From contig NZ_LGSZ01000025.1 in the NCBI RefSeq assembly GCF_001298265.1, positions 62,001-126,000 of the forward strand: DNA of 64,000 bases. The letters are read 5' to 3'. Every line of letters begins with the position of its first letter. Within the stretch, counting starts at the first letter, position 1. Positions 1-64,000 of this stretch are shown here, piece after piece. Position numbers and translations under genes: made by a program. The notes beneath the pieces are model-generated. The model did not search any database and was not told the DNA's origin. It worked only from the letters and a program-made list of their open reading frames with translations. This stretch comes from Allobosea vaviloviae. GTDB taxonomy: Bacteria; Pseudomonadota; Alphaproteobacteria; Rhizobiales; Beijerinckiaceae.

Positions 1-360
1 GGCGCGGCGGTGGCCTGCCCGGACCGCAAGGTCATCGGCATGCAAGCGGACGGCTCGGGCATGTACACCGTGCAGGGGCTGTGGACGCAAGCGCGCGAGA
101 ACCTCGACATCGTCACGGTGATCTTCGCCAACCGGACCTATGCGATCCTGCATGGCGAGATGCGCGCCGTCGGCGTCAATGATTTCGGCCGCAACGCCAC
201 GCTGATGCTCAACCTCGACGAGCCTGCGCTCGACTGGGTCTCGATGGCGCGGGGCATGGGCGTGGAAGCGGCGCGTGCGACGACAGCCGAGGAGTTCACC
301 AAGCTGTTCAAGGGTGCGCTCGGCCGGAAAGGGCCGTTCCTGATCGAGGCGGTGATCTGA
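1..360 (+). CDS. Thiamine pyrophosphate-dependent enzyme, acetolactate synthase large subunit-like (3' end only)
   Basis: This is the last 119 codons of a gene that begins before the window. The visible part is the C-terminal ThDP-binding domain. ADGSGMYT stands where the family has its GDG...N metal-diphosphate motif, and it is followed by the helix-strand segment QGLWTQARENLDIVTVIFAN seen in IlvB-like decarboxylases. It ends at a TGA at 358-360, and an intergenic palindromic repeat follows at once. The substrate cannot be told from this fragment: acetolactate synthase, benzoylformate decarboxylase-like and oxalyl-CoA decarboxylase-like enzymes all share this fold. It is convergent with the leftward amidohydrolase gene downstream. 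Confidence 0.8.
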   Translation, partial: GAAVACPDRKVIGMQADGSGMYTVQGLWTQARENLDIVTVIFANRTYAILHGEMRAVGVNDFGRNATLMLNLDEPALDWVSMARGMGVEAARATTAEEFTKLFKGALGRKGPFLIEAVI

Positions 361-368
361 GAAGGCGC

Positions 369-479
369 GTCATTCTCGGGCGCTCGCAGAGCGACCCGAG
401 AATCTCTTGCCGAATGAGGTCTTCAAAATAAACGGCGGCCATCGGTCACGAGATGGTCGGGTCAAGCCCGACCATGACG
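369..479. repeat. Intergenic palindromic repeat, copy 1
   Basis: The element starts GTCATTCTCGGG and ends CCCGACCATGACG. A left arm pair (TTCTCGGG / CCCGAGAA) and a right arm pair (TGGTCGGG / CCCGACCA) form two hairpins separated by about 40 bases. The same two-hairpin layout recurs at 2261-2353 and 48193-48285. It lies between convergent genes and could double as a bidirectional terminator. Confidence 0.8.
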
Positions 480-489
480 CGCGTTGTGG

Positions 490-1536
490 CTACCCCTTAA
501 ACCCACCAATGAACGCGTCGAGGCACTCCCCAATCGCCTCGATCGCGTAGCCGCCCTCCTGGACCACCAGCGTCGGCAGGCCAAAGCCCTTCACCTTTTC
601 GGCAATCATGCCGAAATCGGTGGCGTCGAGCTTCAGAACGCCGATGGGATCGTCCTTATGGGCGTCGTAGCCGAGCGCGACGATGACGACATCGGCGCCG
701 AACTCGCGGATCGCGCGCCCGGCCCGGTCGACGGCCGCAGCCATTTCGGCGCCGCCGGCACCGTGGGGCAGCGGCAGGTTGAGGTTGAAGCCCTCGCCCG
801 GGCCATTCCCACGTTCATCCTCATAGCCGGTGTAGAACGGATAGTAGTTCGAGGGATCGGCATGGACCGAAATCGTCAGCACATCGTCGCGGCGGTAGAA
901 GATCTGCTGCGTGCCGTCGCCGTGATGGGCGTCGACATCCAGGATCGCGACCTTGGCGTATTTCGAGCGCAGGCGCTGGGCTGCGATGGCCGTGTTGTTG
1001 AGGTAGCAGAAGCCCGTGGCGCGATCAGCGCGGGCATGGTGGCCGGAGGGGCGGCAGAGCGAATAGACGGCGCGCTCGCCGGCGATGATCGCATCGGCGG
1101 CCGTGACCGCCGTCTCGGCAGAGAGCAGCGTCGAGTGCCAGCAATGCTCGCCGATCGGCACCGACATATCGCCGAGATACCAGCCGAGTTGGCCGATGAA
1201 GCCGGTCGGGCGGCAGGGCGGGCGGACATCCTCGTCGGGACGCCCGCTCCAATAGGGGAAGGTGCTGGGCCAGACCTCGGGGCCGCGCTCGGCAGGCAGG
1301 TCCTGCCATTTCGCCCAAGCGGTTTCGAGGAACTTCACGAAGCCGGCATCGTGGATCGCAAGGATCGGCGCGGTGCCGTGCGAGGCCGGCAGCTCAGGCT
1401 TGATGCCGTGCTTCTCGAGCGCGCCGAGCAAGCGCGCCGTGCGCTCCGGCAGGTCCTTGGGCGCGACGACGGCGCCGAAGCGCAGATACTGCTTGGGATC
1501 GTGAAGCGACTGATCGGGATGATAGAAAGCGCGCAT
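490..1536 (-). CDS. Histone deacetylase family protein, acetylpolyamine amidohydrolase-like
   Basis: This is a zinc amidohydrolase of the arginase/deacetylase fold (348 aa), expected to remove acetyl groups from acetylated polyamines or related small amides in the cytoplasm. RPSGHHA (162-168) supplies the paired active-site histidines. DVDAHHGDG (200-208) supplies the Asp202 and His204 zinc ligands, GYDAHKDDP adds Asp291, and EGGY ends at the transition-state tyrosine, Tyr330. The long loop at 85-125 is typical of the polyamine deacetylase branch rather than histone-type enzymes. The gene lies 59 bases downstream of the TetR gene on the same strand and may be the last gene of the acyl-CoA dehydrogenase-tetR transcript. 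The substrate is inferred. Confidence 0.85.
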   Translation of the reverse strand: MRAFYHPDQSLHDPKQYLRFGAVVAPKDLPERTARLLGALEKHGIKPELPASHGTAPILAIHDAGFVKFLETAWAKWQDLPAERGPEVWPSTFPYWSGRPDEDVRPPCRPTGFIGQLGWYLGDMSVPIGEHCWHSTLLSAETAVTAADAIIAGERAVYSLCRPSGHHARADRATGFCYLNNTAIAAQRLRSKYAKVAILDVDAHHGDGTQQIFYRRDDVLTISVHADPSNYYPFYTGYEDERGNGPGEGFNLNLPLPHGAGGAEMAAAVDRAGRAIREFGADVVIVALGYDAHKDDPIGVLKLDATDFGMIAEKVKGFGLPTLVVQEGGYAIEAIGECLDAFIGGFKG

Positions 1537-1595
1537 GCCAGCCTGGTGTCCTCTGATCGCGGAGGCGCGCCCATGCGCATCCGCCTGACGACAGG

Positions 1596-2255
1596 CTAGC
1601 GGCTCGCGACCGACGCGTCAGCGCCGAAGAACGCCGCAGCGCCCTGTTCTGCATGCGCGATCAGGGCGGTGAACTCAGCCGCCAGTGCCGCGACGTCGAA
1701 GCGGCCGGGGCGATACCAGTCGATCGAACCGTTGAGCGCGCCGAGCAGGAACAGGCGCAACGCATCGGGCGAACGCTCCAGCGACAAGGCGCCGTTGTGC
1801 TGCAGCTCCGCGATCAGTTCGCGCCAGACATCCTCATAGGCGCGCCGGACGCCACGCACGCTCTCGGGCGTCGGCGTCTGGCCGAAGGTGAAGACCTTGA
1901 TGCTGGCCGAGGTATAGTCGCTGTTGCCGTGCAGCGCGGTGAGATGGGCGCCGATCGCTGCCTCCAGCCGCTGCCGTGGCGGCGCGTTCCGCGTGGCGGC
2001 AAGGGCGGCGACCACCGCCTCATGGACGAAGCGCACGCCGTCATTGACCACCGCCTCGACGATCTCCTCCTTCGAGGCGAAATGGTAGTAGAGGCTCGCC
2101 TTGCGGATGCCGACCGCCTCGGCGATCTCGCGCAGCGTCGTCTGGTGGTATCCGCCCGAGCGCAGGAGGCGGGCGGCGGTGTCAAGGATCAGGCGGCGGG
2201 AGCCGGTTTCCGGGTCCTTGCCGACCCGCGCGGCCGCGACCGTCACCGCACGCAC
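1596..2255 (-). CDS. TetR/AcrR family transcriptional regulator
   Basis: This is a 219-residue one-component repressor. The N-terminal helix-turn-helix is at residues 39-60, with the recognition segment IRKASLYYHFASKEEI that is classic for TetR proteins. The C-terminal half is the variable ligand-binding domain. It is transcribed with the acyl-CoA dehydrogenase gene upstream of it. A perfect 18-bp palindrome in front of that dehydrogenase (3594-3611), shared with the divergent carboxylase genes, is the obvious operator. By analogy with TetR regulators of branched-chain or terpenoid acyl-CoA catabolism, the ligand is probably an acyl-CoA; this is inference. Confidence 0.9.
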   Translation of the reverse strand: MRAVTVAAARVGKDPETGSRRLILDTAARLLRSGGYHQTTLREIAEAVGIRKASLYYHFASKEEIVEAVVNDGVRFVHEAVVAALAATRNAPPRQRLEAAIGAHLTALHGNSDYTSASIKVFTFGQTPTPESVRGVRRAYEDVWRELIAELQHNGALSLERSPDALRLFLLGALNGSIDWYRPGRFDVAALAAEFTALIAHAEQGAAAFFGADASVASR

Positions 2256-2260
2256 CCGGC

Positions 2261-2353
2261 GTCATTCTCGGGCGAAGCGAAGCGCAGACCCGAGAATCTC
2301 ATGACCAGCTCCTACTGGTTTCCGAGATGCTCGGGTCAAGCCCGAGCATGACG
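2261..2353. repeat. Intergenic palindromic repeat, copy 2
   Basis: It is a near twin of the copies at 369-479 and 48193-48285. It opens GTCATTCTCGGGCGAAGCG, closes the first arm with CCCGAGAATCTC, and then has a second hairpin CTCGGG...CCCGAG ending in ATGACG. It sits between the acyl-CoA dehydrogenase and TetR genes, which point the same way, so it lies inside a probable transcript. Confidence 0.85.
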
Positions 2354-2375
2354 GAGGAGAGGTGCGCCGGACCGC

Positions 2376-3554
2376 TCACAGCCGCTTCGCGACCTCTTCC
2401 AGCATGACCTCGGTCGCGCCGCCGCCGATGGCCTGGACGCGGGCGTCGCGGGTCATGCGCTCGATCGTGCTTTCGCGCATGTAGCCCATGCCGCCATGGA
2501 ACTGCAGGCAGGCATACATGACCTCGTTGACCAGTTCGCCGCAATAGGCCTTGACCATCGAGACCTCGCGGGTGGCGTCGAGCCCTTGCGAATCCAGATA
2601 AGCCGCATGGTAGACGAGCTGCCGCCCGGCCTCGACCTTCGCCGCCAGCATGGCGAGCTTCTGGCGGATCGCCTGCTTGTCCCAGAGCGGCGCCCCGAAG
2701 GCCTTGCGGGTCTTCACATAGTCCAGCGTCAGGTCGATGGCGGCCTGGGCCTCGCCGATCGCCATAGCGCCGATGACGGTGCGCTCGTTCTGGAAATTGC
2801 TCATGATGGCGTAGAAGCCGCGCCCCTCCTGCCCGAGCAGGTTTTCGGCCGGGATGCGGCAATCCTCGAAGACGAGTTCCGCCGTGTCCGACGAGCGCCA
2901 GCCATGCTTGTCGAGCGCGCGCGAGACGGTGAAGCCGGGCGTGCCCTTCTCGACCAGAAAGATCGAGACCGATTGCGAGGGCTTGGCCGAGAGGTCGGTC
3001 TTGGCGGCGACGCAGTAGAGATCGGCATGAACGCCGTTGGTGATGAACATCTTGGCGCCGTTCAGCACGTAGGAATCGCCCTCGCGCCGCGCCGTGGTGC
3101 GGATACCCTTCACATCCGAGCCGGCATCGGGCTCGGTGACGGCGACCGCGACGATCTTTTCGCCGGCGATGATGGCGGGCATCAGCGCATCGCGCTGCGC
3201 CTGGCTGCCGGCATTGGCGATATGGACCGAGGCCATGTCGGTGTGGACCAGTGCCGTGATCGCCACGCCCGAGAAGGTCGAGCGTCCCAGCTCCTCGGCG
3301 AGCACCACGGTCGCCATCGTATCCATTTCGGAACCGCCATACTCGGCGGGGTAACGGATGCCGAGGAAGCCGAGCGCGCCCATCTTGCGGAGCACATCGC
3401 GCGGCACGAAGCCGGCCTCTTCCCAGGCCAGCGCATGCGGCTTGATCTCGGCCTCGACGAAACGGCGCACTTGCGTCCGCAGCGCCTCGTGCTCCTCGGT
3501 GAAATAAGGCGAGCGGCGAGCGCTTTCGCCCACGAGCTTTTCGACAGCCGACAT
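2376..3554 (-). CDS. Acyl-CoA dehydrogenase
   Basis: This is an FAD-dependent acyl-CoA dehydrogenase of normal length (392 aa) that introduces an alpha-beta double bond and passes electrons to [17 protein letters not shown] (137-150) is the first family signature. The C-terminal helix carries YMRESTIERMTRDAR. Where medium-chain enzymes have the catalytic Glu in YEGT, this protein has IGGGATEV, so the base must lie elsewhere, as in the isovaleryl-CoA and long-chain branches. It leads the leftward group with the TetR gene and is divergent from an acyl-CoA carboxylase. That arrangement fits leucine/isovalerate or acyclic terpenoid acyl-CoA degradation, but the substrate is not settled by the sequence. 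Confidence 0.92.
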   Translation of the reverse strand: MSAVEKLVGESARRSPYFTEEHEALRTQVRRFVEAEIKPHALAWEEAGFVPRDVLRKMGALGFLGIRYPAEYGGSEMDTMATVVLAEELGRSTFSGVAITALVHTDMASVHIANAGSQAQRDALMPAIIAGEKIVAVAVTEPDAGSDVKGIRTTARREGDSYVLNGAKMFITNGVHADLYCVAAKTDLSAKPSQSVSIFLVEKGTPGFTVSRALDKHGWRSSDTAELVFEDCRIPAENLLGQEGRGFYAIMSNFQNERTVIGAMAIGEAQAAIDLTLDYVKTRKAFGAPLWDKQAIRQKLAMLAAKVEAGRQLVYHAAYLDSQGLDATREVSMVKAYCGELVNEVMYACLQFHGGMGYMRESTIERMTRDARVQAIGGGATEVMLEEVAKRL

Positions 3555-3593
3555 GGCTTCCTCCCAGCTTGACCGCAGCGTGGCGATCTGACT

Positions 3594-3611
3594 ACCTACC
3601 GGACGGTAGGT
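3594..3611. promoter_or_regulatory. Putative TetR operator (perfect 18-bp palindrome)
   Basis: ACCTACCG-GA-CGGTAGGT is an exact 8-bp inverted repeat with a 2-bp spacer. It lies 40 bp upstream of the acyl-CoA dehydrogenase start and on the 5' side of the divergent carboxylase genes. Its size and compact symmetry match TetR-family operators, and a TetR gene is the second gene of the leftward group. Autoregulation together with control of both catabolic arms is the simplest reading. Confidence 0.7.
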
Positions 3612-3659
3612 GAATGAAACATCGAGATCAAGGTGTGTCGCACCTCAACGAGGAAACGC

Positions 3660-3760
3660 GTCATCCCGAACAAGCCGCGAAGCGGCGCGGATCCGGGATC
3701 CATGCCGGAACGGGTCAGGCATGGATCCCGGGTCTACGCTGCGCTTCGCCCGGGATGACG
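3660..3760. repeat. Intergenic palindromic repeat, copy 3 (GGGATCC type)
   Basis: It starts GTCATCCCG and ends CGGGATGACG. Two nested inverted repeats are built around GATCCGGGATCCATGCC and GGCATGGATCCCGGGTC. It lies between the TetR palindrome and the start codon of the carboxylase beta subunit, so it would be transcribed as a 5' leader of that operon. Confidence 0.85.
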
Positions 3761-3776
3761 GCAAGCGAGAGCGCAC

Positions 3777-5354
3777 ATGTCGGATATTGCGTTGTCACCA
3801 ACCGCGCCCCCTCCCCCGCTGTCCGCGATGATCGAGACCCTGCGCGAGCGCCACGCCCTCGTCGCGGGGGGCGGCGGCGAGACGATGCGCGCGCGACACG
3901 AGGCGCGCGGCAAGATCATGGTCCGCGAGCGGATCGATTTGCTGCTCGATCCGCATGCACCCTTTCTCGAACTCTCGCCGCTCGCCGCCTGGGGGCTCTA
4001 CGGCAACGAGGTGCCCGGGGCAGGCATCGTCACCGGCATCGGCATCGTCGCGGGCCGCGCCTGCATGCTGATCGCCAATGATGCGACAGTGAAAGGCGGC
4101 TCCTTCTTTGCCGAGACCGTGCGCAAGCATCTGCGCGCGCAGGAGATCGCTGGGGAGCATCGCCTGCCCTGTCTTTATCTCGTCGATTGCGGCGGCGCCT
4201 TTCTGCCGGAGCAGGACCGAGTCTTTCCCGACCGCGACCATTTCGGCGGCTCCTTCTACAACCAGTGCCGGATGTCGGCCGCTGGCATCCCGCAGATTTC
4301 GATCGTCTTCGGGGCCGCGACGGCCGGCGGCGCCTATATCCCGGCGCTCTCGGACGAAGCGATCATGGTCAAGGGCACCGGCCGCATCCATCTCGGCGGC
4401 CCGCCGATCGTCAAGGCGGCGATCCAGGAGATCGTCGATGGCGAGACGCTGGGCGGAGCCGAGATGCACACGCAGATCTCGGGCGTCGCCGACCATATCG
4501 TTCTCACCGAGATGGAGGGGCTGGCGAAGCTGCGCGAGATCGTCGGCTCGCTCGGCGACACCGGCATGCTGGCCGAACCACCGCATGCGCCGGTGCCACC
4601 CAGGCTCGATCCCTCCGAGCTCATCGACCTCGTCCCGACCGATCTGCGTCGGCCCTATGATGTGCGCGAGGTGATCGCCCGGATCGTCGATGACAGCGCC
4701 TTCAATGCCTTCAAACCGGACTATGGCGCGACGCTGGTGACGGGGTTCGCGCGCATCCACGGGCACCCGATCGGGATCATCGCCAATAACGGCGTGCTGT
4801 TTTCCGAGAGCGCCGTGAAGGGCGCGCATTTCATCGAACTCTGCGACCAGCGGCAGATTCCGCTGCTGTTCCTGCAGAACATCACCGGCTTCATGGTGGG
4901 CACGGAGGCCGAGCGCGGCGGCATCGCCAAGCACTCGGCCAAGCTCGTCTATGCCGTCTCGAATGCACGCGTGGCGAAATACACCGTGCTGATCGGCGGA
5001 TCATACGGCGCCGGCAATTACGGGATGTGCGGGCGGGGCTTCCGGCCGCGCTTCCTGTTCTCCTGGCCCAATGCGCGCATCGCGACGATGAGCCCCGAGG
5101 TCGCGGCCAATGTCGTCACCGAACTGCGGCGGCAATCGCTCAAGGGCGCAGCCGACGAGGCTGCCCTCGCCGAACTCGACGCCAGGACGCGCGCCCAGTT
5201 CGAGGAGCAGAGCGACCCCTACTACGCCACCGCACGGCTTTGGGACGACGGCATCATCGAGCCCGGCCAGACCCGCGACGTGCTGGGGCTGTGCCTGGCG
5301 CTGGCGGCGGGCGAGCCGCGCGATACGAGCCCGCGGCCGGTGTACCGGATGTGA
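3777..5354 (+). CDS. Acyl-CoA carboxylase, carboxyltransferase (beta) subunit
   Basis: This 525-residue protein has the two crotonase-fold halves of a biotin-dependent acyl-CoA carboxyltransferase, the methylcrotonyl-/geranyl-CoA carboxylase beta type. The N-terminal acyl-CoA site is marked by [19 protein letters not shown], the [11 protein letters not shown] loop and the GGPPIVKAA segment. The C-terminal carboxybiotin half contains [14 protein letters not shown] and the glycine-rich [16 protein letters not shown] loop. It transfers CO2 from biotin on the alpha subunit to a branched unsaturated acyl-CoA. The biotin carboxylase gene follows after a repeat-filled gap. The length and the dehydrogenase neighbour favour methylcrotonyl-CoA carboxylase, but a geranyl-CoA carboxylase is not excluded. 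Confidence 0.92.
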
Positions 5355-5378
5355 TGGCGATGGCGGCGAACCTACGCT

Positions 5379-5544
5379 GTCATTCCGGGGCGGCCCGGAG
5401 GGTCGAACCCGGAACCCACGACGGGGTGAAACCTGTGACAAGCCAAATCTTCCACGCTCGCCCGGTCGTGGGTTCCGGGTTCTTCGCGGAGTTTATCCTT
5501 GGGCCGGCCAGAGGCCGGACCCGAGGGCGAAGCCCCGGAATGAC
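5379..5544. repeat. Intergenic palindromic repeat, copy 4 (long form)
   Basis: This is the longest copy. It starts GTCATTCCGGGG and ends CCCCGGAATGAC. The outer arms enclose an inner pair, CCGGAACCCACGA and TCGTGGGTTCCGG, plus a further hairpin (GGCCGG...CCGGCC). It fills the gap between the two carboxylase subunit genes and ends 12 bases before the alpha subunit start codon. The copy at 21305-21436 has the same inner pair. Confidence 0.88.
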
Positions 5545-5556
5545 AAGGTTGCTTTG

Positions 5557-7572
<2,016 letters not shown>

Positions 7573-7584
7573 CCACGACGCGCG

Positions 7585-8079
7585 TCAGGCGCTCCGCGAC
7601 CACTGCGCCCAGGCCGGCAGGAACCGATTGACGACCGGTAGGAGGCGCGACGGAAAGTCAGAGCGGAAGCGCAGCCACGTGATGTCTTCGTCTTCGAGGT
7701 AGAGCGCACAGGCGTAATTGTTCAATTCGAAGATGGTGTAGAGCTGCATGTCGGACCCTGCGACGACCACCTGCTCGTTGCGCAGCTTATCGACGCGCCC
7801 ATCGCAGATGACGCGGGCATTGTCCGTGGCGCAGATCGCGTTCTGGAACGCCAGGATAGCGGCATTCGTCCTCGGCCCGATGATACCGTCGACGACCAGC
7901 TTGCGGCTGGCAGCGGTGCCGCCCAACTGGCGCACGCGGGCCTGGTTGGGATGTTGAAAGTAGAGGTTCAGCAGATACTGGACCAGCGTGACGTCGTCGC
8001 GGTTGTTCGCGCGACCCGGGCCGACGCCCATCTCCACCGTCAGCATCGTGCCGTCGCTCGTTTCAATGACCTTGGCCAT
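7585..8079 (-). CDS. Hypothetical protein with a peptidoglycan-binding-like (PGB) fold
   Basis: This is a 164-residue protein without a signal peptide or membrane segment. Residues 25-85 look like a PG_binding_1 module: DVTLVQYLLNLYF as the first helix, then LVVDGIIGPRTNAAILAFQ, which is the VDGxxGPxTxxAIxxFQ consensus. The C-terminal part (100-164) is not recognisable. A strong GGGAGG ribosome-binding site lies 5 bases before the ATG. It is convergent with the carboxylase alpha gene and downstream of the amidohydrolase cluster on the same strand. Cytoplasmic or exported use of such a module (for example with a type VI-like or contractile system) cannot be judged from the neighbours. Confidence 0.7.
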   Translation of the reverse strand: MAKVIETSDGTMLTVEMGVGPGRANNRDDVTLVQYLLNLYFQHPNQARVRQLGGTAASRKLVVDGIIGPRTNAAILAFQNAICATDNARVICDGRVDKLRNEQVVVAGSDMQLYTIFELNNYACALYLEDEDITWLRFRSDFPSRLLPVVNRFLPAWAQWSRSA

Positions 8080-8194
8080 GTCGCCCTCCCGCCCCGGAGC
8101 GGGCCCCGATGGCCCGCTGCTGGATACAGGGATAGGCTTGTGGCCGTGGCTGCGCTGTTCCTGACGGAACAGGCCGCGGCGGCGGTGAGGCCGG

Positions 8195-9631
8195 CTATCG
8201 CCCGGACGGGAAGGTCAGCGGCGAGATCTCGAGATGGTCACGGCCGGCCCAGTCGAGCCCCTTGACCTTCGGCTCGGCGCGGCGCTGTGCCTCCTCGAGT
8301 TCGGCAGCGGCGGCGGCGTAATCCATCGTCAGGACCTTGCCGTTGTCGACGACCGTGACGCCATCGACGATGACCGTCGTCACCGCACGCTCGCCCGCCG
8401 CGTAGATCAGGCTGCGGATGGGATCGCGCAAGGGGCGCATCATCGGATGCATTACGTCGACGATGACGATGTCGGCCTTGGCGCCCTTGGCGAGGCGGCC
8501 GATATCGTCGCGGCCGAGCGCCTTGGCGCTGCCGAGCGTCGCGGCGTTGAAGGCGTCCGAGGTTCTGAGATCGTAGACGTCCTCCGCCATCATGCGCGAG
8601 CCGATGCAGACCGCGCGCAACTCCTCCAGCATGTGGTGCGGATAGGTGTCGGTTCCGATGCCGACATTGACGCCGGCGGCGACATATTGCCCGAAGCTCT
8701 GCATCGCGATGCCGCGGCGCTGGAACACGATCGGGCAATGGGCGACGTTAGTGCCGGTCTCGACGAGGCAGCCGAGATCGTCCGTCGCCGGCCATTTCAC
8801 CGAGGAATGATGGTCGAGGAAGATGCCGTGGCCGATGATCGAGAACGGCCCGAGCACATCGAGCGATTCCAGCCATTCGACAGGCGTCATGCCGTGGCGG
8901 CGGGTGATCTCGTGGAACTCGACCACGCTCTGGGCGGCGTGGATCTGGAAGGGAACTTTACGCGCCTCGGCCTCGGCATAGCTCGCCTGGATCAGTTCTG
9001 GCGTGCAGGTGTCGATCTGCGAGGGCGAGACCATGCCGGAAAGCCGGCCTGAATCATCGGCCGCGACCTGGTCGAGCAGCTTCATGGCGGCGGCCATCGC
9101 GGCCTCGCCGGCCTTGGCGTCCCACTCGTATTTCGCGAGATGGCCGTTGTCGGTGTACCAGCGCGCCGAGCGATACATCGGCGAGAAGACGCCGCGCAGG
9201 CCCGACGCCTTGAAGGTCTCGAGCCAGCCATCCCAGGCGACGGACATGTCGACGAGCGTGGTGACGCCCGACATCAAGAGCTCGGAATAGGTCACCTGCG
9301 CGCAGGATTTGATCCCTTCAGCGTCGCAGCGGAACAGCGGCATGAACTCGTACAGCGCCGTGCCGTACATCTTCGGCGAGCCGAGTTCGTCGTTCCAGCC
9401 CTTGGTCATCGCCTCGGAGGAGGGATGGGAATGGATGTTGACGAGGCCGGGCATGACCATCTTGCCGCGCCCGTCGATGGTTGCATCGGCCTTGCCCTTG
9501 TAGCTCCCGCCGACATGAACGATCCGGTTGCCGTCATAGGCGACATCGCCATCGCGCAGATAGACATGGCCCTTGGCCTTGGCGTCATAGGCGACGATCC
9601 AGCTGGCGTTGGCGATGAGGGTGATGGGCAT
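8195..9631 (-). CDS. Amidohydrolase family protein (TRZ/ATZ-like)
   Basis: This is a metal-dependent hydrolase of the amidohydrolase superfamily (478 aa), related to the chlorohydrolase, cytosine and guanine deaminase branch. NIHSHP gives the His67/His69 metal pair. QIHAAQS, SIIGHG and GIGTDTYPH supply the further His and Asp ligands expected along the TIM barrel. The end of the protein folds back onto the N-terminal beta-sandwich (ADIVIVD...VIVDGVTVVDNGKV). It is the last catabolic gene of a leftward cluster with an ABC importer and a second, unrelated amidohydrolase, so it probably acts on the imported compound or its first product. The substrate is unknown. Confidence 0.88.
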   Translation of the reverse strand: MPITLIANASWIVAYDAKAKGHVYLRDGDVAYDGNRIVHVGGSYKGKADATIDGRGKMVMPGLVNIHSHPSSEAMTKGWNDELGSPKMYGTALYEFMPLFRCDAEGIKSCAQVTYSELLMSGVTTLVDMSVAWDGWLETFKASGLRGVFSPMYRSARWYTDNGHLAKYEWDAKAGEAAMAAAMKLLDQVAADDSGRLSGMVSPSQIDTCTPELIQASYAEAEARKVPFQIHAAQSVVEFHEITRRHGMTPVEWLESLDVLGPFSIIGHGIFLDHHSSVKWPATDDLGCLVETGTNVAHCPIVFQRRGIAMQSFGQYVAAGVNVGIGTDTYPHHMLEELRAVCIGSRMMAEDVYDLRTSDAFNAATLGSAKALGRDDIGRLAKGAKADIVIVDVMHPMMRPLRDPIRSLIYAAGERAVTTVIVDGVTVVDNGKVLTMDYAAAAAELEEAQRRAEPKVKGLDWAGRDHLEISPLTFPSGR

Positions 9632-9661
9632 GGCAGGCTCCGGCGTGGGGGCACAATGAGG

Positions 9662-9740
9662 GCGTCATGGTCGGCCCTGAGCCGACCATCTCTGGCAAGA
9701 GATTCTCGGGTCTGCGCCTCGCCTCGCCCGAGAATGACGA
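9662..9740. repeat. Intergenic palindromic repeat, copy 5
   Basis: It starts GTCATGGTCGG and ends CCCGAGAATGACG. It combines a TGGTCGG...CCGACCA hairpin with a TTCTCGGG...CCCGAGAA hairpin, the same modules as copy 1 in reverse order. It lies between the binding-protein gene and the downstream amidohydrolase gene of one operon. Confidence 0.82.
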
Positions 9741-9744
9741 GGCA

Positions 9745-11334
9745 TCAGCGCACGAACTTCAGGTCCAGCCCCTTGTAGAGCCCACAGCCATAGATGTTGT
9801 GGGCCTTGAACGGGGCGAGCCGCGCCGAGGCCGCGATCTTCATCGGCTCGTGATAGAGCGGCAGCCAGACGGCGGCCTCATGCACCTTCTTGAGCACCTC
9901 GCCATAGGCGGCGGCGCGATCGGCATCGTTCAGGGCCGTCATGCCCTTGCTCAGCAGCGCGTCGGTCTCGGCGTCCTTCCAGTTCATCCGGTTGGGCGTC
10001 GGCGCATTGGCCGAGGGGAAGTAGAGGTTCAGCGCGTCGCCGGCGGAGATGTAAGGGAAGCTCATCCCGAACATGTCGAATTCCTGCGTTGCCATCTTGC
10101 CCCAGGCGATCGTGGCATCGAAGAGCTGGACCCGCAGATCGACGCCGATCTTGCGCAGATCGCCCTGGATGGCTTCCATCAGCTTCTGCCAGGTCGAGCC
10201 GGTGAAGCCATAGACCACAGGCGAGAGCTTCTTGCCGTCCTTGGCGCGGAAACCGTCCGAGCCCTTCACCCAGCCGGCGGCGTCGAGGATTTTGTTGGCC
10301 TCGGCGACATTGGTCTTGATCGGGGTGACGGCCTTGTTCCAGTCCAGCGCCTCGCTCGAGATGTAGCTGTAGGCCGGCTCGACCTCGCCGAAATAGAGGT
10401 TCTCGGCGATTGCCTTCTGGTCCACCGCCATGACCATGGCCTTGCGCACGGCGGGATCGCTGACGCCCTCCTTGTCGATCTTGAAGCCGACGAAATAGGT
10501 CCAGAAGGCTTCCTTGGAGTCGACCAGCTTGAGATTCTTGTTGGCGCGGATCTGCGCCAGGCCGGAATAGGGCACGTATTGCGTGACCTGGCTCTGGCCG
10601 GTCATCACAGCGGCGAGGCGGGTGTTCTCCTCCGGCACGATGCGCCAGACAATCTCCTCGATCTGGGCGGCGCCTTTGTTCTCGTAGATCGGCGGGCCCC
10701 ATTTGTAGGCGGCGTGCTTCTTCAGGCGGAACTCGTTGCGCGGCTTCCAGTCACCCCAGCAATAAGGGCCGGTGCCGTTGAAACCCTTGACGCCGAAATC
10801 GGCGCCCAGTGCCTCTACATTGGCCTTGTCCATGATGACGGCGAAGCTCTGGGTGAGCTGGTAGAGCAATTCCGAGAAGGGCGCGGTCAGCTTGTACTCG
10901 ACGGTCGTGTCGTCGATGGCGACGATGTCGTCGACCTTGCCGGCGCGCCAGCGCACGGGCGAGCGCGTCGCCGGGTCGATCCAGCGTTTCATCGAATAGA
11001 CGACGTCCTGCGCGGTCAGCTTCTTGCCGTCGCAGAAGGAGACGTCGTTGCGCAGCTTGAAGGTGTAGGTCTTGCCGTCCGGCGACATCGACCAGGAGGT
11101 GGCGATGCCGGGCTTGATCGTCGCCATGTCGTGGTCGAGCGAGACCAGCGTGTCGGCCATCATGAAGATGACCTCGGAAGCCGCGCGCGCGGTCGAACGG
11201 TGCGGGTCGTAGCGGTCGCTGTCGACCTCGCGGACGATGGTGAGGCTGTTGTTCGAGCCTTGGGCCGCGACCGGCCCGGCAAGCGCCGCCAGCCCCAGCA
11301 GGGCGCCGGTGGCGATGGATGTCAGATGCTTCAC
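9745..11334 (-). CDS. ABC transporter substrate-binding protein, oligopeptide/dipeptide family (SBP_bac_5)
   Basis: This is the periplasmic binding protein (529 aa) of a DppA/OppA-type importer. A clear Sec signal peptide covers residues 1-24 and ends PVAAQG. LTIVREVDSDRYDPHRS opens the mature protein, and KTYTFKLRNDVSFCDGKKL is the usual family segment around residue 100. The start codon is GTG, placed by AGGGGAGA about 5 bases upstream. Family members bind peptides, opines, nickel-chelates, glutathione or xenobiotic amides, so the fold does not fix the ligand. The two permease genes lie directly upstream on the same strand. Confidence 0.93.
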   Translation of the reverse strand: MKHLTSIATGALLGLAALAGPVAAQGSNNSLTIVREVDSDRYDPHRSTARAASEVIFMMADTLVSLDHDMATIKPGIATSWSMSPDGKTYTFKLRNDVSFCDGKKLTAQDVVYSMKRWIDPATRSPVRWRAGKVDDIVAIDDTTVEYKLTAPFSELLYQLTQSFAVIMDKANVEALGADFGVKGFNGTGPYCWGDWKPRNEFRLKKHAAYKWGPPIYENKGAAQIEEIVWRIVPEENTRLAAVMTGQSQVTQYVPYSGLAQIRANKNLKLVDSKEAFWTYFVGFKIDKEGVSDPAVRKAMVMAVDQKAIAENLYFGEVEPAYSYISSEALDWNKAVTPIKTNVAEANKILDAAGWVKGSDGFRAKDGKKLSPVVYGFTGSTWQKLMEAIQGDLRKIGVDLRVQLFDATIAWGKMATQEFDMFGMSFPYISAGDALNLYFPSANAPTPNRMNWKDAETDALLSKGMTALNDADRAAAYGEVLKKVHEAAVWLPLYHEPMKIAASARLAPFKAHNIYGCGLYKGLDLKFVR

Positions 11335-11397
11335 GATCGTTCTCCCCTTTTTGTGTCACGTACCGTCAGATTTGGATCGACCTCGCTCCATTCGCGC

Positions 11398-11511
11398 CGT
11401 CATCCCGGACAAGCGGCAACGCCGCGCCGATCCGGGATCCATTCCGGAACCTCTCCGGCTGGCGCTCCGGAATGGATCCCGGGTCTTCGCTTCGCTGCGC
11501 CCGGGATGACC
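11398..11511. repeat. Intergenic palindromic repeat, copy 6 (GGGATCC type)
   Basis: It starts GTCATCCCGGACAAGCGG and ends CGCCCGGGATGAC. Inner arms GATCCGGGATCCATTCC and GGAATGGATCCCGGGTC pair with each other. It lies between the DppC-like permease and the binding-protein gene, within the operon. Confidence 0.86.
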
Positions 11512-11536
11512 GCGTGAAATGGGGCGCTTTGCTCAT

Positions 11537-12424
11537 TCACTGGTTGCGCATCCGCGGATCAAGCAGGTCGCGCAGGGCGTCGCCCAGCAGATTGACGCAG
11601 AGCACGATGGCGATGATCACAAGGCTTGGCAAAAGCGAGATATGCGGCGCGAAGAACAGCGCGTCGCGGCCGAGCGAAGCCATCATGCCGAGTTCCGCCT
11701 CCGGCGGACGCACGCCGAGCCCGAGGAAGGAGAGCGCCGCGCCGATCAAGATGATCTGGCCGAAGCGCAGGGTCATGAAAACGAAGACCGGCGACAGGCA
11801 GTTCAGCGCGAGGTAGCGCCAGATCAGCGTCCGGTCCGGCAGGCCCATGGCGCGGCCAGCCTCCATGTAGTCCTGCCCCATGATGACGATGGCGGCGCTG
11901 CGGGTGATGCGCGCAACATCGGGGATGGTTGCGATCGAGAGCGCGATCACGATCGCCGTCAGGCCGGGGCCGACGACGGCGGCCAGCGCCAGGCCGAGCA
12001 GGATCGCCGGGAAGGACAAGAGGATGTCGGCGGCGCGCATGATGTAGGGGTCGAGCCGGCGGTAATAGACGCCAAGCAGCGCGACCAGAGCGCCCAAGCC
12101 CCCGCCGATGACGATCGAGGCCAGGCCCATCACCAGCGTCAGCCGCGTGCCGTAGAGCAGGCGCGAGAGCATGTCGCGGCCCTGCCCATCCGTCCCGAGC
12201 CAGTGCTGCGGCAGCGAGCCCGCGCTCCAGACCGGCGGGATGAAGGGGCGGCGGGTGGTGTTGTAGGGGTCGAAGGGGGCGAGCCAGGGAGCAAACAGCG
12301 CCGCCAGCACGATCAGCAGCAGCAGGACCGCCGCCAGCAAAGCGAGCTTGTCGCGCAGGATGCGGCGGCCGAAGGCGGCGAGCGGGCGGCTGGCGACGGG
12401 GGCGGTGACGGCGATGTCAGCCAT
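11537..12424 (-). CDS. ABC transporter permease, DppC/OppC type
   Basis: This inner-membrane permease (295 aa) has the N-terminal extension and one early transmembrane helix (about residues 25-50, LLAAVLLLLIVLAALFAPWL) typical of DppC proteins, then the periplasmic LGTDGQGRDMLSRLLYGTR signature and five further helices. The ATPase-contact loop is EAGRAMGLPDRTLIWRYLALN. The start is set at MADIAV because the frame further upstream only reads through the dppB-like gene. It overlaps that gene by 8 bases, so the two are translationally coupled. Confidence 0.92.
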   Translation of the reverse strand: MADIAVTAPVASRPLAAFGRRILRDKLALLAAVLLLLIVLAALFAPWLAPFDPYNTTRRPFIPPVWSAGSLPQHWLGTDGQGRDMLSRLLYGTRLTLVMGLASIVIGGGLGALVALLGVYYRRLDPYIMRAADILLSFPAILLGLALAAVVGPGLTAIVIALSIATIPDVARITRSAAIVIMGQDYMEAGRAMGLPDRTLIWRYLALNCLSPVFVFMTLRFGQIILIGAALSFLGLGVRPPEAELGMMASLGRDALFFAPHISLLPSLVIIAIVLCVNLLGDALRDLLDPRMRNQ

Positions 12425-13361
12425 GTTTGTCCACCCGCGGATCGAGCACGGCATAGAGCATGTCGACGATGAGATTGATGATGAGGAAGGCCAGCGCCAG
12501 CACCAGGATCGCGCCCTGCGCCAGCGGAAAATCACTCGCCAGGATCGCGCCCACGGCGAGCCGGCCGACACCGGGCCAAGAATAGATCGTCTCGGTGACG
12601 ACGGCGCCGCCGAGGAGATAGCCGGCCTGAAGACCGATCAGCGTCACCACCGGGATCAGCGCGTTGCGCAGGACATGGCGCAGCACCACGGCGCGCTCCG
12701 AGAGCCCCTTGGCGCGGGCGGTGCGGACATGGTCGGCGCTCAGCACCTCCAGCGCGGCCGTGCGGGTCATCCGCGCGATCGGGCCGATGAAGACGAGGCC
12801 GAGCGTCAGTGCCGGCAGGGCGATGGCCGCGAGCCCCTCAACGCTCCAGAGCGGCCCGCCGCGGCCGATGAACGGCAGCAGCCCCCAGTGGTAGCCGATG
12901 TATTGCATCAGGATCAGGCCGATGAAGAACACGGGCGTCGAGACGCCGGCGACCGAGATCGCGATCACGACCCGGTCGAGCAGGCGGCCGCGATAGACCG
13001 CCGCGATGGTGCCGAGCGCGATGCCCAGCGGCACGGCCCAGATCAGGCAGGCAAACATCAGTTCGGCGGTGGGGCCGATTGCCTCGCCGAGTTCGGCGAT
13101 GACACTGGTGTTGGAGATCAGCGAGACGCCGAGATCGCCCTGCAGCACGCGGGCGAGATAGATGCCGAACTGCACGAAGATCGGCCGGTCGAGGCCGAGA
13201 TCCCGACGGATCTGCTCGACCAGTTCGGGGCTCGCGGTCGGCCCGGCGACGATGGCGGCAGGGTCGGCCGGCACCAGTTGCAGCAGCAGGAAGCCGAACA
13301 GCAGCACGCCGAGCAGCACCGGCACCGACATGGCGACGCGCTGGGCGATGTGGTTCAGCAT
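12417..13361 (-). CDS. ABC transporter permease, DppB/OppB type
   Basis: This inner-membrane permease (314 aa) starts MLNHIAQRVAMSVPVLLGVL, the usual first helix of DppB proteins. It contains the LGLDRPIFVQFGIYLARVLQGDLGVS segment and the C-terminal VVTETIYSWPGVGRLAVGAI stretch. The ATPase-coupling loop is RTARAKGLSERAVVLRHVLRN. The frame is open to 13439, but those extra codons are only a translated repeat element. It pairs with the DppC-like permease. No ATP-binding subunit gene occurs in this cluster. Confidence 0.92.
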   Translation of the reverse strand: MLNHIAQRVAMSVPVLLGVLLFGFLLLQLVPADPAAIVAGPTASPELVEQIRRDLGLDRPIFVQFGIYLARVLQGDLGVSLISNTSVIAELGEAIGPTAELMFACLIWAVPLGIALGTIAAVYRGRLLDRVVIAISVAGVSTPVFFIGLILMQYIGYHWGLLPFIGRGGPLWSVEGLAAIALPALTLGLVFIGPIARMTRTAALEVLSADHVRTARAKGLSERAVVLRHVLRNALIPVVTLIGLQAGYLLGGAVVTETIYSWPGVGRLAVGAILASDFPLAQGAILVLALAFLIINLIVDMLYAVLDPRVDKHG

Positions 13362-13399
13362 GGGCGAGCGCCGCTCATCGCTTTGTCTCGGAAACGCAT

Positions 13400-13501
13400 C
13401 GTCGTCCCGGACGCAGCGAAGCGGAGATCCGGGATCCATGCCTGAGCCGTTCCGGAATGGGTCCCGGATCGGCGCGGCTGCGCCGCTTGTCCGGGATGAC
13501 G
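13400..13501. repeat. Intergenic palindromic repeat, copy 7 (GGGATCC type)
   Basis: It starts CGTCGTCCCGGACGCAGCG and ends TTGTCCGGGATGACG; the first arm has GTCGT instead of the usual GTCAT. Inner arms are GATCCGGGATCCATGCC and a decayed GGAATGGGTCCCGGATC. It lies between the YtcJ-type amidohydrolase and the DppB-like permease genes. Confidence 0.85.
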
Positions 13502-13545
13502 GGGAGGTTCCCTGCCAAACACCAACAACGCCGGGATCACACTCA

Positions 13546-15171
13546 TCACGCTCCCGCCTCGTACACCACCTTGCCCGCGATGATCGTCATGTCGCAGCGG
13601 GTTTCGTGCAAGAGCTGTTCCGGCGTCGCCTGAGACAGGTCGCGCGAGAAGATCGCGACGTCGGCGGCCATTCCCGGCAGGAGGCGGCCGCGACTCTCTT
13701 CGCAGCGGTTCACATAGGCGCCGAACTCGGTGTAGGCGGAGATGACCTCGTCGATCGTCAGGGTCTGGTCCGGCGAAATCACCGTGCCGCGCGCGGTCTT
13801 GCGGGTCAGCATGGTGTAGATGTTGGGCCAGATATTCGCGTCGCAGACCGGCGCATCGGAGGAGGCGGCGGGCTTCAGCCCGGCTTCGATCCAATCCCGC
13901 ATCGGATAGCAGGCGTCGACGCGCTCGGCCTCCAGCACCGAGAGATAGAGATCGCCGAAATCATAGATGAAGACCGGCTGCGGCACGGGCTCGATGCCGA
14001 GCCGGACCATGCGGGCGATCTGCTCCTTCGAGTTGAAGCCGCAATGCTCGATGCGGTGGCGGCGATCAGGATCGGGGTGATCGTTCAGCCCGTTTTCCAT
14101 CGCGTTCAGCGTCTGCTCGATCGCGGCATCGCCGATGGCATGCACCGCGAGCTGATAGCCCTTGGCGTGGTAGTCGCGGGTCAGCGCGTCCATCTCGGCA
14201 TCGGTCAGGCAGAAGATGCCCTTCGTCTCCGGCTCGCCGAGATAGGGCAGGCTCATCGCCGCAGTGCGCCCGCCGGCCGAGCCATCGGTAAAGATCTTGA
14301 CCGGGCCGACGCTGAGCCAGTCGTCGCCTGCTCCCGTCACCAGCCCGTCGGCGAAGCACTGCTCGACGATGCCGTTATGTCCGCCGAGCAGGCACATATT
14401 GGTGCGCACCGGCAGGCGGCCCGTGCGCTGCGCCGTGCGGTAGGCCGCGACCTCGCGGTAGCGCGAGCGCATGCCCACTGCGGCATCCATGACCGAGGTG
14501 ATGCCGAACGAGTTGCAATAGCGCCCTGCCCGCTCGATCGCCGCGACGAGCTCCTCGTCGCTCGGATCGGGGATGACCTGCTTGATCGCGTCGCGGCCGT
14601 TCTCGGCCATCAGCCCGGTGAGCACACCATTGACCTGCTCGATCGCGCCGCCGGCGGGAACGGGGGTCTTCTCGTCGACGCCGGCGAGCTTCAGCGCCAG
14701 CGAGTTGGCGACGGAGAGATGGCCGCAGGCGCGCACGATGTAGACGGGGTTGTTCGGCGCGGCGCGGTCGAGCTCCGTGCGATGCGGATGGCGCTTCACG
14801 TCGAGCTCGAAATGGTCGTAGCCGCGCGCCAGGATCCATTCGCCGGGTTTCGCCTTGGCCGCCGCCTGCGCGATCATCTCCAGCAGACCGTCGAGCGTGC
14901 GCACGAAGCGCGGCCGGATATCGAGCTCCTTCATCGTCAACCCGAGCGGCAGCAGATGCAGATGCGCCTCGTAGAGGCCAGGCGTCGCCATGCGGCCGGC
15001 AAGCTCGATCACCTTCGTGCCCGGGCCGATCAGCGGCGCCATATCGGCGGGTGTGCCCGTCGCCAGAACCTTGCCCGCCCAGAGCGCGACAGCCGAGGCG
15101 TAACCCTCCTTCAGCCCGAGATAGACTGGACCGTTCTGGAGAATAAGATCGGCATGCGGCAGGCTAGGCAT
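13546..15171 (-). CDS. Amidohydrolase family protein, YtcJ/NfdA type (Amidohydro_3)
   Basis: This is a metal-dependent hydrolase (541 aa) of the branch that includes N-substituted formamide deformylase. It has the HxH pair in YEAHLHLLPLG, the long insert GEWILARGYDHFEL, VKIFTDGSAGGRTAAMS, and the later histidines in QLAVHAIGDAAIEQTL and HRIEHCG; the C-terminus folds back as GMAADVAIFSRDL. The ATG at 15171 is chosen because GGAGGA lies 9 bases upstream; an in-frame start at 15195 has no such signal. It is the first gene of a leftward set with an ABC importer and a second amidohydrolase, so it probably performs one of two hydrolytic steps on an imported amide. Confidence 0.9.
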   Translation of the reverse strand: MPSLPHADLILQNGPVYLGLKEGYASAVALWAGKVLATGTPADMAPLIGPGTKVIELAGRMATPGLYEAHLHLLPLGLTMKELDIRPRFVRTLDGLLEMIAQAAAKAKPGEWILARGYDHFELDVKRHPHRTELDRAAPNNPVYIVRACGHLSVANSLALKLAGVDEKTPVPAGGAIEQVNGVLTGLMAENGRDAIKQVIPDPSDEELVAAIERAGRYCNSFGITSVMDAAVGMRSRYREVAAYRTAQRTGRLPVRTNMCLLGGHNGIVEQCFADGLVTGAGDDWLSVGPVKIFTDGSAGGRTAAMSLPYLGEPETKGIFCLTDAEMDALTRDYHAKGYQLAVHAIGDAAIEQTLNAMENGLNDHPDPDRRHRIEHCGFNSKEQIARMVRLGIEPVPQPVFIYDFGDLYLSVLEAERVDACYPMRDWIEAGLKPAASSDAPVCDANIWPNIYTMLTRKTARGTVISPDQTLTIDEVISAYTEFGAYVNRCEESRGRLLPGMAADVAIFSRDLSQATPEQLLHETRCDMTIIAGKVVYEAGA

Positions 15172-15480
15172 GGAATTAGTTCCTCCGGGAACCAATTCAT
15201 GGCATCAAAAAAATCCCCGGGCAATCGCAGGCGGGGCGCAAAACGCGGCAGGGTGGTGCTGAAGAGATGGGCAGCATCGCGCGTGCTCGCTCGCTGAGCA
15301 AGGCCGGCTCCGATGACGCTGCGAGAGATTGGGAATGGCGCCTATCGCATCCGTTTTGATAAAAGGCATGTAGTTTTCTGAATATGACCCTTCATTTTTT
15401 GGATTCTAAAACCCATTATCACAGAGAAAGGGGATCCGTTTTAGCCAAGACCCACGACGCGAGGCGATGAATATCTTATT
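15172..15480. other. Non-coding stretch at a change in base composition
   Basis: No convincing gene. From about 15350 the sequence becomes visibly richer in A and T (runs such as TTTTTT and AAAAGG), unlike the surrounding chromosome. It separates the amidohydrolase cluster from the GIY-YIG gene and is the likely left edge of a small acquired segment that ends near the tRNA-Thr. Confidence 0.5.
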
Positions 15481-16404
15481 CTATAGATCGAAAACTAGGC
15501 CTAGTTGCGCATCTTGCCATTCCTTGAGTGTCTGATTGGTCCGAACTAGACGCCAAGCTGTCCTGCCATTGGTATTGCGGTTGGTGATCACCGCCGCTGC
15601 CGCGCTCGCACTAGGGAATGCGACATCCTCGGCAAACTCTAGAAATTGGGGGTCAGCGCTCGGGACGATGCGATTGTCCTTGATGAGCTGCTGACGAAGC
15701 GGGCCATAACCATTCGATACAAAGTCACTCTTGGTCGTTGCTCGTGAACCGGCAAGGACCGTGAATTCACCATCAAGCTCGATTGCCCGAGCCTCGTAGC
15801 CGTGCTTGCTGCTCGCGAGCACTAGCTCCAGCGAAGATGCGGTCGCCGGAGCGCTCACGGGGATACTGTCGCTGAATGTAGGTTTGGCCTTAGGCCGCAG
15901 AAAGTCAAATCCAACAACAGGAAGAACGACTTGCACCTGCGAAATGAAGAACTCCATGTCAGCGATATCGCTCTCTGGTAAAGCCTTCGGGCTCGGCTCG
16001 TTGCCGTTGGCTACATTGGCGCGATCTGCCTGCTTCGTGAGATCGATGAACCGGTTCTCAAGGTAGCGAACGTGAGCCTTCGTCAGGTTCATGTCCTTGG
16101 AGGTCACCAAGCAAGCACGATTCCAGAAATCCTTGGCTGAGTCCTTGGCGTGCGACTTGATGCGATCGACAACGCTGTCTCCCTCACCAATGTAGACTCG
16201 AGACTTTGTGGGCTGCTCGGGATCGTCACCGACAAGGAAATATACGCCCGTCCTGCTTGCCTCATCACGTTGAAGAGCATCGCCTAGCCGGGACCGGGGC
16301 GCGACAAGCACATGACCGGTCCAGTTCATGATTTCTGCGGTTAGTACCCCAGTAGGCGAACCGTCAACGAGATATAGCCTCACGCTTAGACCAAGAACCG
16401 TCAT
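15481..16404 (-). CDS. GIY-YIG nuclease family protein with C-terminal DUF4357-like domain
   Basis: This is a 307-residue protein. GVYFLVGDD (53-61) and VYIGEGDSVVDRIKSH (70-85) are the GIY and YIG strands of a GIY-YIG endonuclease-like domain, with a plausible metal ligand at Glu116. Residues 195-307 resemble DUF4357, ending TAWRLVRTNQTLKEWQ. Proteins with this pairing are widespread, single-gene and of unknown role; homing, restriction and repair have all been suggested for relatives. Codon use is less GC-biased than in its neighbours. It stands alone beside a tRNA gene in a low-GC patch, which points to horizontal gain. No partner methylase or toxin gene is next to it. Confidence 0.82.
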   Translation of the reverse strand: MTVLGLSVRLYLVDGSPTGVLTAEIMNWTGHVLVAPRSRLGDALQRDEASRTGVYFLVGDDPEQPTKSRVYIGEGDSVVDRIKSHAKDSAKDFWNRACLVTSKDMNLTKAHVRYLENRFIDLTKQADRANVANGNEPSPKALPESDIADMEFFISQVQVVLPVVGFDFLRPKAKPTFSDSIPVSAPATASSLELVLASSKHGYEARAIELDGEFTVLAGSRATTKSDFVSNGYGPLRQQLIKDNRIVPSADPQFLEFAEDVAFPSASAAAAVITNRNTNGRTAWRLVRTNQTLKEWQDAQLGLVFDL

Positions 16405-16643
16405 TCCAGACCTCTGTGGCTCAAACCCGGCATTGCGACTTCGAACGACAGCGATGGACCTTTACCGGCCCTTTTGAAAGGCCGGCAGCAAAACTTGTAG
16501 GCCAAGCGCCCGGCAAGGATTGTTGAAGAGGAAGCCCGAGGGCGATGGTGATACTGGACATGCGGATGACCCCGAGCATAACCCAGGGCGTCGAATGTCA
16601 GGACCTAAAGACCTGACTTTGGGGCAAAATTTAAGAGAAGGAG

Positions 16644-16719
16644 TGGTGCCGCTTGAGGGATTCGAACCCCCGACCCCCTCATTACGAATGAGGTGCTCTA
16701 CCAGCTGAGCTAAAGCGGC
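16644..16719 (-). tRNA. tRNA-Thr (anticodon CGU)
   Basis: Read on the minus strand, the gene starts GCCGCTTTAGCTCAGCTGG and ends with an encoded CCA (16644-16646). The acceptor stem pairs GCCGCTT with AAGCGGC. The anticodon stem CCTCA/TGAGG frames the loop TTCGTAA, giving anticodon CGU, which reads ACG (Thr). The T arm contains GGTTCGAATCC. The length is 76 nt and no intron is seen. The 3' end faces the low-GC GIY-YIG segment, the usual side for integration at tRNA genes, although I found no second copy of the tRNA 3' end. Confidence 0.97.
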
Positions 16720-16865
16720 GACGCGGCAGCCTCTACCAGCCCGGCCGATTCTTGGCAAGGCGAGTTCTTGGCAAGGCGATGGCGCGGGCTCGCGCCGGAA
16801 ACCCCGGCTTTTTCGTCCGCCCCCCTGCTTTCGTCCGTCCGCGCCGGCGTCAGTCCGCCCTTGTG

Positions 16866-17816
16866 TCAGTCCTTGCGCAGCTTCTCCGTCTCGGGCTTTT
16901 CCTGGCCGAGCGCGACGATGCCGCGGCGGATGGCGCGGGTGCGGGTGAAGTGCTTGTGCAGGGTGTCGCCGTCGCCGAAGCGGATGGCGCGGGTCAGCAC
17001 CGCGAGATCCTCGCTGAAGCGGCCGAGCATCTCCAGCACTGCATCCTTGTTGTGCAGGAAGACGTCGCGCCACATCGTCGGGTCGGAGGCCGCGATGCGG
17101 GTGAAATCGCGGAAGCCGCCGGCCGAGAACTTGATCACCTCCGACTGCGTCACCGCCGCCAGATCCTCCGCCGTGCCGACGATGTTGTAGGCGATCAGAT
17201 GCGGCAGATGGCTGGTGACGGCGAGCACCAGATCATGATGGCTCGCCGTCATGATCTCGACGATCGCGCCCATGCCCTCCCAGAACTGGCGGGTGCGGGC
17301 GATCGCCGTCTCGTGCGTGCCCTCGGGCGGCGTCAGGATGCACCAGCGGTTGAGGAACAGGCTCGGGAAACCGGCATCGGGGCCGGAGTTCTCGGTACCG
17401 GCGACGGGGTGGGCCGGGACGAAATGCACGCCCTCGGGCAGATGCGGCAGCACCGCCTCGACCACGGATTTCTTGACCGAACCGACATCCGACAGGATTG
17501 CGCCCGGCTTCAACGCCGAGGCGATCTCGGCCGCGACCGTGCCGCAGGCGCCCACCGGCACGCAGAGCACGATGTGGTCGGCGTCGCGCACGGCCTCGGC
17601 CGCCGTCTCCGCAACCTCATGGCCGAGGCCGAGTTCGCGGGCGCGCTGGCGCACGGCCTCGTCGCGGTCATAGAGGAGGACGCGCCCGGCGAGGTTCAGG
17701 TCCTTCGCCGCACGGGCGATCGACGAGCCGATCAGGCCGATGCCGATGATCGCGAGACGCCCGAACAGCGGCTCGTCACGGCGCGGGGCGAAGCTCTGCG
17801 GAACGGGCGCCATCAT
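16866..17816 (-). CDS. tyrA: Prephenate/arogenate dehydrogenase
   Basis: This NAD(P)-dependent dehydrogenase of tyrosine synthesis (316 aa) carries out oxidative decarboxylation of prephenate or arogenate. The Rossmann motif [14 protein letters not shown] is at 23-36. [19 protein letters not shown] and [18 protein letters not shown] are the TyrA substrate-site signatures, the latter including the conserved His. [12 protein letters not shown] marks the start of the C-terminal helical dimer domain. Its ATG overlaps the stop codon of hisC in an ATGA arrangement, so the two are coupled. No ACT domain is present, so feedback control by tyrosine through such a domain is unlikely. Confidence 0.94.
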
Positions 17817-18913
17817 GCCGCCAGGAATTCGCCGAGCGCCGCGACGACGAGGCGGTTCTGCTCCTGCGTGCCGATGGTCATGCGCAGCGCGCCCGGCAGA
17901 CCGTAGGAGCCGACGCCGCGCAGGATCAGGCCGCGCTGTGTCAGGAAGGCGTCCGCCTCCTTCGCCGTCTTGCCCGGCGTCGTCGGAAAATGGATCAGGA
18001 GGAAGTTGCCGACCGAAGGGGTGACGGTCAGGCCGAGCTTTTCCAGCTCGGCGGTGGTCCAGGCCAGCCATGTGTCGTTGTGCTCGATGGCGGCCGCGAC
18101 ATGGGCCTCGTCGGCGATGGCCGCAGCACCGGCCTCTATCGCCGCGCCGTTGACGTTGAACGGGCCGCGGATGCGCTCGAGCGCGTCGATGATGTGAGCG
18201 GGGCCGTACATCCAGCCGATGCGCAGATTGGCGAGGCCGTAGATCTTCGAGAAGGTGCGCGTCATCACGACGTTCTCGCTCTCGGCGACGAGTTCGAGGC
18301 CCGAGGCGTAGTCGTTGCGGCGGACATATTCGGCATAGGCCGCATCCAGCACCAGCAACACGTCGGCGGGCAGCCCGGCATGCAGGCGCTTGACCTCGTC
18401 GAAGGGCAGATAGGTGCCGGTCGGGTTGTTGGGATTGGCGAGGAAGACGATCTTCGTGCGCGGCGTCACCGCGGCGAGGATGGCATCGACATCGGCTGTG
18501 AAGTTCGTCTCGTCGACGACGACGGGCTTGCCGCCCGCCGCCAGGATGGCGATGCGGTAGACGAGGAAGCCGTGCTGCGTGAAGACGCCCTCGTCGCCAT
18601 CGCCGAGATAGGCCTTGGTGATGAGTTGGAGCAATTCGTCCGAGCCGGTGCCGCAGAGGATGCGGCCGGCGTCGAGGCCGTAGCGGCTGGCAATCGCCTC
18701 GCGCAGCTTGGTCGAGGAGCCGTCCGGGTAGAGTTCGAGCTTGCCGGCGATCCTGCCATAGGCCTCGACCGCCTTGGGGCTCGGGCCGAGCGGGGTCTCG
18801 TTGGAGGAGAGCTTGTGCAGCTTGACGCCGGCGGGAGCGGCCGACTTGCCGGGAACATAGGCCTCGATGTCGAGGACGCCGGGACGGGGCATGGGGCGGG
18901 AGGCTGCGGACAT
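17813..18913 (-). CDS. hisC: Histidinol-phosphate aminotransferase
   Basis: This is a PLP-dependent class I/II aminotransferase (366 aa). [13 protein letters not shown] is the HisC N-terminal signature. The PLP-binding lysine is Lys223 in [16 protein letters not shown], and [12 protein letters not shown] carries the conserved Asn. The C-terminal arginine that binds substrate phosphate/carboxylate is in [11 protein letters not shown]. Its place between chorismate mutase and tyrA suggests a broad-specificity enzyme serving histidine and aromatic amino acid synthesis, as in other bacteria with this order; that dual role is inferred. Confidence 0.94.
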
Positions 18914-18944
18914 GGTCTCGGCTTTCGGGTTCTATCCCCGCGCA

Positions 18945-19037
18945 GTCATCCCGGACGGAGCGAAGCGGAGATCCGGGATCCATGCCTGAACGGTTCCGGC
19001 ATGGATCCCGGGTCTCCCTACGGTCGCCCGGGATGAC
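18945..19037. repeat. Intergenic palindromic repeat, copy 8 (GGGATCC type)
   Basis: It starts GTCATCCCGGACGGAGCG and ends GTCGCCCGGGATGACGG. The inner arms GATCCGGGATCCATGCC and GGCATGGATCCCGGGTC are perfectly paired. It lies inside the leftward chorismate mutase-hisC-tyrA group. Confidence 0.88.
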
Positions 19038-19072
19038 GGCGTTGAGGATGGTCAGATCAGGAGCATGCGGAC

Positions 19073-19927
19073 TTACGAACGGACGGGTTTGAAGGCGAAG
19101 CGGGCGGCGTGGCTGCCGATCTCGGCGAAGTCGCTCAGGCCAGCGGGCTCCAGCGAGCGGCGGATCGCGGCCTGATCGACCTCGCCGGACGCCGCGACCA
19201 GCAGCGAGAGATGCGAGCCGTCGGCTGCGGAGGCCGAGACCTCGGCCAGATGCTGGGCAAGCCCGGCCCGCAAGGTTTCCGACCAGCGCTCGACGCGGGC
19301 GGCATAAAGCACGATCTCGCGCACCGCCGCATCGGCCAGCGGCTTGGCGATGCAGTAGACCGGTGTTCCGGCCGGGTGGTCGGGCCGTTCGATGAAGGGC
19401 AGCCGCGCAATGATCTTCGGCGCGTCGGCACCGATCAGGTCGCGCCACCAGATGCCGGCGCTGGCGCCCTGGTCCATGCGAAAGATCCCGAGATCGCCAG
19501 CGGATTCCGCCACGGCGCGGATGACGGCGCGCGCATCCTCATGGGTGACGAAGGGCACGGTGAAGCCGAAATGGAAGCGGGCGGAATCGCGCATCGCCGC
19601 ATCGCCGCCGGACACGTCGGCATGAACCGCATAGTTCGCCTGCACATAGGTGAAGGTGGCGATGATGATGCGCCAGATGCCCTCGATGGTGTCGAGCGGC
19701 AGCAGGCCCTTATGGCGCAGCGCCAGGCGCTTCATCATGTCGGCCTCGCGGCCGGGGCGGAAGGCCGAGCCCGAGGCCTGCGTCTTCTTGACCGAGATCA
19801 ATGTCTCGATGATCGAGGAACGCTCCATCAGCAGCGCATGCATTTCCGCATCGATGCGATCGATCCCGGCGCGCAGATCGGCAAGAGTCGTCGGAGCGGC
19901 TTGGGTGGTGGGAGCAACCTGGGTCAT
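19073..19927 (-). CDS. Chorismate mutase (AroQ-type domain with C-terminal extension)
   Basis: This 284-residue protein has an AroQ-class chorismate mutase domain at about residues 15-100: LADLRAGIDRIDAEMHALLMERSSII for helix 1, with the catalytic Arg, Lys (SVKKT) and the FRPGREADMMKRL motif. It converts chorismate to prephenate. The remaining 180 residues resemble the regulatory or prephenate-dehydratase-like C-terminal region of some alphaproteobacterial chorismate mutases, but no clear ACT motif is visible. The start at MTQVAP is chosen because upstream codons run into the metX promoter region. It heads the leftward chorismate mutase-hisC-tyrA group. Confidence 0.88.
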   Translation of the reverse strand: MTQVAPTTQAAPTTLADLRAGIDRIDAEMHALLMERSSIIETLISVKKTQASGSAFRPGREADMMKRLALRHKGLLPLDTIEGIWRIIIATFTYVQANYAVHADVSGGDAAMRDSARFHFGFTVPFVTHEDARAVIRAVAESAGDLGIFRMDQGASAGIWWRDLIGADAPKIIARLPFIERPDHPAGTPVYCIAKPLADAAVREIVLYAARVERWSETLRAGLAQHLAEVSASAADGSHLSLLVAASGEVDQAAIRRSLEPAGLSDFAEIGSHAARFAFKPVRS

Positions 19928-20116
19928 GATGACAGCGCGATTGTGAGGAAAAGCCCGACGGATGTGGGCTAGGCTCTTAGCGCTCCCTTCGCCCCTTGGC
20001 AAAGCCGCAGGGCGCATCGCCGCGTTGACAGAACGCGCGCGTCGCGGCATCGCTAGAGTTCTATCTTTCAAACAAGCTGACCGGCAAGACAAACGATCCC
20101 GTCAAAGCGGACACGT

Positions 20117-21286
20117 ATGAACGATTTTTCTGCAAGCCTGGCCGATCCGCTGAAGGAAGCGAACGAGCCCACCAGCGAGGTTGCACGCTTCGGCCCCGAT
20201 ACGCCGCTGCTGATGGATTGCGGCGTCGCGCTCGATCACTGGCAGATCGCCTACCAGACCTACGGGACATTGAACGCGGCGAAATCCAACGCCATCCTGG
20301 TCTGCCATGCCTTGACGGGCGACCAGCATGTCGCGAGCCGCAACCCGATCACCGGCAAGGGCGGCTGGTGGACGGCGATGGTCGGCCCGGGAAAGCCCGT
20401 CGATAGCGACCGCTTCTTCGTGATCTGCGCCAATGTCGTCGGCGGCTGCACCGGCACGACCGGCCCTGCCTCGACCCACCCGCAGACGGGCAAGCCCTGG
20501 GGCCTGGCCTTTCCGGTGGTGACGATCCGCGACATGGTGCGGGCACAGCGGCATCTCATCGACTCGCTCGGCATCGAGACGCTGTTTTGCGTCGCCGGCG
20601 GCTCTATGGGCGGCATGCAGGTGCTGCAATGGGCGGCGAGCTATCCCGAGCGGGTGTTCTCGGCGCTGCCGCTGGCGACGGCCGCCAAGCATTCGGCCCA
20701 GAACATCGCCTTCCACGAGGTCGGCCGCCAGGCGGTGATGGCCGATCCGGAATGGCGCGGCGGGCGCTATCTCGAAGAGGGCACGCGGCCCTCCAAGGGG
20801 CTCTCGGTCGCGCGGATGGGCGCGCATATCACCTATCTTTCGGAGCCCGCCCTGCATCGCAAGTTCGGCCGCAAGCTGCAGGACAGGGAAGCGCCGACCT
20901 TCTCCTTCGACGCGGATTTCCAGGTCGAGAGCTATCTGCGCTATCAGGGGCTCTCCTTCGTCGAGCGCTTCGACGCCAACTCCTATCTCTACGTCACGCG
21001 GGCGATGGATTATTTCGACCTCGCCGCCGACCATGACGGCATCCTGGCCAAGGCCTTCGCAGGGACCAAGACGCGCTTCTGCGTCGCGTCCTTCACCTCC
21101 GACTGGCTGTTCCCGACCAGCGATTCCCGCGCCATCGTGCATGCGCTGAACGCGGCCGGCGCCTCCGTTTCCTTCGTCGAACTCGAAAGCGACAAGGGCC
21201 ACGACGCCTTCCTGCTGGAGGAGCCCAACCTGTTTGCCACGACGCGCGGCTTCATCGGCGCGGCGGCACGGGCGCGGGGGATTTGA
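20117..21286 (+). CDS. metX: Homoserine O-acyltransferase (MetX family)
   Basis: This alpha/beta-hydrolase-fold acyltransferase (389 aa) activates homoserine for methionine synthesis. The nucleophile is Ser163 in GGSMGGMQ, and Asp329 (SDWLFP) and His362 (KGHDAF) complete the triad. Long MetX hallmarks such as [14 protein letters not shown] and [12 protein letters not shown] are intact. Acetyl versus succinyl specificity cannot be read reliably from sequence. metW follows on the same strand, separated only by a palindromic repeat. No SAM riboswitch could be recognised in the 189 bp upstream. Confidence 0.94.
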
Positions 21287-21304
21287 TGGCGAGCGCCAAC
21301 CCTT

Positions 21305-21436
21305 GTCATTCCGGGGCTTCGCGCAGCGAAGAACCCGGAACCCACGACTGGGCTCCATGCGGCATCATCCTCGTTCGATCGGGCTCACCCGGTCGTGGGT
21401 TCCGGGTTCGGCCCTTCGGGCCGCCCCGGAATGACA
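21305..21436. repeat. Intergenic palindromic repeat, copy 9 (CCGGAACCC type)
   Basis: It starts GTCATTCCGGGGCTTCGCG and ends GCCGCCCCGGAATGACAGG. The inner arms CCGGAACCCACGACTGGG and CGGTCGTGGGTTCCGGG pair. It fills the metX-metW gap and reaches the metW start region, as copy 4 does for the carboxylase subunits. Confidence 0.88.
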
Positions 21437-21437
21437 G

Positions 21438-22073
21438 GTGGAGATCCGCTTGACGCCTCTCGACACCCAGACCAACCGCATCGACCTCAAACTCGTCGCC
21501 GAGATGGTGGCGCCGGGCTCGCGCGTGCTCGATGTCGGCTGCGGCGACGGACAATTGCTCGCCCTGCTGGCAGAAACGCGCGGCGTCGATGCGCGCGGGA
21601 TCGAATTGTCGCGCGAGGGCGTGGCGGGCTGCGTCGCGCGCGGCCTCTCGGTGATCCAGGGCGACGCCGACACTGATCTTGCCGCCTACCCTGACGATTC
21701 CTTCGACTACGTGATCCTGTCCCAGACGATCCAAGCGACGCGTGATCCGCGCCTCGTGCTGGAGCAGATGCTGCGGATCGGCCGGCGCGCCATCATCTCC
21801 TTTCCGAATTTCGGACATTGGCGGATGCGCAGCCAGGTCTTCTTCCTCGGCCGCATGCCGGTAACGGATTCCCTGCCCTATTCCTGGTGGGATACGCCCA
21901 ACATCCATTTCTGCACGATCCGCGATTTCGTGACGCTGTGCGACACGATCGGCGCGGTCAAGGAGCGCGCGGTCGCGCTCGACGCCGCCGGCGGCAAGGT
22001 CGGCGTCAGCGCGCCCTGGTGGTTCTGGAACCTGTTCGGCGCGCAGGCGGTGTTCTTGCTGAAGCGGGGGTGA
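21438..22073 (+). CDS. metW: Methionine biosynthesis protein MetW
   Basis: This 211-residue class I methyltransferase-fold protein partners MetX in alphaproteobacterial methionine synthesis. The SAM-site-like motif is VLDVGCGDGQLL near residue 30. SFPNFGHWRMRSQVFFLGRMP and YSWWDTPNIHFCTIRDF are hallmarks of MetW. The frame opens with GTG at 21438, but a TTG at 21450 is a good alternative because AGGTGGAG (21436-21443) sits about 6 bases before it. It ends just before another palindromic repeat. Confidence 0.93.
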   Translation: MEIRLTPLDTQTNRIDLKLVAEMVAPGSRVLDVGCGDGQLLALLAETRGVDARGIELSREGVAGCVARGLSVIQGDADTDLAAYPDDSFDYVILSQTIQATRDPRLVLEQMLRIGRRAIISFPNFGHWRMRSQVFFLGRMPVTDSLPYSWWDTPNIHFCTIRDFVTLCDTIGAVKERAVALDAAGGKVGVSAPWWFWNLFGAQAVFLLKRG

Positions 22074-22077
22074 CCAC

Positions 22078-22170
22078 GTCATGCTCGGGCGAAGACCCGA
22101 GCATCTCCTGCCGGAGATTGGTCCGGCCCGAGATCCCCGGGTCGGCGCTGCGCGCCGCCCGAGGATGACG
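22078..22170. repeat. Intergenic palindromic repeat, copy 10 (hybrid form)
   Basis: It starts GTCATGCTCGGGCGAAG and ends GCCGCCCGAGGATGACG. The first hairpin is TGCTCGGG...CCCGAGCA, and the second half pairs imperfectly (CCCGAGATCCCCGGGTC). It lies between convergent metW and clpB. Confidence 0.78.
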
Positions 22171-22184
22171 AGGCCTCAGCCGCA

Positions 22185-24803
<2,619 letters not shown>

Positions 24804-24987
24804 GTCTTTACGTCGCTCCGCCCACCGGCGCGCCCCGTGGCGACGCTGTCCGGTTGCCCATCTTCAGGATAGGACTCCCTCAGGGACGTCCTTCGCTCAC
24901 AGAGATAGGTGTGGCATCTGCGCAACGTAAGGGGCGGCGGCTTGCAAAGCATTGACGCGCGTCAAATCGTCGGACCACTTTCTCGAC

Positions 24988-25332
24988 ATGGCCGGAACGC
25001 AACGACAGCAATCGATCCGCAAGGCGCTTCGGGCGCTGGCGCCGGGCATTCCGCTCGCCGACGCGCAGGCCGTGGTCGCCCTGGCGGAGCGCCGCCACAT
25101 GAAGGATCTGCCGCCGACAACCGCCCTCTGGCTGGCGCTCGGCAGCCATGTCCGCCACGTCCATACCGATTACGAGCATCTGCTCGCCGACGGTTATGAC
25201 CGCGAGGCGGCGCGTTTCTTCGTGGTCGACGACACCGACGCCGTGCTGGCCGGCTGGGGCTGCCAGCGCTCGGTCGCCGATCTGCCGGAGGTGGAAGAGG
25301 GCGCTGTCAGGACCCGTATTTCCCGCAGCTGA
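24988..25332 (+). CDS. DUF2293 domain-containing protein
   Basis: This is a small protein of 114 residues. The segment TALWLALGSHVRHVHTDYEHL followed by DREAARFFVVDDTDAVLAGW is the DUF2293 core, conserved but of unknown function; the basic, histidine-rich HVRHVHTDY stretch is its most constant part. The ATG at 24988 is preferred to an in-frame TTG at 24952 because the extra residues are not family-like. It is divergent from clpB. Confidence 0.8.
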   Translation: MAGTQRQQSIRKALRALAPGIPLADAQAVVALAERRHMKDLPPTTALWLALGSHVRHVHTDYEHLLADGYDREAARFFVVDDTDAVLAGWGCQRSVADLPEVEEGAVRTRISRS

Positions 25333-25414
25333 TGACATCCATGCGAGGATTTGATCGATCCGTGAATCGCTCTCGCGCTATCCTGTCGGTCCGATCGAAC
25401 TGCGGATCAACCCC

Positions 25415-26200
25415 ATGCGCATCGCCTCCCTCTATCGCTACCCCGTCAAGGGCCTGTCGCCGGAACCCGTGACCTCCGCCATTCTCGAGGAGGGGGCGTA
25501 TTTCCCCGGCGACCGCCTGTTTGCGATCGAGAACGGCCCGTCGGGCTTCGATCCGGCGGAGCCGGTGCACCAGCCGAAGATCAAGTACCTGATGCTGATG
25601 CGCAATGAGGTGCTTGCGACGCTGCGCACGCGCTATGATGACGCGACCGGCGACCTCGTCATCGCGGGGGCCGGAGGCGAGATGCTGCGGGCCAGCACGA
25701 CGTCGCCGGAGGGTCGGGAGCGCATCACCGGCTTCTTCGAAGGCTTCATGCCCGGCGCGTTGCGCGGAACGCCCCGCCTGCTGCAGGCGCCCGAAGGCTA
25801 CCGCTTCACGGATTCCCGATCCGGCTTCGTCTCGATCATCAACCTCGCCAGCGTCGCCGACCTCGAGGCGCGCATCGGTCTTCCCATCGACCCGCTGCGT
25901 TTCCGCGGCAATATCATGGTCGAGGGGCTCGATGCCTGGACTGAGCTCGATCTCGTCGGCCGGGAGCTGGAGACAGCGTCGGGCGTCAGGCTGCAGGTCC
26001 TCAAGCGGATCGAACGCTGCGCGGCGACCAATGTCGATCCGCAGACCGGAGCCCGCGACCTGCAACTGCCCAAGGCACTGTTGACCGCCTTTGGCCATGT
26101 CGATTGCGGCATCTACTGCCGGATTCTCAAAGGAGGCCGGCTGGCGGAGGGCGAGCAGTTCGACATCGAAGACGTGCCGGCCGCGCTCGGCATCTCCTGA
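25415..26200 (+). CDS. MOSC domain-containing protein (mARC/YiiM-type)
   Basis: This 261-residue protein has the MOSC N-terminal beta-barrel (IASLYRYPVKGLSPEPV, 3-19) and a C-terminal MOSC domain. RFRGNIMVEGLDAWTE is the pterin-cofactor loop, and Cys in RIERCAATNVDPQTG is the expected molybdenum/sulfur ligand. Relatives such as mARC reduce N-hydroxylated compounds, and others transfer sulfur to molybdenum cofactor. No [2Fe-2S] domain is fused. It ends before a strong hairpin that serves the convergent DUF4167 gene. Confidence 0.88.
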   Translation: MRIASLYRYPVKGLSPEPVTSAILEEGAYFPGDRLFAIENGPSGFDPAEPVHQPKIKYLMLMRNEVLATLRTRYDDATGDLVIAGAGGEMLRASTTSPEGRERITGFFEGFMPGALRGTPRLLQAPEGYRFTDSRSGFVSIINLASVADLEARIGLPIDPLRFRGNIMVEGLDAWTELDLVGRELETASGVRLQVLKRIERCAATNVDPQTGARDLQLPKALLTAFGHVDCGIYCRILKGGRLAEGEQFDIEDVPAALGIS

Positions 26201-26240
26201 GCGGGCGCCGTCCCCTCACCCGCGAATTGCCGCGCGCACG

Positions 26241-26265
26241 AAAAAGGGGCCCTCGCGGGCCCCTT
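26241..26265 (-). terminator. Rho-independent terminator of the DUF4167 gene
   Basis: GGGGCCC-TCGC-GGGCCCC (26246-26263) is a perfect 7-bp stem with a 4-base loop. On the minus strand it is followed by TTTTT. It lies about 30 bases after the stop codon of the leftward DUF4167 gene. Confidence 0.9.
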
Positions 26266-26294
26266 GATCTGTCAATGTCAGCGTTTGCCGCGGA

Positions 26295-27356
26295 TCACTC
26301 GGTGGTGCCGTCGCTCTCGGAGCCGAGCGCGTCCATGACCTCGCGCGGCGAACGGCGGCGGCGCGGCCGCTTGGGAGCGCCCTCGGTCGAAACCGCCTCG
26401 GGAGCATCCGGCGCAGCCGCCTCGACGGCGACCGGAGCGGGCTCCGCGACCGCCACCGGCACGCGCACCGGCGTCGTCAGGAAGGACGGCAGCGCGGCGA
26501 CATCATCGCCCTGGTCGGCATCCGCCTCGACATCGCGATCACGGCGCGGACGCCGCTCGGGGCGCGGTCCACGCTCGGGACGCTCGAAGCGGCGCTCGGC
26601 CTGAGCCGGCTGCGGCACGGCCTCGGGCTGCTCGCCCTGCACCGGAATATCCGAGCGCGGCGCGTCGGGACGCGGGGCGTATCCGCCTTGGACGTTCTGC
26701 CCGCCCTCCTGGCGATCGAAACGAGGACGCTCGGGGCGATCGTTCCGGTCGAAGCGACGGTTGTTGTTGCGATCGTTGTTGTTTCGGTCGTTGTTGTTTC
26801 GGTCGCCTTGGGGGCGATCATTGTTGCGCGGCTGACGGTCGAAGCGCTGGCCATTGGCCTGGCCGTCGCCGCCATCGCCGTCCTGGCGCGGGGCGCTATT
26901 GCCGTTGCCGTTGTATCCGTTGCCGTTGCCGCCTTGCGGGGCGTTGCGCAGGTCAGGCTGCGGGCCGCCCTGCTGGAAGGTCTGGTTCTCGTCGTCGCCC
27001 TCTTCCTCGCCATCCTCGCCATCATCGTTGAAGGCGCGATTCGGCGGGAAGCTGTGGCCGAACTGCTGGGCCATCTGTTCCTGCGCAGCCAGCAGAATCC
27101 GATAATAATGCTCGGCATGCTGGAAGTAGTTCTCAGCCGCGACCGGGTCTCCCGACGACTGGGCATCGCGCGCCAGCTGCAGATACTTCTCGGCAACGTG
27201 CTGAGCCGTGCCGCGCACCTTCACATCGGGCCCGTTCGACTCGTAACTCCGCTGAAGCGGGTTCGGCGCCTTGCGGTTTCCACCGCCATTGTTGTTATTG
27301 TTGTTATTGTTATTGTTGTTACGGCCGCGCATGCGCCGGTTCTGACCTGGTCTCAT
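26295..27356 (-). CDS. DUF4167 domain-containing protein with poly-asparagine tract
   Basis: This 353-residue protein has the alphaproteobacterial DUF4167 domain at about 28-105: PLQRSYESNGPDVKVRGTA, then two helices around YLQLARDAQSSGDPVAAENY and HAEHYYRILLAA. Residues 13-23 are eleven consecutive Asn, and RNNN repeats recur near residue 185. The C-terminal two thirds are low-complexity, rich in Arg, Asp, Pro, Gln and Asn, as expected for a disordered, possibly RNA-associated protein. Its function is unknown; the domain is commonly found near prmC/prfA. A strong terminator follows. Confidence 0.9.
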   Translation of the reverse strand: MRPGQNRRMRGRNNNNNNNNNNNGGGNRKAPNPLQRSYESNGPDVKVRGTAQHVAEKYLQLARDAQSSGDPVAAENYFQHAEHYYRILLAAQEQMAQQFGHSFPPNRAFNDDGEDGEEEGDDENQTFQQGGPQPDLRNAPQGGNGNGYNGNGNSAPRQDGDGGDGQANGQRFDRQPRNNDRPQGDRNNNDRNNNDRNNNRRFDRNDRPERPRFDRQEGGQNVQGGYAPRPDAPRSDIPVQGEQPEAVPQPAQAERRFERPERGPRPERRPRRDRDVEADADQGDDVAALPSFLTTPVRVPVAVAEPAPVAVEAAAPDAPEAVSTEGAPKRPRRRRSPREVMDALGSESDGTTE

Positions 27357-27714
27357 TCGCGTGAATCTCGCGCTCTATGCTCAAGGCAACCGTGGGGTCA
27401 TCGTGCACGTTCCGGTGCGCAGCGGGTTGCGGCGCTGCGCCGGATAAAAGTGACCTGAAGTGGCGTTACGCCGTTCCTGGTCTTCACGCGCTCTTTCCAA
27501 AAAGGGACCTTCAGTCCCATGAGCCGATTGGCGCCTCGACGCCTTCGGTATCCAATCTGGCTTGTCAGTTCCATCGATCCGCGGACATGTCCGGAGGAAC
27601 GACCGGTCGCCAATGGCATGAACCACGGCTCCGTGCTGACGACACCAGCTTCGGCTAAATTGTGCATAGCGGCTTTTGCGCGCTGCGCCAAGCCAAATCG
27701 CACCATTGCCCGCA
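27357..27714. other. Intergenic region upstream of the DUF4167 gene
   Basis: 358 bases separate prmC from the DUF4167 gene, both leftward. Open frames here (for example 27398-27715 on the minus strand) lack family-like composition, and I do not call them genes. The region must hold the DUF4167 promoter. A hairpin with a T-run (see 27499-27518) divides it, so the part next to prmC is either a trailer or a short non-coding RNA. Confidence 0.5.
27499..27518 (-). terminator. Possible intrinsic terminator downstream of prmC
   Basis: On the minus strand, GGGAC-TGAAG-GTCCC is followed directly by TTTTT. The stem is only 5 bp, but the T-run is uninterrupted. It lies about 200 bases past the prmC stop codon and upstream of the DUF4167 start. 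Confidence 0.55.
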
Positions 27715-28590
27715 CTATTTCAGGGCATAACCGAAGATCAGGGCGCGCGGGTGGCCACCGAGATCGCGGCGCGACCCGCGCCAGGCAAAGCCGCCCTGCG
27801 TCATCAGCGCGATCACATCCTGCTCCTGTCCTGCGCCGATCTCGAGCACGACAATCCCCTGAGGGGCCAGGACATCGGGCAGCGTCCTGGCGAAGATGCG
27901 GTAGGGAGCCAGGCCGTCGGCGCCGCCATCGAGCGCGAGCATGGGATCATGATCTCGCACGGACACGTCCAGCGTCGCGATCTCAGCGGTCGGGATATAG
28001 GGCGGATTGGACAGGATCAGATCGAAGCGCCGGTCGAGAGCTGTCGTCCAGGAACCCTGCACGAAGCTGACGCGCTCGGACACGCTGTTCACGACGGCGT
28101 TGTGCTGCGCGGTCTCGCAGGCATCAGGAGACAGATCGACGCCGAGGCCTGTCGCAGCGCGACATTCGCTGAGGACAGAGATCAGCAGGCAACCCGTGCC
28201 CGTTCCAAGGTCGAGAACCGAGAACGGCTCCTGCCGGCGGTCGCCGATGCAATCCAGAGCCGCCTCGACCAAGGTCTCGCTGTCGGGGCGCGGCTCCAGC
28301 GTCGCCTTCGACAAAGCGAAGGGCAGCCCCCAGAACTCACGCTCGCCGATGATCCGAAAAACCGGCTCGCCGGACAGACGGCGTGCCGCAAAGGCCTCCA
28401 GCCGGGCCGTGGCATCGGGATCGAGCCTGCCGAAAGGGTCCGGATCGCGCTCGCCGGCAACCGCCTCCATCAGCACGCGCGCTTCGAGGGCGGCGCTTTC
28501 GCTGCCGCCCTCGCGCAATCGCTCTGCAAGCTCGCGACGCGCCTGCGCTATCGTGGGCGCGTCAGGGGCCGGAACTGTCGACCGGATCAG
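27715..28590 (-). CDS. prmC: Peptide chain release factor N5-glutamine methyltransferase
   Basis: PrmC methylates the glutamine of the GGQ motif in release factors, and prfA lies just upstream. Homology-like sequence begins at TIAQARRELAERLREGG. VLDLGTGTGCLLISVL is the SAM-binding motif and NPPYI is the catalytic loop that holds the glutamine. The start is odd: no ATG, GTG or TTG precedes the conserved N-terminus except one at 28929, and the intervening 100 or so codons read as out-of-frame sequence of the small secreted-protein gene. A CTG at 28590, overlapping that gene's TGA, is the best-placed candidate. Confidence 0.85.
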   Translation of the reverse strand: MIRSTVPAPDAPTIAQARRELAERLREGGSESAALEARVLMEAVAGERDPDPFGRLDPDATARLEAFAARRLSGEPVFRIIGEREFWGLPFALSKATLEPRPDSETLVEAALDCIGDRRQEPFSVLDLGTGTGCLLISVLSECRAATGLGVDLSPDACETAQHNAVVNSVSERVSFVQGSWTTALDRRFDLILSNPPYIPTAEIATLDVSVRDHDPMLALDGGADGLAPYRIFARTLPDVLAPQGIVVLEIGAGQEQDVIALMTQGGFAWRGSRRDLGGHPRALIFGYALK

Positions 28591-28865
28591 TTGCCCTGCG
28601 TCTTCTGGATGACGCAGTTGCGCATCTTGATCCTGATCGAGGACCTGCTCTCGCGAGAGCCCCGCATCTCCGACTGGCAGGCACGACGCGCCTGGGACTG
28701 GGTCATCGCCTTGTTGAGCGCGGCAGGCTCGCCCGAGGTCGCGCGCTTCATGCCCCTTTCCAGCGATCGCTCGACCCGTTGTCCCGTGCTCTGGGCATAA
28801 GCCGGAACCGCCAGCACGCCCGCCATCAGACCGGCCATTGCGATCGTCGAGAAAATCTTGGTCAT
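28587..28865 (-). CDS. Small secreted protein of unknown function
   Basis: This 92-residue protein has a textbook Sec signal peptide, MTKIFSTIAMAGLMAGVLA followed by VPAYAQ. The mature part is about 67 residues, basic, and has two cysteines (ARRACQSE and MRNCVIQ) that could form a disulfide in the periplasm. A G-rich AGGGGGGA lies about 8 bases before the ATG. It occupies the space between prfA and prmC and runs in a different frame from the long prmC-frame ORF, whose overlapping part has no recognisable protein character. No family is recognised. Confidence 0.72.
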   Translation of the reverse strand: MTKIFSTIAMAGLMAGVLAVPAYAQSTGQRVERSLERGMKRATSGEPAALNKAMTQSQARRACQSEMRGSRESRSSIRIKMRNCVIQKTQGN

Positions 28866-28933
28866 CGGAGGGTCCCCCCTGTTGTGTCATCGATGCCAAA
28901 ACAACGCTGGAGGGGCTGAGAGGTTTCATGGCG

Positions 28934-30019
28934 TCAGGCGATTGTCGCGTCGGCCAGCAGCCGGGCCTGGTGCTCGGCGGTCAGGGCATCGATGATATCG
29001 TCCAGCACCAGCCCCTGCATCATTTCGTCGAGCTTGTAGAGCGTCAGATTGATGCGGTGGTCGGTGACGCGCCCTTGCGGGAAATTATAGGTGCGGATGC
29101 GCTCCGAGCGGTCGCCCGAACCGATCTGCGAGCGCCTGTCGGCGGAGCGCTCGGCATCGACCCGGCCGCGCTCGATATCATAGAGCTTCGCGCGCAGCAG
29201 ATCATAGGCGCGCGCCTTGTTCTTGTGCTGCGAGCGCTCGTCCTGCACGACGACGGCGATGCCGGTCGGGATATGGGTCAGGCGGACGGCCGATTCTGTC
29301 TTGTTGACGTGCTGGCCACCCGCACCTCCGGCACGCATCGTGTCGATGCGGATCTCGCTGTCGTTGAGAACGATATCGACGTCGCCGGCCAGCGGCAGCA
29401 TGGCGACGGTCGCAGCCGAGGTGTGGATGCGGCCGCTCGTTTCGGTATCGGGCACGCGCTGGACGCGGTGCACGCCGGATTCGTATTTCAGCCTGGCATA
29501 GACGCCCTTGCCCGCGATCTCGGCGATGACCTCCTTGAAGCCGCCGACCGTGCCCTCGCTCTCGGAGAGGATGTCGACGGACCAGCTCTTCTGGGCCGCA
29601 TAGCGCTGGTACATGCGCAGCAGATCGCCGGCAAAGAGCGAGGCCTCGTCGCCGCCGGTGCCAGCCCTGATCTCGAGGATGACGCCGCGCTCGTCGGCGG
29701 CATCCTTCGGCAGCAGCGCGATCAGGATCTCACGGGCGCGGTCGTCGATCTCGATGCGGGCGGCGTCGCGCTCCTCATAGGCGAGTTCGCGGAAATCGGC
29801 GTCGGTCGCAGGATCGTCGATCAGGGCCTCGGCCTCGGCCAGGCTGGTCTGTGCCTGCCGCCAGGTCGCGATGGCGGAGACCACTGGATCGAGTTCGGAC
29901 AGCTCCTTGGCGAGCTCGACGGTGCGCGCGGCTTCCGCGGCAGTGTTGATCTCGGCCGAGGCGGCAGCGTGGCGCGCCACGATGGCGTCGAGACGATCCT
30001 GCGGAAGCTGAAGGGACAT
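28934..30019 (-). CDS. prfA: Peptide chain release factor 1
   Basis: RF1 (361 aa) ends translation at UAA and UAG codons. The GGQ motif is at 234-236 ([15 protein letters not shown]). The stop-codon-recognising tripeptide is PDT at 190-192 ([14 protein letters not shown]), in place of the PAT/PVT of enterobacteria; Pro and Thr, the two conserved positions, are kept. The N-terminal helical domain (1-100) is complete. It lies 54 bases downstream of ptsP and upstream of prmC, which modifies the GGQ glutamine. Confidence 0.96.
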
Positions 30020-30073
30020 GCAAAAACTCGAAAACAGGGACAGCGGGAGGCTCGGGCGGGCTCGAAAGCGTCG

Positions 30074-32341
30074 CTAGACCGGAACCTTGAACTCGGTGGC
30101 GAAGGCGGCGAGCTGCGGGCGCAGGTTGGTCGAACCCTCACCCGCCGCCAGCATCCAGTCGAGCCGCTCGGCGAGCTTGCCGGCATCGAGCGCGCGCAGC
30201 ATGGCCTTGACCGGACCGATCGAGGCCGCCGACATCGAGAAGGCGCGGTACCCCAGCCCGATCAGCACCATCGTCTCCAGCGGCTTGCCGCCCATCTCGC
30301 CGCAGACGGTGATCGGGCATTTCGCCTCCGCCGCGGCCTCGACGATGCTGCGCAGCGCCCGCAGCGCGCCGACGCCCAGCGGATCGAAGCGGTCGGCGAC
30401 GCGCTTGTTCTCGCGATCGGCGGCGAAGAGGAACTGCATCAGGTCATTGGTGCCGATCGAGAGAAAATCGGCCTCGCGCACGATCTCCGGCAGCTCGAAC
30501 AGCAGCGAGGGCACCTCGACCATCACGCCGAGCTGGAGGCTCAGCGGGGGGACATGGCCCTGCTTCTCCAGCATCGCCTGCTCGCGCCGGACGATGGTGC
30601 GTGCGCGCTGGAACTCGTCCACGGTCGCGATCATCGGCAGCATGATCTTCATGTCGCGGCCCGAGCCGGCGCGCAGCAGGGCCCGGACCTGCGCCCGCAG
30701 CAGGCGCGGCCTGTCCAGCCCGATGCGGATGGCGCGCCAGCCGAGCGCCGGGTTCTCCTCCTCGATGCGCTCCATATAGGGCAGCACCTTGTCGCCGCCG
30801 ATGTCGAGCGTGCGGAAGGTCACCGGCCGCCCTTGCGCCTGCTCCAAAACGGCGGCGTAGAGCGCCTGCTGTTCGGCGGTCGTCGGCATGTGCTCGGCCA
30901 CCATGAACTGCAGCTCGGTCCGGAACAGGCCGATGCCGGCCGCTGCCGTGGCGTCGAGATTGGGCAGATCGACCAGGAGACCCGCATTGATCTGGAGCAC
31001 GATCGGCACGCCGTCCTTGGTGACCGCGGGCTGGCTCTTGAGCTTGCGGTACTGCTCCTGCTTGCGGGCACGCAGGCGCGCCTTGTCCTTGTAGGCGTTC
31101 TCGACGTCCGGCTGGGGGCGGATCTGGACCTCGCCGGCCTGCCCGTCGACGATGACGGCATCGCCCGACTGGATCAGCGCGGTGGCATTGACGATCTCGC
31201 CGACGGCGGGGATGCCGAGCGCGCGCGCCACGATGGCGATGTGGCTGGTCGGGCCGCCCTCCTCCAGCACGAGGCCGCGCAGATGAGCACGGTCGTAGTC
31301 CAGCAGCGCGGCCGGCCCCATGGAGCGGGCGATCAGGATGGCGTTCTCGGGCAACTCCTCGCGGGCGACGCCATTGGCCTTGCCGACCAGCGTTCGCAGC
31401 AGCCGGTTGGCGAGGTCGTCGAGATCATGCAGGCGTTCGCGCAGATAGGGGTCCGTCTGGCGCAGCATCTTGGCGCGGGTGTCGGACTGGACGCGCTCGA
31501 CCGCGGCCTCGGCGGTCAGGCCGGTCAGCACGACCTCGCGCATGCGCCGCAGCCAGCCCTGATCATGGGCGAACATGCGGAAGGTCTCGAGCACGTCGCG
31601 ATGCTCGCCGATATGGGCGACGTCGCCGCGCTCGATCAACTCGTCGATCGAGGCGCGCATCTGGGCGATCGCGGCCTCGAGCCTCTGGACTTCGGCTGCT
31701 GGATTCTCGGCGATCAGGTTGGTGATCGCCACGCGCGGCTCGTGCAGCACGGCATGGCCGAGGCCGACACCGTCGGCCAGCGAGACGCCGATGCCATGGA
31801 TCGGACGGTCGAGCCCGATCGAGGCTCCCGGCGCCGCCAGCGACTTCAACCCGCCGGCCGCGATCATCTCCGCCATGATCATGGCGGTGGTCTGCAGCGT
31901 CTCGATCTCCTCCTCGCTGTAGAGGCGCGAGGCACGGTTCTGGATGACGAGCACGCCCATGACCGCGCCGCCTCGCAGGATCGGCACGCCGAGGAAGGAG
32001 CGGTAGATTTCCTCGCCCGTCTCGGGCCGGTAGGAGAAGGCCGGATGGTTCTGCGCATCCGAGAGCGCGAGCGGCTCGGCCTCGCGCGCGATCAGACCCA
32101 CGAGGCCTTCGCCTGCCCGCATCGTGGTGAGATGGACCGCCTCGCGGTTGAGGCCTTCGGTGGCATAGAGTTCGAGCGAGCCGTCCTCGCGCAGGACGTA
32201 GACGGAGCAAACCTCGGCGACGAGATTGCCCGCGATCAGGACGACGAGCCGGTCCAGCCGCTCCTGCGGACTGATCGACGCCGCCATCACCTCGCGGAGG
32301 CGGCGCAGCAGAACGCCCGATCCTCCGTGAGCGCCTCGCAT
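30074..32341 (-). CDS. ptsP: Phosphoenolpyruvate-protein phosphotransferase of the nitrogen PTS (EI-Ntr)
   Basis: This is the first enzyme of the regulatory PTS-Ntr chain (755 aa): it autophosphorylates with PEP and passes phosphate to NPr. A GAF domain covers about 20-165 and is expected to sense glutamine or 2-oxoglutarate. The phosphorylated histidine is His367 in GGPTSHIAIVARALG. The PEP-binding TIM barrel contains GIGLFRTELQFM and SIGTNDLMQF. MRGAHGGSGVLLRRLREVM is the usual N-terminus, with GGAGGA upstream; an ATG at 32407 is an in-frame alternative. The lysC gene often found upstream in rhizobia is absent here. Confidence 0.95.
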   Translation of the reverse strand: MRGAHGGSGVLLRRLREVMAASISPQERLDRLVVLIAGNLVAEVCSVYVLREDGSLELYATEGLNREAVHLTTMRAGEGLVGLIAREAEPLALSDAQNHPAFSYRPETGEEIYRSFLGVPILRGGAVMGVLVIQNRASRLYSEEEIETLQTTAMIMAEMIAAGGLKSLAAPGASIGLDRPIHGIGVSLADGVGLGHAVLHEPRVAITNLIAENPAAEVQRLEAAIAQMRASIDELIERGDVAHIGEHRDVLETFRMFAHDQGWLRRMREVVLTGLTAEAAVERVQSDTRAKMLRQTDPYLRERLHDLDDLANRLLRTLVGKANGVAREELPENAILIARSMGPAALLDYDRAHLRGLVLEEGGPTSHIAIVARALGIPAVGEIVNATALIQSGDAVIVDGQAGEVQIRPQPDVENAYKDKARLRARKQEQYRKLKSQPAVTKDGVPIVLQINAGLLVDLPNLDATAAAGIGLFRTELQFMVAEHMPTTAEQQALYAAVLEQAQGRPVTFRTLDIGGDKVLPYMERIEEENPALGWRAIRIGLDRPRLLRAQVRALLRAGSGRDMKIMLPMIATVDEFQRARTIVRREQAMLEKQGHVPPLSLQLGVMVEVPSLLFELPEIVREADFLSIGTNDLMQFLFAADRENKRVADRFDPLGVGALRALRSIVEAAAEAKCPITVCGEMGGKPLETMVLIGLGYRAFSMSAASIGPVKAMLRALDAGKLAERLDWMLAAGEGSTNLRPQLAAFATEFKVPV

Positions 32342-32582
32342 CGATCTGACGTCCTCCGCCTGCCGCCCCCGGCCGTCGCGACCGGCAGCCATCGCAGACC
32401 CTGACACCTGTCGCGGCCGAGTCGCAAGCGGTGCCGCCCTGTCGCCGCCTTCTAGCGAGGCAAACCCGGGTTCGGCAAGCCCGGCTGCGCAAAGGGGAGG
32501 GATGTCGCGCGATCGACCGGGTCAGGCGGATAATCTTCTCCGGGACCGAGACCGTCGAGACCGGCGCCATGTAGGCCGGACA

Positions 32583-34151
32583 TCAGGATGGCGCCACGGT
32601 GCTCGCTAGCGCGGTCTTGGTCGCCACGCGGCGGGCCGGCGTCTTGCCGGCGGATCCAGCCTTGGCAGAGTTTGCTTTGGACGATTTGGCTTTGGCCGGT
32701 TTGGCCTGAGCGGACTTGCGCTTGCGCGCAACCGCAGCCGGCTCGGGTTTCGCGGGCGGCGCGATCTCGGCCGGCATCGCGTCTCGGCCTGATAGCGCAT
32801 CGAGGTAGCGCTGCGTCCACCAGCCGATATCGGTCTGGTCGATCGTGGCGTAGAGGCGCTCGAAGCGGCGGATGCGCTCGGATTTCGGCATGGCGAGCGC
32901 GGTCCGGATCGCCTCCGCGACCTCGTGGGTGTCGTAGGGGTTGACGATCAGCGCCTCGCCCATCTGCTGAGCCGCGCCGGCGAAACGCGACAGCACCAGC
33001 ACGCCGGGATCGGCTGGATCCTGCGCCGCGATATATTCCTTGGCGACGAGGTTCATGCCATCGCGCATCGGCGTCACCAGCCCGACCTGGGCGCGCCTGT
33101 AGAAGCCCGCCAGGGCATTACGGGAATAGGTCTTCTTGACGACGCGGATCGGCGTCCAGTCGAATTCGCCGAGCGCCGCGTTCAGCCGCCCGGCAACCTC
33201 ATCGGACTGCCGGTCGAGTTCGGCATATTCGGGCACGTCGGAGCGCGAGGGCGGCGCGATCTGGAGCATGCCGACGCGGCCGCGCTGCTCGGGATGGCTG
33301 CGCAGGAATTGCCCGAAGGCCTCCAGGCGCTGGACGATGCCCTTGGAGTAGTCGAGCCGATCGACGCCCACCACCAGCTTGCGCTCGCCGAGCGATTGCC
33401 GCGTCGTCTTCAGCGGGGTCGTGGCCGAGCGCACGGATGCGGCCGCGAGCTTGCGGAAGGCCTCGACGTCGATGCCAATCGGGAAGGCCTGCACCACCGT
33501 CTCGCGGCGGCCCACCCGGACATGCCGCCCGTCGCTCTTGGCTCCGCACATCGAGACGAGGCCGCCGATCAGATTGCCGACGTCGATTGCCGTCTGCATG
33601 CCGACGAGATCATAGGAGGCGAGCGTGTTGACGAGAGTGGCGGCGAAGGGCAGCGCGCCGAAGACCTCGGCCGGTGGCCAGGGGATGTGATGGAAATAGC
33701 CGATGCGGTTGGTGACGCCGCGGCGGCGCAGTTCGGCCGCCAGCGGGATCAGGTGGTAGTCGTGGATCCAGATGATGTCGTCGGGCTGCAGCAGCGCCAT
33801 CAGTGCCTTGGCGAAACGCCGGTTCACGGCGAGGTAGCCTGCGTAGTCGGCCCGTGAAAACTCGGTCAGGCCGAGCCGGTAATGCATGATCGGCCACAGC
33901 GCGCGGTTGGAGAAGCCGAGATAATAGGTCTGTCGCTCGGCCTCCGTCAGGTCGGTGACGGCGTAGGTGACCTTGCCGCGCTGCACGACACGGGGCTCCC
34001 CCGCCGCCTCGCTGACCGCGCCGCTCCAGCCGAACCAGAGTCCACCCTGTTTTTCGAGCGCCTCCCGCAAGGCGACCGCCAGACCGCCCGCCGCGGCCTT
34101 TTCATGGCGGTCGGGAATGGTGACGCGGTTTGAGACGATCACGAGACGCAT
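32583..34151 (-). CDS. otsA: Alpha,alpha-trehalose-phosphate synthase (UDP-forming)
   Basis: This GT20 glycosyltransferase (522 aa) makes trehalose 6-phosphate from UDP-glucose and glucose 6-phosphate. MRLVIVSNRV opens the enzyme, IWIHDYHLIPLAAELR and GYFHHIPWP line the acceptor site, and VDRLDYSKGI and RDGMNLVAKEY are donor-site signatures. After the catalytic domain ends at about residue 455 there is a tail of about 60 residues, almost only Ala, Lys, Pro and Ser, resembling histone H1-like tails. AAGGAG precedes the ATG. It is divergent from otsB, which removes the phosphate. Confidence 0.95.
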   Translation of the reverse strand: MRLVIVSNRVTIPDRHEKAAAGGLAVALREALEKQGGLWFGWSGAVSEAAGEPRVVQRGKVTYAVTDLTEAERQTYYLGFSNRALWPIMHYRLGLTEFSRADYAGYLAVNRRFAKALMALLQPDDIIWIHDYHLIPLAAELRRRGVTNRIGYFHHIPWPPAEVFGALPFAATLVNTLASYDLVGMQTAIDVGNLIGGLVSMCGAKSDGRHVRVGRRETVVQAFPIGIDVEAFRKLAAASVRSATTPLKTTRQSLGERKLVVGVDRLDYSKGIVQRLEAFGQFLRSHPEQRGRVGMLQIAPPSRSDVPEYAELDRQSDEVAGRLNAALGEFDWTPIRVVKKTYSRNALAGFYRRAQVGLVTPMRDGMNLVAKEYIAAQDPADPGVLVLSRFAGAAQQMGEALIVNPYDTHEVAEAIRTALAMPKSERIRRFERLYATIDQTDIGWWTQRYLDALSGRDAMPAEIAPPAKPEPAAVARKRKSAQAKPAKAKSSKANSAKAGSAGKTPARRVATKTALASTVAPS

Positions 34152-34235
34152 GGCGGGACTGTTCTCCTTGTCATCCTGGTGGCGTAATCGGGCAGGCGGA
34201 CGATCTTTGGCGGCCCGATTTTCGCCACCTCGGCA

Positions 34236-34268
34236 GGAACAGAACGCTGCTGCGAACGTAATGTTTCC
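34236..34268. promoter_or_regulatory. Possible EcfG-type general stress promoters between otsA and otsB
   Basis: On the minus strand GGAAA-N17-CGTT (34268 to 34243) lies about 90 bases before otsA. On the plus strand GGAAC-N16-CGTA (34236-34260) faces otsB. The known alphaproteobacterial EcfG consensus is GGAAC-N16/17-cGTT, so each has one mismatch. Trehalose genes are common EcfG targets. The match is suggestive only. The rest of the 311-bp gap shows no gene. Confidence 0.35.
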
Positions 34269-34462
34269 AAGAGCGCGCGCCGATCTCCGGCGACGCCATG
34301 TCGGCCTTGCGGTCAAACCAAGGCGACGGCGGCGGATCGAAGGCGAACGATGGCGTGGTCGAGAACAGGACCGATGCCCATGCCGGAAGCAGAGCAGACG
34401 AAAAGGATCGGCATCGGTCCGGCGCCCCTTTTCCGCCGGTTTCGGTGTCCAGACAGGCTAAA

Positions 34463-35278
34463 ATGATGAGATCGATCGAACCCCAGGCCGTCAGCGACAT
34501 CCGCGACGTGCCGACCTCCGCGCAGAAGATCGCCACCGCGCAGGAGATCGCGCTTTTTCTCGATTTCGACGGGACGCTGGTGGAGATCGCGCCCTCGCCC
34601 GACGAAGTCAGGCTCGACCGGCGCGTGCCGCCCGCCCTGGATGTCCTGCGCACGAGCCTCGGTGGGGCGCTCGCCCTGGTATCCGGTCGGCCGGTCTCCT
34701 TCCTCGATGCCGCGCTTGAGCCTTATCGCTTCGACACGGCGGCCCTGCATGGCGCCCAGATCAGACTGAACGGCGAAATCCGTTCGCAATCGGCCGTGCC
34801 CGAGGAGATGCGCGGTGCGCTGCGCGATCTGGTGAGGTTCGCCAACAGCCAGGTCGGGATCATCGTCGAGGACAAGCGCATCTCCGTTGCGTTGCACTGG
34901 CGGCTCGCGCCACAGCTCAAGGGCGAGGCGCTCGAGCTAATGCGCGCTGTCGCCATCCGCATGGGGCCGGGCATCCGGCTCCAGGAAGGCAAATCCGTCG
35001 CCGAACTGGTTCCCGCCGAAGCCAGCAAGGGCTCTGCCATCGCCCAGTTGATGCAGATCGCGCCCTATGCCGGGCGCCTTCCCGTCTTCATCGGCGACGA
35101 CATCACCGACGAGCACGGCTTCGAGGCGGTCAACGCGCTTGGTGGGCTGACGATCCGCATCGGAGACGGCGAGACGCAGGCAAAGCTCCGGATTGCCTCG
35201 CCGACCTCGCTGCGTGCCATTCTGCTTGATGCCGCCGAACGTGGCAGCCTGACCGCCTCCAGCTTTTCACAAGAGTGA
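34463..35278 (+). CDS. otsB: Trehalose-6-phosphate phosphatase
   Basis: This HAD-superfamily phosphatase (271 aa) releases trehalose from trehalose 6-phosphate. LFLDFDGTLV (31-40) carries the nucleophilic Asp34 and the acid/base Asp36. SGRPVSFL is motif II, and FIGDDITDEHGFEAVN the Mg-binding motif IV. Two adjacent ATGs at 34463 and 34466 are both possible. Its stop codon overlaps the start of the GH15 gene, which ties the two together. Confidence 0.94.
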   Translation: MMRSIEPQAVSDIRDVPTSAQKIATAQEIALFLDFDGTLVEIAPSPDEVRLDRRVPPALDVLRTSLGGALALVSGRPVSFLDAALEPYRFDTAALHGAQIRLNGEIRSQSAVPEEMRGALRDLVRFANSQVGIIVEDKRISVALHWRLAPQLKGEALELMRAVAIRMGPGIRLQEGKSVAELVPAEASKGSAIAQLMQIAPYAGRLPVFIGDDITDEHGFEAVNALGGLTIRIGDGETQAKLRIASPTSLRAILLDAAERGSLTASSFSQE

Positions 35279-37122
35279 CGATGACAGTTTCGACGACGGA
35301 TGCGGGGCCGATTTCGGCCTCGCTCGACCTCGGCGTGATCGGCAATTGCTCGATCGCGGCACTCATCGACCGGCGCGCGCGCATTGTCTGGGGCTGCTTT
35401 CCGCGCTTCGATCGCGACCCGGTCTTCTGCGCGCTGATTGACAACCAGATCGCGGACGGCGACGCGATGCCGCGCAAGGGCGTCTTCACCATCGAGCTCG
35501 TCGGCATGACGCTGTGCGAGCAGACCTATCTCGACAACACGGCGATCCTCTCCTCGGTTCTGTCAGACGACCAGGGAAATGCCATCGAAATCCTCGATTT
35601 CGCGCCCCGTTTCGTCCGCTACGAGCGCTTCTTCCGCCCGCCCCAGCTGGTGCGCCGGGTCCGGCGCATCTCGGGCCGGCCGCGCATCCGGGTCGTCATC
35701 AAGCCGTGCCTGGGTCTCGGCCAGGAACCCGACGAGATCACGCGCGGCTCAAACCATGTCCGCTTCGTCGGTGCCGTCCAGACCATCCGGCTGACGACGG
35801 ACGCGCCGATCTCCTATGTCGTCGATGGCGTGCCCTTCGCGGTAGACCGGCCGTTCTCGTTCTTCATCGGCTCCGACGAGGCGTTGCGCGCCGAGATCGA
35901 GGAGACCTCGCGCGAGTTCCTCGACAAGACCACGGATTACTGGCGCGGCTGGGTCCGCTCGCTCTCGCTGCCCTTCGAGTATCAGCGCGAGGTCATTCGC
36001 GCCGCGATCACGCTGAAGCTGTGCGCCTTCGAGGAAACCGGCGCGATCGTCGCCGCGCTGACCACATCGATCCCCGAGGCGCCGGGCACGCAACGCAACT
36101 GGGACTACCGTTTCTGCTGGCTGCGCGACGCCTATTTCGTCGTCCACGCCCTGAACCGGCTGGGGACGACGCGGACGATGGAGGACTATCTCGGTTTCAT
36201 CAGCAACATCGTCGACAGCTTCACGGAAAGCGGCGCCGAGCATCTGCCGCCGCTCTATCCGATCACGCGCGGCGGCACGCTCGACGAGTTCGAGGCGCCC
36301 CATCTGTCAGGCTATCGCGGCCATCAGCCGGTGCGCTTCGGCAATGGCGCAGCGACGCAGATCCAGAACGACGGCTATGGCGCGGTCGTGCTGGCGGCGA
36401 CGCATTCCTTCTTCGACCAGCGCCTGATCCAGCCGGGCAAGGAAGCCCTGTTCGGCCAGCTCGAACGCATGGGTGAACTCGCCATCACTTGTTTCGACAA
36501 GCCCGATGCCGGCCCCTGGGAGCTGCGCGAAAAGGAGGCCGTGCATTCCTTCTCGAGCGTGATGTGCTGGGCGGCCTGCGACCGGCTCGCGCGGATCGCG
36601 GGAACGCTGGGCCGCGCCGACCGCAAGGCGTACTGGAAGGGCGAGGCGAAGCGGCTCAAGGCCGTGATCCTCGATCAGATCTGGAACGAGGAGAAGGGCC
36701 ATCTCGTCTCGACCTTCGGCGGGGCCGATCTTGATGCGACCCTGCTGCTCATCGCCGAACTGGGGTTCCTCAAGGCGGACGATCCGCGCTTCGTCGCCAC
36801 CGTCGAGGCGATCGGGCGCGACCTGACACGCGGCGATCTCCTGCTGCGCTATGCGACCCAGGATGATTTCGGGTTCATGCACACCGGCTTCCTGATCTGC
36901 GCCTTCTGGTATGTCGATGCGCTGCATGCGATCGGTCGGCGCGAGGAGGCCAAGGCGCTGTTCGGCCGCATCCTGAAGCGGCGCAACAGCTTCGGCCTGC
37001 TGTCGGAGGATGCCGACCTGCAAAGCGGCGAACTCTGGGGCAATTTCCCCCAGACCTACTCCCATGTCGGGATGATCAATTCGGCGATGCGGCTCAGCCG
37101 CAACTGGGAAGAGGCGTTCTGA
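35275..37122 (+). CDS. Glycoside hydrolase family 15 protein (glucoamylase/trehalase-like)
   Basis: This cytoplasmic protein (615 aa) has no signal peptide. The N-terminal beta-domain (1-210) includes GVIGNCSIAALIDRRARIVWG. The (alpha/alpha)6 barrel carries QRNWDYRFCWLRDAYF around residue 275 and FGLLSEDADLQSGELWGNFPQTYSHVG split across the end, where the second catalytic Glu is expected. Family members hydrolyse alpha-glucosides, and some bacterial relatives are trehalases. Coupling to otsB by a GTGA overlap suggests a role in trehalose turnover or in shaping its pool. GTG at 35275 or ATG at 35281 may be the start. Confidence 0.92.
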   Translation: MTMTVSTTDAGPISASLDLGVIGNCSIAALIDRRARIVWGCFPRFDRDPVFCALIDNQIADGDAMPRKGVFTIELVGMTLCEQTYLDNTAILSSVLSDDQGNAIEILDFAPRFVRYERFFRPPQLVRRVRRISGRPRIRVVIKPCLGLGQEPDEITRGSNHVRFVGAVQTIRLTTDAPISYVVDGVPFAVDRPFSFFIGSDEALRAEIEETSREFLDKTTDYWRGWVRSLSLPFEYQREVIRAAITLKLCAFEETGAIVAALTTSIPEAPGTQRNWDYRFCWLRDAYFVVHALNRLGTTRTMEDYLGFISNIVDSFTESGAEHLPPLYPITRGGTLDEFEAPHLSGYRGHQPVRFGNGAATQIQNDGYGAVVLAATHSFFDQRLIQPGKEALFGQLERMGELAITCFDKPDAGPWELREKEAVHSFSSVMCWAACDRLARIAGTLGRADRKAYWKGEAKRLKAVILDQIWNEEKGHLVSTFGGADLDATLLLIAELGFLKADDPRFVATVEAIGRDLTRGDLLLRYATQDDFGFMHTGFLICAFWYVDALHAIGRREEAKALFGRILKRRNSFGLLSEDADLQSGELWGNFPQTYSHVGMINSAMRLSRNWEEAF

Positions 37123-37133
37123 ATAACGGGAAC

Positions 37134-37224
37134 GTCATGGTCGGGCTCGACCCGACCATCTCGTGAAGGAGGCCCTCCGGCTGGAGATGCTCTGGTCGCC
37201 GCTCCGCGTCGCCCGAGCATGACG
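37134..37224. repeat. Intergenic palindromic repeat, copy 11 (hybrid form)
   Basis: It starts GTCATGGTCGGGCTCGACC and ends GTCGCCCGAGCATGACG. The first hairpin is TGGTCGGG...CCCGACCA, and the second half contains CTCTGG...CCCGAGCATGAC, an imperfect arm. It lies between the convergent GH15 and peptidase genes. Confidence 0.78.
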
Positions 37225-37235
37225 TCTCTGGCGCC

Positions 37236-38444
37236 TCACTCCATCAGCTTGGCCGCCCGCATCACCGCCAGCGCCAGTATCTGCGCGGCAGGTACGATGC
37301 TCTCGACCTCCAGGAACTCTTCGGGCGTATGGGCCATCCCGCCGATCGGGCCGACGCTGCACAAAGTCGGCGTCCCTTGCGCGGCCGTGAAGCCGGAATC
37401 GGCGCAGCCGCCGGTGAACTCGGCGATCGTGGCGATGCCGAAGCCGGCCGAAGCGTCGCGGTAGGTCTCGAACAGCTTGCGTGATTCGGGGGTGCCTTCG
37501 AGCGGCAGGAACTCACCCTTGATCGAGAGCGCCGCGCTGGTGCCTTCCACGACCGGCGTCTCGACGATGGCGCGGATCGCGGCGACGAGTTCGCCGCGCT
37601 GGTCGGCCGTGACATAGCGCAGGTCGATCTCGCACCAGGCGCTGGGCGCGATGGTGTTGACCGTCTGGCCGCAGCCGATCAGCCCGACATTGACGGTGAT
37701 GCCCCTGGCGAGGTCGGTCAGGCCCTGGAGCTTCGGGATCTTGTGGCCGAGATCGACGATCGCCGAGGCGCCCTTTTCATAGTTGGCGCCGGAATGGGCC
37801 GGCTTACCGATGAACTCGGCACGCATGAAGACGCCGCCCTTGCGGCCGCTGGTGACCGACTGGCGCTGGTCGCGGGCGAACTCCGTGCCGCTGGGGAGCC
37901 GGCTCGGCTCGGCATTGAAGACGCAGCGCGACTCGCGCGCGGCGGCCTCGATGACGGGGCGCGAGGATGGCGAGCCGATCTCCTCGTCGCTGGTCGTCAG
38001 CATCGTCAGCGGCGCCGACAACCCGCCGCATTGCGCGAAGGCAGCCGCCACGAAAGCCTCGATGACGAGGCCGGCCTTCATGTCGGCGACGCCCGGCCCA
38101 TAGGCGCGGCCGTCCTTGATGGTGAAGGGTCGGCGGCTCGGTTCTCCCTGAGGAAAGACCGTGTCGCGATGGCCCAGCAACAGCACCGGGCGCTGGTCGT
38201 TGGCGGTGGGATTGGGCAGGCGCGCCTTGACCGCATCGCCAAAGCGCAGATCGGGGATGATCTCGACCGAGAGCCCGTTGCCCTCATGGAAACGCGCCAG
38301 CATCTGCCCGGCCCGGTCGACGCCGGCCTTGTCGTAGGAGCCGGAATCCGTGTCGACCATCTCGCGCAGCAGCGCGACCATCGCTTCCTTGTGGTCGGCG
38401 AGCCAGGCCGTGATCTTGGCTTCCTCTGGTGTCATGGCGCTCAT
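37236..38444 (-). CDS. M20 family metallopeptidase (carboxypeptidase G2/ArgE-DapE-like)
   Basis: This 402-residue zinc hydrolase has the two-domain M20 layout. LLLGHRDTVFP holds the first metal His and the catalytic Asp; GPGVADMKAG contains the bridging Asp; TTSDEEIGS gives the catalytic Glu pair; GGCADSGF and GGMAHTPEEF give the last ligands. The dimerisation domain runs from about 180 to 290. The closest type seems to be CPG2-like carboxypeptidases that cleave C-terminal glutamate or related N-acyl amino acids. There is no signal peptide, so it is probably cytoplasmic. MSAMTPEE is chosen as the start because the upstream frame is not protein-like. Confidence 0.88.
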   Translation of the reverse strand: MSAMTPEEAKITAWLADHKEAMVALLREMVDTDSGSYDKAGVDRAGQMLARFHEGNGLSVEIIPDLRFGDAVKARLPNPTANDQRPVLLLGHRDTVFPQGEPSRRPFTIKDGRAYGPGVADMKAGLVIEAFVAAAFAQCGGLSAPLTMLTTSDEEIGSPSSRPVIEAAARESRCVFNAEPSRLPSGTEFARDQRQSVTSGRKGGVFMRAEFIGKPAHSGANYEKGASAIVDLGHKIPKLQGLTDLARGITVNVGLIGCGQTVNTIAPSAWCEIDLRYVTADQRGELVAAIRAIVETPVVEGTSAALSIKGEFLPLEGTPESRKLFETYRDASAGFGIATIAEFTGGCADSGFTAAQGTPTLCSVGPIGGMAHTPEEFLEVESIVPAAQILALAVMRAAKLME

Positions 38445-38527
38445 CGTCGGCTCGCATTCGTTCCAACTGGGACAATGAAGCGAGCTTAGCCAAAGGCATG
38501 GCCGCGCGGTAGCCGCCGCAGCGCATG

Positions 38528-38557
38528 AAAAAAGGGCCGTGCCTCGCGGCACGGCCC
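38528..38557 (-). terminator. Rho-independent terminator of the catalase gene
   Basis: GGGCCGTGCC-TCGC-GGCACGGCCC is a perfect 10-bp stem with a TCGC loop. On the minus strand it is followed by six T. It lies about 30 bases beyond the catalase stop codon and shares its loop with the DUF4167 terminator. Confidence 0.93.
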
Positions 38558-38588
38558 TCATGTCTGGCGGTGGGGAAAAGCGCCCCGT

Positions 38589-40094
38589 TTACTCGGCGGC
38601 CTGCTGCGGCGTGTTGGGCGTCACCGAGATGGCCGGACGTTCCGTGCCGTCGGCCTTCGACAGAGCGCGGCGGACGCCGTTGCCGTAGTCCGGGTGGACC
38701 TTGTCGAAATGCGCGAGCTGGCGCTCCTCGATCTCGCGCGGGATGCCGCCCATCGCGGCGGCGATGTTGGAGAACAGCCGCTCTTTCTGGCCGGCATCGA
38801 ACAGGTTGAAGAGCGCGCGCGGCTGCGAATAGTCGTCATTGCCGATGCGGTGGTTGTAGCGGGCGGCGTCGCCCGAAATCCGCAGCGGCGGCTCCTTGGC
38901 AGACGGCGCCTCGACCGGCCCGCCGAAGGAGTTGGGCTCGTAATAGGCGTCGGGGTGACCGGTGCGGATACCGCCATAGGTGTTCATCTGGCCATCGCGA
39001 TGATAATGCGCGATCGGGATCTTCGGCTGGTTGACCGGAATGTTCTCGTAATGCGTGCCGAGCCGGTGGCGATGGGCATCGGCATAGGAGAAGATGCGCG
39101 CCTGCAGCATCTTGTCGGGCGAGAAGCCGATGCCGGGCACGATGTTGGACGGCGAATAGGCCGCGTTCTCGATCTCGGCGAAGTAGTTGTCGGCGTTGCG
39201 GTTGAGTTCGAAGACGCCGATGTCGATCATCGGGTACTCGCTGTGCGGCCAGACCTTGGTGAGGTCGAAGGGGTTGTAGGAGGTCTTCTCCGCGTCGAGC
39301 TCCGGCATGATCTGGACCTGCATCTTCCAGCGCGGGAACTCGCCCTTCTCGATCGCATTGAAGAGGTCTTCCTGCGTCGATTCACGGGTCTTGCCGATGA
39401 CCTTCTCGGCCTCTTCATTGGTCCAGTGCTTGTGGCCCTGCAGGGTCTTGAAGTGGAACTTCACCCAGTAGCGCTCGCCGGCATCGTTCCAGAGCGAGAA
39501 GGTGTGCGAGCCATAGCCGTTGATGTGGCGCACATCGGTCGGCAGGCCGCGATCCGACATCAGGATCGTCACCTGATGCAGGCTCTCAGGCGAGAGCGAC
39601 CAGAAATCCCACATCGCGGTGGGCGAGCGCATATTGGTCTTGGGGTGGCGCTTCTGGGTGTGGATGAAGTCGGGGAACTTCACGGGATCACGCACGAAGA
39701 AGACCGGCGTGTTGTTGCCGACCAGATCCCAGTTACCTTCTTCGGTGTAGAACTTCAGCGAAAAGCCGCGCACGTCGCGCTCGGCATCGGCTGCGCCCAT
39801 TTCGCCGGCCACGGTGGAAAAGCGCGCGATCATCGGCGTCTTCGCACCGGGCTGCAGCACCTTGGCCTTGGTGAATTTCGAGATGTCGCCGGTGATGGTC
39901 AGCGTGCCATGCGCTCCCCAGCCCTTGGCGTGGACGGCGCGCTCGGGGATGCGCTCGCGGTTCTGATGGGCGAGCTTCTCGAGGAGCTGGTAGTCCTGCA
40001 GCAGGACCGGACCACGCTCGCCAGCGGTGATCGAATTCTGGTTGTCGGGAATCGGCGCGCCGGCCGTCGTCGTCATGGTCGGGTTCTTCGACAT
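38589..40094 (-). CDS. katA: Catalase (monofunctional, small-subunit haem type)
   Basis: This clade 3-type catalase (501 aa) breaks down hydrogen peroxide. The distal His is His55 ([13 protein letters not shown]), the catalytic Asn is in [13 protein letters not shown], and the proximal haem-ligating Tyr is in [14 protein letters not shown] near residue 338. [10 protein letters not shown] is the N-terminal family signature. GGAGGA lies 4 bases before the chosen ATG. It is divergent from oxyR with 130 bp between, and a strong terminator follows. OxyR activation by peroxide is the expected regulation. Confidence 0.96.
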
Positions 40095-40201
40095 GCAGTC
40101 CTCCATCATTCGCTCGGGCGGCGTCCGCCCTTGCCCAATTTCGAATTGGTCGAACTAACAGCGCTTTGTGACGATGATGTCCAATACTGTTTACGGGCAT
40201 C

Positions 40202-40224
40202 GACGATAAGTTTATCAAATCGTC
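40202..40224. promoter_or_regulatory. Putative OxyR/LysR binding site (T-N11-A) between oxyR and katA
   Basis: GACGAT-N11-ATCGTC is an exact 6-bp inverted repeat with the T-N11-A spacing typical of LysR-type regulators. It contains a second, nested inverted repeat, GATAA-GT-TTATC. It abuts the oxyR start codon, a position suited to autorepression, and lies about 110 bp from katA. Confidence 0.6.
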
Positions 40225-41178
40225 ATGATCACCTTGAAGCAGCTTCGCTATTTCGCCGCCGTGGCGCGCCACCGGCATTTCGGCCGGGCGGCGCAGGAGT
40301 GCCATGTCAGCCAGCCGGCGCTCTCGCTGCAGATCCAGGAACTCGAAGCGCAGCTCGGCTGCCAGCTCGTCGAGCGCCAGCGCGGTGCGATTGCGCTGAC
40401 CGAGACGGGGCGCGAGATCGCGGAACGGGCGCGCCGCATCCTGCTGGAAGCCAGCGACCTCGTCGATCATGCCCGGCACCGACCCAATCTGCTGAGCGGC
40501 GAGCTCGACCTCGGCGTCATCCCCTCGATCGCGCCCTATCTGCTGCCCGCCGCGCTGCCGATGCTGCAGCGGCGCCATCCCGCACTTGGCCTGCGCCTGC
40601 GGGAATCGCAGACCAACACGCTGCTCGACGAGTTGGTCGACGGCCAGCTCGACGTCGCGCTGATGTCGCTGCCGATCGACCGCAGCGGGATCGAGACCCT
40701 GCCGTTGTTCGACGATCCCTTCCTGCTGGTGATGCCCTCGGATGCGGGGCCGAAGGGTGCCGGCTTCACCCCGGAACAGGCGCTGTCGGGCGATCATCTG
40801 CTCCTGCTCGAGGAAGGCCATTGCCTGCGCGACCAGGCGCTGTCCTTCTGCGGCCCGACGCGCAGCGGCTCGCGCCGGCAATATGGCGCGTCGAGCCTCT
40901 CGACGATCATGCAGATGGTCGCCAACGGGTTCGGCACGACGCTGATGCCGGCGATGGCGCTGCCGATCGAACTCAGGCCGGAGATGCCGGTGACGCTGTT
41001 TGCCTTCGCCGCTCCCGGCCCCAGGCGCTCAATAGGCCTGGTCTGGCGGCGCAGCTCGCCGCGGCGGCAGGATTTCGAGGCGCTGGGCGCCGTGCTCGCC
41101 GAGATCGGCCAGAGCGGCGGCACACTCTCCGCTGCCGCGGCCCGCGCCGAGATCATCTCCCTGCCGACGCCACGGTAG
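40225..41178 (+). CDS. oxyR: Hydrogen peroxide-sensing LysR-type regulator OxyR
   Basis: This is a 317-residue LysR protein. The winged helix-turn-helix is at about 1-60 (RAAQECHVSQPALSLQIQEL). The redox pair is Cys200 and Cys209 in EEGHCLRDQALSFC, with the same 9-residue spacing as Cys199/Cys208 of the Escherichia coli protein, which supports true peroxide sensing through a disulfide. The divergent katA gene is the expected target. The C-terminal AAAARAEIISLP tail is unremarkable. Confidence 0.94.
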   Translation: MITLKQLRYFAAVARHRHFGRAAQECHVSQPALSLQIQELEAQLGCQLVERQRGAIALTETGREIAERARRILLEASDLVDHARHRPNLLSGELDLGVIPSIAPYLLPAALPMLQRRHPALGLRLRESQTNTLLDELVDGQLDVALMSLPIDRSGIETLPLFDDPFLLVMPSDAGPKGAGFTPEQALSGDHLLLLEEGHCLRDQALSFCGPTRSGSRRQYGASSLSTIMQMVANGFGTTLMPAMALPIELRPEMPVTLFAFAAPGPRRSIGLVWRRSSPRRQDFEALGAVLAEIGQSGGTLSAAAARAEIISLPTPR

Positions 41179-41184
41179 ATCGCG

Positions 41185-41724
41185 CTAGACGAAGCCGAGC
41201 AGCCAAGCCGTCAGATAGACCAGCGTTCCCGCCAGCATCGAAACCAGCGGATTGAGGCTGGTGCGCAGTGTCACGAGCATCGTGGCGGCGGTGATGGCGA
41301 AGCCGAGCAGGCCGGCGGCAGCCGCGAGCGTCGCCACCAGACCGCTGGCCAGCATCAACCCGAGCGCGATCGGCACCAGAGCCACGGTCATGACCTTGAC
41401 GGCCGAGCGGTCCGAGAAGCGCGCGAGCCCGCGGCTGCAGGCAAAGGCGATCAGCGAAGAGGGCAGCAGGATCGCGACGGTCGCCGCGACCAGGCCGGGC
41501 CAGCCCGCGACATGCCAGCCGATGATGCTGGCGAGCATGACATTGGGCCCCGGCGCCGTCTGGACGATCGCGAACAGCCGCGCGAAGGTCGCGTCGTTCA
41601 TCCAGCCCATGACTCCGACGGCCTGGCGATGGAAGTCGGGCACGAGCACATTGGCGCCTCCGATCGCGATCAACGACAGGGTGCCGAACAGCAGGATGAT
41701 CTGGCCGAGAACGCCGCGTTCCAT
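41185..41724 (-). CDS. Chromate transporter, half-size ChrA subunit (second half)
   Basis: This 179-residue membrane protein corresponds to one half of a full ChrA protein of the CHR family. It has five or six hydrophobic segments, with FGTLSLIAIGGANVLVPDFHRQ and FARLFAIVQTAPGPNVMLAS as CHR-domain signatures (the TAPGPN motif is conserved). Its ATG overlaps the TGA of the other half by one base (TGATG), so the two halves should be made together and assemble as a heterodimer that exports chromate or an unknown anion. Confidence 0.9.
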   Translation of the reverse strand: MERGVLGQIILLFGTLSLIAIGGANVLVPDFHRQAVGVMGWMNDATFARLFAIVQTAPGPNVMLASIIGWHVAGWPGLVAATVAILLPSSLIAFACSRGLARFSDRSAVKVMTVALVPIALGLMLASGLVATLAAAAGLLGFAITAATMLVTLRTSLNPLVSMLAGTLVYLTAWLLGFV

Positions 41725-42293
41725 CAGCGCCGCCTCGCGGTCAGAATCGCGGCGGCGACAGCGACCGGGATCAGCACGAGCAGCGTCGTCAGCAGCGGCT
41801 GCCGGAAGACGCCGACCGACAGGAATGCCGCGCCGGCCACAACCCAGCCCCAGATCGCCAGTTCGGCACGCGTCAGCAGCCGCGCGGCCGTGCCGGTGAT
41901 CAGGCCAGCGGCGCTGGCAGCGGCACCCGTGAGCGCCACCTGCGCCCAGGCCTTATCGGCGACCGCATCGTAGAGCGTGGCGAGTGCGACGAGGCAGAGC
42001 AGCGGCGCAGCCATCAGGGCGACAACGCAGGTCAAGGCGCCGGCCGCGCCCCGGTAGCGATCGCCGATCATGACGGCGGCATTGACGGTGTTGGCGCCGG
42101 GCAAGGCCTGGCAGACGCCGAGCAACCGCGCATAGTCGCGGTCGTCGAGCCAGCGGCGCTCGGTGACGATGACGTAGCGGGCGATCGGCCCGACCCCACC
42201 GAAACCCATCAGGCCGATCTTGAGGAAGCCGGTGAACAGCTCGGCCAAGCCCGGCGCCGGGGCGACGCCGTCAGGCGCTTCAGGCTGTGCCAT
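41724..42293 (-). CDS. Chromate transporter, half-size ChrA subunit (first half)
   Basis: This 189-residue membrane protein carries the N-terminal CHR signatures FLKIGLMGFGGVGPIARYVIV and LLGVCQALPGANTVNAAVMIG. With the coupled downstream gene it forms a short-chain ChrA pair. It probably inserts with opposite topology to its partner, as known for paired CHR proteins. LysE is encoded 14 bases upstream on the same strand. Confidence 0.9.
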   Translation of the reverse strand: MAQPEAPDGVAPAPGLAELFTGFLKIGLMGFGGVGPIARYVIVTERRWLDDRDYARLLGVCQALPGANTVNAAVMIGDRYRGAAGALTCVVALMAAPLLCLVALATLYDAVADKAWAQVALTGAAASAAGLITGTAARLLTRAELAIWGWVVAGAAFLSVGVFRQPLLTTLLVLIPVAVAAAILTARRR

Positions 42294-42307
42294 CGCCTGC
42301 GGCCGGC

Positions 42308-42940
42308 CTAGCGCTGCGCCTCGGTCGCCATCTTGACCGCGAAGCCGCCGAGCATGGTGCCCATCAGCCAGCGCTGCGCCAGCGACCAGGCCGGGCGCTC
42401 GCGCAGGAACAGCGCGATCGATCCCGCCGCGCAGGCGATCATCGCGTTGACGCTCAGGCTGATCACGATCTGGATCGAGCCCAGCGCCAGCGATTGCCCG
42501 AGCACGCTGCCGGCCGCCGGATCGATGAATTGCGGCAGCAGCGCCAGATAGAGCATCGCGATCTTGGGGTTCAGCAGGCTGGTGACGAAGCCCATGACGA
42601 AGAGCTTGCGCGGCCGATCGGAGGGAAGCTCACGGACATGGAAGGGCGAACTGCCGCCCGGCCGCACCGCCTGCCAGGCCAGCCAGAACAGATAGAGCGC
42701 GCCGCCGATGCGCAGCGCGTCATAAGCGTAAGGCACCGCGAAGAGCAGCGCCGTGATGCCAAACGCGGCGCTGAGCATGTAGACGACGAAGCCGAGCGCG
42801 ACGCCGCCGAGCGAGATCAAACCGGCGATGCGCCCCTGCGCGATCGACCGCGAGATCAAATAGATCATGTTGGGGCCGGGCGTGATCACCATGCCCAGGC
42901 AGATCAGGGCGAAGGGGGCGAGATGCGCGGTGTCGGGCAT
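42308..42940 (-). CDS. LysE family translocator
   Basis: This is an inner-membrane exporter (210 aa) of the LysE/RhtB superfamily with six predicted helices. The N-terminal GMVITPGPNMIYLISRSIAQG is the family signature, and FVTSLLNPKIAMLYLALLPQF is the second conserved block. Substrates in the family are amino acids, homoserine lactones or related metabolites. It lies directly upstream of the chromate transporter pair, and all three may be one transcript. Confidence 0.92.
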   Translation of the reverse strand: MPDTAHLAPFALICLGMVITPGPNMIYLISRSIAQGRIAGLISLGGVALGFVVYMLSAAFGITALLFAVPYAYDALRIGGALYLFWLAWQAVRPGGSSPFHVRELPSDRPRKLFVMGFVTSLLNPKIAMLYLALLPQFIDPAAGSVLGQSLALGSIQIVISLSVNAMIACAAGSIALFLRERPAWSLAQRWLMGTMLGGFAVKMATEAQR

Positions 42941-43106
42941 GGCGGGCTCCTGGATTCAGCAGGCTTCGCAGATGGCCTAACCGCGCACAATCGCCGCGGC
43001 GGCATGGCGGCTCTCCCGACAACGCCTGCGCGGCTCCGCAAGGGAACCCCGCAGCGGCGCGAGGGTTATCCGGGTTGGCCCGGGATTGCGGGATTGGGGG
43101 ACGTCG

Positions 43107-43640
43107 ATGCTTCTGTTCAGCCGCATTCTCTATACGGTGATCGCGTTTTCGCTGATGGCGGCGGCGGTCCTGCTGATCGGCGTCGCGGTCTGGCGTACCG
43201 CAACGGGATACTGGACCGGCGAGAACGCGCTGGACACGATGCTGGACGGGATCGGCCTGATCATCATCGCGGTCGCCGTGGCCGATGTCGGCAAGTTCCT
43301 GTTCGAGGAGGAGGTTCTCGCCGACCGCGAATTGCGTCGCCCGGCCGAGGCGCGGGGATCGCTGACCAAGTTCATGACGATCATGATCGTGGCGCTGAGC
43401 CTGGAATCGCTCGTGCTGATCGCCAAGACCTCGCGCGAGACGATGGGGAACATCGTCTATCCCGGCCTGCTGGTCTTCCTCGCGGTCACGGCGCTGGTCG
43501 GGCTCGGCCTGTTCCAGAAGCTCAGCCAGAACGCGACCGCCGCCGTTCCGGCAGATCATGGGGACGTGGAGGAGGACGAAGCGGCGCCCGCTCAGCCCCC
43601 CGGCCGTTCGCGGCGCTCGAACCGGCAGCCGGCGCCCTAG
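43107..43640 (+). CDS. Four-helix membrane protein of unknown function
   Basis: This 177-residue protein has hydrophobic segments at about 5-27, 45-65, 88-106 and 115-136. Between the second and third is a charged loop (FEEEVLADRELRRPAEARG), and the C-terminal 40 residues are acidic, then basic and proline-rich. The start at MLLFSR has GGGGGA 6 bases upstream. No family name could be assigned with confidence. It stands alone between leftward genes. Confidence 0.72.
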   Translation: MLLFSRILYTVIAFSLMAAAVLLIGVAVWRTATGYWTGENALDTMLDGIGLIIIAVAVADVGKFLFEEEVLADRELRRPAEARGSLTKFMTIMIVALSLESLVLIAKTSRETMGNIVYPGLLVFLAVTALVGLGLFQKLSQNATAAVPADHGDVEEDEAAPAQPPGRSRRSNRQPAP

Positions 43641-43660
43641 ACCTGACAGCCAGCGGGGGC

Positions 43661-44167
43661 TCAGCCCGCCACATCGACCAGCATCAGGTCGGTGTCCTCC
43701 GGCTTTGCGCCGGCCGCGGTCAGCATGGCGTGGACCTGCCCGCGATGATGGGTCTGGTGGTTGAACATATGCGTCACCAGCAGCCCGATGGGCTTGCTCA
43801 TCTCGCGCTGCGTCGCCCCCGAGAACCAGGTCAGATCTCCCGACAACCAGTCCTGCGACAGCGTGTCGGCCCAATCGGTGAGCGTCGCGTCGAAGGCCTG
43901 CCGCTCGACCACGAGATCGTCCCAGCCCGTCACCAGGCCGGCGGATTCGTGGATGCGGACCGCAGGCTTCGGCGTGCCGGCAAAGCGCGAAAGCCACATC
44001 CGGTCGGCCCAGAGCAGATGGCAGAGCGTGCCCTGGATCGACTGGAAGAAGGCGCCGCGATCCTGCCGCCTCGCAGCGTCGTCGAGCGTCGCGGCCGCCG
44101 TGTAGAGGCTCTGGTTCTGCCAGGCGTTGTAGCGCGCCATGGTGCGGACATAGGCCGTCCCGATCAT
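43661..44167 (-). CDS. DinB family protein
   Basis: This 168-residue four-helix-bundle protein is of the DinB/YfiT-like metalloenzyme fold. The three-His metal site is composed of TLCHLLWADRMW and HMFNHQTHHRGQVHAML. RYNAWQNQSLYTAA is the usual first helix. Members include thiol-dependent transferases and many proteins without known function; bacillithiol and mycothiol are not expected in this organism, so glutathione or another thiol is possible. It is 12 bases downstream of the FAD oxidoreductase gene and may be co-transcribed. Confidence 0.9.
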   Translation of the reverse strand: MIGTAYVRTMARYNAWQNQSLYTAAATLDDAARRQDRGAFFQSIQGTLCHLLWADRMWLSRFAGTPKPAVRIHESAGLVTGWDDLVVERQAFDATLTDWADTLSQDWLSGDLTWFSGATQREMSKPIGLLVTHMFNHQTHHRGQVHAMLTAAGAKPEDTDLMLVDVAG

Positions 44168-44179
44168 CGCGGCGCCCTG

Positions 44180-45403
44180 TCAGATGATGTTGGTTTCCAG
44201 CAGCGGCCTGCCCTCGACGATACGCTCATGGCCGAGATCGGACAGATCGAGGCTGCGATAGCCGCCATGCAATATCTGCTCGGCGAGCCCGCGCCCGACG
44301 GCGGGGCATTGCTGCAGACCATGGCCGGAGAAGCCATTGGCGAGATAGAGCCCCTTCACGCCGATGGCGGGGCCGATGATCGCGTTATGGTCGATCTCGT
44401 TCATGTCGTAGGGACCGGCCCAGGCCCGGCCCGGCTTGATCTGCTCGAAGGCGGGGATGCGGTGCGCGAGCGCCGGCCAGACCGTCTCCTCGAAGAAATC
44501 CCACTGGACGTCCTCGACCGACGGATCGGTCTCGACCCATTCCTCGTCCTGCTCGGCGGTGAGCGGCGAGCAGCTGCCGATGAAGAGCTGGCCGTCGCTG
44601 CCGCGCTTGCCCTCCGGCCGGCACCAGGAGCCCGAGCGGTCGATCAGCAGCGGGCAGTTCTCGATCTCTCCCTTGCAGAGGAACGAGAAGACATAGCGCT
44701 TCATCGACCGCACGGGGATGTCGACGCCCGCCGTGGCCGCAAGCCTGGCGCCATGGGTGCCCGAGGCATTGACCGCCGCGCCGCAAGCGATGCGGCTGCC
44801 ATCGGTCAGCTCGACGCCGGTGACGCGGCCGGCCTCGACGACATAACGAGCGACCTCGCCCTGGCGATACTCGACGCCGAGCGCGCGCGCCTTCTTGCGA
44901 AAGGCTTGCAACACCGCCCAGCCGTCGAACCAGCCTTCGCCGCTGACGCCAAAGGTGCCGCAGGCGATATCCTCGACGTTCATCCAGGGAAATTTGCTGC
45001 GCAACATGGGTGCAGCATAAAGTGCAATATCGGCGCCCTCGGCAGCCTGCAAAGCCTGGTTCGCGGCCAGCACCGGCGCGCCTTCGTCACCGGCGAGATA
45101 GAGATATCCGCCCTCGTGCAGATCGATGACCGGAGCCTCGCCATCGACGGCGAGATGGCTGCCGATGTTGCGCAGGAAGTCGATGCCATGCAGCGAGATG
45201 CGGATGTTCACGGCGCTGGAATACTGCTGGCGGATCGACGCCGCCGACAGCGCCGAGGCGGCATAGCGATAGGTCGGGTCCTTCTCGACCACCACGACCT
45301 TGCCCTTGAAGCCTGGATCGTTCGCCAGATGATAGGCGACCGAGGAGCCGATCGCGCCGCCTCCACAAATAACGACATCGGCGGTCTCGGAGGAAGACGA
45401 CAT
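44180..45403 (-). CDS. FAD-dependent oxidoreductase of the D-amino acid oxidase (DAO) family
   Basis: This 407-residue flavoprotein has the FAD-binding motif VVICGGGAIGSSVAYHL near residue 10 and VVVVEKDPTYRYAASALSA as the second strand, then WFDGWAVLQAF and a C-terminal GLYLANGFSGHGLQQCPAVG segment typical of sarcosine/glycine oxidase-like and FOXRED1-like proteins. It should oxidise a secondary or primary amino acid. Its position next to a lysine/glutarate operon makes an imino acid such as pipecolate a candidate substrate, but nothing in the sequence proves this. Confidence 0.88.
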   Translation of the reverse strand: MSSSSETADVVICGGGAIGSSVAYHLANDPGFKGKVVVVEKDPTYRYAASALSAASIRQQYSSAVNIRISLHGIDFLRNIGSHLAVDGEAPVIDLHEGGYLYLAGDEGAPVLAANQALQAAEGADIALYAAPMLRSKFPWMNVEDIACGTFGVSGEGWFDGWAVLQAFRKKARALGVEYRQGEVARYVVEAGRVTGVELTDGSRIACGAAVNASGTHGARLAATAGVDIPVRSMKRYVFSFLCKGEIENCPLLIDRSGSWCRPEGKRGSDGQLFIGSCSPLTAEQDEEWVETDPSVEDVQWDFFEETVWPALAHRIPAFEQIKPGRAWAGPYDMNEIDHNAIIGPAIGVKGLYLANGFSGHGLQQCPAVGRGLAEQILHGGYRSLDLSDLGHERIVEGRPLLETNII

Positions 45404-45493
45404 GGCGGGTCCCGGGGGATGAGCCGGGTGCGCTCGGCGACCCCGGTTAGTGAACTGCGCACATGATTGGCGCGCCTTAACGGACTTGTCGAG

Positions 45494-46408
45494 TCAGTTT
45501 GCCGCAACGCACTCGCCGAGCAGCCAGTCGCGGAAGGCGATCACCGCGGGAAGCTCGGCGCGGGTTTCCGGATAGACCAGATAATAGCCCTCGGAGCCTG
45601 TGACCGGCCGGTCGAAGGGGATGATCAACGAGCCGGAGCGCAGTTCCTCCTCGATCAGGAATCGCGGCACGATGGCGAGGCCGAGACCGGCGACGGCAGC
45701 CTGCGAGACCATGGCGAACTGCTCGAAGCGCGGCCCCATCAACGCGCGCTGCGGCGGCAGGCCCTGCTGTTCCAGCCAGTTCGCCCAGGCGCGCGGCCGG
45801 GTCGACTGCTGGAGGAGGGAGCCCCGCAGCATGTCGGCGGGCTCCTTCAGCCCGAGCCGCGCCACCAGCGAGGGCGCCGCAACGGGCACGATCTCCTCGC
45901 CCATCAAACGGTGCAGCCGCGCGCCGGGCCAGACGGGGTCGCCGAAGTGGATCGCGGCGTCGAGCTGCTCCCGGCCGAAGTCGAAGGGGACGAGCTTCGT
46001 GGCGAAATTGATGGTGATGCCGGGATGCGCCTCGGTGAAGCGCGGCAGGCGCGGGATCAGCCAGCGCGTCCCGAAGGTTGGCAGAATGGCGAGATTCAGC
46101 ACACCGCCCGCGCCGCGAAACGCCATGGCCGAGACGGTCGCCGCCGCCAGCCGTGACAACCCGTCACGGATTTCCGCCGCATAGGCGCTGCCAGCCGGCG
46201 TCAGGCTGACACGCTGGCGGACGCGCTGGAACAGCCCGACGCCCAGCACCTTCTCGAGATGGGCGATCTGCCGGCTGATCGCCCCTTGGGTCAGGTTGAG
46301 CTCCTCGGCCGCGCGCGTGAAGCTGCCATGGCGCGCCGCAGCCTCGAAGGCCGCCAGCGCCGACAGTGACGGGACCGAAAGACGGCCGGGGACGATCTCG
46401 AAATCCAT
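45494..46408 (-). CDS. LysR family regulator, GcvA/GcdR-like, divergent from the glutarate operon
   Basis: This 304-residue LysR protein resembles the GcvA branch: LSALAAFEAAARHGSFTRAA and LTQGAISRQIAHLEKVLG form the DNA-binding domain, and the effector domain has LPTFGTRWLIPRLPRF and QLDAAIHFGDPVWPGA. It faces the aminoadipate semialdehyde / glutaryl-CoA genes across a 250-bp gap that contains an inverted repeat. In Pseudomonas a LysR protein, GcdR, controls gcdH-gcdG with glutarate as signal; the same role here is a reasonable inference. Confidence 0.9.
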   Translation of the reverse strand: MDFEIVPGRLSVPSLSALAAFEAAARHGSFTRAAEELNLTQGAISRQIAHLEKVLGVGLFQRVRQRVSLTPAGSAYAAEIRDGLSRLAAATVSAMAFRGAGGVLNLAILPTFGTRWLIPRLPRFTEAHPGITINFATKLVPFDFGREQLDAAIHFGDPVWPGARLHRLMGEEIVPVAAPSLVARLGLKEPADMLRGSLLQQSTRPRAWANWLEQQGLPPQRALMGPRFEQFAMVSQAAVAGLGLAIVPRFLIEEELRSGSLIIPFDRPVTGSEGYYLVYPETRAELPAVIAFRDWLLGECVAAN

Positions 46409-46414
46409 GATTTA

Positions 46415-46434
46415 TTCTCATCAAGTGGTGAGAA
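46415..46434. promoter_or_regulatory. Putative operator between the LysR gene and the glutarate operon
   Basis: TTCTCA-N8-TGAGAA is a perfect 6-bp inverted repeat placed 7 bp upstream of the LysR start codon and about 230 bp from the aldehyde dehydrogenase gene. The position suits autoregulation and activation of the divergent operon. It fits the general dyad form of LysR sites but not an exact T-N11-A. Confidence 0.5.
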
Positions 46435-46504
46435 CATATCGGTTGCCGGAACAGGGCGGAAGGGGGCATTGTTGCGGTCATTCGGATGGGGTCTCATCCA
46501 TCCG

Positions 46505-46628
46505 AGCCCTCATCCTGAGGAGCAAGGCTTTTGGGCCTTGCGTCTCGAAGGATGCTCCAGATGGCCCAAAGCCTCCTGAAGCATCCTTCGAGACGCGATC
46601 CGTTGGATCGCTCCTCAGGATGAGGGCT
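46505..46628. repeat. Intergenic palindromic repeat, second family (CTCATCCTGAGGAG type)
   Basis: It starts CCCTCATCCTGAGGAGC and ends CTCCTCAGGATGAGGGC. Inner arms GTCTCGAAGGATGCT and AGCATCCTTCGAGAC are perfectly paired. This family is distinct from the GTCAT...ATGAC elements elsewhere in the window, and I recall near-identical sequences as common in other Rhizobiales. It lies 33 bases upstream of the aldehyde dehydrogenase start, inside the expected leader. Confidence 0.9.
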
Positions 46629-46660
46629 TTCAGCGGCCCATAGAACGTCAGGCTTTGAAT

Positions 46661-48181
46661 ATGACCTCTCCCCTGCCACAAGATGCGCTCGCGCTTCTCA
46701 AGCGCCTCGGCGTCAGCGATGCCGTCTTCGCTTCGACCGGCCTTTCTGCACACTCGCCGATCACGGGCGAGACGGTCGCGACGTTGAAGGAGACCAGCGC
46801 CGCCGAGGCCGAGGCCGCGATCGGCCGGGCGCAGTCGGCGTTCCTGCTCTGGCGCAAGGTTCCGGCGCCACGCCGCGGCGAGTTCGTGCGCCTGCTCGGC
46901 GAGGAGCTGCGCGCCGCCAAGGACGATCTCGGCCTTCTGGTGACACTGGAAGCCGGCAAGGTCACCTCCGAGGGCCTCGGCGAGGTCCAGGAGATGATCG
47001 ACATCTGCGACTTTGCGGTCGGCCTGTCGCGCCAGCTCTACGGCCTGACCATCGCGACCGAGCGCCCCAAGCACCGCATGATGGAAACCTGGCATCCGCT
47101 CGGCGTCTGCGGCGTGATCTCGGCTTTCAACTTCCCGGTCGCGGTCTGGTCGTGGAATGCGGCGCTCGCCTTCGTCTGCGGCGACAGCGTCGTCTGGAAA
47201 CCTTCCGAGAAGACGCCGCTGACCGGCATCGCCGTGCAAGCCATCGTCGAAAAGACGATGAAGCGCTTTGGCCCCGAGGCCCCTGCGGGTCTGTCGGAGA
47301 TCCTGATCGGCGGCCGCGAGATCGGCGACATCCTCGTCAGCGATCATCGCGTCCCGGTTGTCTCGGCCACCGGCTCGACGCGGATGGGCAAGGAGGTCGG
47401 CCAGAAGCTCGCCAGCCGCTTCGCCCGCGCCATCCTCGAACTCGGCGGCAACAATGCCGCGATCGTGGCACCGTCCGCCGATCTCGACGTCGCCCTGCGC
47501 GGCATCGCCTTCGCGGCGATGGGCACGGCCGGCCAGCGCTGCACGACGCTGCGCCGTCTGATCGTGCATGAGAGCGTCTATGACGCGCTGATCCCCAAGC
47601 TCATCAAGGTCTATGCTAGCGTGAAGATCGGCGATCCGCGCGAAGCGGGCGTGCTGGTCGGCCCGCTGGTCGATGAAGCCGCCTATAAGGGCATGCAGGC
47701 GGCGCTGTCGGAGGCGAAGGCTGCCGGCGGCACCGTCCATGGCGGCGAGCGCGTCACGGTCGGAACCGGCGGCTTCTATGTCCGCCCCGCGATCGTCGAG
47801 ATGCCCGCGCAGACCGGCCCGGTCGCACGCGAGACCTTCGCGCCGATCCTCTACGTCATGAAATACACGTCGCTGGACCAGGCCATCGCCATCCAGAACG
47901 ATGTCGGCGCCGGCCTGTCATCCTCGATCTTCACGCTCGACATGCGCGAGGCCGAGAGCTTCATTTCGGCCGAAGGTTCCGACTGCGGCATCGCCAACGT
48001 CAATATCGGCCCGTCGGGTGCCGAAATCGGCGGGGCCTTTGGCGGCGAGAAGGAAACCGGCGGCGGTCGCGAGGCCGGCTCGGATGCGTGGAAGGCCTAT
48101 ATGCGCCGCGCCACGAATACGCTCAACTACGGCACGACATTGCCGCTGGCGCAGGGCGTCAGCTTCGATGTGGATGCGTGA
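46661..48181 (+). CDS. Aldehyde dehydrogenase, ALDH7/AmaB type (aminoadipate-semialdehyde / piperideine-6-carboxylate dehydrogenase)
   Basis: This NAD-dependent aldehyde dehydrogenase (506 aa) has general base Glu260 (ELGG) and nucleophile Cys294 (GTAGQRCTTLRR). NVNIGPSGAEIGGAFGGEKE and RRATNTLNYGTTLPLAQG at the C-terminus are hallmarks of the antiquitin/AmaB branch, which oxidises 2-aminoadipate 6-semialdehyde formed from lysine or pipecolate. Glutaryl-CoA dehydrogenase and a CoA-transferase follow, so the operon covers the ends of the pathway. The start is at MTSPLP; the in-frame TTG six bases earlier is less likely. Confidence 0.92.
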   Translation: MTSPLPQDALALLKRLGVSDAVFASTGLSAHSPITGETVATLKETSAAEAEAAIGRAQSAFLLWRKVPAPRRGEFVRLLGEELRAAKDDLGLLVTLEAGKVTSEGLGEVQEMIDICDFAVGLSRQLYGLTIATERPKHRMMETWHPLGVCGVISAFNFPVAVWSWNAALAFVCGDSVVWKPSEKTPLTGIAVQAIVEKTMKRFGPEAPAGLSEILIGGREIGDILVSDHRVPVVSATGSTRMGKEVGQKLASRFARAILELGGNNAAIVAPSADLDVALRGIAFAAMGTAGQRCTTLRRLIVHESVYDALIPKLIKVYASVKIGDPREAGVLVGPLVDEAAYKGMQAALSEAKAAGGTVHGGERVTVGTGGFYVRPAIVEMPAQTGPVARETFAPILYVMKYTSLDQAIAIQNDVGAGLSSSIFTLDMREAESFISAEGSDCGIANVNIGPSGAEIGGAFGGEKETGGGREAGSDAWKAYMRRATNTLNYGTTLPLAQGVSFDVDA

Positions 48182-48192
48182 TCCAATAGCGC

Positions 48193-48285
48193 GTCATTCT
48201 CGGGCGAAGCGCAGCGCAGACCCGAGAATCTCTTGGACCAGATAGCTGGTTTCCGAGATGGTCGGGTCAAGCCCGACCATGACGG
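48193..48285. repeat. Intergenic palindromic repeat, copy 12
   Basis: It starts GTCATTCTCGGGCGAAGCG and ends GCCCGACCATGACGG. The same modules occur as in the copies at 369-479 and 2261-2353, including the spacer GCTGGTTTCCGAGATG shared with copy 2 in part. It lies between the aldehyde dehydrogenase and glutaryl-CoA dehydrogenase genes. Confidence 0.86.
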
Positions 48286-48308
48286 CAGAACGACAAGGGA
48301 GAAACCAG

Positions 48309-49526
48309 ATGGCCGAAGCCGCCCGCAGCCACAGCACCAGCCACAAGCTGGCCGAATTCACCTGGGACGACGCGTTCCTGCTCGACGACCAGCTCTCGGA
48401 AGACGAGCGCCTGATCCGCGACACCGCGCGCGATTTTGCGCAGGAGAAGCTGCAGCCGCGGATCTCGGAAGCCTATCTCGACGAGAAGACGGACCGCTCG
48501 ATCTTCAACGAGATGGGCGAGCTCGGCCTGCTGGGCGTCACCGTCCCGGAAGAATATGGCTGCGCCGGCGCCAATTACGTCTCCTACGGGCTGGTCGCGC
48601 GTGAGGTCGAGCGCGTCGATTCCGGCTATCGCTCGATGATGTCGGTCCAGTCCTCGCTGGTGATGTATCCGATCTACGCCTATGGCGACGAGAGCCAGCG
48701 CAAGAAGTACCTGCCCAAGCTCGGCTCGGGTGAATGGGTCGGCTGCTTCGGCCTGACCGAGCCCGATGCCGGCTCCGACCCGGCGGGCATGAAGACCCGC
48801 GCCGAGAAGGTCGCCGACGGCTACAGGCTGACCGGTTCGAAGATGTGGATATCGAACTCGCCGATCGCCGACGTCTTCGTCGTCTGGGCGAAGTCGGCCG
48901 CGCATGACAACCAGATCCGCGGCTTCATCCTCGAGAAGGGCATGAAGGGGCTGTCGGCCCCGAAGATCGGCGGCAAGCTCAGCTTACGCGCCTCGATCAC
49001 CGGCGAGATCGTCATGGATGGCGTGATCGTTCCCGAGGAGAACCTGCTGCCCAACGTCTCAGGCCTGAAGGGTCCGTTCGGCTGCCTCAACCGCGCCCGC
49101 TACGGCATTTCCTGGGGCGTGATGGGCGCGGCGGAAGACTGCTTCCACCGGGCGCGCCAGTACGGGCTCGACCGCAAGCAGTTCAACAAGCCGCTCGCCC
49201 AGACGCAGCTCTTCCAGAAGAAGCTCGCGGACATGCTCACCGAGATCTCGCTCGGCCTGCAGGGCTCACTTCGCGTCGGCCGGCTGATGGACGAGGGCAG
49301 GATGGCCCCGGAGATGATCTCGCTCGTCAAGCGCAACAATTGCGGCAAGGCGCTCGACATCGCCCGCCAGGCCCGCGACATGCATGGCGGCAACGGCATC
49401 TCGATCGAGTACCACGTCATGCGCCACGCCGCGAACCTCGAGACGGTGAACACCTATGAGGGCACGCATGACGTCCATGCGCTGATCCTCGGCCGGGCGA
49501 TCACCGGGCTGCAGGCGTTCTTCTGA
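48309..49526 (+). CDS. gcdH: Glutaryl-CoA dehydrogenase
   Basis: This FAD acyl-CoA dehydrogenase (405 aa) oxidises and decarboxylates glutaryl-CoA to crotonyl-CoA. [19 protein letters not shown] opens the protein; [16 protein letters not shown] is the characteristic glutaryl-CoA dehydrogenase segment; [13 protein letters not shown] is the acyl-CoA dehydrogenase signature; the catalytic Glu lies in [15 protein letters not shown]. The ATG at 48309 has AAGGGAGAA upstream. A CoA-transferase gene that would supply its substrate is downstream. Confidence 0.95.
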
Positions 49527-49546
49527 GCCCTTCCGTCACCCTCCGC

Positions 49547-49652
49547 GTCATCCCGGGCGACCGCAGGTCGACCCGGGATCCATGCCAGAACATCGCCGAT
49601 CAGCGTTCAGGCATGGATCCCGGCTCTCCGCTTCGCTCCGGCCGGGATGACG
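49547..49652. repeat. Intergenic palindromic repeat, copy 13 (GGGATCC type)
   Basis: It starts GTCATCCCGGGCGACCGC and ends CCGGCCGGGATGACGG. Inner arms GACCCGGGATCCATGCC and GGCATGGATCCCGGCTC pair. It lies between gcdH and the CoA-transferase gene, so this one operon holds three repeats. Confidence 0.87.
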
Positions 49653-49668
49653 GCGCGGATCGATTTCA

Positions 49669-50859
49669 ATGACTTCAGCCCCTCCCCTCGCCGGCCTGCG
49701 CGTCCTCGAACTCGCGCGCATCCTCGCTGGGCCCTGGATCGGCCAAGTGCTGGCCGATCTCGGCGCCGACGTCGTCAAGGTGGAGGCGCCCGAGGGCGAC
49801 GACACCCGCACTTGGGGACCGCCCTTCGTCGAAAGCGAGGACGGCGAGAACCTGTCGGCCGCCTATTTCCACTCGGCCAATCGCGGCAAGCGCTCGATCA
49901 CCGCTGATTTCCGGACGCCGGAGGGCCAGGCGCTGGTGCGCCGGCTCGCCGCCCATGCCGATATCGTGGTCGAGAATTTCAAGGTCGGTGGCCTCACGAA
50001 ATACGGGCTCGATGCCGCCTCGCTGCGGGCGGAGTTCCCCCGTCTTATCTATTGTTCCGTCACCGGCTTCGGCCAGACCGGACCTTATGCGCCCCGCGCC
50101 GGCTACGACTTCCTGGTTCAGGGCATGGGCGGGGTGATGTCGCTGACGGGCGAGCCCGACGGGGCCCCGATGAAGGCCGCCTATGCGACCGCCGACATCT
50201 ATACGGGGCTTTACGCCACGATCGGCGTCCTCTCGGCGCTGCGCCGGCGGGACGCGACCGGCGAGGGTGCTGCGCTCGACATGGCTCTGCTCGACAGCCA
50301 GATCGCCGTGCTCGGCAACCAGGCGCTGAACTATCTCGTCTCCGGCCGATTGCCGCAGCGTCTTGGCAACGCCCACCCCAACATCGTGCCCTACGATGTG
50401 TTTCCGGTCGCGGACGGCCACATCATCATCGCCACCGGCAATGACGGGCAGTGGCGCAAGCTCTGCGAGGTCCTGGGCGAGCCGATGCTGGCCGACGAGC
50501 CCGGCTACATCGACAACCGCTCGCGGGTGAAGAACCGCGTGGCGTTGACCGAGCACCTGCACACGCTCACCCAGCGCCATCTCAAGGCCGATCTGCTGGC
50601 GGCGCTGGAAAAGCTCGGCGTTCCCGCCGGCCCGATCAACGGCGTCGACGAGGTCTTCGCCGACCGCCAAGTTCTGGCGCGCGGCGTCCGCGTCGATCTG
50701 GCGAGCGACGTCGCGAAGGGCGGGAGTATCCCGACCGTCGCCTCGCCCATCGTCATGGACGGCGTGAGGCAGGTCTCGCCGCGCCCGAGCCCGCAACTCG
50801 GCGAACACGCCGCTGAGATCCTGAACGATCCGGCCTGGGGAGGGCCGCAACATGGCTAA
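49669..50859 (+). CDS. CaiB/BaiF family CoA-transferase, probable succinyl-CoA:glutarate CoA-transferase
   Basis: This class III CoA-transferase (396 aa) has GLRVLELARILAGPWIGQVL at the N-terminus, the CoA-binding NRGKRSITADF segment, and the catalytic aspartate at Asp176 in ATADIYTGLYA. RAGYDFLVQGMGG and NIVPYDVFPVADGHIIIATG are typical of the glutarate/dicarboxylate branch. Next to gcdH it most likely activates glutarate to glutaryl-CoA (GcdG role). Its last 8 bases overlap the start of the ThDP-enzyme gene, which ties that enzyme to the same pathway. Confidence 0.9.
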   Translation: MTSAPPLAGLRVLELARILAGPWIGQVLADLGADVVKVEAPEGDDTRTWGPPFVESEDGENLSAAYFHSANRGKRSITADFRTPEGQALVRRLAAHADIVVENFKVGGLTKYGLDAASLRAEFPRLIYCSVTGFGQTGPYAPRAGYDFLVQGMGGVMSLTGEPDGAPMKAAYATADIYTGLYATIGVLSALRRRDATGEGAALDMALLDSQIAVLGNQALNYLVSGRLPQRLGNAHPNIVPYDVFPVADGHIIIATGNDGQWRKLCEVLGEPMLADEPGYIDNRSRVKNRVALTEHLHTLTQRHLKADLLAALEKLGVPAGPINGVDEVFADRQVLARGVRVDLASDVAKGGSIPTVASPIVMDGVRQVSPRPSPQLGEHAAEILNDPAWGGPQHG

Positions 50860-52522
50860 TCGCACCGGCGGGCAGATCCTCGTCGACCAACTCCTGATCC
50901 ATGGCGCGACCGACGCCTTCTGCGTGCCGGGCGAGAGCTATCTCGCCGTGCTCGACGCGCTGCATGATGCTTCGTTGAAGGTCACCATCTGCCGGGCCGA
51001 GGGCGGCGCCTGCATGATGGCGGAAGCCGCCGGCAAGCTGACCGGCAAGCCGGGCATCTGTTTCGTCACGCGCGGGCCCGGCGCCACCAACGCCTCACCC
51101 GGCATCCATATCGCCGATCAGGATTCGACACCGCTGATCCTGTTCGTGGGCCAGATCGAGCGCGGCATGCGCGAGCGCGAGGCCTTCCAGGAGCTCGACT
51201 ACCGCGCCGTCTTCGGCACCATGACGAAATGGGCCACCGAGATCGACGATGCCGAGCGCATCCCCGAGATCATCAGCCGCGCCTTCCATGTCGCCACCTC
51301 CGGCCGGCCCGGCCCGGTCGTGATCGCGCTGCCCGAGGATGTGCTGACCGACCTCGCCGATGTGGCCGATGCGCAGCCCTATCAGGTCACCGAAACGCAC
51401 CCCTCGCTGCTACAGACCATCGACCTGCAGAAGCGCCTCTGGGCGGCGAAGTCGCCCGTCGCGATCCTGGGCGGCTCGCGCTGGGATCCGCAGGCGATCG
51501 CGCGCTTCCAGCGCTTCGCGGAGCGCTTCGACCTGCCGGTCGCGGTCTCGTTCCGGCGGCAGATGCTGTTTCCGGCCGACCATCCGAACTTCGCCGGCGA
51601 TCTCGGCATCGGCCCCAATCCGAAGCTGCTGAAGCGCATCCAGGACAGCGATCTCGTCCTGCTCGTCGGCGGGCGGCTGTCGGAGATGCCGAGCCAGTCC
51701 TACACGCTGTTCGGAATCCCCAATCCGGGCCGGCCGCTGGTGCATGTCCATCCCGATGCCGAAGAGCTCGGCAGGGTCTACCGTCCGTCGCTGGCGATCA
51801 ACGCCTCCCCGACCGCGTTTTGCGCCGCGCTCGAGACCGTGCATCCGCCGCAGGAGATTCCGTGGGCCGGCGCCGCCGCCGAGGCGCATGAGAGCTATCT
51901 CGGCTGGAGCGGCCAGCCCGCGCCGGTCGCCGGCACTTTCCATCCCGGCGAGATGGTGACCTGGCTGCGCCGGCAGCTGCCCGACGACGCCATCATGTGC
52001 AACGGCGCCGGCAACTACGCGACCTGGGTGCATCGCTTCCACCGATTCAACAAGTTCGCGACGCAGCTCGCGCCGACATCGGGGTCGATGGGCTATGGCG
52101 TGCCGGCCGCGATCGGTGCGAAGCGCTTGTTTCCCGAGCGCACCGTGATCGCCTTTGCCGGCGATGGCTGCTTCCTGATGAACGGGCAGGATTTCGCCAC
52201 CGCCGTGCAATATGACCTCGCGGTCATCGTCATCGTCGTCGACAACGGCATGTACGGCACGATCCGCATGCACCAGGAGCGGCACTACCCCGGCCGCGTC
52301 TCGGCGACCACGCTGAAGAACCCCGATTTCGCGGCCTATGCGAAGGCCTTCGGCGGCCATGGCGAACGTGTCGAGACCACCGCCGAATTCGGCCCGGCCT
52401 TCGAACGCGCGGTGGCATCGGGCAAGCCTTCGATCATCCACTGCCTGCTCGATCCGGAGGCGATCACGCCGGCGAAATCGCTGTCGACGATCAGGGCGGA
52501 GGCACTTGCGGCACAGGGCTAG
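50852..52522 (+). CDS. Thiamine pyrophosphate-binding enzyme (acetolactate synthase-like) coupled to the glutaryl-CoA genes
   Basis: This complete three-domain ThDP enzyme of the POX/IlvB family (556 aa) has Glu50 in CRAEGGACMMAEAAG as the cofactor-activating glutamate. The ThDP motif starts at AFAGDGCFLMNGQDF and ends with VVDNGMYG. The middle domain (190-330) contains AILGGSRW and is intact. There is no small subunit gene, so biosynthetic acetolactate synthase is unlikely. The 8-bp overlap with the glutarate CoA-transferase suggests a step in lysine/2-oxoadipate breakdown, such as 2-oxoadipate decarboxylation to glutarate semialdehyde. That is a hypothesis; the sequence alone supports only a 2-oxoacid decarboxylase-like enzyme. 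Confidence 0.85.
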   Translation: MANRTGGQILVDQLLIHGATDAFCVPGESYLAVLDALHDASLKVTICRAEGGACMMAEAAGKLTGKPGICFVTRGPGATNASPGIHIADQDSTPLILFVGQIERGMREREAFQELDYRAVFGTMTKWATEIDDAERIPEIISRAFHVATSGRPGPVVIALPEDVLTDLADVADAQPYQVTETHPSLLQTIDLQKRLWAAKSPVAILGGSRWDPQAIARFQRFAERFDLPVAVSFRRQMLFPADHPNFAGDLGIGPNPKLLKRIQDSDLVLLVGGRLSEMPSQSYTLFGIPNPGRPLVHVHPDAEELGRVYRPSLAINASPTAFCAALETVHPPQEIPWAGAAAEAHESYLGWSGQPAPVAGTFHPGEMVTWLRRQLPDDAIMCNGAGNYATWVHRFHRFNKFATQLAPTSGSMGYGVPAAIGAKRLFPERTVIAFAGDGCFLMNGQDFATAVQYDLAVIVIVVDNGMYGTIRMHQERHYPGRVSATTLKNPDFAAYAKAFGGHGERVETTAEFGPAFERAVASGKPSIIHCLLDPEAITPAKSLSTIRAEALAAQG

Positions 52523-53105
52523 GCCGGGTGAGCCTTGCGCCGCGCGACGTGCCAAACCACATCCGGTGCAGCAGGCCATCGCGCCAGACCAGGACATGGA
52601 CGAGCGCCGCCGCGAAGTGAGCTGCGCCGAGCGCGATCAGCAGGTCGCCCGCCCAGCCATGGAAGCGCAGCATCAGCTCGTAGGCAGCCTTGTCCGGGCT
52701 CATGGCATGGGGAATCGCGAACCAGCCGAAATAGAATGTCGGGATCTGGATCGGGGCCGACGACACCATCAGGAAACCGGTCAGGGGCAGCGCGATCACG
52801 CAGAGATAGAGGCCGGCATGGACCGCGCCTGCCCCACCCCGCAACCAAGGGCCGGCATGCTCCGGCGCCGGCACCGGCGCGCGCAGAACCAGGCGCAGGA
52901 CGAGGCGCAACACGACAAATGCCGCGATCGTCAGGCCGACCGATTTGTGCAGTTGATAGAGTTCGAAACGCGTAAGTAGATCGCGCGTTTCATCGGTCAT
53001 TGGCCAAGCGACCCAGAACTGGAACAGAATAAGCAGCAGCGTCATCCAGTGCAGGACAACGCTGGCTGGATGCCAGCGCACCCGTCGGCCAGCGCCCTTG
53101 CTCAT
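52491..53105 (-). CDS. Cytochrome b561
   Basis: This four-helix di-haem membrane protein (204 aa) of the CybB type moves electrons between quinol and periplasmic partners, possibly superoxide. Haem-ligating histidines are expected in VLHWMTLLLILFQFW, YQLHKSVGLTI, FHGWAGDLLIALGAAHF and ALVHVLVW. Its gene overlaps the 3' end of the convergent ThDP-enzyme gene by 32 bases and the YceI gene upstream by 4 bases. The b561-YceI pairing is common in proteobacteria. Confidence 0.92.
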   Translation of the reverse strand: MSKGAGRRVRWHPASVVLHWMTLLLILFQFWVAWPMTDETRDLLTRFELYQLHKSVGLTIAAFVVLRLVLRLVLRAPVPAPEHAGPWLRGGAGAVHAGLYLCVIALPLTGFLMVSSAPIQIPTFYFGWFAIPHAMSPDKAAYELMLRFHGWAGDLLIALGAAHFAAALVHVLVWRDGLLHRMWFGTSRGARLTRPSPVPQVPPP

Positions 53106-53665
53106 CGCGACAGCCGTCCCTTGATCACGACCTCGACCTGATCGTCGACGATGTTGACGTCGCGGCCGATCTCGAAAGCCGGCCGAAGGAACGAGCCGCT
53201 CGCATGGAAGGGGAGCGCCTCGCCGCGCCGGGCCTTGTCGATGTCGCCGTCCACGACAGCCGTTACCGTGAACGGCTGCGAGATCGAACGGATGGTTAGG
53301 CGGCCGCGAACTTCCAGGCTCCGCTCGCCGGTGCGCGTGACACTTTCCGAGGCGAAGCTCGCTGTTGGGTAGCGGGCCGAGTCCAGCATGGTCGCGCCGG
53401 TGATGAAACCGTCCATGAGCGAGGAGCCGGCCTTGATCGAACCTGTGTCGAGGGTGACCTTGATACGGCTCTTCGCCGGATCATCGAAATCGAGTGCAAG
53501 CGTGCCCTCATAACGCTCGAAACGCCCGGTTGCGACGACAGCTCCGAACCGATGGCTGACAAAGCTGATGTCGGTCGCCCCGCGATCAAATCGCCAGCTC
53601 GTCTGGGCAATAGCAGGCCAATTAAAAAACAGCGCGGCGACGACAAGGGCGGGCAGCTTGGCCAT
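53102..53665 (-). CDS. YceI family periplasmic protein
   Basis: This 187-residue lipocalin-like protein has a signal peptide (MAKLPALVVAALFFNWPAIA) cleaved before QTSWRF. The mature domain contains FDRGATDISFVSHRFG and the beta-barrel segment GRLTIRSISQPFTV, both typical of YceI, which binds polyprenoid quinone-like lipids in relatives. It overlaps the cytochrome b561 start by 4 bases, so the two are made together and may exchange electrons through a bound isoprenoid. Confidence 0.92.
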   Translation of the reverse strand: MAKLPALVVAALFFNWPAIAQTSWRFDRGATDISFVSHRFGAVVATGRFERYEGTLALDFDDPAKSRIKVTLDTGSIKAGSSLMDGFITGATMLDSARYPTASFASESVTRTGERSLEVRGRLTIRSISQPFTVTAVVDGDIDKARRGEALPFHASGSFLRPAFEIGRDVNIVDDQVEVVIKGRLSR

Positions 53666-53993
53666 GGCGGTGTCCGGGAAGGCTTGCGGGGCCCACAGTC
53701 TATGGCGCCGTTCGGGGAAAGAGCGTGGCAAGCAGCGCCTGAACACGCAAAGGTGAAGCTGAGCGCGAAGGCCAGCTCAGGCTCGAGACGGTCATCCATT
53801 TCCTGCTCGCCCTGAAGGCGATCAGGCTGGTGACATCGTCTGGACGAGCCACGTGGAGGTATGCTCACACAGGTAAAGTTGCTTCTATGAATCGCATAAA
53901 AAATCTTAACCGCGTCGGTGAACCTGTGCTGAACCTTTTGCGACCATCAGTCGTTGAGCTGACGGCAAGTCGGTGAGCAGGGGATGGACGGCA
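53666..53993. other. Intergenic region between YceI and a small secreted-protein gene
   Basis: 328 bases between divergent genes, with no reading frame I would call. The stretch near 53885-53915 is notably A/T-rich (CATAAAAAATCTTAACC) and probably holds promoters for the genes on both sides. No clear repeat or operator is visible. Confidence 0.5.
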
Positions 53994-54500
53994 ATGGCTG
54001 CGCGGCGCGTAATGATGTTCGGGATGATCACCGTCATGGCGGTCGCCAGTGCGCCCGGAGCCCAGGCCGCCAACCTGTTCGAGGAACTGGGGCGCGCCAT
54101 CTTCGGCGGCGGGCCCCGCCTGCGGGCAACGCCGATCTACGAATATGATGAGCCGATCCAGCAGCGTGCGCCCCGTCCGCGCGCGCCCGAGGCGTCGAGC
54201 AAGCCGAAGCCCCCTGTCGTCCAGCTCGATCCAGCCACCGATCCGAGCTGGTATCTGAAGGATCCGACCTTGCGGCGCGGCGACATCGTCGTCACCGCCA
54301 CCGGCGTCATGGTCTATCAGGGGAATCGTGGCAGCGACGACAACCGCCGCTCCGATTTCGCGTCCCTTGGCGGCAAAGACACCAAGGGCTGGAAGAGCCA
54401 GCTGGAGACGGCTGCTGCCGGAGGGCGCAGCTTCTTCGATCCGGCTTCGGCCCCGCCGAAGCCCACCGTCACCGTGCAGGCCGAAGCGGCCAAGCCCTGA
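53994..54500 (+). CDS. Secreted hypothetical protein with a GDIVVT motif
   Basis: This 168-residue protein has a signal peptide (about 1-26, ending APGAQA). The mature N-terminus is followed by a proline/arginine/lysine-rich linker and then a short domain: LRRGDIVVTATGVMVYQG and later SDFASL. A similar arrangement, [15 protein letters not shown] followed by EDFVAI, occurs in the secreted protein at 62482-63021, so the two may share an unnamed domain. AGGGGA precedes the ATG by 9 bases. The function is unknown. Confidence 0.72.
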   Translation: MAARRVMMFGMITVMAVASAPGAQAANLFEELGRAIFGGGPRLRATPIYEYDEPIQQRAPRPRAPEASSKPKPPVVQLDPATDPSWYLKDPTLRRGDIVVTATGVMVYQGNRGSDDNRRSDFASLGGKDTKGWKSQLETAAAGGRSFFDPASAPPKPTVTVQAEAAKP

Positions 54501-54520
54501 CGGGCGGCTCCGCGCTCGCG

Positions 54521-55477
54521 TCAGACGAGCTTCGCCGCCACGAGCTTGCGCAGGCCGCGCAGGTCCTTGACGAAGCCGCGAATGCCCTCGGCGAGCTTTT
54601 CGGTGCCCATGGCATCCTCGTTCATCGCGAAGCGGAAGGCCTTCTCGTCGAGCGTCAGCTTCGCGGGCGCCTCGCCCGGCGCATCGGGCGACAGCTTGCG
54701 CGGCAGGTCGCCGGTCGCGGCGGCGAGCTCGTCGAGCAAAGCGGGCCCGATGGTCAGCCGGTCGCAGCCAGCCAGAGCCTCGATCTCGCCGGTGTTGCGG
54801 AAGGAGGCGCCCATCACCACCGTCTTGATGCCGAACGCCTTGTAGTAGGCATAGATGCTCTTCACAGAGACGACGCCCGGATCGGTCTCGGCGGTGTAGG
54901 GGCCGCCTCCGGCCTTGACGTGCCAGTCGAGGATCCGACCGACGAAGGGCGAGATCAGGAAGGCGCCCGCATCGGCGCAGGCGACGGCCTGCGGCAGGGA
55001 AAACAGCAGCGTCAGGTTGCAGTCGATGCCTTCGCCCTGCAGCACCTTGGCGGCCTGGATGCCCTCCCAGGTCGAGGCGATCTTGACCAGGATGCGGTCC
55101 TTCTCGATGCCCCGCTCCTTGTAGGCCGCGATGATCGCGCGCGCCTTGTCGATCGTCGCCTGCGTATCGAAAGAGAGATCGGCATCGACTTCGGTCGAGA
55201 CCCGGCCGGGCACGATCTTGGTCAGTTCGGCGCCGAAGGTGACGGCGAGCCGGTCGCAGATCGCATGCACGGCCTTGTCGCCGCCGCCCGCCTTCTTGCC
55301 CCAGGCGACAGCCTCATCGACGAGCGCGGCATAGGCCGGGTTCTCGACGGCTTTCAGAATCAGCGTCGGGTTGGTGGTGCAGTCGACGGGCTTGAGCCGG
55401 CGGACCGCTTCGATGTCGCCGGTATCGGCGACGACCGTGGTCATCTTGCGGAGCTGGTCGAGCTTGGAGGCGGTCAT
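54521..55477 (-). CDS. tal: Transaldolase (TalB type)
   Basis: This pentose-phosphate enzyme (318 aa) transfers dihydroxyacetone units between sugar phosphates. The Schiff-base lysine is Lys132 in [23 protein letters not shown] near residue 33 and [20 protein letters not shown] are the other transaldolase signatures. Its length matches the classic TalA/TalB subfamily rather than short TalC forms. It is monocistronic and divergent from the iron-type binding-protein gene. Confidence 0.95.
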
Positions 55478-55705
55478 GGCTGTCCTGTCGCAACGGATGC
55501 ATGGATTCGAGCGGAACGTGGGGCGCGCGCCCGGCAGGGTCAAGCCGTCGGGCAGCTGGGCCGTCCTGCGTCAATGCCTCAACGTCCCGCCATTTTCATG
55601 GCAGCCGAACCTCTTCAGCCTCATGACGCCGCCTTCATGGATATGTCATATGCGGGGACTACCGCCAGCGCCAAGCCCGCTCGGGCACGCGCACAGGAGA
55701 GTTTC

Positions 55706-56629
55706 ATGCCGATCAAGACGTCGATCGCCATCATCACGGCGGCTGTTGTCGCCGGTACGCTGGCCGCCCCGCAGGCATGGGCCCAGGCCGTCGAAGGCAA
55801 GCTGGTGCTCTACACCAGCCAGCCCAACACCGACGCCCAGCAGACCATCGACGCCTTCAAGGCGAAATATCCCAAGGTCGACATCAGCTTCGTGCGCGAT
55901 GGCACACCACGGGTCATGGCCAAGCTGCGCGCCGAGATCGAGGCCGGTGCGCCGCAGGCGGACCTGCTGCTGATCGCCGACGCTGTGACGATGGAAGGGC
56001 TGAAGAAGGAAGACCGGCTGCTGGCGCATGCCAAGGCCGACATCTCCGCCTATCCCGCCGGCGTCCACGACCCCGCCAAGTTCTGGTTCGCGACCAAGCT
56101 GATCACCACCGGCATCGTCTACAACACCAAGGCGCCGATGAAGCCGACGAGCTGGCTCGATCTCACCAAGCCGGAAGCCAAGAACCTGCTGGCGATGCCG
56201 AGCCCGCTCAATTCCGGCGCGGCGATGATCCACACCATCACCCTGACCAGCAACCTGCCGACGGGCTGGAGCTTCTACGAGGCGCTGCAGAAAAACGGCG
56301 CACTCGCGGCCGGCGCCAATGGCGACATCCTGCGCCAGGTCGCCACCGGCGAGAAGCTCTACGGCATGATCGTGGACTTCATGCCGATCCGCGAGAAGGC
56401 CAAGGGCGCGCCGGTCGAGTTCGTCTTCCCGAGCGAGGGTGTTTCGGCCGTCAGCGAACCCGTCGCCATCCTCAAGAGCAGCAAGAACCCGGAAGCCGCC
56501 AAGGCCTTCGTCGACTTCCTGATCTCGAAGGACGGCCAGGCGCTGGCACTCAAGCAGGGCTATGTCGCAGCCCATCCCGACGTCGCCCTGCCGGCCGGCT
56601 CTATCCCGACCGCGCCGCGATCAAGCTGA
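55706..56629 (+). CDS. ABC transporter substrate-binding protein, iron(III)/2-aminoethylphosphonate type (frameshifted 3' end)
   Basis: The readable frame codes for 307 residues: a signal peptide (1-27, ending AWAQA), then GKLVLYTSQPNTDAQQTIDAF and the rest of a type II periplasmic binding fold of the FutA/AfuA/PhnS class. AGGAGA sits before the ATG. The frame ends abruptly after LPAGSIPTAPRSS, whereas the normal C-terminus (LYPDRAAIKLMPFDAAKAL and onward) is found intact in the next frame to 56703. The end of that frame overlaps the permease start in a GTGA arrangement. A single missing C near 56600 explains everything. It is either a true inactivating mutation or a sequencing error. Confidence 0.85.
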   Translation: MPIKTSIAIITAAVVAGTLAAPQAWAQAVEGKLVLYTSQPNTDAQQTIDAFKAKYPKVDISFVRDGTPRVMAKLRAEIEAGAPQADLLLIADAVTMEGLKKEDRLLAHAKADISAYPAGVHDPAKFWFATKLITTGIVYNTKAPMKPTSWLDLTKPEAKNLLAMPSPLNSGAAMIHTITLTSNLPTGWSFYEALQKNGALAAGANGDILRQVATGEKLYGMIVDFMPIREKAKGAPVEFVFPSEGVSAVSEPVAILKSSKNPEAAKAFVDFLISKDGQALALKQGYVAAHPDVALPAGSIPTAPRSS

Positions 56630-56703
56630 TGCCGTTCGACGCCGCCAAGGCGCTGGCCGACGAGGCGGCTTCGCGCAAGCGCTTCAGCGCGATCTTCGAG
56701 TGA
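56594..56703 (+). other. Out-of-frame C-terminal remnant of the binding-protein gene
   Basis: In the frame shifted relative to the upstream coding sequence these bases read LYPDRAAIKLMPFDAAKAL and go on to RFSAIFE, then stop. This is the expected end of an iron-type binding protein. With one base restored around 56598-56602, the gene would run continuously from 55706 to 56703. Confidence 0.8.
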
Positions 56704-58445
56704 CGCTGGCTGCCCATACGGGCTGGCAGGAAACCAGGCCTCGCCCATCCTGGCGGGGTCTGAGCCTGCCGACAGGCTTCGGCCTGCCGGTTCTGGTCAC
56801 CGCCTGCGCGATCGTGCTGGGCGGCCTGCCCTTCCTGCGGCTGGCGGCGGCGGCCTTCGCGCCCGGCTGGCAGTTTTCGCCGGATGCGGCGCTGGCCGAA
56901 ATCGGCAGCCGCGCCGCCATCACCGCGACGCTGCACACTCTCGAGACCGCCGGCCTCTCGGCCCTCGGCGCGCTTTTGATCGGCGGCACGGCTGCGATCA
57001 TGCTCGGCGTCACCGATGTCCGCGGCAAGCGGCCGATCGCGTTTGCGCTGGTCTTCTCGATGATGATCGCGCCGCAGGTTGCGGCGCTGGCCTTCCTGAG
57101 CCTGTTCGCGCCGCATTCGCCGATCCTGTCATTGTTCGGCCTGTCGCCGGAGCCCGGCACGCCGAACCCGCTGCTGGGGCGCGGCGGCATCGCGCTGGTG
57201 ATGGCGCTGCATCATGCGCCGCTGGTCGCGATCACGCTGTGGACCGGCCTGCGCAGCGTGCCGCAATCCCTGATCGAGGCCGCGCAAATGGAAGGCGCCG
57301 GTCCCGGCACCATCGCCGCGCGCATCCTGCTGCCGGTGCTGCGGCCGCAGATCATCGCCGCAGCGTTGCTCGCCTTCGTCGCGGGCATCGGCAATTTCGG
57401 CATTCCGGCGCTGCTCGGCCTGCCGGTGAACTACCTGACGCTGCCGACACTGATCTACCGGCGCCTGTCGAGCTTCGGCCCGGCCGGCCTGCCCGATGCC
57501 GCCGCGCTATCGGTGCTGGTGGCGCTGGTGGCGGGGCTCGGCATCATCGCCGGCATGCTGGCGACGCGGCGCGGCGGCGGCAAGGTCGAGATCGAGAGGC
57601 CGCTGCAGCCGTTCTGGCAGCTCGGCCGGGCGCGCCCCCTCGTCACAGGCGGGCTGTGGATGCTGCTGGCGATCAAGCTCGGGCTGCCCTTCCTCGCTTT
57701 GCTCGGCGAGGCGCTGACACCGGCGCTCGGCGTCGCGCTGACCTGGCAGAATCTGACGCTCGACAAATTCGCCGAGGTGCTGCTGCGGCAGGACGTGACG
57801 GTGCGGGCCTTCCGCAACTCCTTCCTGTTCGCCGGCAGCGCCGCTCTGATCCTGGCCCTGGTCTCGATCGCCTTCGCCTATGCGCTCGAGCGGCGCATGG
57901 GCAAGCTGCGGCGCGTCGTCGAGGTCGTCATCGAATTGCCCTATGCCCTGCCCGGCGTGGTGCTGGCCATCGCCTGCATCCTGATGTTCCTGAAGCCGCT
58001 GCCAGTCGTCGGCGTCAGCATCTACGCCACCCCCTTCATCATCCTCTTCGCTTATCTCGCGCGCTTTCTGCCGCTGGCGCTGAAAGCGCCGGTGGCGGCG
58101 ATGGCGCAGATCGAGGCGCATCACGAGGAGGCGGCGCGGCTCGACGGCGTGACCCTCTGGCAGATGCTGCGCTTCATCGTGGCGCCGATCCTGGCGCCGG
58201 CCGCGACCGTCAGCGCGCTGATGGTCTTCCTCGTCGCCTTCAACGAGCTGACGGTCTCGGCACTGCTCTGGTCCTCGGGCACCGAGACGCTCGGCGTCGT
58301 ACTGTTCTCGCTCAAGGAAGCCGGGCTTGCGGGCGAGGCGGCGGCCGTCGCCATCAGCGCATCGGCCGTCATCCTCTGCGCCATGCTGACGCTCGACCTG
58401 CTGGCCAAGCGCTTGCCGCAGAACGTGCTGCCCTGGCGGATCTGA
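56700..58445 (+). CDS. ABC transporter permease, fused two-domain iron(III)/phosphonate type
   Basis: This 581-residue inner-membrane protein has two BPD_transp_1 domains in one chain and about twelve helices. The ATPase-coupling EAA loops are EAAQMEGAGPGTIAARILLP in the first half and EEAARLDGVTLWQMLRFIV in the second. The GTG start overlaps the TGA of the out-of-frame binding-protein end (GTGA), so translation would be coupled to the restored frame. No ATP-binding subunit gene follows; the next gene is a response regulator. Its partner binding protein suggests ferric iron or 2-aminoethylphosphonate as cargo. Confidence 0.92.
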   Translation: MTLAAHTGWQETRPRPSWRGLSLPTGFGLPVLVTACAIVLGGLPFLRLAAAAFAPGWQFSPDAALAEIGSRAAITATLHTLETAGLSALGALLIGGTAAIMLGVTDVRGKRPIAFALVFSMMIAPQVAALAFLSLFAPHSPILSLFGLSPEPGTPNPLLGRGGIALVMALHHAPLVAITLWTGLRSVPQSLIEAAQMEGAGPGTIAARILLPVLRPQIIAAALLAFVAGIGNFGIPALLGLPVNYLTLPTLIYRRLSSFGPAGLPDAAALSVLVALVAGLGIIAGMLATRRGGGKVEIERPLQPFWQLGRARPLVTGGLWMLLAIKLGLPFLALLGEALTPALGVALTWQNLTLDKFAEVLLRQDVTVRAFRNSFLFAGSAALILALVSIAFAYALERRMGKLRRVVEVVIELPYALPGVVLAIACILMFLKPLPVVGVSIYATPFIILFAYLARFLPLALKAPVAAMAQIEAHHEEAARLDGVTLWQMLRFIVAPILAPAATVSALMVFLVAFNELTVSALLWSSGTETLGVVLFSLKEAGLAGEAAAVAISASAVILCAMLTLDLLAKRLPQNVLPWRI

Positions 58446-58602
58446 CGAGCCGCAAATGCTCACATGGCGGCGCGGTCCGCCGCGTTCCACAAGATACCAT
58501 TAACGCCTCGTGGGTAGATCGATGTGATGCGACGGACTGGCGGGGTGCCTACGCGCCGGCTGAAGCGTCTTTTGGCGCGGACGCGCCTTTCAGGACGGAC
58601 CC

Positions 58603-59901
58603 ATGACCCAACGTTCAGCGGAATATCAGCCGCTCTTCCGTCCGCAGGATAAACGCCGCGTTCTCGTCGTCGAGGATTCCAAGACCTTTTCGATCGCGCT
58701 GCGCCAGATGATCGAGGCCGAAACCGGCCTCAAGGTCACGAGTTGCGGCTGCCTGAAGGACCTCAGCACGGCGATCCTGCGAGACCAGGAAGGCTATGCG
58801 ATCGCCGTCGTCGATCTCAACCTGCCTGATGCGCCCAATGGCGAGGCGCTGGACTGGACCGTCAGTCACGGCATCCCGACCATCGTCTTCACCGGCACCT
58901 TCGATGCGGCGACGCGCACACGCATCATGGAGCGCGAGGTCTTCGATTACGTCCTGAAAGATTCCGAATTTGCGCTCGGCAACCTGGTCGGCTCCGTCAA
59001 GCGGGCTCTGACCAACAAGGAAACCCGCATCCTTGTCGTCGACGACATGACCACGACCCGCCGGCTGCTCGGCCAGATGCTGACAAGCCAGCAATACAGC
59101 GTGGTCGAAGTCGGTTCCGGCGCCGATGCGCTGATGATGCTGGAACAGGATCAGGAAATCCGGCTCGTCGTTTCCGACTACAACATGCCTGACATGGACG
59201 GCTACGAGCTCGCTCGCCGCATCCGCCGCCGCTACCCAGCCGAGCAGGTGCGCGTCATCGGCATCTCCTCATCGACAGACCGCACGACCTCCGCAGGCTT
59301 CTTAAAGGCAGGCGCGCACGACTTCATCTCGCGCCCTTTCGTGCTGGAGGAGCTGCAATGCCGTATCGCCTCGAATGCCGAGACTCTGCTGCGCATGCGT
59401 CTGCTGAACGATCTCGCCTGGCGCGACTACCTGACCGGCCTGTTCAACAGACGCTATTTCTTCGAACGCGGCCCAAAAATGGTCGCCGAGGCGCGGCGGG
59501 CCAGCCAGCCGACCTGCGTCGCCATCCTCGACATCGATCATTTCAAGCTTTTGAACGACGAGCATGGGCATGATGTCGGCGATGATGCGCTGCGCATCTT
59601 CGCCGACCATCTCGGCACGTCGTTTGAGGGGCACCCCCATCTCCTCGCACGGCTCGGGGGCGAGGAATTCGCGCTGCTGCTGCCGGGCATGAGCGAGAGC
59701 GCGGCTGCTATGCTGATCGAAGAGGTTCGGATCGGGATTGCCGGCCTCGGCATGCCGGTCCGCCACGTGAATCTGGGCCTGACAGTGTCGATCGGCCTGG
59801 CCGTGATGTCGGCGACCGACAGCCTCGACCTGGCACTTCGCAAGGCCGACCGCGCGCTCTACGCAGCCAAGCAGGCCGGCCGCAACCGCCTCAACGCTTG
59901 A
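58603..59901 (+). CDS. Two-receiver GGDEF response regulator (PleD-like diguanylate cyclase)
   Basis: This 432-residue protein has a first receiver domain (19-135) with VLVVEDSKTF and acceptor VVDLNLPD, a second receiver (142-255) with ILVVDDMTTTRRLL and VVSDYNMPDMDGYEL, and a GGDEF domain (270-432). The active-site motif is RLGGEEFALLLPG, so cyclic-di-GMP synthesis is expected. The inhibitory I-site that normally reads RxxD five residues upstream is GHPH here, so product inhibition may be lost. The layout matches Caulobacter PleD. No histidine kinase gene is adjacent. Confidence 0.93.
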   Translation: MTQRSAEYQPLFRPQDKRRVLVVEDSKTFSIALRQMIEAETGLKVTSCGCLKDLSTAILRDQEGYAIAVVDLNLPDAPNGEALDWTVSHGIPTIVFTGTFDAATRTRIMEREVFDYVLKDSEFALGNLVGSVKRALTNKETRILVVDDMTTTRRLLGQMLTSQQYSVVEVGSGADALMMLEQDQEIRLVVSDYNMPDMDGYELARRIRRRYPAEQVRVIGISSSTDRTTSAGFLKAGAHDFISRPFVLEELQCRIASNAETLLRMRLLNDLAWRDYLTGLFNRRYFFERGPKMVAEARRASQPTCVAILDIDHFKLLNDEHGHDVGDDALRIFADHLGTSFEGHPHLLARLGGEEFALLLPGMSESAAAMLIEEVRIGIAGLGMPVRHVNLGLTVSIGLAVMSATDSLDLALRKADRALYAAKQAGRNRLNA

Positions 59902-59912
59902 GCCAGGCTTCG

Positions 59913-60821
59913 CTATGCTGCGCCCTCGCCCATCAGCAGGGCACGGCTCGCCTTGGCCTCGCGCACGACGAAATCGACGATGGCGCGGACGCGGGCGACA
60001 TCCTTCAGGTCGGCATGCACCAGTAGCCAGAACGAGCGTGTGATCGAGACCGTATCGGGCAGGACCGGCACGAGGCGCGGTTCGCCCTGCGCCATGAAAT
60101 GGTGGATCACGCCAATGCCGGCGCCGCCGACGACGGCATTCATCTGTGCCAGCACGCTCGAACTCTGCACTTGCGCGCGCAGACCCTTGGCGACCTCGTC
60201 GAGATAATCGAGCTCGGGCGTGAAGATCAGGTCGTCGATATAGCCGACGATGCGGTGTGAGAAGAGGTCTTCAGGCTTCGTCACCTCAGGCATCGAATCG
60301 AGATACGCCTGCGTCGCATAGAGGCCGAGACGGTAGTCGGAGAGCTTGCGCGCGACGACCTTGCCCTCCTTGGGTGGGGCGAGCGTGATCGCGACATCGG
60401 CCTCGCGCTTCGACAATGAGAGCAGGCGCGGCATGGCGATGAGCTGGATTTCGAGCCCGGGAAAGGCGCTCGCCAATCCGGCAAGACGCGGCGCGAGGAA
60501 GATGGCGCCGAAACCGTCCGGCGCTCCGATCCTGACCGTGCCGGCCAGAGCCATGTCGGCACCGCCGATGTCGCTCTGGATCGCCAGAGCGTCGGTCTCC
60601 ATGCTTTCCGCCCGGGCAAGCAGCCGCTCGCCATGGGCCGTCAACGTATAGCCCTGCGGGCGGCGCTCGAAGAGCTTGGCCTTGAGCGCTTCCTCCAGCG
60701 ACGTGATGCGGCGCGAGACGGTGGCATGGTCGGCACCGAGGCGGCGTGCGGCCGCCGTCAGCCGGCCCGAGCGGGCGACCGCCAGGAAGAAGCGTAGATC
60801 ATCCCAGTCGAACCGCTCCAC
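59913..60821 (-). CDS. LysR family transcriptional regulator
   Basis: This is a 302-residue regulator. The DNA-binding domain is WDDLRFFLAVARSGRLTAAA followed by ADHATVSRRITSLEEAL. The effector domain includes GTVRIGAPDGFGAIFLAPRL. It is divergent from mmsA across 125 bp and probably controls the valine-degradation operon, whose inducer may be a branched intermediate. The gap contains a CGCACG...CGTGCG inverted repeat (60849-60885) and a GCTATAGC palindrome that could be part of the operator. Confidence 0.9.
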   Translation of the reverse strand: MERFDWDDLRFFLAVARSGRLTAAARRLGADHATVSRRITSLEEALKAKLFERRPQGYTLTAHGERLLARAESMETDALAIQSDIGGADMALAGTVRIGAPDGFGAIFLAPRLAGLASAFPGLEIQLIAMPRLLSLSKREADVAITLAPPKEGKVVARKLSDYRLGLYATQAYLDSMPEVTKPEDLFSHRIVGYIDDLIFTPELDYLDEVAKGLRAQVQSSSVLAQMNAVVGGAGIGVIHHFMAQGEPRLVPVLPDTVSITRSFWLLVHADLKDVARVRAIVDFVVREAKASRALLMGEGAA

Positions 60822-60946
60822 CGCCGCCCTCCCCGATATATGTTTTTTCGCACGACAATGGATCCAAGGTCGCTATAGCCGTGCGCAAACGAGAATGGTA
60901 GGGGTGGTTCAGTTTCGGGACATCACAATTCGTAGGGGAGGACGCG

Positions 60947-62443
60947 ATGCGTCAGGTTGGGCATTTCATCGGCGGCAAGCATGTCGCGGGAACCTCGGGC
61001 CGCACCGCCGACATCTACCAGCCGATGGACGGCACGATCATCGGCAAGGTCGCGCTGGCCTCTCCGGCTGAGTTGCGCGCCGCCGTCGAGAACGCCGCCG
61101 AGGCCCAGCTGAAATGGGCCGCCGTCAATCCGCAGCGCCGCGCCCGCGTGCTGATGAAGTTCCTCGATCTGATCGCGCAGAACAATGACGAGCTGGCTGA
61201 GCTGCTCGCCCGCGAGCACGGTAAGACGATTCCCGACGCAAAGGGCGACATCCAGCGCGGCGTCGAGGTCGTCGAATTCTCGCTCGGCGTTCCCAACCTG
61301 ATGAAGGGCGAGTTCACCGACGGCGCCGGCCCCGGCATCGACATCTATTCGCTGCGCCAGCCGCTCGGCGTCGTCGCCGGCATCACCCCGTTCAACTTCC
61401 CGGCGATGATCCCGCTCTGGAAGCTCGGCCCCGCGATCGCCTGCGGCAACGCCTTCATCCTGAAGCCCTCCGAGCGCGACCCGGGCGTGCCGATGCGCCT
61501 CGCCGAGCTCTTCATCGAGGCGGGCGGCCCTCCCGGCATCCTCAACGTCGTCAACGGCGACAAGGAGGCTGTCGACGCGATCCTCGACGATCCCGACATC
61601 AAGGCGATCGGCTTCGTCGGTTCGACGCCGATCGCGGAGTACATCTACGCGCGCGGTTGCGCCAATGGTAAACGCGTGCAGTGCTTCGGCGGCGCCAAGA
61701 ACCACATGGTGATCATGCCCGACGCCGACATAGACCAGGCCGTCGATGCGCTGATCGGCGCCGGCTACGGCTCGGCCGGCGAGCGCTGCATGGCGATCTC
61801 GGTCGCGGTTCCCGTCGGCAAGGCCACCGCCGACGAACTGGTGAAGCGCCTGATCCCGCGCGTCGAGGCTCTGAAGATCGGCCCCTCGACCGACATGGCC
61901 GCCGATTACGGCCCGGTCGTCACCAAGGCGGCTGAGGAGAAGATTCGCGCCTATATCGATATCGGCCTCGCCGAGGGCGCGACGCTCGCGGTCGACGGGC
62001 GCGACTTCAAGATGCAGGGCTACGAGAACGGCTTTTATGTCGGCGGCTGCCTGTTCGACAACGTCACCAAGGACATGCGCATCTACAAGGAGGAGATCTT
62101 CGGGCCGGTCCTCTCCGTCGTTCGTGCCGAGTCCTATGACGAGGCGCTGAAGCTGACCAACGACCATGAATACGGCAACGGCACCGCGATCTTCACCCGC
62201 GATGGCGATGCGGCGCGCGACTTCGCCTCGAAGGTCCAGGTCGGCATGGTCGGCATCAACGTGCCGATCCCCGTGCCGCTGGCCTACTACACCTTCGGCG
62301 GCTGGAAGCGCTCCTCCTTCGGTGTCCTCAACCAGCACGGGCCGGACTCGATCCGCTTCTACACCAAGACCAAGACGGTGACGGCACGCTGGCCGAGCGG
62401 TATCAAGGATGGCGCGAGCTTTGTCATCCCGACGATGAACTGA
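60947..62443 (+). CDS. mmsA: Methylmalonate-semialdehyde dehydrogenase (CoA-acylating)
   Basis: This 498-residue aldehyde dehydrogenase converts methylmalonate semialdehyde plus CoA to propionyl-CoA in valine (and thymine or inositol) breakdown. The catalytic Cys281 is in GSAGERCMAIS. The general-base glutamate of hydrolytic aldehyde dehydrogenases is absent (QCFGGAKNHMVIMPDAD instead of ELGG), as required for CoA-acylating MmsA. MRQVGHFIGGKHVAG is the normal N-terminus, with GGGGAGGA upstream. A secreted-protein gene and an acyl-CoA dehydrogenase gene follow on the same strand. Confidence 0.95.
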   Translation: MRQVGHFIGGKHVAGTSGRTADIYQPMDGTIIGKVALASPAELRAAVENAAEAQLKWAAVNPQRRARVLMKFLDLIAQNNDELAELLAREHGKTIPDAKGDIQRGVEVVEFSLGVPNLMKGEFTDGAGPGIDIYSLRQPLGVVAGITPFNFPAMIPLWKLGPAIACGNAFILKPSERDPGVPMRLAELFIEAGGPPGILNVVNGDKEAVDAILDDPDIKAIGFVGSTPIAEYIYARGCANGKRVQCFGGAKNHMVIMPDADIDQAVDALIGAGYGSAGERCMAISVAVPVGKATADELVKRLIPRVEALKIGPSTDMAADYGPVVTKAAEEKIRAYIDIGLAEGATLAVDGRDFKMQGYENGFYVGGCLFDNVTKDMRIYKEEIFGPVLSVVRAESYDEALKLTNDHEYGNGTAIFTRDGDAARDFASKVQVGMVGINVPIPVPLAYYTFGGWKRSSFGVLNQHGPDSIRFYTKTKTVTARWPSGIKDGASFVIPTMN

Positions 62444-62481
62444 GGTCCGCCACATCGGGGCCTGGATCGGCGGAGGAGAGC

Positions 62482-63021
62482 ATGGGGCGACGATTGCGCA
62501 TCATCGCATCCTTGCTCGTGCTCTTCTGCGGCGCGGCCCAGGCGGCCGCGCTGGAGCCGGCCGCGCCTCAGCAAGCCGTGTCTGTCGGCGACGCGCTCTG
62601 CGAGGCCGAACCGGCAGAAGGCACGGTGCTGGACGAAGACCAGCAGCGCCAATGCCGGGCACTTCGGCAGGCCAGGATCGAGGAGACACGCCGGCGCAAT
62701 CGGGAGCGGGTCCGGCAGGTGATCGAGGAGAACCGGCAACGGCGCGCGCTCGAGGCAAGCCTGCCGCCGCCGCCACCTCCGCCGGTGACCGTCGAGACCT
62801 TCATGGAAGCCGGCAGCCTCTTCTATGGCGACGTGGTGGTGACGGATCGCGGACCAAGGGTCTTCATCGGGAAGCCACTCGAGGCCGCCACGCTGGAAGA
62901 TTTCGTCGCGATCGATTCGCCGCGCTCACCGCACAGGGCACGCGCGACGCAATTCGACGGGGCTTTCCCCGAACGCAAGACGGCGCGGCCGCCCCCGCCG
63001 CGCCAACAGCGTCAACCTTGA
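62482..63021 (+). CDS. Secreted hypothetical protein with a GDVVVT motif
   Basis: This 179-residue protein has a signal peptide (about 1-22, ending AAQAAA). Next come two cysteines (ALCEAEP and RQCRALRQ), a highly charged Arg/Glu coiled segment (65-95), a poly-proline run, and a small domain [19 protein letters not shown] with EDFVAI. That last part resembles the C-terminal region of the secreted protein at 53994-54500. It lies between mmsA and an acyl-CoA dehydrogenase gene, but nothing links it to valine metabolism. The function is unknown. Confidence 0.72.
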
Positions 63022-63034
63022 AAGGGCGCCAGTC

Positions 63035-64000
63035 TTGAGTCTGTTTTCCCTGAGCGAGGACCAGATCGCGATCCGCGACATGGCCCAGGATTTCGCCGCC
63101 GAGACGCTCGCGCCCAACGCCATGCGCTGGGATGAGGAGAAGCATTTCCCTGTCGAGGAAATGCGCGCGGCCGCAGCGCTGGGCATGGGCGGCATCTACA
63201 TCGCCGAGGACGTCGGCGGCTCCGGCCTGAGCCGGCTCGATGCGGCTGTCATCTTCGAGGCGCTCTCGACCGGTTGCCCGACGGTGGCGGCCTATATCTC
63301 GATCCACAACATGTGCGCCTGGATGATCGACCGCTATGGCGACGAGGCGCAGCGTCAGGCCTTCCTGCCGAAGCTCTGCACCATGGAGCATCTGGCGAGC
63401 TACTGCCTGACCGAGCCCGGCGCCGGCTCGGACGCCGCCGCCCTCAAGACGAAGGCTGTGCGCGACGGCGACCATTATGTCCTCGACGGGCAGAAGCAGT
63501 TCATCTCGGGTGCCGGCGTCTCCGACGTCTATGTCGTGATGGTGCGCACCGGCGAGCCCGGGCCTGCGGGGATTTCGACCCTCGTCGTCGAGAAGGGCAC
63601 GCCCGGCCTGTCGTTCGGCGCCAACGAGAAGAAGATGGGCTGGAACGCCCAGCCGACGGCGGCGGTGATCTTCGAGAATTGCCGCGTGCCTGTCGCCAAC
63701 CGGCTGGGACCCGAGGGCATCGGCTTCAAGATCGCCATGGCCGGGCTCGATGGCGGGCGGCTCAACATCGGCGCCTGCTCGCTCGGCGGGGCGCAGGGCG
63801 CGCTCGACAAATCGATCGCCTATGCCGGGGAGCGCAAGGCCTTCGGCGCGCGGATCGCGGATTTCCAGGCGCTGCAGTTCAAGCTGGCGGACATGGCCAC
63901 CGAGCTGGAGGCGGCGCGCAGCCTGTTGTGGCGCGCGGCGGCGTCGCTTGATGCCAAGACGCCCGATGCGACGAAGCTCTGCGCCATGGCCAAGCGCGTC
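63035..64000 (+). CDS. Acyl-CoA dehydrogenase, isobutyryl-CoA dehydrogenase-like (5' part, runs off the window)
   Basis: The first 322 codons of an FAD acyl-CoA dehydrogenase are present. It starts with TTG at 63035 ([19 protein letters not shown]), with AAGGG about 9 bases upstream. [20 protein letters not shown] is the family signature, [15 protein letters not shown] follows, and [19 protein letters not shown] is the helix region near the flavin. The [10 protein letters not shown] segment and the link to mmsA fit isobutyryl-CoA dehydrogenase of valine degradation. The C-terminal catalytic region lies beyond the window. The frame stays open to the last base. Confidence 0.88.

Follow-up and report, generated by a model that had tools for sequence, protein, structure and literature searches.

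The 64,000-nt stretch of Allobosea vaviloviae DNA analyzed here (the window; GCF_001298265.1, contig NZ_LGSZ01000025.1, positions 62,001-126,000 of the forward strand) carries a cluster of lysine and glutarate genes. On the plus strand, the gene for AmaB, an L-piperidine-6-carboxylate/aminoadipate semialdehyde dehydrogenase (46655-48181), is followed by the glutaryl-CoA dehydrogenase gene gcdH (48258-49526), a gene for a class III CoA-transferase of the CaiB/GcdG type (49669-50859) and a gene for a ThDP enzyme (50852-52522). Genes for a LysR-type regulator of the GcvA subfamily, divergent from the operon (45494-46408), and an FAD-dependent oxidoreductase (DAO, PF01266; 44180-45403) lie on the minus strand. 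The ThDP ORF begins with an ATG that has a GGAGG shortly upstream, and encodes 556 amino acids with no internal stops; its first 8 bp (50852-50859) are also the last 8 bp of the CoA-transferase ORF. The protein has all three ThDP-enzyme domains (PF02776, PF00205 and PF02775) and the catalytic E50 and GDG...N ThDP/Mg site of the POX/IlvB-type superfamily. The preliminary description of an intact enzyme of this type, overlapping the CoA-transferase gene downstream of an AmaB-like aldehyde dehydrogenase and gcdH, is thus confirmed. Its claim that an acetolactate synthase small subunit is absent holds for the adjacent genes: the next gene, on the opposite strand and overlapping the 3´ end of the ThDP gene, is cytochrome b561-like, so no small subunit is encoded immediately beside the ThDP gene.

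The neighboring genes were compared with curated models and solved structures. AmaB exceeded the cut-off of the L-piperidine-6-carboxylate dehydrogenase model NF050084 (812.3 bits, cut-off 730), as did the regulator that of NF008352 (293.5 bits, cut-off 288). GcdH, assigned by Pfam (PF02771, PF02770 and PF00441) and by phmmer against the PDB, matched best 4w9u, labelled "acyl-CoA dehydrogenase" (743 bits), and next the glutaryl-CoA dehydrogenases 3gnc (622 bits) and 1sir (589 bits). The CoA-transferase was nearest to succinate-glutarate CoA-transferase, falling below the cut-off of that model (NF052585; 585.8 bits, cut-off 750); its solved matches were the CaiB/BaiF family protein 4ed9 (476 bits) and succinate--hydroxymethylglutarate CoA-transferase 9br6 (298 bits). 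The ThDP enzyme scored 907.6 bits against NF006052 (PRK08199, cut-off 539), and five homologues (L065, L058, L031, L226 and L225) scored 902.6-926.4 bits. By these scores it is a member of PRK08199, an uncharacterized subfamily named merely "thiamine pyrophosphate protein".

A candidate route from 2-oxoadipate to glutarate

With moderate confidence, we propose that the ThDP enzyme decarboxylates 2-oxoadipate non-oxidatively to glutarate semialdehyde. In this scheme, AmaB would convert piperidine-6-carboxylate/aminoadipate semialdehyde to 2-aminoadipate, which the FAD oxidoreductase, a candidate 2-aminoadipate (or pipecolate) dehydrogenase, or an aminotransferase encoded elsewhere would convert to 2-oxoadipate. 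The ThDP enzyme would then release CO2 to give glutarate semialdehyde, an aldehyde dehydrogenase, perhaps AmaB itself in a second role, would form glutarate, and the CoA-transferase and GcdH would yield glutaryl-CoA and crotonyl-CoA in turn. None of the genes in the operon was identified as a dedicated glutarate semialdehyde dehydrogenase. The gene content is observed directly; we infer the substrate and product of the ThDP enzyme, as well as the functions given to the FAD oxidoreductase and the semialdehyde dehydrogenase. If correct, the scheme would add a further bacterial exit from 2-oxoadipate, by way of a decarboxylase, the semialdehyde, glutarate and a CoA-transferase, and would explain why a glutarate CoA-transferase is kept by bacteria that degrade lysine via 2-aminoadipate without HglS.

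Conservation of the gene neighborhood

Genes for AmaB, GcdH, CaiB, the ThDP enzyme and the FAD oxidoreductase occurred together in 30 of 30 loci (L001-L030), with the LysR gene in 28 of these 30. Among the 80 closest loci, 78 had lysine or glutarate genes at most 7 kb from the ThDP gene: 28 with AmaB, CaiB, DAO, GcdH and LysR, 23 from Microvirga with AmaB, DAO and a saccharopine-dehydrogenase-like gene (Pfam-tested in two loci and recognized in the others by at least 45% identity), 20 from Alcaligenaceae with GcdH, and seven with other mixtures. More distant loci were linked in 7 of 40 cases at the order level (L257-L296) and 5 of 100 at the class level. In these the ThDP gene was directly adjacent to partners that varied (CaiB, GcdH, AmaB, saccharopine dehydrogenase or FAD oxidoreductase), and such adjacent pairs compare with 0.18 and 0.45 loci expected, respectively, on a rough estimate assuming uniform placement. 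On an 80-row tree, the rows of which were picked by hand, the adjacency state changed at least 10 times.

The arrangements themselves were diverse. In Azospirillum, AmaB (817.9 bits against NF050084, above the cut-off of 730) is encoded by the only gene after the ThDP gene on the same strand; in Rhizobium leguminosarum, the ThDP gene starts 13 bp after that of a CoA-transferase that passes NF052585 (793.6 bits, cut-off 750). Other loci showed the orders saccharopine dehydrogenase-ThDP-AmaB (L169), GcdH-CaiB-ThDP (L178) and, with LysR divergent, AmaB-GcdH-CaiB-ThDP-DAO (L263 and L271). A relative of the FAD oxidoreductase gene comes immediately after the ThDP gene, with the same orientation, in the last two (59% identity), and immediately precedes it in L227 and L230 (46-47% identity). 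A CaiB gene scoring at least 522 bits was found 3-542 bp from the ThDP gene in 10 of the 58 order-level genomes having the enzyme.

Linkage to lysine and glutarate genes, which the preliminary description proposed as a check, thus holds for close relatives; some distant ones show it too, with other lysine genes, but most do not: at the thresholds used, linkage was missing from 95 of 100 loci at the class level and from 33 of 40 at the order level, including those of relatives with 68-70% identity (L257-L262). A single function for the whole PRK08199 family is not supported, given the 95 class-level loci without lysine genes. Some relatives have different neighbors: in Diaphorobacter, a second kind of aldehyde dehydrogenase together with an FAD-linked oxidase, and in Rhizobium BT03, oxoprolinase genes. 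Clustering of neighbors revealed no single alternative context among the 100 class-level loci, though gene picking was noisy and its counts were not used.

The several other contexts of the family, and the FAD amino-acid-oxidase-like gene that repeatedly adjoins the ThDP gene, are also what might be seen if the enzyme were a broad 2-oxo(di)acid decarboxylase whose substrate in the operon is another lysine-derived 2-oxoacid, such as 6-amino-2-oxocaproate. The FAD oxidoreductase would make this compound from lysine, and 5-aminopentanal, 5-aminovalerate and glutarate would follow. We consider this reading unlikely, though the strongest of the alternatives. AmaB passes the piperidine-6-carboxylate dehydrogenase model, and the saccharopine-dehydrogenase-like gene neighbors both AmaB and the ThDP gene in Microvirga (23 loci) and the ThDP gene in L169; AmaB and saccharopine dehydrogenase lead to 2-aminoadipate, not to 5-aminopentanal, which argues against the 6-amino-2-oxocaproate route.

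Family relationships and active site

Among solved structures, the best sequence matches of the ThDP enzyme are acetolactate synthases, and its best fold matches are the carboligase BbmA and acetohydroxyacid synthases, as would be expected for a carboligase of the acetolactate synthase or glyoxylate carboligase kind that is in the operon by chance. We regard this as improbable given the gene's recurrent adjacency to lysine genes, the lack of a neighboring small subunit gene and scores well under the cut-offs for acetolactate synthase (TIGR00118, 325.2 bits, cut-off 538.35; TIGR02418, 254.2 bits, cut-off 551.1). In the tree, where three long branches, including PoxB and the paralogue L083 from the same genome, are possibly misplaced, the family stands on its own stem of 2.22 changes per column. 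The comparison suggested in the preliminary description thus places the enzyme apart from both acetolactate synthase and oxalyl-CoA decarboxylase, and scores and tree together disfavor acetolactate synthase, glyoxylate carboligase and pyruvate oxidase.

In the alignment, the catalytic Glu50, G437-D438-G439 and N465 are kept in all 31 rows of the lysine clade and in all 93 others. At column 279, the Arg that IlvI, IlvB and Gcl have in common, an acceptor-site residue, is not kept; residue 279 of the window enzyme is Met, as in 48% of clade rows, the column being variable in the remainder. Neither is the Trp at 474 of IlvI; this position is His in all 31 clade rows. Both substitutions argue against a carboligase and for the decarboxylase reading. 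No carboxylate-binding residue specific to the lysine clade was found among these rows, and arginines 74, 109, 395 and 472, which could hold a distal carboxylate, are conserved throughout the family rather than limited to the clade. Lys471 of the Microcystis enzyme would correspond to His474 by spacing from the GDG motif alone, an observation that we do not count as evidence.

An oxidative variant, in which a pyruvate oxidase-like enzyme passes electrons to flavin and quinone and converts 2-oxoadipate directly to glutarate without the semialdehyde, would suit an operon without a dedicated semialdehyde dehydrogenase and the distant relation to pyruvate oxidase. Its chances appear slim, slightly more so than those of a carboligase: the score against PRK08611 (255 bits) is far short of the cut-off of 742, and an aldehyde dehydrogenase gene follows the ThDP gene in Azospirillum (AmaB) and Diaphorobacter, as expected of an aldehyde product. 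Finally, an oxalyl-CoA decarboxylase or 2-hydroxyacyl-CoA lyase acting on a CoA thioester from the neighboring CoA-transferase, by analogy with the frc-oxc pair, is very improbable: the same two protein classes adjoin and 2-hydroxyacyl-CoA lyases are among the fold matches, but the CoA-transferase scores just 208.5 bits against the formyl-CoA transferase model (cut-off 504), compared with 585.8 for the succinate-glutarate type, and E. coli Oxc clusters in the tree with a different gene from the source genome, not with that of the operon enzyme.

Other enzymes acting on 2-oxoadipate

A search of the source genome gave no match to HglS, and HglS was found in 2 of 111 order-level genomes. At the class level, 9 of 15 HglS-positive genomes also have the ThDP enzyme, and in the genome with the best-scoring CaiB-ThDP pair (G407) HglS lies ~1.7 kb from AmaB, away from that pair. 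Presence of the ThDP enzyme therefore does not exclude HglS, and this coexistence and the position of HglS beside AmaB in G407 lower our confidence in a 2-oxoadipate decarboxylase. The source genome encodes one full 2-oxoglutarate-dehydrogenase-type E1; 2-oxoglutarate dehydrogenase itself could use 2-oxoadipate, a further point against the decarboxylase, and redundancy in 2-oxoadipate use involving this enzyme is described for mammals (PMC7002488). Co-occurrence of the ThDP enzyme with CaiB was not significant at the search threshold (44/14/31/22, p=0.068) and reached p=2e-6 with CaiB at 560 bits or more, a cut chosen afterwards; 9 of the 58 order-level genomes having the enzyme matched neither AmaB nor CaiB.

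The decarboxylase route of the preliminary description is therefore upheld in part. Gene content, adjacency in part of the family, the separate family placement, Glu50 with the GDG...N site, the missing HglS match and the single full E1 are consistent with it, while the unlinked class-level loci, the genomes lacking both partners, the HglS coexistence and the want of a dedicated semialdehyde dehydrogenase weigh against it.

Comparison with known systems

In the mainly open-access literature searched, we found no paper on a 2-oxoadipate decarboxylase, and none is named in the accessible portions of PMC5653290 and PMC9007349. Two described outlets for 2-oxoadipate differ from the one proposed. 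HglS of Pseudomonas putida, which in lysine breakdown acts, as the proposed enzyme would, on 2-oxoadipate (PMC7286885), is an iron enzyme with another product, 2-hydroxyglutarate. The animal DHTKD1 2-oxoadipate dehydrogenase complex, which uses 2-oxoadipate en route to glutaryl-CoA (PMC9367764), is a multi-enzyme system that makes glutaryl-CoA directly and needs no CoA-transferase. Similar to the proposed reaction is that of the cyanobacterial 2-oxoglutarate (alpha-ketoglutarate) decarboxylase, which converts a 2-oxodicarboxylate to a semialdehyde by ThDP-dependent, non-oxidative decarboxylation (PMC10418658), the semialdehyde being oxidized by a dehydrogenase (PMC5160925). Its substrate is one carbon shorter, its role is in the TCA cycle and it belongs to another phylum.

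Biotin synthesis in Agrobacterium can start from lysine, 2-oxoadipate or glutarate and requires caiB, and its CaiB-BioZ route, fed by 2-oxoadipate, resembles the operon in converting glutarate to glutaryl-CoA by the same kind of CoA-transferase; in the available text of that report, no enzyme is given for converting 2-oxoadipate to glutarate (PMC7645780). The PRK08199 family is a candidate for this step. We suggest tentatively, with somewhat less confidence than for the decarboxylase activity itself, that in many alphaproteobacteria, as well as some betaproteobacteria, this PRK08199 clade accounts for the conversion of 2-oxoadipate to free glutarate, and in Rhizobiaceae also feeds glutaryl-CoA primer to BioZ-dependent biotin synthesis. 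A large ThDP family would then gain a substrate, a route needed for biotin synthesis in Agrobacterium would gain its enzyme between 2-oxoadipate and glutarate, and the enzyme might be put to use in making glutarate from lysine. AruI, the 5-guanidino-2-oxopentanoate decarboxylase, is likewise a ThDP enzyme, acting in catabolism on a 2-oxoacid that derives from a basic amino acid. AruI has its own model (PRK07524), against which the window enzyme scores 226.3 bits (cut-off 500).

Operon and family of the ThDP enzyme

The gene for the ThDP enzyme is an intact ORF of 556 residues (50852-52522, + strand) that shares 8 bp with the CoA-transferase gene before it (49669-50859, +), as the preliminary description had claimed. 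Upstream on the + strand are an aldehyde dehydrogenase gene (46655-48181) and the acyl-CoA dehydrogenase gene gcdH (48258-49526), giving the order aldehyde dehydrogenase, gcdH, CoA-transferase, ThDP enzyme; a LysR gene (45494-46408) and a FAD oxidoreductase gene (44180-45403) lie on the opposite (-) strand. The AmaB likeness reported earlier for the aldehyde dehydrogenase was borne out by the L-piperidine-6-carboxylate dehydrogenase model (812 bits, cut-off 730). For the CoA-transferase (CaiB), the nearest model was succinate-glutarate CoA-transferase (586 bits, under the cut-off of 750), and the top match of GcdH among solved structures was annotated "acyl-CoA dehydrogenase" (743 bits), followed by glutaryl-CoA dehydrogenases (622 and 589 bits). 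Our best reading, which we favor by a little, is that the ThDP enzyme is a candidate 2-oxoadipate decarboxylase in an operon for the conversion of lysine via 2-aminoadipate and glutarate to glutaryl-CoA. In this route, the ThDP enzyme would decarboxylate 2-oxoadipate. We infer a role for the FAD oxidoreductase in the operon from its recurring position.

Between the LysR gene and amaB is a nested palindrome (46505-46628), in which 19-nt perfect arms 86 nt apart enclose 26-nt arms and CATCCTGAGGAGC occurs twice (0.16 expected in the window); it looks like a REP-type repeat. A weak ThDP-enzyme match, with a TGA within the aligned stretch, crosses into the window start (window 1-366 plus the stretch of the contig before it; G000:C89:60810-62366).

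Model scores place the ThDP enzyme in subfamily PRK08199 (NF006052; 907.6 bits, cut-off 539), whose model carries no function, and its closest named relatives come from Bosea. It matched 57 NCBIfam models, and among the 25 listed, the 24 others were far under their cut-offs, including acetolactate synthases, pyruvate oxidase, sulfoacetaldehyde acetyltransferase and 2-ketoarginine decarboxylase. The comparison with acetolactate synthase and oxalyl-CoA decarboxylase proposed in the preliminary description was made in a 133-row tree, where 124 homologues formed a single group on a long stem, separate from E. coli IlvI, IlvB, Gcl, PoxB and Oxc and from four other ThDP enzymes of the window's genome. 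Inside this group, 31 rows that include the window's enzyme make up a starred subgroup termed the lysine clade, though some members are without linkage to lysine genes. Two features, E50 (the catalytic glutamate) and the GDG...N site, are conserved, unlike the arginine common to IlvI, IlvB and Gcl at column 279; position 474 is His in 31/31 clade rows and 96% of the 93 others. An AlphaFold2 model (mean pLDDT 80, pTM 0.83) matched many solved ThDP enzymes, the best being the carboligase BbmA (26% identity, TM 0.83 by query) and acetohydroxyacid synthases. By sequence, the top solved match was a catabolic acetolactate synthase at 234 bits, so close relatives are without a solved structure. A second, distant ThDP enzyme of the window's genome (G000:C5:41956-46623; 622 aa), under the cut-offs of the 25 models listed, is encoded 20 bp from a saccharopine-dehydrogenase-like gene 49% identical to that of the Microvirga AmaB-ThDP operon.

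Linkage to lysine and glutarate genes

Linkage was scored within 7 kb at identity thresholds (AmaB 55%, GcdH 65%, CaiB 50%, saccharopine dehydrogenase 45%, FAD oxidoreductase 44%) fixed after a first look at part of the loci. The conserved linkage to lysine/glutarate genes anticipated earlier held for near relatives, with at least one such gene in 78/80 loci from genome_contigs, a count biased to close relatives because the set is the best 80 of 587 confirmed matches. These comprised 28 loci with AmaB, GcdH, CaiB, FAD oxidoreductase and LysR; 23, all Microvirga, with a saccharopine-dehydrogenase-like gene, AmaB and FAD oxidoreductase; 20 from Alcaligenaceae with GcdH; and 7 with other mixtures. 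The two exceptions were L031, where the LysR gene alone passed, and L060, cut by a contig end. In L027 and L038, gcdH and caiB are separated by a dihydrodipicolinate-reductase-like and a TraX/acyltransferase-like gene, assignments checked with Pfam in L038 alone.

Among more distant relatives, linkage was patchy. With an E-value limit of 1e-150, a class-level search gave 149 matches in 140/385 genomes, and among 100 loci taken (mostly one per genus, some paralogues) five were linked, all directly adjacent at 11-121 bp (L118, L125, L169, L178, L179). The order-level search gave 64 matches in 58/111 genomes, with linkage in 7/40 further loci (~58% identity or more); two of the loci, L263 and L271, carry AmaB-GcdH-CaiB-ThDP-FAD oxidoreductase on a single strand. 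By coordinates alone, CaiB of at least 522 bits lies 3-542 bp from the ThDP enzyme in 10/58 order-level genomes, the window's included. Under a rough assumption of uniform placement, the expected number of adjacent cases is 0.45 at class level and 0.18 at order level.

Six of eight plasmid loci, hand-picked from 199 records, were linked. The partner was CaiB in Methylobacterium, Rhizobium leguminosarum and Shinella, AmaB in Azospirillum, and FAD oxidoreductase alone in Rhizobium BT03 and S. fredii NGR234. The R. leguminosarum CoA-transferase, 13 bp before the ThDP enzyme, passed the succinate-glutarate model (793.6 vs 750), and the gene after the Azospirillum ThDP enzyme passed the piperidine-6-carboxylate dehydrogenase model (817.9 vs 730). 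As the sole same-strand gene after the ThDP enzyme there, AmaB is a candidate for the semialdehyde dehydrogenase. On an 80-row tree (hand-picked rows, 19 open forks), adjacency changed at least 10 times, indicating repeated gain or loss of linkage with differing partners, a pattern more in keeping with functional coupling than with inheritance of a single block.

In the BT03 and NGR234 loci (L227, L230) the ThDP enzyme directly follows the FAD oxidoreductase, and BT03 has oxoprolinase and aminotransferase genes upstream. The S. meliloti Ak57 relative (L228) is in two pieces in the assembly, with CaiB absent beside it. Downstream of a Diaphorobacter relative (L224; 64%) come another aldehyde dehydrogenase, a tripartite tricarboxylate transporter binding protein and a FAD-linked oxidase; this relative perhaps acts on a different 2-oxoacid. 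The wider family is probably functionally mixed.

Co-occurrence was counted in the 111 order-level genomes as both/ThDP only/partner only/neither, with p values that ignore genome size and kinship. The ThDP enzyme was associated with AmaB (28/30/9/44, p=0.0006), as it was with the saccharopine-dehydrogenase C-terminal family, into which other enzymes fall too (48/10/20/33, p=2e-6). The association with CaiB was not significant at the search threshold (44/14/31/22, p=0.07) and reached p=2e-6 at a post hoc cut of at least 560 bits (26/32/3/50). Nine of the 58 genomes with the ThDP enzyme gave a match to neither AmaB nor CaiB.

Routes from 2-oxoadipate

A CoA-transferase is required only if free glutarate is formed. 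In the passages of the Agrobacterium biotin study (PMC7645780), lysine, 2-oxoadipate or glutarate can serve as the source of biotin, and caiB is essential for this. They point to conversion of 2-oxoadipate to glutarate and name no enzyme for it, and no description of a 2-oxoadipate decarboxylase was found in the literature searched. A ThDP decarboxylase and an aldehyde dehydrogenase would suffice, like the cyanobacterial 2-oxoglutarate decarboxylase pair one carbon lower (PMC10418658, PMC5160925). In Phaeobacter (PMC5653290), 13C lysine label appeared in 2-aminoadipate and glutarate, with 2-oxoadipate not detected; this does not decide the route, since a 5-aminopentanoate route is present in that organism as well.

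Besides the proposed decarboxylation by the ThDP enzyme, a 2-oxoglutarate dehydrogenase-type complex may also take 2-oxoadipate, and the window's genome has one full E1 of this type. The Pseudomonas putida enzyme HglS had no match in that genome and matched in 2/111 order-level and 15/385 class-level genomes (7 of the 15 partial only). Simple replacement of HglS by the ThDP enzyme is disfavored, as 9 of those 15 have both. One genome near R. leguminosarum on the 80-row adjacency tree (G407; contigs C1115, C1559) encodes HglS ~1.7 kb from AmaB and, on a different contig, CaiB, which passed the curated model, 12 bp from the ThDP enzyme; it may have two exits from 2-oxoadipate.
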